Assembly (NCBI GenBank): GCA_946575275.1 | Contig: CAMNZV010000029.1 | Coordinates: 1 to 11,491, forward strand | Direction of reading: 5' to 3' | Source of the DNA: an uncultured Clostridium sp. | Lineage (GTDB): Bacteria; Bacillota; Clostridia; Clostridiales; Clostridiaceae | Length of the DNA stretch: 11,491 nt | Shown: piece after piece, positions 1 through 11,491 of the stretch | How positions within the stretch are numbered: the stretch's first letter is position 1 | Layout: each line of letters begins with the position of its first letter | Notes under the pieces: model-generated | Seen by the model: only the letters and a program-made list of their open reading frames with translations | Databases searched by the model: none | Told to the model about the DNA's origin: nothing | Made by a program: the position numbers and the translations under genes

Positions 1-20
1 TGGTGAAAGAGGTTTTGTAT

Positions 21-869
21 GTGAAAGAAATATATTTAGTTTTAATAAATACCATAAGAAGTATATCAATTTGGTCAGTAATAGATATTATAGTGGTAGA
101 CTATATTTTTTATAAGGCATATATTTTAATTAAGGAAACTAGGGCAGAACAATTATTAAAGGGAGTTATGTTTTTAATAGGGTTAATTCCTATAAGTTAT
201 TTGCTAAAGTTAGATATGCTTTATTTTATTTTAAATAAGACAGTAACAATTGGTGTTTTATCCATGATAATTATTTTTCAACCTGAAATTAGGCGGGTTT
301 TAGAGCATTTAGGTAGAAGTGCTTTTGAAGAGATACATATTCAAGCTTCTGAGGATAGAGACAATGTAATTAATGAAATTGTAAATGCTGTAGACAGTTT
401 GGCAGAAACAAGAACTGGGGCATTAATTGCTATAGAACAAAGTACAGGACTTGGTGAGATGTTAAGTTCAGGTACAATTGTTGATGGAATAGTAAGTTCA
501 GCACTTCTTGAGAATATATTTGTTGTAAATACACCTCTTCATGATGGAGCAACAATAATAAGGAAGGGAAGAATACACGCAGCAGGCTGCGTTTTGCCAC
601 TAACAAGTAATACAAAGATTAATAAAAAGTTAGGAACAAGACACAGGGCAGCCTTAGGATTGTCTGAAATATCAGATGCATTAATAATAGTAGTTTCAGA
701 AGAAACAGGGGTTATTTCTTTAGCTGTTAATGGGAAATTAACAAGGAATTATGATAAAGATAAATTAAAAAGTATAATTATAAAAATAATGAATAATAGA
801 GAAGCTAAGAAGGTTAAGTCTTTTGGGGAGAAGGTGAAATTATGGATGAAAAATCAGAATCAAAAATAG
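21..869 (+). CDS. cdaA: Diadenylate cyclase CdaA (c-di-AMP synthase)
   Basis: Makes cyclic di-AMP from two ATP at the membrane; c-di-AMP controls potassium and osmolyte transport and cell-wall homeostasis in Firmicutes. Counting from GTG at 21 (282 aa), the first ~90 residues hold about three hydrophobic helices, followed by a DAC catalytic domain. That domain carries the signature HDGATII (DGA at about 175-177) and GTRHRAALGLSE (about 205-216), the nucleotide-binding and catalytic motifs of the family. GTG at 21 is chosen because AGAGG at 8-12 lies 8 nt before it. GTG at 3 is in frame and possible, and a start upstream of the window cannot be excluded. The gene overlaps cdaR by 28 nt, so the two are surely co-transcribed. 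Any promoter lies outside the window. The family assignment is firm; only the start is uncertain. Confidence 0.95.
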   Translation: MKEIYLVLINTIRSISIWSVIDIIVVDYIFYKAYILIKETRAEQLLKGVMFLIGLIPISYLLKLDMLYFILNKTVTIGVLSMIIIFQPEIRRVLEHLGRSAFEEIHIQASEDRDNVINEIVNAVDSLAETRTGALIAIEQSTGLGEMLSSGTIVDGIVSSALLENIFVVNTPLHDGATIIRKGRIHAAGCVLPLTSNTKINKKLGTRHRAALGLSEISDALIIVVSEETGVISLAVNGKLTRNYDKDKLKSIIIKIMNNREAKKVKSFGEKVKLWMKNQNQK

Positions 870-2056
870 TTGTAAAAGTAATATGTGTTTTATTATCCTT
901 TTCACTTTGGCTTTATGTTATAAATTCAGAAAATCCAAGTAGAACTTCAGTAATAAAGGATGTTTCTGTAGATATTTTAAATGAGGATGTTTTAAAATCA
1001 TTAGGGCTAACTTTATCACCAAACCAGGAGTTTGTAATTGATTTAAATATTGAAGGTCCAACAACAGAAGTGTATTCAATTAAAAAGGAGGATTTTAGCT
1101 TATCAGTAGATTTAAGTGATTATGCACTTAAAGCAGGTGAAAATAATGTACCAGTAAAATTAGTGGATTATCCAAATAGCATAAATGTAAAAAGTGATAA
1201 TGTACTTTCAATTAAGATTAAAATTGAAGATTTAATTGAAAAAGAAGTAGATTTAAGGTCCAATGTAGATGTATCTTTTAGAAATGGGTTTTCACTAAGT
1301 TCTAAAGAGGTAAATCCAAGTAAGGTTATAGTATCAGGTCCTAAATCTATGGTAGACAAAGTAAATCATGCAGAATTAAATGGTACTATAACAGATGTAT
1401 CAGAGGATTTGGATGAGGAATTTGATATTTGGGCTGTGGATAGTGCAGGATCAAAGGTAAGTGATGTCACCCTAAATAAGGAAAAAGGCAAGCTTAAAAT
1501 TAATGTTATTCAAGGAAAGGAAGCTAATGTAAAGGTAAATTATAAGGGAGAATTGCCAAAGGGAATAACAATTTCTAAAGAAGAGTTAGAAAATAAAACA
1601 GTTAGTATTAAAGGAGAAAATAGTGTAATAAACAATATAACAACTATAGAAACAGAGGAAATAGATCTAAGTTCAGTAACAAAAAGTGGCAACTATACTG
1701 TTAAATTAAAGGTGCCAGAAGGTGTTACCATAGTAAGTAATACAGAAACTGTTGTTGTTAATTTAACTTTAGATGGTGAAATAACAAAGGTAATTAATGA
1801 TGTCCCTATAACCTTTAATGATTTTGATAATGATAAATTTACTATTTTAGATCCTGTGCTTATAAATGTTACTATAAGTGGGAATATTAATGAGGTAAAT
1901 AAGATAACTAAGGGTGATATAGGAATAAATGCATCATTATTAGATATTAGTGAGCCTGGAAGTTATAATATAAATTGGACAGCTACATGTAAAAACACAA
2001 ATGTTATAGTTGTTAATAAACAAGGAAGTGCTAGCCTTGTATTAAAGGAGAAGTAA
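842..2056 (+). CDS. cdaR: CdaA regulatory protein CdaR (YbbR-domain protein)
   Basis: Membrane-anchored partner of CdaA that tunes c-di-AMP synthesis from the outer face of the membrane. The 404-aa protein has one N-terminal transmembrane helix (about residues 8-27, rich in V, I, L, F and W) and then a long extracytoplasmic part. Four YbbR-type repeats can be picked out by recurring short motifs: NIEGPTTEVYSI (about 69-80), VIVSGPKSMVDKV (about 162-174), VSIKGENSVINNI (about 254-266) and VTISGNINEVNKI (about 343-355). The start ATG lies inside the end of cdaA and has AAGGTG just upstream, consistent with translational coupling. In this operon position the identification is secure. No catalytic residues are expected. 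Confidence 0.93.
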   Translation: MDEKSESKIVVKVICVLLSFSLWLYVINSENPSRTSVIKDVSVDILNEDVLKSLGLTLSPNQEFVIDLNIEGPTTEVYSIKKEDFSLSVDLSDYALKAGENNVPVKLVDYPNSINVKSDNVLSIKIKIEDLIEKEVDLRSNVDVSFRNGFSLSSKEVNPSKVIVSGPKSMVDKVNHAELNGTITDVSEDLDEEFDIWAVDSAGSKVSDVTLNKEKGKLKINVIQGKEANVKVNYKGELPKGITISKEELENKTVSIKGENSVINNITTIETEEIDLSSVTKSGNYTVKLKVPEGVTIVSNTETVVVNLTLDGEITKVINDVPITFNDFDNDKFTILDPVLINVTISGNINEVNKITKGDIGINASLLDISEPGSYNINWTATCKNTNVIVVNKQGSASLVLKEK

Positions 2057-2057
2057 A

Positions 2058-3638
2058 ATGCCAATTAGAATTAACAATATTTCCTTGACAATAGATGAAG
2101 AAAAGGAAACCTTAAAAGAAAAGGTAATTAAAGATCTTAAAATAAAAAAAGAAGATATAAAAAGCTTTAAAATAATTAGGGAAAGTATAGATGCAAGAAA
2201 AAAGGATAATATTAAATTTATATATACTGTTCAAATTGAAACTTTATGTGATGAGAAAATAATAAAAAGAAATAAAGATGCAGTAAAGGTAGATAATAAT
2301 AATAAAAAAGATAGAATTGGCAAAAGAAAAAAATTAAATACAAGACCAATAGTAATTGGATTTGGACCTGCAGGTATATTTGCAGCTTTAACTTTAGCAA
2401 GAGAAGGTTATGCACCTATTGTGTATGAAAGAGGAGAAGATGTGGATAACAGAACAAAAACTGTGGAAAGTTTTTGGAGTGGCAAAAGTGAATTAAACTT
2501 AAATTCAAATGTTCAATTTGGAGAGGGTGGAGCAGGAGCCTTTTCAGATGGAAAGTTAACTACAAGAATAAAAGATGATAGGTGTTTGGATATCTTAGAG
2601 ACATTTGTTAATGCGGGAGCACCAGAGGAAATTATTTACGAAGGTAAGCCACATGTTGGAACTGATTTATTAAAGGGTGTAGTGAAAAATATTAGAGAAG
2701 AAATAAAAAGTTTAGGTGGAGAAGTATGTTTTAACTCTAAATTGGAAAAAATAAATGTTAGGGATAAAAAGATATATAGTATTATTGTAAATGGTAATGA
2801 AATAAAAACAGAAACATTAATACTTGCAATTGGACATAGTGCAAGAGATACCTATAAAATGCTTTATGAAAATAATGTATTTATGGAGGCAAAACCTTTT
2901 GCAATAGGAGTTAGATGTGAACATCCACAAGAGTTAATAAATAAAAGTCAATATGGAAAATATGCTAATCATCCAAGACTTAAGGGGGCAGATTATAGGC
3001 TTTCCACTAAAAGTAGCAATGGTAGAGGAGTATATTCATTTTGCATGTGTCCAGGAGGGGTTGTAGTTTCAGCATCTTCAGAAAAGGAAGGTCTTGTAAC
3101 TAACGGAATGAGCTATCATGCAAGAGATTTAGATAATGCAAATTCGGCATTAGTAGTTACAGTTTCACCAGATGATTTTCAAGGAAATACACCACTATCA
3201 GGAATGGAATTTCAAAGATATTACGAAAAACTAGCTTATAAACTTGGAGGAAGCAATTATAATGCCCCTATTCAACTTATAGGAGATTTTATAAAGGATG
3301 AAAAAACTACAAGAATTGGAACAGTAAATCCTTCCTACAAACCAGGGTATGAATTTAAGGAATTAAACAAAACTCTTCCAAGTTATGTAATTCAATCACT
3401 TAAAGAAGGTATATGTGATTTTGATAAAAAAATAAAAGGATTTGGGATGAAGGATGGAGTATTAATAGGAATAGAAACAAGAACCTCAGCTCCTGTAAAA
3501 ATAACAAGAAATGCAAATTTAGAAAGTATAAGTGTTGAAGGTTTGTATCCAGCTGGAGAAGGAGCAGGTTTTGCAGGTGGAATAATTTCAGCAGCAGTTG
3601 ATGGAATTAAAATAGCTGAAAATATAATTAAAAATTGA
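2058..3638 (+). CDS. FAD-dependent dehydrogenase of the COG2509 type, substrate unknown
   Basis: A 526-aa flavoprotein. Residues 1-90 form a small, lysine-rich N-terminal domain. A Rossmann dinucleotide-binding motif follows (VIGFGPAG, G101/G103/G106), then the acidic ribose-binding end of the second strand (YERG), a glycine-rich FGEGGAGAFSDGKL segment (about 154-166) and a C-terminal FAD-binding motif, GEGAGFAGG (about 500-508). This arrangement matches the uncharacterised FAD-dependent dehydrogenases grouped as COG2509 (distantly related to HI0933-like flavoproteins); I know of no established substrate. It starts 1 nt after cdaR stops, and its Shine-Dalgarno AAAGGAG (2044-2050) lies inside cdaR, so it belongs to the cdaA-cdaR transcript. 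A role connected with c-di-AMP is not shown. The family call is confident; the function is unknown. Confidence 0.85.
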   Translation: MPIRINNISLTIDEEKETLKEKVIKDLKIKKEDIKSFKIIRESIDARKKDNIKFIYTVQIETLCDEKIIKRNKDAVKVDNNNKKDRIGKRKKLNTRPIVIGFGPAGIFAALTLAREGYAPIVYERGEDVDNRTKTVESFWSGKSELNLNSNVQFGEGGAGAFSDGKLTTRIKDDRCLDILETFVNAGAPEEIIYEGKPHVGTDLLKGVVKNIREEIKSLGGEVCFNSKLEKINVRDKKIYSIIVNGNEIKTETLILAIGHSARDTYKMLYENNVFMEAKPFAIGVRCEHPQELINKSQYGKYANHPRLKGADYRLSTKSSNGRGVYSFCMCPGGVVVSASSEKEGLVTNGMSYHARDLDNANSALVVTVSPDDFQGNTPLSGMEFQRYYEKLAYKLGGSNYNAPIQLIGDFIKDEKTTRIGTVNPSYKPGYEFKELNKTLPSYVIQSLKEGICDFDKKIKGFGMKDGVLIGIETRTSAPVKITRNANLESISVEGLYPAGEGAGFAGGIISAAVDGIKIAENIIKN

Positions 3639-3644
3639 ATATTC

Positions 3645-3663
3645 TGAAAAATACGGTTTTTCA
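3645..3663 (+). terminator. Weak AT-rich hairpin, possible terminator of the cdaAR operon
   Basis: TGAAAAA (3645-3651) can pair with TTTTTCA (3657-3663) around a TACGG loop, 6 nt after the flavoprotein stop codon. The stem is AT-only apart from one G-C pair, and the U-run is part of the stem, so termination would be inefficient. This is the only candidate before the ptb promoter. Confidence 0.35.
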
Positions 3664-3697
3664 TTTAATCTTTGTTACAATGAAGTTATATAAATTA

Positions 3698-3715
3698 TTG
3701 TTATAAATTTAACAT
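3698..3715. promoter_or_regulatory. Candidate Rex operator over the ptb promoter
   Basis: TTGTTAT-AAAT-TTAACAT matches the Rex consensus TTGTTAA-N4-TTAACAA at 12 of 14 defined positions; only the innermost base of the left arm and the last base of the right arm differ. It covers the -35 box and much of the spacer, where a bound repressor would block RNA polymerase. Rex represses fermentation genes when NADH/NAD+ is low, and butyrate-pathway genes are known Rex targets in clostridia. The match is seen in the sequence; the regulation is inferred. Confidence 0.7.
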
Positions 3716-3726
3716 TTAAATAATAT
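3698..3726 (+). promoter_or_regulatory. ptb-buk promoter (TTGTTA-17-TAATAT)
   Basis: A sigma-A-like promoter with -35 TTGTTA (3698-3703), a 17-nt spacer and -10 TAATAT (3721-3726). Transcription would start near 3733, giving a short leader before the Shine-Dalgarno AGAGG (3740-3744) and the ptb ATG at 3755. The region is very AT-rich, so chance matches are possible. The exact 17-nt spacing and the overlapping Rex-like palindrome make this the best candidate. Confidence 0.65.
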
Positions 3727-3754
3727 TAAAATAATTATAAGAGGTGCACAAAAA

Positions 3755-4663
3755 ATGAGTAAAAGTTTTGATGATTTACTAGCAAAAGTAAAGGGTTGTG
3801 AAAGAAAAAAGTTAGCAGTTGCAGTGGCTCAAGATAAGCCTGTATTAGAAGCTGTAAAGGCCGCAAAGGAACAAGGAATAGCTGAAGCAATTTTAGTTGG
3901 AGATAAGAAGAAAATAAAAGAGGTTGCAGATGAACTTGAAATGGATTTAGCGCAATATGAAGTTATCCATGAAGCAGATGCTAAAAAAGCAGCATTATTT
4001 GCAGTTCAATTAGTTTCAAGTGGTAGAGCAGACATGGTTATGAAGGGGTTAGTTGATACAGCAACATTTTTAAGAAGTGTTTTAAATAAAGAAGTTGGTT
4101 TAAGAACAGGAAAGGTTATGTCTCACGTTGCAGTATTTGAAATAGAGGGAATAGATAGACTTATATTTTTAACTGATGCAGCATTTAACACATATCCAGA
4201 TTTAAAAGCTAAGGTTCAAATAGTACAAAACTCAGTATATGTTGCTAATGCATGTGGAATTACAATGCCAAAGGTTGCACCAGTATGTGCAGTTGAAATA
4301 GTGAATCCTGATATGCCAGCTACAGTAGATGCATCATTATTGTCTAAGATGAATGATAGAGGACAAATAAAGGGATGTATAGTAGATGGACCTTTAGCCT
4401 TAGATAATGCAATCTCAGAAGAAGCTGCAAAACATAAAGGGGTAACAGGACCTGTAGCAGGTAAAGCAGATGTAATAATGCTACCTGATATAGAAACAGC
4501 TAATGTAATGTATAAAACATTAACATACACAGCAAAATCTAGAAATGGTGGTATATTAGTTGGAACTTCAGCACCAGTTATTTTAACTTCAAGAGCTGAT
4601 AGTTTTGAAACTAAAGTTAACTCAATAGCGTTAGCAGCAGTAGTTGCAGAAGCTAGCAAATAA
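3755..4663 (+). CDS. ptb: Phosphate butyryltransferase
   Basis: Catalyses butyryl-CoA + phosphate to butyryl phosphate + CoA, the first of two terminal steps of clostridial butyrate formation in the cytosol. The 302-aa length is typical, and the protein is a single PTA/PTB-family domain. Recognisable family segments are ADMVMKGLVDT (92-102), DGPLALDNA (211-219) and GTSAPVILTSRAD (270-282). It is clearly the short butyryl-type enzyme and not a long phosphotransacetylase with extra N-terminal domains, and the adjacent butyrate kinase supports this. The start ATG has AGAGG about 10 nt upstream. It is transcribed from a promoter overlapped by a Rex-like operator and is followed after 19 nt by buk. 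Activity on other short or branched acyl-CoAs is possible. Confidence 0.95.
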   Translation: MSKSFDDLLAKVKGCERKKLAVAVAQDKPVLEAVKAAKEQGIAEAILVGDKKKIKEVADELEMDLAQYEVIHEADAKKAALFAVQLVSSGRADMVMKGLVDTATFLRSVLNKEVGLRTGKVMSHVAVFEIEGIDRLIFLTDAAFNTYPDLKAKVQIVQNSVYVANACGITMPKVAPVCAVEIVNPDMPATVDASLLSKMNDRGQIKGCIVDGPLALDNAISEEAAKHKGVTGPVAGKADVIMLPDIETANVMYKTLTYTAKSRNGGILVGTSAPVILTSRADSFETKVNSIALAAVVAEASK

Positions 4664-4682
4664 AAATTTGGAGGTTATATAA

Positions 4683-5750
4683 ATGGCTTATAAAATATTA
4701 ATAATAAATCCGGGTTCTACATCTACTAAAATAGGTGTATATGAAGATGAAAAAGAACTATTTGAAGAAACTCTTAGACATTCAAATGAAGAAATTGCTA
4801 GATATGCAACCATATATGATCAAAGACAATTTAGGAAAGAAGTTATTTTAAATGTATTAAAGGATAAAAACTTTGATATAAACACTTTAGATGTTGTAGT
4901 TGGAAGAGGGGGAATGCTAAAACCAATTCCAGGTGGAACATATACTACATCAGATGCTTTAGTAGAGGATTTGAAAATAGGAGTTCAAGGACAACATGCC
5001 TCTAATTTAGGTGGAATATTAGCAAGAGAAATAGGAGATGAACTAAAGGTTCCATCCTTTATAGTAGATCCAGTTGTAGTAGATGAAATGCAAGATGTTG
5101 CAAGATATTCAGGAATGCCAGAAATTAAAAGAGTGAGCAAGTTCCATGCCTTAAATCAAAAGGCAGTTGCTAAAAGATATGGAAAAGAAAGTGGAATAGG
5201 ATATGAAAATCTAAATCTAATTGTTGTGCACATGGGAGGAGGAGTTTCAGTTGGAGCTCATAACCATGGAAAAGTTATAGATGTTAACAATGCATTAGAT
5301 GGAGATGGTGCCTTTTCACCAGAAAGAGCTGGAGGAGTTCCAGCAGGAGATTTAGTTAAAATGTGCTTTAGCGGTAAATATTCAGAAAGCGAAATATTTA
5401 GCAAGTTAGTTGGTAAAGGTGGACTTGTAGCCTATGCTAATACAAATGATATGAGAGATGTATTAAAGGCAATGGAAGAAGGCGATAATAATGCTAAAAA
5501 TGTATTTGATGCATTTATTTATCAAGTTTCAAAGGATATAGGGGCTATGGCTACAGTTTTAGAAGGTAAAGTAGATAAAATTATTTTAACTGGTGGTATA
5601 GCGTATTCTCCTATAGTAGACGATGCTATAAAAAATAGAGTTGGATGGATAGCTGATTTTAAAATTTATGGTGGAGAAGATGAATTACTTGCATTAGCAC
5701 AGGGTGCAATAAGAGTATTAAATGGAGAAGAGAAAGCTAAAGAATATTAA
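4683..5750 (+). CDS. buk: Butyrate kinase
   Basis: Converts butyryl phosphate + ADP to butyrate + ATP, the substrate-level phosphorylation step of butyrate fermentation. The 355-aa protein has the ASKHA-fold signatures of acetate/butyrate kinases: the N-terminal phosphate loop [10 protein letters not shown] (9-18), GRGG (74-77), the central [11 protein letters not shown] (183-193), [13 protein letters not shown] (212-224) and a late ILTGGIAYS segment. The length fits butyrate kinase better than acetate kinase (about 400 aa). A strong Shine-Dalgarno GGAGG (4670-4674) lies 8 nt before the ATG. It forms a two-gene operon with ptb, closed by the intrinsic terminator just downstream. Confidence 0.95.
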
Positions 5751-5766
5751 AATGTAATATATTAAT

Positions 5767-5816
5767 AAGGGCTACTACCTAAGGTTAAAAATCCTTTAGT
5801 GTAGCTCTTTTTTTAT
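5767..5816 (+). terminator. Intrinsic terminator of ptb-buk
   Basis: GGGCTAC (5769-5775) pairs with GTAGCTC (5801-5807), and an inner stem CTAAGG (5779-5784) pairs with CCTTTAG (5793-5799) with one bulged base. A run of seven T follows immediately. This is a clear rho-independent terminator, 16 nt after the buk stop codon, and it separates the butyrate operon from the next gene. Confidence 0.92.
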
Positions 5817-5868
5817 CTATATTAATATTAAGTAGTTAATGTTAGAATAATATAAAGGTGGTGGATAT

Positions 5869-6648
5869 ATGATAACATCTATAAATTTTGAAAACAAATT
5901 AATAATGAAAGCGCAAATGGAAAATGATTCTATATTTCAGGTTTTAGAATTTGATAAACTAAGAGGAAATTCAGATATAGAAACTGCCATTGCACTAGAA
6001 TCCATAAATAAAAACAATATTAAGCTTAAACAAGTTAGAATTCTAATAGATGGTATGGGAGTTAAAATAGAGCCTGGTGCAATTAGTTATATGAAGGGCG
6101 AAATTACTAGAAAAAATCCTATAAAATCTGTTTTAAGTATTGGTAAAAGGTTAATAAATAATAAAATAAATAAGGAAACAGAAGATGAAAAACCTATTTA
6201 TAAAGGAAGTGGTGAAATATTTTTAGAACCTTCCTTTGGTTATTTTGTACTTGTTGAATTAGAAGATGAAGGAATAATAGTTGAAGATGGAATGTTTTTA
6301 GCTTGTGAAGATATGATTAATGTGAAATTAAATACAGAAGGAAAGAAAAATGAAATTAGACTTTTTGGAAGTGGAATAGTTGTACTAGAAATACCAGTAG
6401 CAGAAGAAGAAGTTTTTAAATGTAAATTGTATAATCACACACTAAAGGTTGATGGAGATTTTGCTGTTTTAAGAGGAGAGAATGTTCAGTGTACAGGTGA
6501 AAGCCTTTTAGATGTAAGTGGAAGTGAAACAATAAATGTATATAGTGGAATAGGGGATGTGTGGCTACTTCCAACAAAAAATATATATAAAGATATTAAA
6601 ATGGGTTTTAGAGAAAGTGAATATGATGATGACGATGATGAGGATTAA
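5869..6648 (+). CDS. AIM24 family protein with acidic C-terminal tail
   Basis: A 259-aa protein of the AIM24 (DUF124, PF01987) family, predicted to form a beta-rich fold. Supporting segments are GAISYMKGEI, then SGEIFLEPSFGYF leading into EDEGIIVEDGMFLAC, and FGSGIVVLEIPV, the repeated glycine-rich beta-strand pattern of the family. There is no signal peptide or transmembrane helix, so it is probably cytosolic. The biochemical role of bacterial members is unknown. The protein ends in a run of acidic residues (EYDDDDDED, 251-259). The ATG has AAGGTGG upstream. It lies 118 nt after buk behind a strong terminator, so it needs its own promoter, which I could not place confidently. The family call is good; the function is unknown. 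Confidence 0.85.
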   Translation: MITSINFENKLIMKAQMENDSIFQVLEFDKLRGNSDIETAIALESINKNNIKLKQVRILIDGMGVKIEPGAISYMKGEITRKNPIKSVLSIGKRLINNKINKETEDEKPIYKGSGEIFLEPSFGYFVLVELEDEGIIVEDGMFLACEDMINVKLNTEGKKNEIRLFGSGIVVLEIPVAEEEVFKCKLYNHTLKVDGDFAVLRGENVQCTGESLLDVSGSETINVYSGIGDVWLLPTKNIYKDIKMGFRESEYDDDDDED

Positions 6649-6652
6649 AGGC

Positions 6653-6670
6653 ACTTTATCTATATAAAGT
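6653..6670. repeat. Inverted repeat touching the yerC -35 box
   Basis: ACTTTAT (6653-6659) and ATAAAGT (6664-6670) form a perfect 7-bp dyad around CTAT, 4 nt after the AIM24 stop codon. Its last base is the first base of the TTGTAA -35 box. It lacks a T-run, so it is a poor intrinsic terminator; an operator is an alternative reading. Confidence 0.5.
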
Positions 6671-6698
6671 TGTAAACTGAAAAAGCATTATGTATAAT
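6670..6698 (+). promoter_or_regulatory. yerC promoter (TTGTAA-17-TATAAT)
   Basis: -35 TTGTAA (6670-6675), an exact 17-nt spacer and a perfect -10 TATAAT (6693-6698). Transcription would start near 6705, about 25 nt before the yerC ATG, leaving just enough leader for the AAGGAG ribosome binding site. Confidence 0.75.
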
Positions 6699-6716
6699 AG
6701 GTATATAAGAGTATCT

Positions 6717-6722
6717 AAGGAG
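6717..6722 (+). promoter_or_regulatory. Ribosome binding site deciding the yerC start
   Basis: AAGGAG ends 8 nt before ATG at 6731. The in-frame GTG at 6722 overlaps this site and so cannot be the start it serves. Confidence 0.85.
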
Positions 6723-6730
6723 TGAAAGAT

Positions 6731-7021
6731 ATGGATAATAAAAACTCGAAGATGAAAAATCAAGAAACAGATTTGCTTTTTGAAGCTATTATGCATCTTA
6801 AAAATATAGATGAGTGTTATAATTTTTTTGATGATATTGCAACAATTAATGAAATAAAATCCTTGGCACAAAGAATGCATGTGGCAAAGCTTTTAAATGA
6901 AAAAAAGACCTATACAGAAATTGCAGAAATTACAGGAGCAAGTACAGCTACAATAAGTAGAGTTAATAGGTGCTTAAACTATGGCAGCAATGGATATAAA
7001 ACTATTTTAGATAGACTATAG
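6731..7021 (+). CDS. yerC: TrpR-like YerC/YecD family DNA-binding protein
   Basis: A small 96-aa helical protein of the Trp-repressor-like YerC/YecD family found in low-GC Gram-positives. The middle segment (about 38-57, INEIKSLAQRMHVAKLLNEK) is the family core. It leads into a helix-turn-helix, YTEIAEITGASTATISRVNR (61-80), whose recognition helix holds the S-T-A-T-I-S-R stretch. It probably acts as a dimer, as TrpR does, but no ligand or regulon is established to my knowledge, and nothing here shows tryptophan binding. ATG at 6731 is chosen for its AAGGAG site. The gene has its own strong promoter, with a small palindrome at the -35 box that could allow autoregulation (inference). glmM follows after 84 nt behind a separate promoter. 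Confidence 0.88.
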   Translation: MDNKNSKMKNQETDLLFEAIMHLKNIDECYNFFDDIATINEIKSLAQRMHVAKLLNEKKTYTEIAEITGASTATISRVNRCLNYGSNGYKTILDRL

Positions 7022-7033
7022 ATTAGAAAAATA

Positions 7034-7062
7034 TTGTAATAAACAAAATATGATATTATACT
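7034..7062 (+). promoter_or_regulatory. glmM promoter (TTGTAA-17-TATACT)
   Basis: -35 TTGTAA (7034-7039), a 17-nt spacer and -10 TATACT (7057-7062). Transcription would start near 7069, about 37 nt before the glmM ATG. No terminator is visible between yerC and this promoter, so readthrough from yerC is also possible. Confidence 0.7.
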
Positions 7063-7105
7063 ATAGAAAGATGAAAAAATATAGCAATTAAGGTGAGGTA
7101 AATAA

Positions 7106-8452
7106 ATGACAAGAATATTTGGAACTGATGGAGTTAGGGGTATTGCAAATGAAGAACTAACTGCAGAATTAGCATATAATCTAGGTAGAGCAGGAGCGTA
7201 TTTATTAACAGAAGGAGCTCATAAGCCTAAAATATTAGTGGGTAAAGATACAAGAATATCAGGAGATATGTTAGAATCTGCTTTGGTATCGGGTATATTA
7301 TCAGTGGGTGCGGAAGCTATAATGGTAGGAGTTATCCCAACACCAGCAGTAGCACATTTAACAAGGCAATATGGAGCTGATGCAGGAGTTATGATATCTG
7401 CATCCCACAATCCAGTTGAATATAATGGAATTAAATTCTTTGATAGTAGAGGATATAAATTACCAGATGAATTAGAAGATGAAATTCAAGCAACAATTGA
7501 GAATGGATTTATTGGTGTACCAAGTCCAACTGGTGATAAAATTGGAAAGAAAACAATAGAGTTTGGTGCTATAAATGATTATATTGATTTTGCAAAAGAT
7601 AGCATTGCAGTAAATCTTGAAGGTGTGAAGGTTGCATTGGATTGTGCAAATGGTGCAGCATATAAGGCAGCTGTAACAACATTTAGAGCTTTAGGGGCAG
7701 ATGTATTTGTAATAAATGATAATCCAGATGGAACAAATATAAATGAACAATGTGGTTCTACTCATCCAGAAGAATTAATGGATTATGTAGTTAAGAAAAA
7801 ATGTGACATTGGGTTTGCATTTGATGGAGATGCAGATAGATGTTTAGCTGTAGATGAAAAAGGAAAGCTAATAAATGGAGATTACATTATAGCTTTATGC
7901 GGGCAACACTTAAAGGAAATTAATAGATTAAAGGATGATACTGTTGTAGTAACTGTAATGAGTAATTTAGGATTGGACATTGCTTGTAAGGAAATGAATA
8001 TTAATGCAATAAAAACAAAAGTTGGGGACAGGTATGTTCTTGAAGAAATGATAAAGGGCAAATATGTATTAGGTGGAGAACAATCAGGACATATAATATT
8101 TTTAGATTATAACACAACAGGGGATGGACTTATTACAGCATTGCAAATGGCAGCTATTATTAAAAAGAAGAAGAAGCCATTAAGTGAATTATGTTCAATA
8201 ATGAAGGAATTACCTCAGGTACTGGTTAATGCAATTGTACCAAGTGAAAAAAAGAACATCTATTTAGAAGACGAAGAAATAATAAACGAAATAAACAATA
8301 TGGAAAAGGCTTTAAATGGAAGAGGAAGAGTATTAATTAGACCTTCGGGAACAGAACCATTAGTTAGAGTAATGCTTGAAGGTGAAAATCAAGAGGAAAT
8401 TGACAAATTAGCCCATAATCTATCAAATATGATAGTTAATAAATGTAAATAA
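7106..8452 (+). CDS. glmM: Phosphoglucosamine mutase GlmM
   Basis: Interconverts glucosamine-6-phosphate and glucosamine-1-phosphate on the route to UDP-GlcNAc for peptidoglycan. The 448-aa length is typical of the alpha-D-phosphohexomutase superfamily. Visible motifs are TDGVRGIAN near the N-terminus; the active-site loop MISASHNP with the phosphorylated serine at 100; the magnesium loop DGDADR (240-245); GEQSGHIIF in the sugar-binding domain; and the phosphate-binding [14 protein letters not shown] near the C-terminus. The start has AAGGTGAGG 7 nt upstream. In many Firmicutes glmM directly follows cdaA-cdaR, and GlmM binds and inhibits CdaA; here it is about 5 kb away with its own promoter. 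No glmS follows. Confidence 0.96.
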
Positions 8453-8472
8453 ATAAAATGGGGATAAATAAT

Positions 8473-8477
8473 GGAGG
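8473..8477 (+). promoter_or_regulatory. Ribosome binding site deciding the TM2 gene start
   Basis: GGAGG lies 9 nt before ATG at 8487. The in-frame GTG at 8478 directly abuts it and is too close to be used. Confidence 0.8.
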
Positions 8478-8486
8478 GTGATTTTT

Positions 8487-8909
8487 ATGTATTGTCAACA
8501 ATGTGGAAAAGAGTATGTTACAGACGAAGCAGCAATTTGCGTTCAATGCGGAACACAAAAGGGAGCAGGAATGAGTTATTGTCATCAATGTGGAACTCAA
8601 TTACATGAAGGAAGTTCTTTATGTATGAATTGTGGTGTTAATAATCAACAGATTTATCAAGGTGGTGTTCAAAAATCAAAATTAGTTGCAGGATTACTTG
8701 GAATTTTCTTGGGAACTTTAGGAATTCACAATTTCTATTTAGGTAACAACCAAAAGGGGTTAATACAAGTGTTAGTATCAATAATAGGTGGAATTTTAAC
8801 TTGCGGAATTGCAACAGTTGCAATTCAGATTTGGGCATTAGTTGAGGCTATTCAAATATTAACAGGTTCAATAAATACAGATGCAAATGGAGTGCCATTA
8901 AAAGAATAA
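8487..8909 (+). CDS. Double zinc-ribbon TM2-domain membrane protein
   Basis: A 140-aa protein with two consecutive zinc ribbons, each made of two CxxC knuckles: C3/C6 with C18/C21, and C32/C35 with C46/C49. A short linker leads to a TM2 domain (about 63-126). This has a first helix containing the family motif GTLGIHNFYLG (76-86), a short turn with NNQKG, then hydrophobic segments to about 126. The ribbons probably sit in the cytosol, tethered to the membrane. TM2 proteins have no assigned bacterial function, so none is offered. The gene starts 34 nt after glmM with no terminator between, so it is probably co-transcribed. No intrinsic terminator is obvious after it. Confidence 0.85.
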   Translation: MYCQQCGKEYVTDEAAICVQCGTQKGAGMSYCHQCGTQLHEGSSLCMNCGVNNQQIYQGGVQKSKLVAGLLGIFLGTLGIHNFYLGNNQKGLIQVLVSIIGGILTCGIATVAIQIWALVEAIQILTGSINTDANGVPLKE

Positions 8910-8964
8910 TAAAGTAACAAGCAAACATATGAAATTTTATTAATTTGATATCTATAAATGTTTA

Positions 8965-9001
8965 CAACAATTAAAGTGTTAAATAATCCTTTAAATTGTT
9001 G
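8965..9001. repeat. 12-bp inverted repeat overlapping the ilvN -35 box
   Basis: CAACAATTAAAG (8965-8976) and CTTTAAATTGTTG (8989-9001) are reverse complements apart from one extra A. The right arm ends inside the TTGACA -35 box (8999-9004). No T-run follows on the + strand, so it is not a normal terminator for the TM2 gene. An operator for the ilvN promoter is the likelier reading. The rest of the 8910-8998 stretch is AT-rich and shows nothing else I can support. Confidence 0.6.
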
Positions 9002-9027
9002 ACAAAACGTATATCAAGGAGTAAAAT
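8999..9027 (+). promoter_or_regulatory. ilvN-cimA promoter (TTGACA-17-TAAAAT)
   Basis: A consensus -35 TTGACA (8999-9004), an exact 17-nt spacer and -10 TAAAAT (9022-9027). Transcription would start near 9034, giving a leader of about 320 nt before ilvN. That is the usual length for a T-box-regulated gene, and the predicted start lies just before the first leader helix. Confidence 0.85.
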
Positions 9028-9033
9028 TTAACA

Positions 9034-9314
9034 AAACAATAACTTAATAGTACATTATTAAAAGGAAATGCAATGATGGAGACTGTTATATAACATATAA
9101 AAATTTTAGAGAGTCGATGTTTGGTGTAAATCGATATTTTTAGTTATATAATTATCACTCTTAAGCAGAATCCCGAAAGCAACAATTGTGAGTAAGAGAT
9201 TTCCGGTGAGCAACCGTTATATGCAAGGGTTTGTTTGAACCTAGTGATATTAATTTTAGGCGGAGTTATAGCTCACCATTATTTATGTGTATCATGATAA
9301 GGTGAGCTTTTTTG
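9034..9314 (+). promoter_or_regulatory. T-box-like riboswitch leader, isoleucine (ATC) specifier
   Basis: Stem I is clear. A basal TGC/GCA pairing (9069-9071 with 9165-9167) encloses an internal loop with ATGA. GAG/CTC (9079-9081 with 9158-9160) closes the specifier loop. GTTATATAAC pairs with GTTATATAAT (9085-9094 with 9143-9152). The distal part reads AGAGAG (9108-9113), then TCGAT/ATCGA (9114-9118 with 9130-9134) around a loop holding the T-box GGTG motif (9123-9126). The specifier codon reads ATC (9154-9156), followed by A, i.e. Ile. Stem II shows a GAA/AGTA pair of motifs (9175-9177, 9191-9194). A CGGT/ACCG hairpin (9204-9207 with 9213-9216) and a Stem III-like GGTTT/GAACC hairpin follow. 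The canonical T-box sequence with UGGN is missing. Uncharged tRNA-Ile would be expected to promote readthrough of the terminator at 9270. Confidence 0.78.
9270..9313 (+). terminator. Attenuator terminator of the ilvN-cimA leader
   Basis: AGCTCACC (9270-9277) pairs with GGTGAGCT (9301-9308), extended by TTAT/ATAA past a bulged A and by ATG/CAT near the loop, and followed by a T-run to 9313. It lies between the promoter and ilvN, so it acts as an attenuator. Its 5' arm can pair instead with GGTGAGC at 9205-9211. Confidence 0.92.
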
Positions 9315-9342
9315 TATATAAATAACAAATAATTATGTGGAT

Positions 9343-9347
9343 AGGGG
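9343..9347 (+). promoter_or_regulatory. Ribosome binding site deciding the ilvN start
   Basis: AGGGG lies 8 nt before ATG at 9356. An in-frame ATG at 9335 has no Shine-Dalgarno upstream and would contain this site inside the gene. Confidence 0.85.
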
Positions 9348-9355
9348 ATGTTGAA

Positions 9356-9862
9356 ATGGAACAAAAGTATGTTTTATCAGTTCTTGTTAGAAACTCTGCA
9401 GGGGTTCTAAGTAGGGTATCAGGCCTGTTCTCTAGAAGAGGTTATAATATTGATAGCTTAACAGTTGGAAGGACGGAAAATAAAAATATTTCTAGAATGA
9501 CAATTACCCTAACAGGGGATGATGATGTTTTAGAACAAGTTAAAAAACAATTAGATAAGCTAGAGGATGTTATAACTGTTATTAATATTAATTCTGATAA
9601 CTCTGTAATTAGAGAACTAGTATTAGTAAAAGTAAAAGCAGATGCTGAAAATAGAGCTGCTATAAATGAAATTGTTAAAATATTTAGATGCAAGATAATA
9701 GATGTTAGTGTAGATACATTAACTATAGAATTAACAGGTGATGAAAATAAAATTTCTGCATTAATAAAACTTGTGGAGGAATATGGTATAGAAGAATTAG
9801 TAAGAACAGGTGTAACTGCTTTAGAAAGAGGGGACAACACAATAAATAGTTATGATAAATAA
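9356..9862 (+). CDS. ilvN: Acetolactate synthase small (regulatory) subunit
   Basis: Regulatory subunit of acetohydroxyacid synthase, which makes acetolactate (valine/leucine) and acetohydroxybutyrate (isoleucine); it activates the large subunit and confers valine feedback. From ATG at 9356 it is 168 aa. An N-terminal ACT domain (about 4-78) begins VLSVLVRNSAGVLSRVSGLF and carries the RRGYNIDSLTVG signature. A C-terminal small-subunit domain (about 84-160) includes RELVLVKVKA and a closing GVTALERG. The chosen start matches the family N-terminus and its AGGGG site. It is the first gene after the T-box-like leader, with cimA 25 nt downstream. No large subunit (ilvB) is in the window. Some genomes call this gene ilvH. 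Confidence 0.93.
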   Translation: MEQKYVLSVLVRNSAGVLSRVSGLFSRRGYNIDSLTVGRTENKNISRMTITLTGDDDVLEQVKKQLDKLEDVITVININSDNSVIRELVLVKVKADAENRAAINEIVKIFRCKIIDVSVDTLTIELTGDENKISALIKLVEEYGIEELVRTGVTALERGDNTINSYDK

Positions 9863-9874
9863 TAGTTAATTATT

Positions 9875-9880
9875 AGGGGG
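9875..9880 (+). promoter_or_regulatory. Ribosome binding site deciding the cimA start
   Basis: AGGGGG lies 7 nt before ATG at 9888. The in-frame GTG at 9882 is only 1 nt from it and is rejected. Confidence 0.85.
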
Positions 9881-9887
9881 TGTGTTA

Positions 9888-11486
9888 ATGGAGCAAAATT
9901 CTAAAGTAAAAATATTTGATTCAACCTTAAGAGATGGAGCTCAGGGTCAAGGAATATCCTATTCCTTAGAGGATAAGATAAAAATTGTTAAGGCGTTAGA
10001 TAAAATTGGGGTATCATATATTGAAGCTGGAAATCCAGGTTCAAACCCAAAGGATATGGAGTTTTTTAAAAGGGCTTGTGATTTGAAGCTTGAGAATTCA
10101 AAATTAGTAGCTTTTGGATCTACAAGAAGACCAAATATTAAGGCTGAGGATGATAAAAATCTTAAAAATATACTTGAAGCTAATACAGATGTTACAATTA
10201 TTTTTGGAAAAACTTCAAAATTTCAAGTAGAAGAAATATTAAAGACAACACTAGAAGAAAATATAGAAATGATTAAAGATACAATTTCATATCTTAAGTC
10301 ACAAGATAAAGAAGTCCTGTTTGATGCAGAACATTTCTTTGATGGATATAAAGAAGATAGAGAATATGCACTAAAAACCTTAATTTCAGCTAAAGAAGCA
10401 GGGGCAGAAACAGTTGTACTTTGTGATACAAATGGAGGGACACTTCCAAATGAAATTGCTGAAATAGTAAAAATAGTAGTGGAAAAAGTAGATATTCAAG
10501 TTGGAATACACTGTCATAATGATATTGGAATGGCTGTTGCAAATTCAATTATTGCTGTTCAAAATGGTGCAACTCATATTCAAGGAACCTTTATAGGAAC
10601 AGGAGAAAGGTGCGGCAATGCAAATCTTAGTACAATTATCCCTACATTGCAGTTAAAAATGGGATATGATGTTTTAGAAAAGGATAAAATTAAATTACTT
10701 ACAAATAATTCAAGATATATAGCAGAAATATCTAATATAACATTAGAAGATAGTATGCCATATATAGGTGCATCAGCTTTTGCACATAAAGGTGGTATGC
10801 ATATTGATGCTGTATGTAAGAACTCAAAGGCATATGAGCATATAGATCCAGAAAGTGTAGGAAATGAAAGAAGGTTCTTAATATCAGAAGTAAGCGGAAA
10901 AAGTACTATTTATTCTCAAATAGAAAAAAAGTTTCCTGACATTTCAAAGGATAGTGAGGAAGTACAAAAAATTACAGATAAATTAAAGCAGCTAGAATAT
11001 GAAGGATACCAATTTGAAGGTGCAGAAGGTACAGTAGAACTTGTTATGAGAAAAATAATAGGCAAATACAGACCATTCTTTAAGCTTAATCATTTTAAGG
11101 TTATATCAGAGCAACCTTCAAATGGTAAGGATTTTACATCTGCTGTAATGGTAAATGTAAATGTAGATGGAAAAGAAGAAATGAATGCCTCAGAAGGAAA
11201 GGGACCTGTAGATGCTTTAGATAAGGCACTTAGAAAGGCACTTGAGGTATTTTATCCTCAATTAAGTGATGTAAGGCTTGTGGATTATAAAGTTAGAGTT
11301 TTAGATTCTGAAAGTGCTACATCAGCAAAGGTTAGAGTATTAATAGAATCAACAGATGGAAATGAAAATTGGAGTACTGTTGGGGTATCAAGGGATATTA
11401 TACAGGCAAGTTGGATAGCCTTAGTTGATTCTATAGAATATAAATTAATTAAAGATATTGAAAAAAAGGTAAAAACTTATTTTTAG
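9888..11486 (+). CDS. cimA: (R)-citramalate synthase
   Basis: Condenses pyruvate with acetyl-CoA to (R)-citramalate, the first step of the threonine-independent route to 2-oxobutyrate and isoleucine. The 532-aa protein has an N-terminal HMGL/DRE-TIM barrel with DSTLRDGAQ (11-19, the DRE-type metal and catalytic motif), DAEHFFDG (146-153), CDTNGG (179-184), the metal-binding HCHND (H208, H210) and GTGERCGNANL. A C-terminal LeuA-type allosteric domain (about 390-530) follows. The GAQGQG start and overall length fit the CimA branch rather than 2-isopropylmalate synthase or homocitrate synthase, and the Ile specifier in the leader supports this. It is probably feedback-regulated through the C-terminal domain. 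The window ends 5 nt after the stop, so the operon may continue. Confidence 0.9.
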   Translation: MEQNSKVKIFDSTLRDGAQGQGISYSLEDKIKIVKALDKIGVSYIEAGNPGSNPKDMEFFKRACDLKLENSKLVAFGSTRRPNIKAEDDKNLKNILEANTDVTIIFGKTSKFQVEEILKTTLEENIEMIKDTISYLKSQDKEVLFDAEHFFDGYKEDREYALKTLISAKEAGAETVVLCDTNGGTLPNEIAEIVKIVVEKVDIQVGIHCHNDIGMAVANSIIAVQNGATHIQGTFIGTGERCGNANLSTIIPTLQLKMGYDVLEKDKIKLLTNNSRYIAEISNITLEDSMPYIGASAFAHKGGMHIDAVCKNSKAYEHIDPESVGNERRFLISEVSGKSTIYSQIEKKFPDISKDSEEVQKITDKLKQLEYEGYQFEGAEGTVELVMRKIIGKYRPFFKLNHFKVISEQPSNGKDFTSAVMVNVNVDGKEEMNASEGKGPVDALDKALRKALEVFYPQLSDVRLVDYKVRVLDSESATSAKVRVLIESTDGNENWSTVGVSRDIIQASWIALVDSIEYKLIKDIEKKVKTYF

Positions 11487-11491
11487 TAGTA

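Follow-up and report, generated by a model that had tools for sequence, protein, structure and literature searches.

In the part of PMC7583486 accessible to us, UGGN is described as fixed at the edge of the bulge in all known T-boxes, and stem III is described as indispensable. The closest described system to the leader analyzed here is the class I transcriptional T-box (RF00230), in particular the clostridial ilv isoleucine type (L168, L163, and L140), with which it shares a Stem I with an AUC specifier, a Stem II S-turn, a IIA/B element, a hairpin of the GGGUUUGNUNGAACCU type, a terminator, and branched-chain biosynthesis genes downstream. However, leaders of that type have stem III and covarying antiterminators of the AGGGUGGUAACGCG type, whereas the variant family described below has neither. 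Translational T-boxes with a shortened Stem I keep UGGN; they shorten Stem I and keep the discriminator, while the variant leaders do the reverse. Such translational T-boxes are nevertheless comparable as another reduced architecture, as presented in the accessible part of PMC7583486. We conclude that the leaders described here are a genuine T-box variant that lacks the T-box sequence and extends across the clade, belonging to the family by their aptamer and not by their discriminator. The mechanism that would have replaced the discriminator is a proposal, and we hold it to be somewhat less than evenly likely.

The ilvN-cimA leader and its bulge position

The window, by which we mean the whole stretch of 11,491 nucleotides analyzed, carries on its forward strand ilvN (acetolactate synthase small subunit, 9356 to 9862; TIGR00119, start codon placed by reading) and cimA (citramalate synthase, 9882 to 11486; TIGR00977), so the genes downstream of the leader are indeed the isoleucine-pathway genes that the initial annotation took them for. 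On the same strand, the leader has a promoter-like TTGACA-17-TAAAAT element (8999 to 9027) that agrees with the consensus at 11 of 12 positions, and similar promoter hexamers were read upstream of the shortened leaders of G001 and G051. The T-box aptamer, comprising Stem I, Stem II, and IIA/B (9064 to 9232), was recognized by Rfam model RF00230 at 69.6 bits (E value of 9e-14), which is below the gathering score of 93, and the alignment skips the model's stem III and antiterminator positions. The only other match in an Rfam scan of the window was at chance level, on the opposite strand and far off. Stem I (9070 to 9166), whose helices were counted on 55 leaders, has the landmarks previously ascribed to it, namely, AGAGA at 9108 to 9112, TTGGTG at 9121 to 9126, and an isoleucine specifier, ATC (AUC), at 9154 to 9156 followed by A9157. 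Stem II (9169 to 9201), supported by the RF00230 match, the alignment, and pair counts, contains an S-turn (GAA at 9175 to 9177 and AGTA at 9191 to 9194). Pair counts also support the IIA/B pseudoknot (9204 to 9224), in which 9204 to 9206 pair with 9214 to 9216 and 9210 to 9212 pair with 9222 to 9224.

Beyond the aptamer lie a conserved hairpin, GGGUUU-GUUU-GAACCU (9227 to 9242), common to canonical ilv isoleucine T-boxes; AGUGAUAU (9243 to 9250), within which AGUG resembles the RRRxG motif as given in the accessible part of PMC7583486; GGCGGA (9259 to 9264), which the alignment of 55 leaders puts at the place of the T-box bulge; and an intrinsic terminator (9270 to 9313, with its stem at 9270 to 9308 and its U-run at 9308 to 9313). 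A simple consensus terminator scan of the window found none, whereas folding shows the terminator; the scan probably missed it owing to its interrupted stem. Taken whole, the leader is unremarkable in fold stability (z score of −0.85).

The only TGG triplets from 9070 to 9311 are those at 9077 and 9122, which lie inside Stem I, and there is none from the specifier to the terminator, as the initial annotation had claimed. The nearest resemblance to a T-box, AGGCGGAGTT, is present at 9258 to 9267, one base later than the 9257 to 9266 first given. That CGGA occupies the place of UGGN is borne out by G179, which has UGGA at the same site. We aligned 55 different leaders, including that of G179 and counting identical rows once, but omitting L060 (its start was missed by the script) and L063 and L066 (long Stem II insertion). 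The bulge position reads CGGA in 44, CGGC or CGGT in 2, CAGA in 3, AGGA in 3, UUGA in 2, and UGGA in 1, so that CGG is found in 46/55 and UGG only in the leader of G179 (L136; 1/55). The L136 leader has the same aptamer, hairpin, and AGUGAUAU pairing as the others, no recognizable stem III, and ilvN downstream, but it keeps a UGGA that can be read as a 4-base bulge in GAG-UGGA-GAU...AUC-CUC. Over the whole stretch from the specifier to the terminator arm, UGG triplets occur at scattered places in 25/55 leaders, and between the end of the hairpin and the terminator arm they occur in 4/55 (L136, L022, L025, and L035). The triplet lies three or four bases before the bulge in L022 and L025 and farther off in L035, and in these three leaders CCA pairing might conceivably still occur through it.

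No covariance match placed a UGGN, the RF00230 match being confined to 9064 to 9232, and the aligned leaders of close relatives are without the standard motif. The latter excludes a sequencing error, and the absence of UGGN is no local mutation.

Spread of the variant and selection on its tRNA-binding half

Complete leaders of the variant form were found in 50 of the 68 genomes of the genus and in nine genomes of genera g12, g19, and g27. When the 68 genus genomes were searched at the DNA level, 59 had matches, in several cases only short ones to other T-boxes. From 45 leaders we built a covariance model of the leader's 3' half, and this model matched 66/206 family genomes at E values up to 0.01: 53 in the genus, 10 in g12, g19, g27, and g33, and 3 others (G132, G167, and G205). 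The genus matches comprise the 50 complete leaders, two leaders without Stem I (G001 and G051), and one terminator only (G059), while nine of the ten matches in other genera have the same form and one (G179) has UGGA. An order-wide search of 225 genomes, overlapping the family set, added five genomes with weak matches (E values of 0.01 to 0.05). Among 29 named loci fetched by ilvN, 21 carry the variant form at 85 bits or more, including loci labeled Clostridium beijerinckii, C. paraputrificum, C. neonatale, C. puniceum, C. chromiireducens, C. uliginosum, C. cibarium, and C. intestinale. L109, which is also among the 21, had no Rfam T-box match.

RF00230 scored eleven matching homologues at 51.1 to 82.2 bits and returned no match for three shortened homologues (L065, L137, and L109). 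The model is also the basis of TBDB, according to the accessible part of PMC7778990, and it scores the variant leaders below its threshold. The ilvN leader thus escapes annotation at the Rfam threshold in those Clostridium genomes that we scored. In the literature searched, parts of which were accessible in excerpt and which did not extend to the older T-box surveys (RNA 2008, MMBR 2009), we found no mention of such leaders. Two related leaders, L063 (G041) and L066 (G027), have ~110 extra bases in Stem II (about 430 to 600), downstream of an intact Stem I and upstream of IIA/B, and their specifier reads ATC.

The covarying helices described in the initial annotation are not visible in a single sequence, but they do appear across the 55 leaders. 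In the named structure, 25/51 pairs have changed on both sides, compared with a mean of 15.4 in shuffles, and double-changed cells over the whole structure number 122, compared with 47.8 in shuffles (0/500 shuffles as high). When partners were slid, pairing dropped from 86% to 34 to 44%. The base of Stem I is 100% paired and its distal helix 98.5% paired, with 5/6 pairs of the latter changed on both sides. Pairing is poorer in the middle helix of Stem I (78.8%), at the base of Stem II (74.5%), and at the terminator apex (56%), where the alignment is blurred by indels. In both IIA/B helices, every cell with letters on both sides is paired, and the near-invariance of these helices leaves little covariation. 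The conserved hairpin is among the most conserved parts of the leader, and the AUC specifier is constant in 57/57 parsed leaders (the script was given 58, one of which was unparsed; L063 and L066 were not given to it). Since Stem I covaries and AUC is constant, the tRNA-Ile-binding half of the complete leaders is under selection. With a selected anticodon-reading half but no UGGN, the leaders of this clade are natural material for asking whether a T-box requires NCCA pairing to sense tRNA, how else charge may be sensed, and how the switch can be rewired.

In the variant clade, the switch must be either rewired or on its way out, and the initial annotation had offered both readings, an antiterminator whose diverged form dispenses with UGGN pairing and a switch decaying toward constitutive termination. 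The first fits the clade, with its complete leaders in 59 genomes, no UGG at the bulge of those that were aligned, and a constrained aptamer. The second fits six genomes of the genus, in which loss has been repeated: G001 and G051 are without Stem I, G059 and G062 keep the terminator only, G053 has no leader, and G064 has little of one. Eleven genus genomes had no ilvN match, and G042 (59% complete) was counted in neither group. Four g43 genomes that were fetched also have no T-box at ilvN. Since G051 and G059 are sisters in the ilvN tree and G001 lies elsewhere in it (G062, G053, and G064 are absent from the tree), at least two losses are implied. If decay held for the clade as a whole, charge sensing would be lost, the terminator would be a fixed attenuator, and the aptamer would be a fading remnant. 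However, the complete leaders keep Stem I with compensatory changes, IIA/B, the hairpin, and a constant AUC, which would be unexpected for a remnant at such divergence, and we consider general decay unlikely.

Antitermination in the variant leaders

We asked whether strands of the same leader pair better than strands swapped between leaders. Cognate arms were strongly preferred in the variant terminators (z score of −6.85, 0/5000; 30 representatives) and in the variant distal Stem I helix (z score of −9.06, 0/5000). Canonical antiterminators, 36/39 of which were parsed by the script, gave a z score of −5.23 (0/5000), whereas in 30 variant leaders the GGCGGA strand showed no cognate preference for the 5' arm of the terminator (z score of +0.12), nor did AGUGAUAU (AGUGAU; z score of +0.40), a contrast that may be somewhat overstated given the greater diversity of the canonical set. 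Other strand cuts gave an agreeing outcome. By this test, a classical antiterminator helix is undetectable in the variant leaders. AGUG or GGUG is kept in 50/55 leaders, and by reading there is no canonical-size stem III between AGUG and GGCGGA. Two other pairings were set aside. The 5' strand of the hairpin with the 5' arm of the terminator gave a z score of −1.84 (177/5000) as one of many windows. GGTGAGC, which occurs at 9206 to 9212 and 9302 to 9308 with its complement at 9272 to 9278, was taken as chance because the nearest relative, G035, reads GGTGTGC at the first place.

The bulge position itself might still hold the tRNA, in a weakened T-box in which CGGA, as part of an antiterminator AAG-GC-GGA...UCC-CA-CUU, grips the 3' end through two G-C pairs, to C74 and to C75. 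CGG does stand in 46/55 leaders where G179 has UGGA, and for many leaders folded without the downstream loop, the hairpin concerned is the predicted minimum. The position nevertheless reads CAGA in 3/55, AGGA in 3/55, and UUGA in 2/55, and the strands of this hairpin show no cognate preference. Genes for tRNA-Ile(GAU) ending in ACCA were found in six genus genomes, three of which have variant leaders (G002, G018, and G045), and the tRNA-Ile(GAU) of G179 also ends in ACCA. With that ending, UGGU would be the normal partner, and A73 and A76 would stay unpaired with CGGA. We therefore doubt this reading. The six genomes also led us to drop the idea that Clostridium has an odd tRNA-Ile. That idea had arisen because pattern and Rfam searches, in which some candidates went unscored, found no tRNA-Ile(GAU) in G013.

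The best candidate for a replacement antiterminator is a predicted helix between AGUGAUAU and the loop-side 3' strand of the terminator (9289 to 9295 in the window, complementary to 9244 to 9250). The helix reaches 7 or more contiguous pairs in 50/57 leaders (the 58 without L028), compared with 1/25 canonical leaders (3/25 when a 30-base stretch is considered) and 12.4% of shuffles. Of 187 upstream windows, the ones near AGUGAUAU have the best mean pairing with the loop-side strand; a few windows reached z scores of −2.5 to −3.2 against this strand and, as the best of 187 and uncorrected, were not counted as covariation. When the 3' base arm of the terminator was withheld, as in an incomplete RNA, the helix was in the predicted minimum in 19/20 clusters at probabilities of at least 0.81. 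Without that arm, the mean fold z score was −1.64, with 15/20 below −1. For the window itself, the helix comprises 7 contiguous pairs and the fold is unremarkable (z score of −0.42). The gap between the terminator and its best alternative was 5.1 ± 2.5 kcal/mol in 20 variant clusters, compared with 9.2 ± 2.1 kcal/mol in 13 canonical T-boxes of the same genome (P = 2e-4) and 12.4 ± 3.3 kcal/mol in 25 canonical leaders of other families, a comparison among related sequences in which segments were cut differently in the two sets. Terminator-state energies were equal in the variant clusters and the 13 canonical T-boxes of the same genome (−16.1 and −16.0).

No covariation supported the new helix: 0/7 pairs had changed on both sides, swapped and cognate halves folded equally (z scores of −0.55, −0.18, and +0.25 for 31, 55, and 20 leaders), and RNAalifold on 20 rows named the helix with a covariation term of about zero. 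Both strands are highly conserved, which leaves the covariation and swap tests little power, and something else, for instance the terminator apex itself, could account for that conservation. The register of the helix is shifted in L028 and L038. In the L022 clade (L022, L024, L026, and L038, with L028), the 5' strand has changed and only shifted pairing is kept, and another helix is predicted in L048 and L059, although the outer A-U pair there became G-C. G179 carries both the new helix and UGGA, while G001 has kept the hairpin, helix, and terminator without Stem I.

We give close to an even chance to the explanation that, as a whole, accounts best for these leaders, in which they would be a derived, clade-wide form of the isoleucine T-box of the ilv operon with re-routed antitermination. 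Comparison shows that the tRNA-Ile-binding half and the terminator were kept and that the UGGN bulge and a stem III of canonical size are gone. Antitermination would most likely be re-routed through AGUGAUAU, which after the hairpin is predicted to pair with AUAUCAUU on the loop side of the terminator. The new hairpin is predicted also to take up the 5' arm of the terminator, leaving only the 3' base arm free. Docked tRNA-Ile may stabilize this fold through the junction of IIA/B, the hairpin, and AGUG, and ilvN-cimA expression would rise when tRNA-Ile is uncharged and so free of EF-Tu. In that case the switch would sense charge through access or sterics, with no base pairing to NCCA. More tentatively, we suggest that a lineage of Clostridium and close genera may read tRNA-Ile without pairing to its 3' end, with an antiterminator built from the former RRRxG purine string and the loop-side strand of the terminator in place of UGGN, and charge sensed by access or sterics alone.

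Origin of the variant and leaders of other types

The 14 other T-boxes of the same genome, some on the reverse strand, served as controls; by reading, 13 have GGUGG or GAGUGG, and the remaining one is divergent, with UGGC, upstream of a gene with a product that begins like an asparagine synthase. In a search of the class, the hairpin pattern (up to 3 mismatches) occurred in 38/391 genomes. All 24 inspected hairpin-bearing leaders outside the genus, from other families, have GTGG after the hairpin, and most have ilvN- or ilvB-like genes downstream by reading; L139 and L140 are two further canonical leaders. As far as sampled, loss of UGGN is thus specific to the clade.

The same leaders bear on a reading in which the conserved hairpin would be an independent sensor of another ligand and would have taken over the switch. 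The hairpin persists in G001 and, in altered form, in G051, both of which have lost Stem I, and, as noted above, few parts of the leader are as conserved. However, the 24 canonical leaders of other families, although found by means of the hairpin pattern itself, indicate that the GGGUUUGNUNGAACCU hairpin is an old part of these T-boxes. We dropped the notion of a new ligand module once these leaders showed the same hairpin, and we consider it very improbable.

In an ilvN protein tree of 69 rows, the variants, G179, and the remnants are split from 8 canonical rows by a branch with support of 89/95. G179 sits on a long branch, and its exact place is not fixed by the tree. It is plausible that G179 represents an intermediate; judged from the sequences compared, a plausible path would start at the canonical form, pass through a leader with UGGA inside the new helix, as in G179, and end at CGGA. 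Among 20 ilvN loci that were scanned, only that of G179 gave a match to the T-box model. At most such loci outside g1, g33, and g43, ilvN directly follows an ilvB-like gene by reading, and no leader would be expected there.

Several reduced or unusual leaders were seen along the way. L065 (G001) and L137 (G051) run from a similar promoter straight to the IIA/B or hairpin part, with no Stem I or Stem II, and in L138 (G059) the terminator alone is left of the ilvN leader. The ilvN leaders L175 (G064) and L174 (G062) have shrunk to a short transcript with a terminator of the CCACTTTTATGA type. The divergent T-box of the window's own genome, L014 (G000:C8:4929-5192, about 1501-1800), has an AAC (Asn) specifier and an asparagine synthase-like gene downstream; its UGGC would suit a tRNA ending in GCCA, and the rest of its antiterminator is unlike AGGGUGGNACCGCG. 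In a different T-box of that genome, L013 (G000:C163:4313-4615, reverse strand), a single Stem I seems by reading to precede both GGTGGCATAAG and GGGTGGCACCGC, each a T-box motif. The former has a terminator of its own, which gives the impression of antiterminators arranged in tandem.
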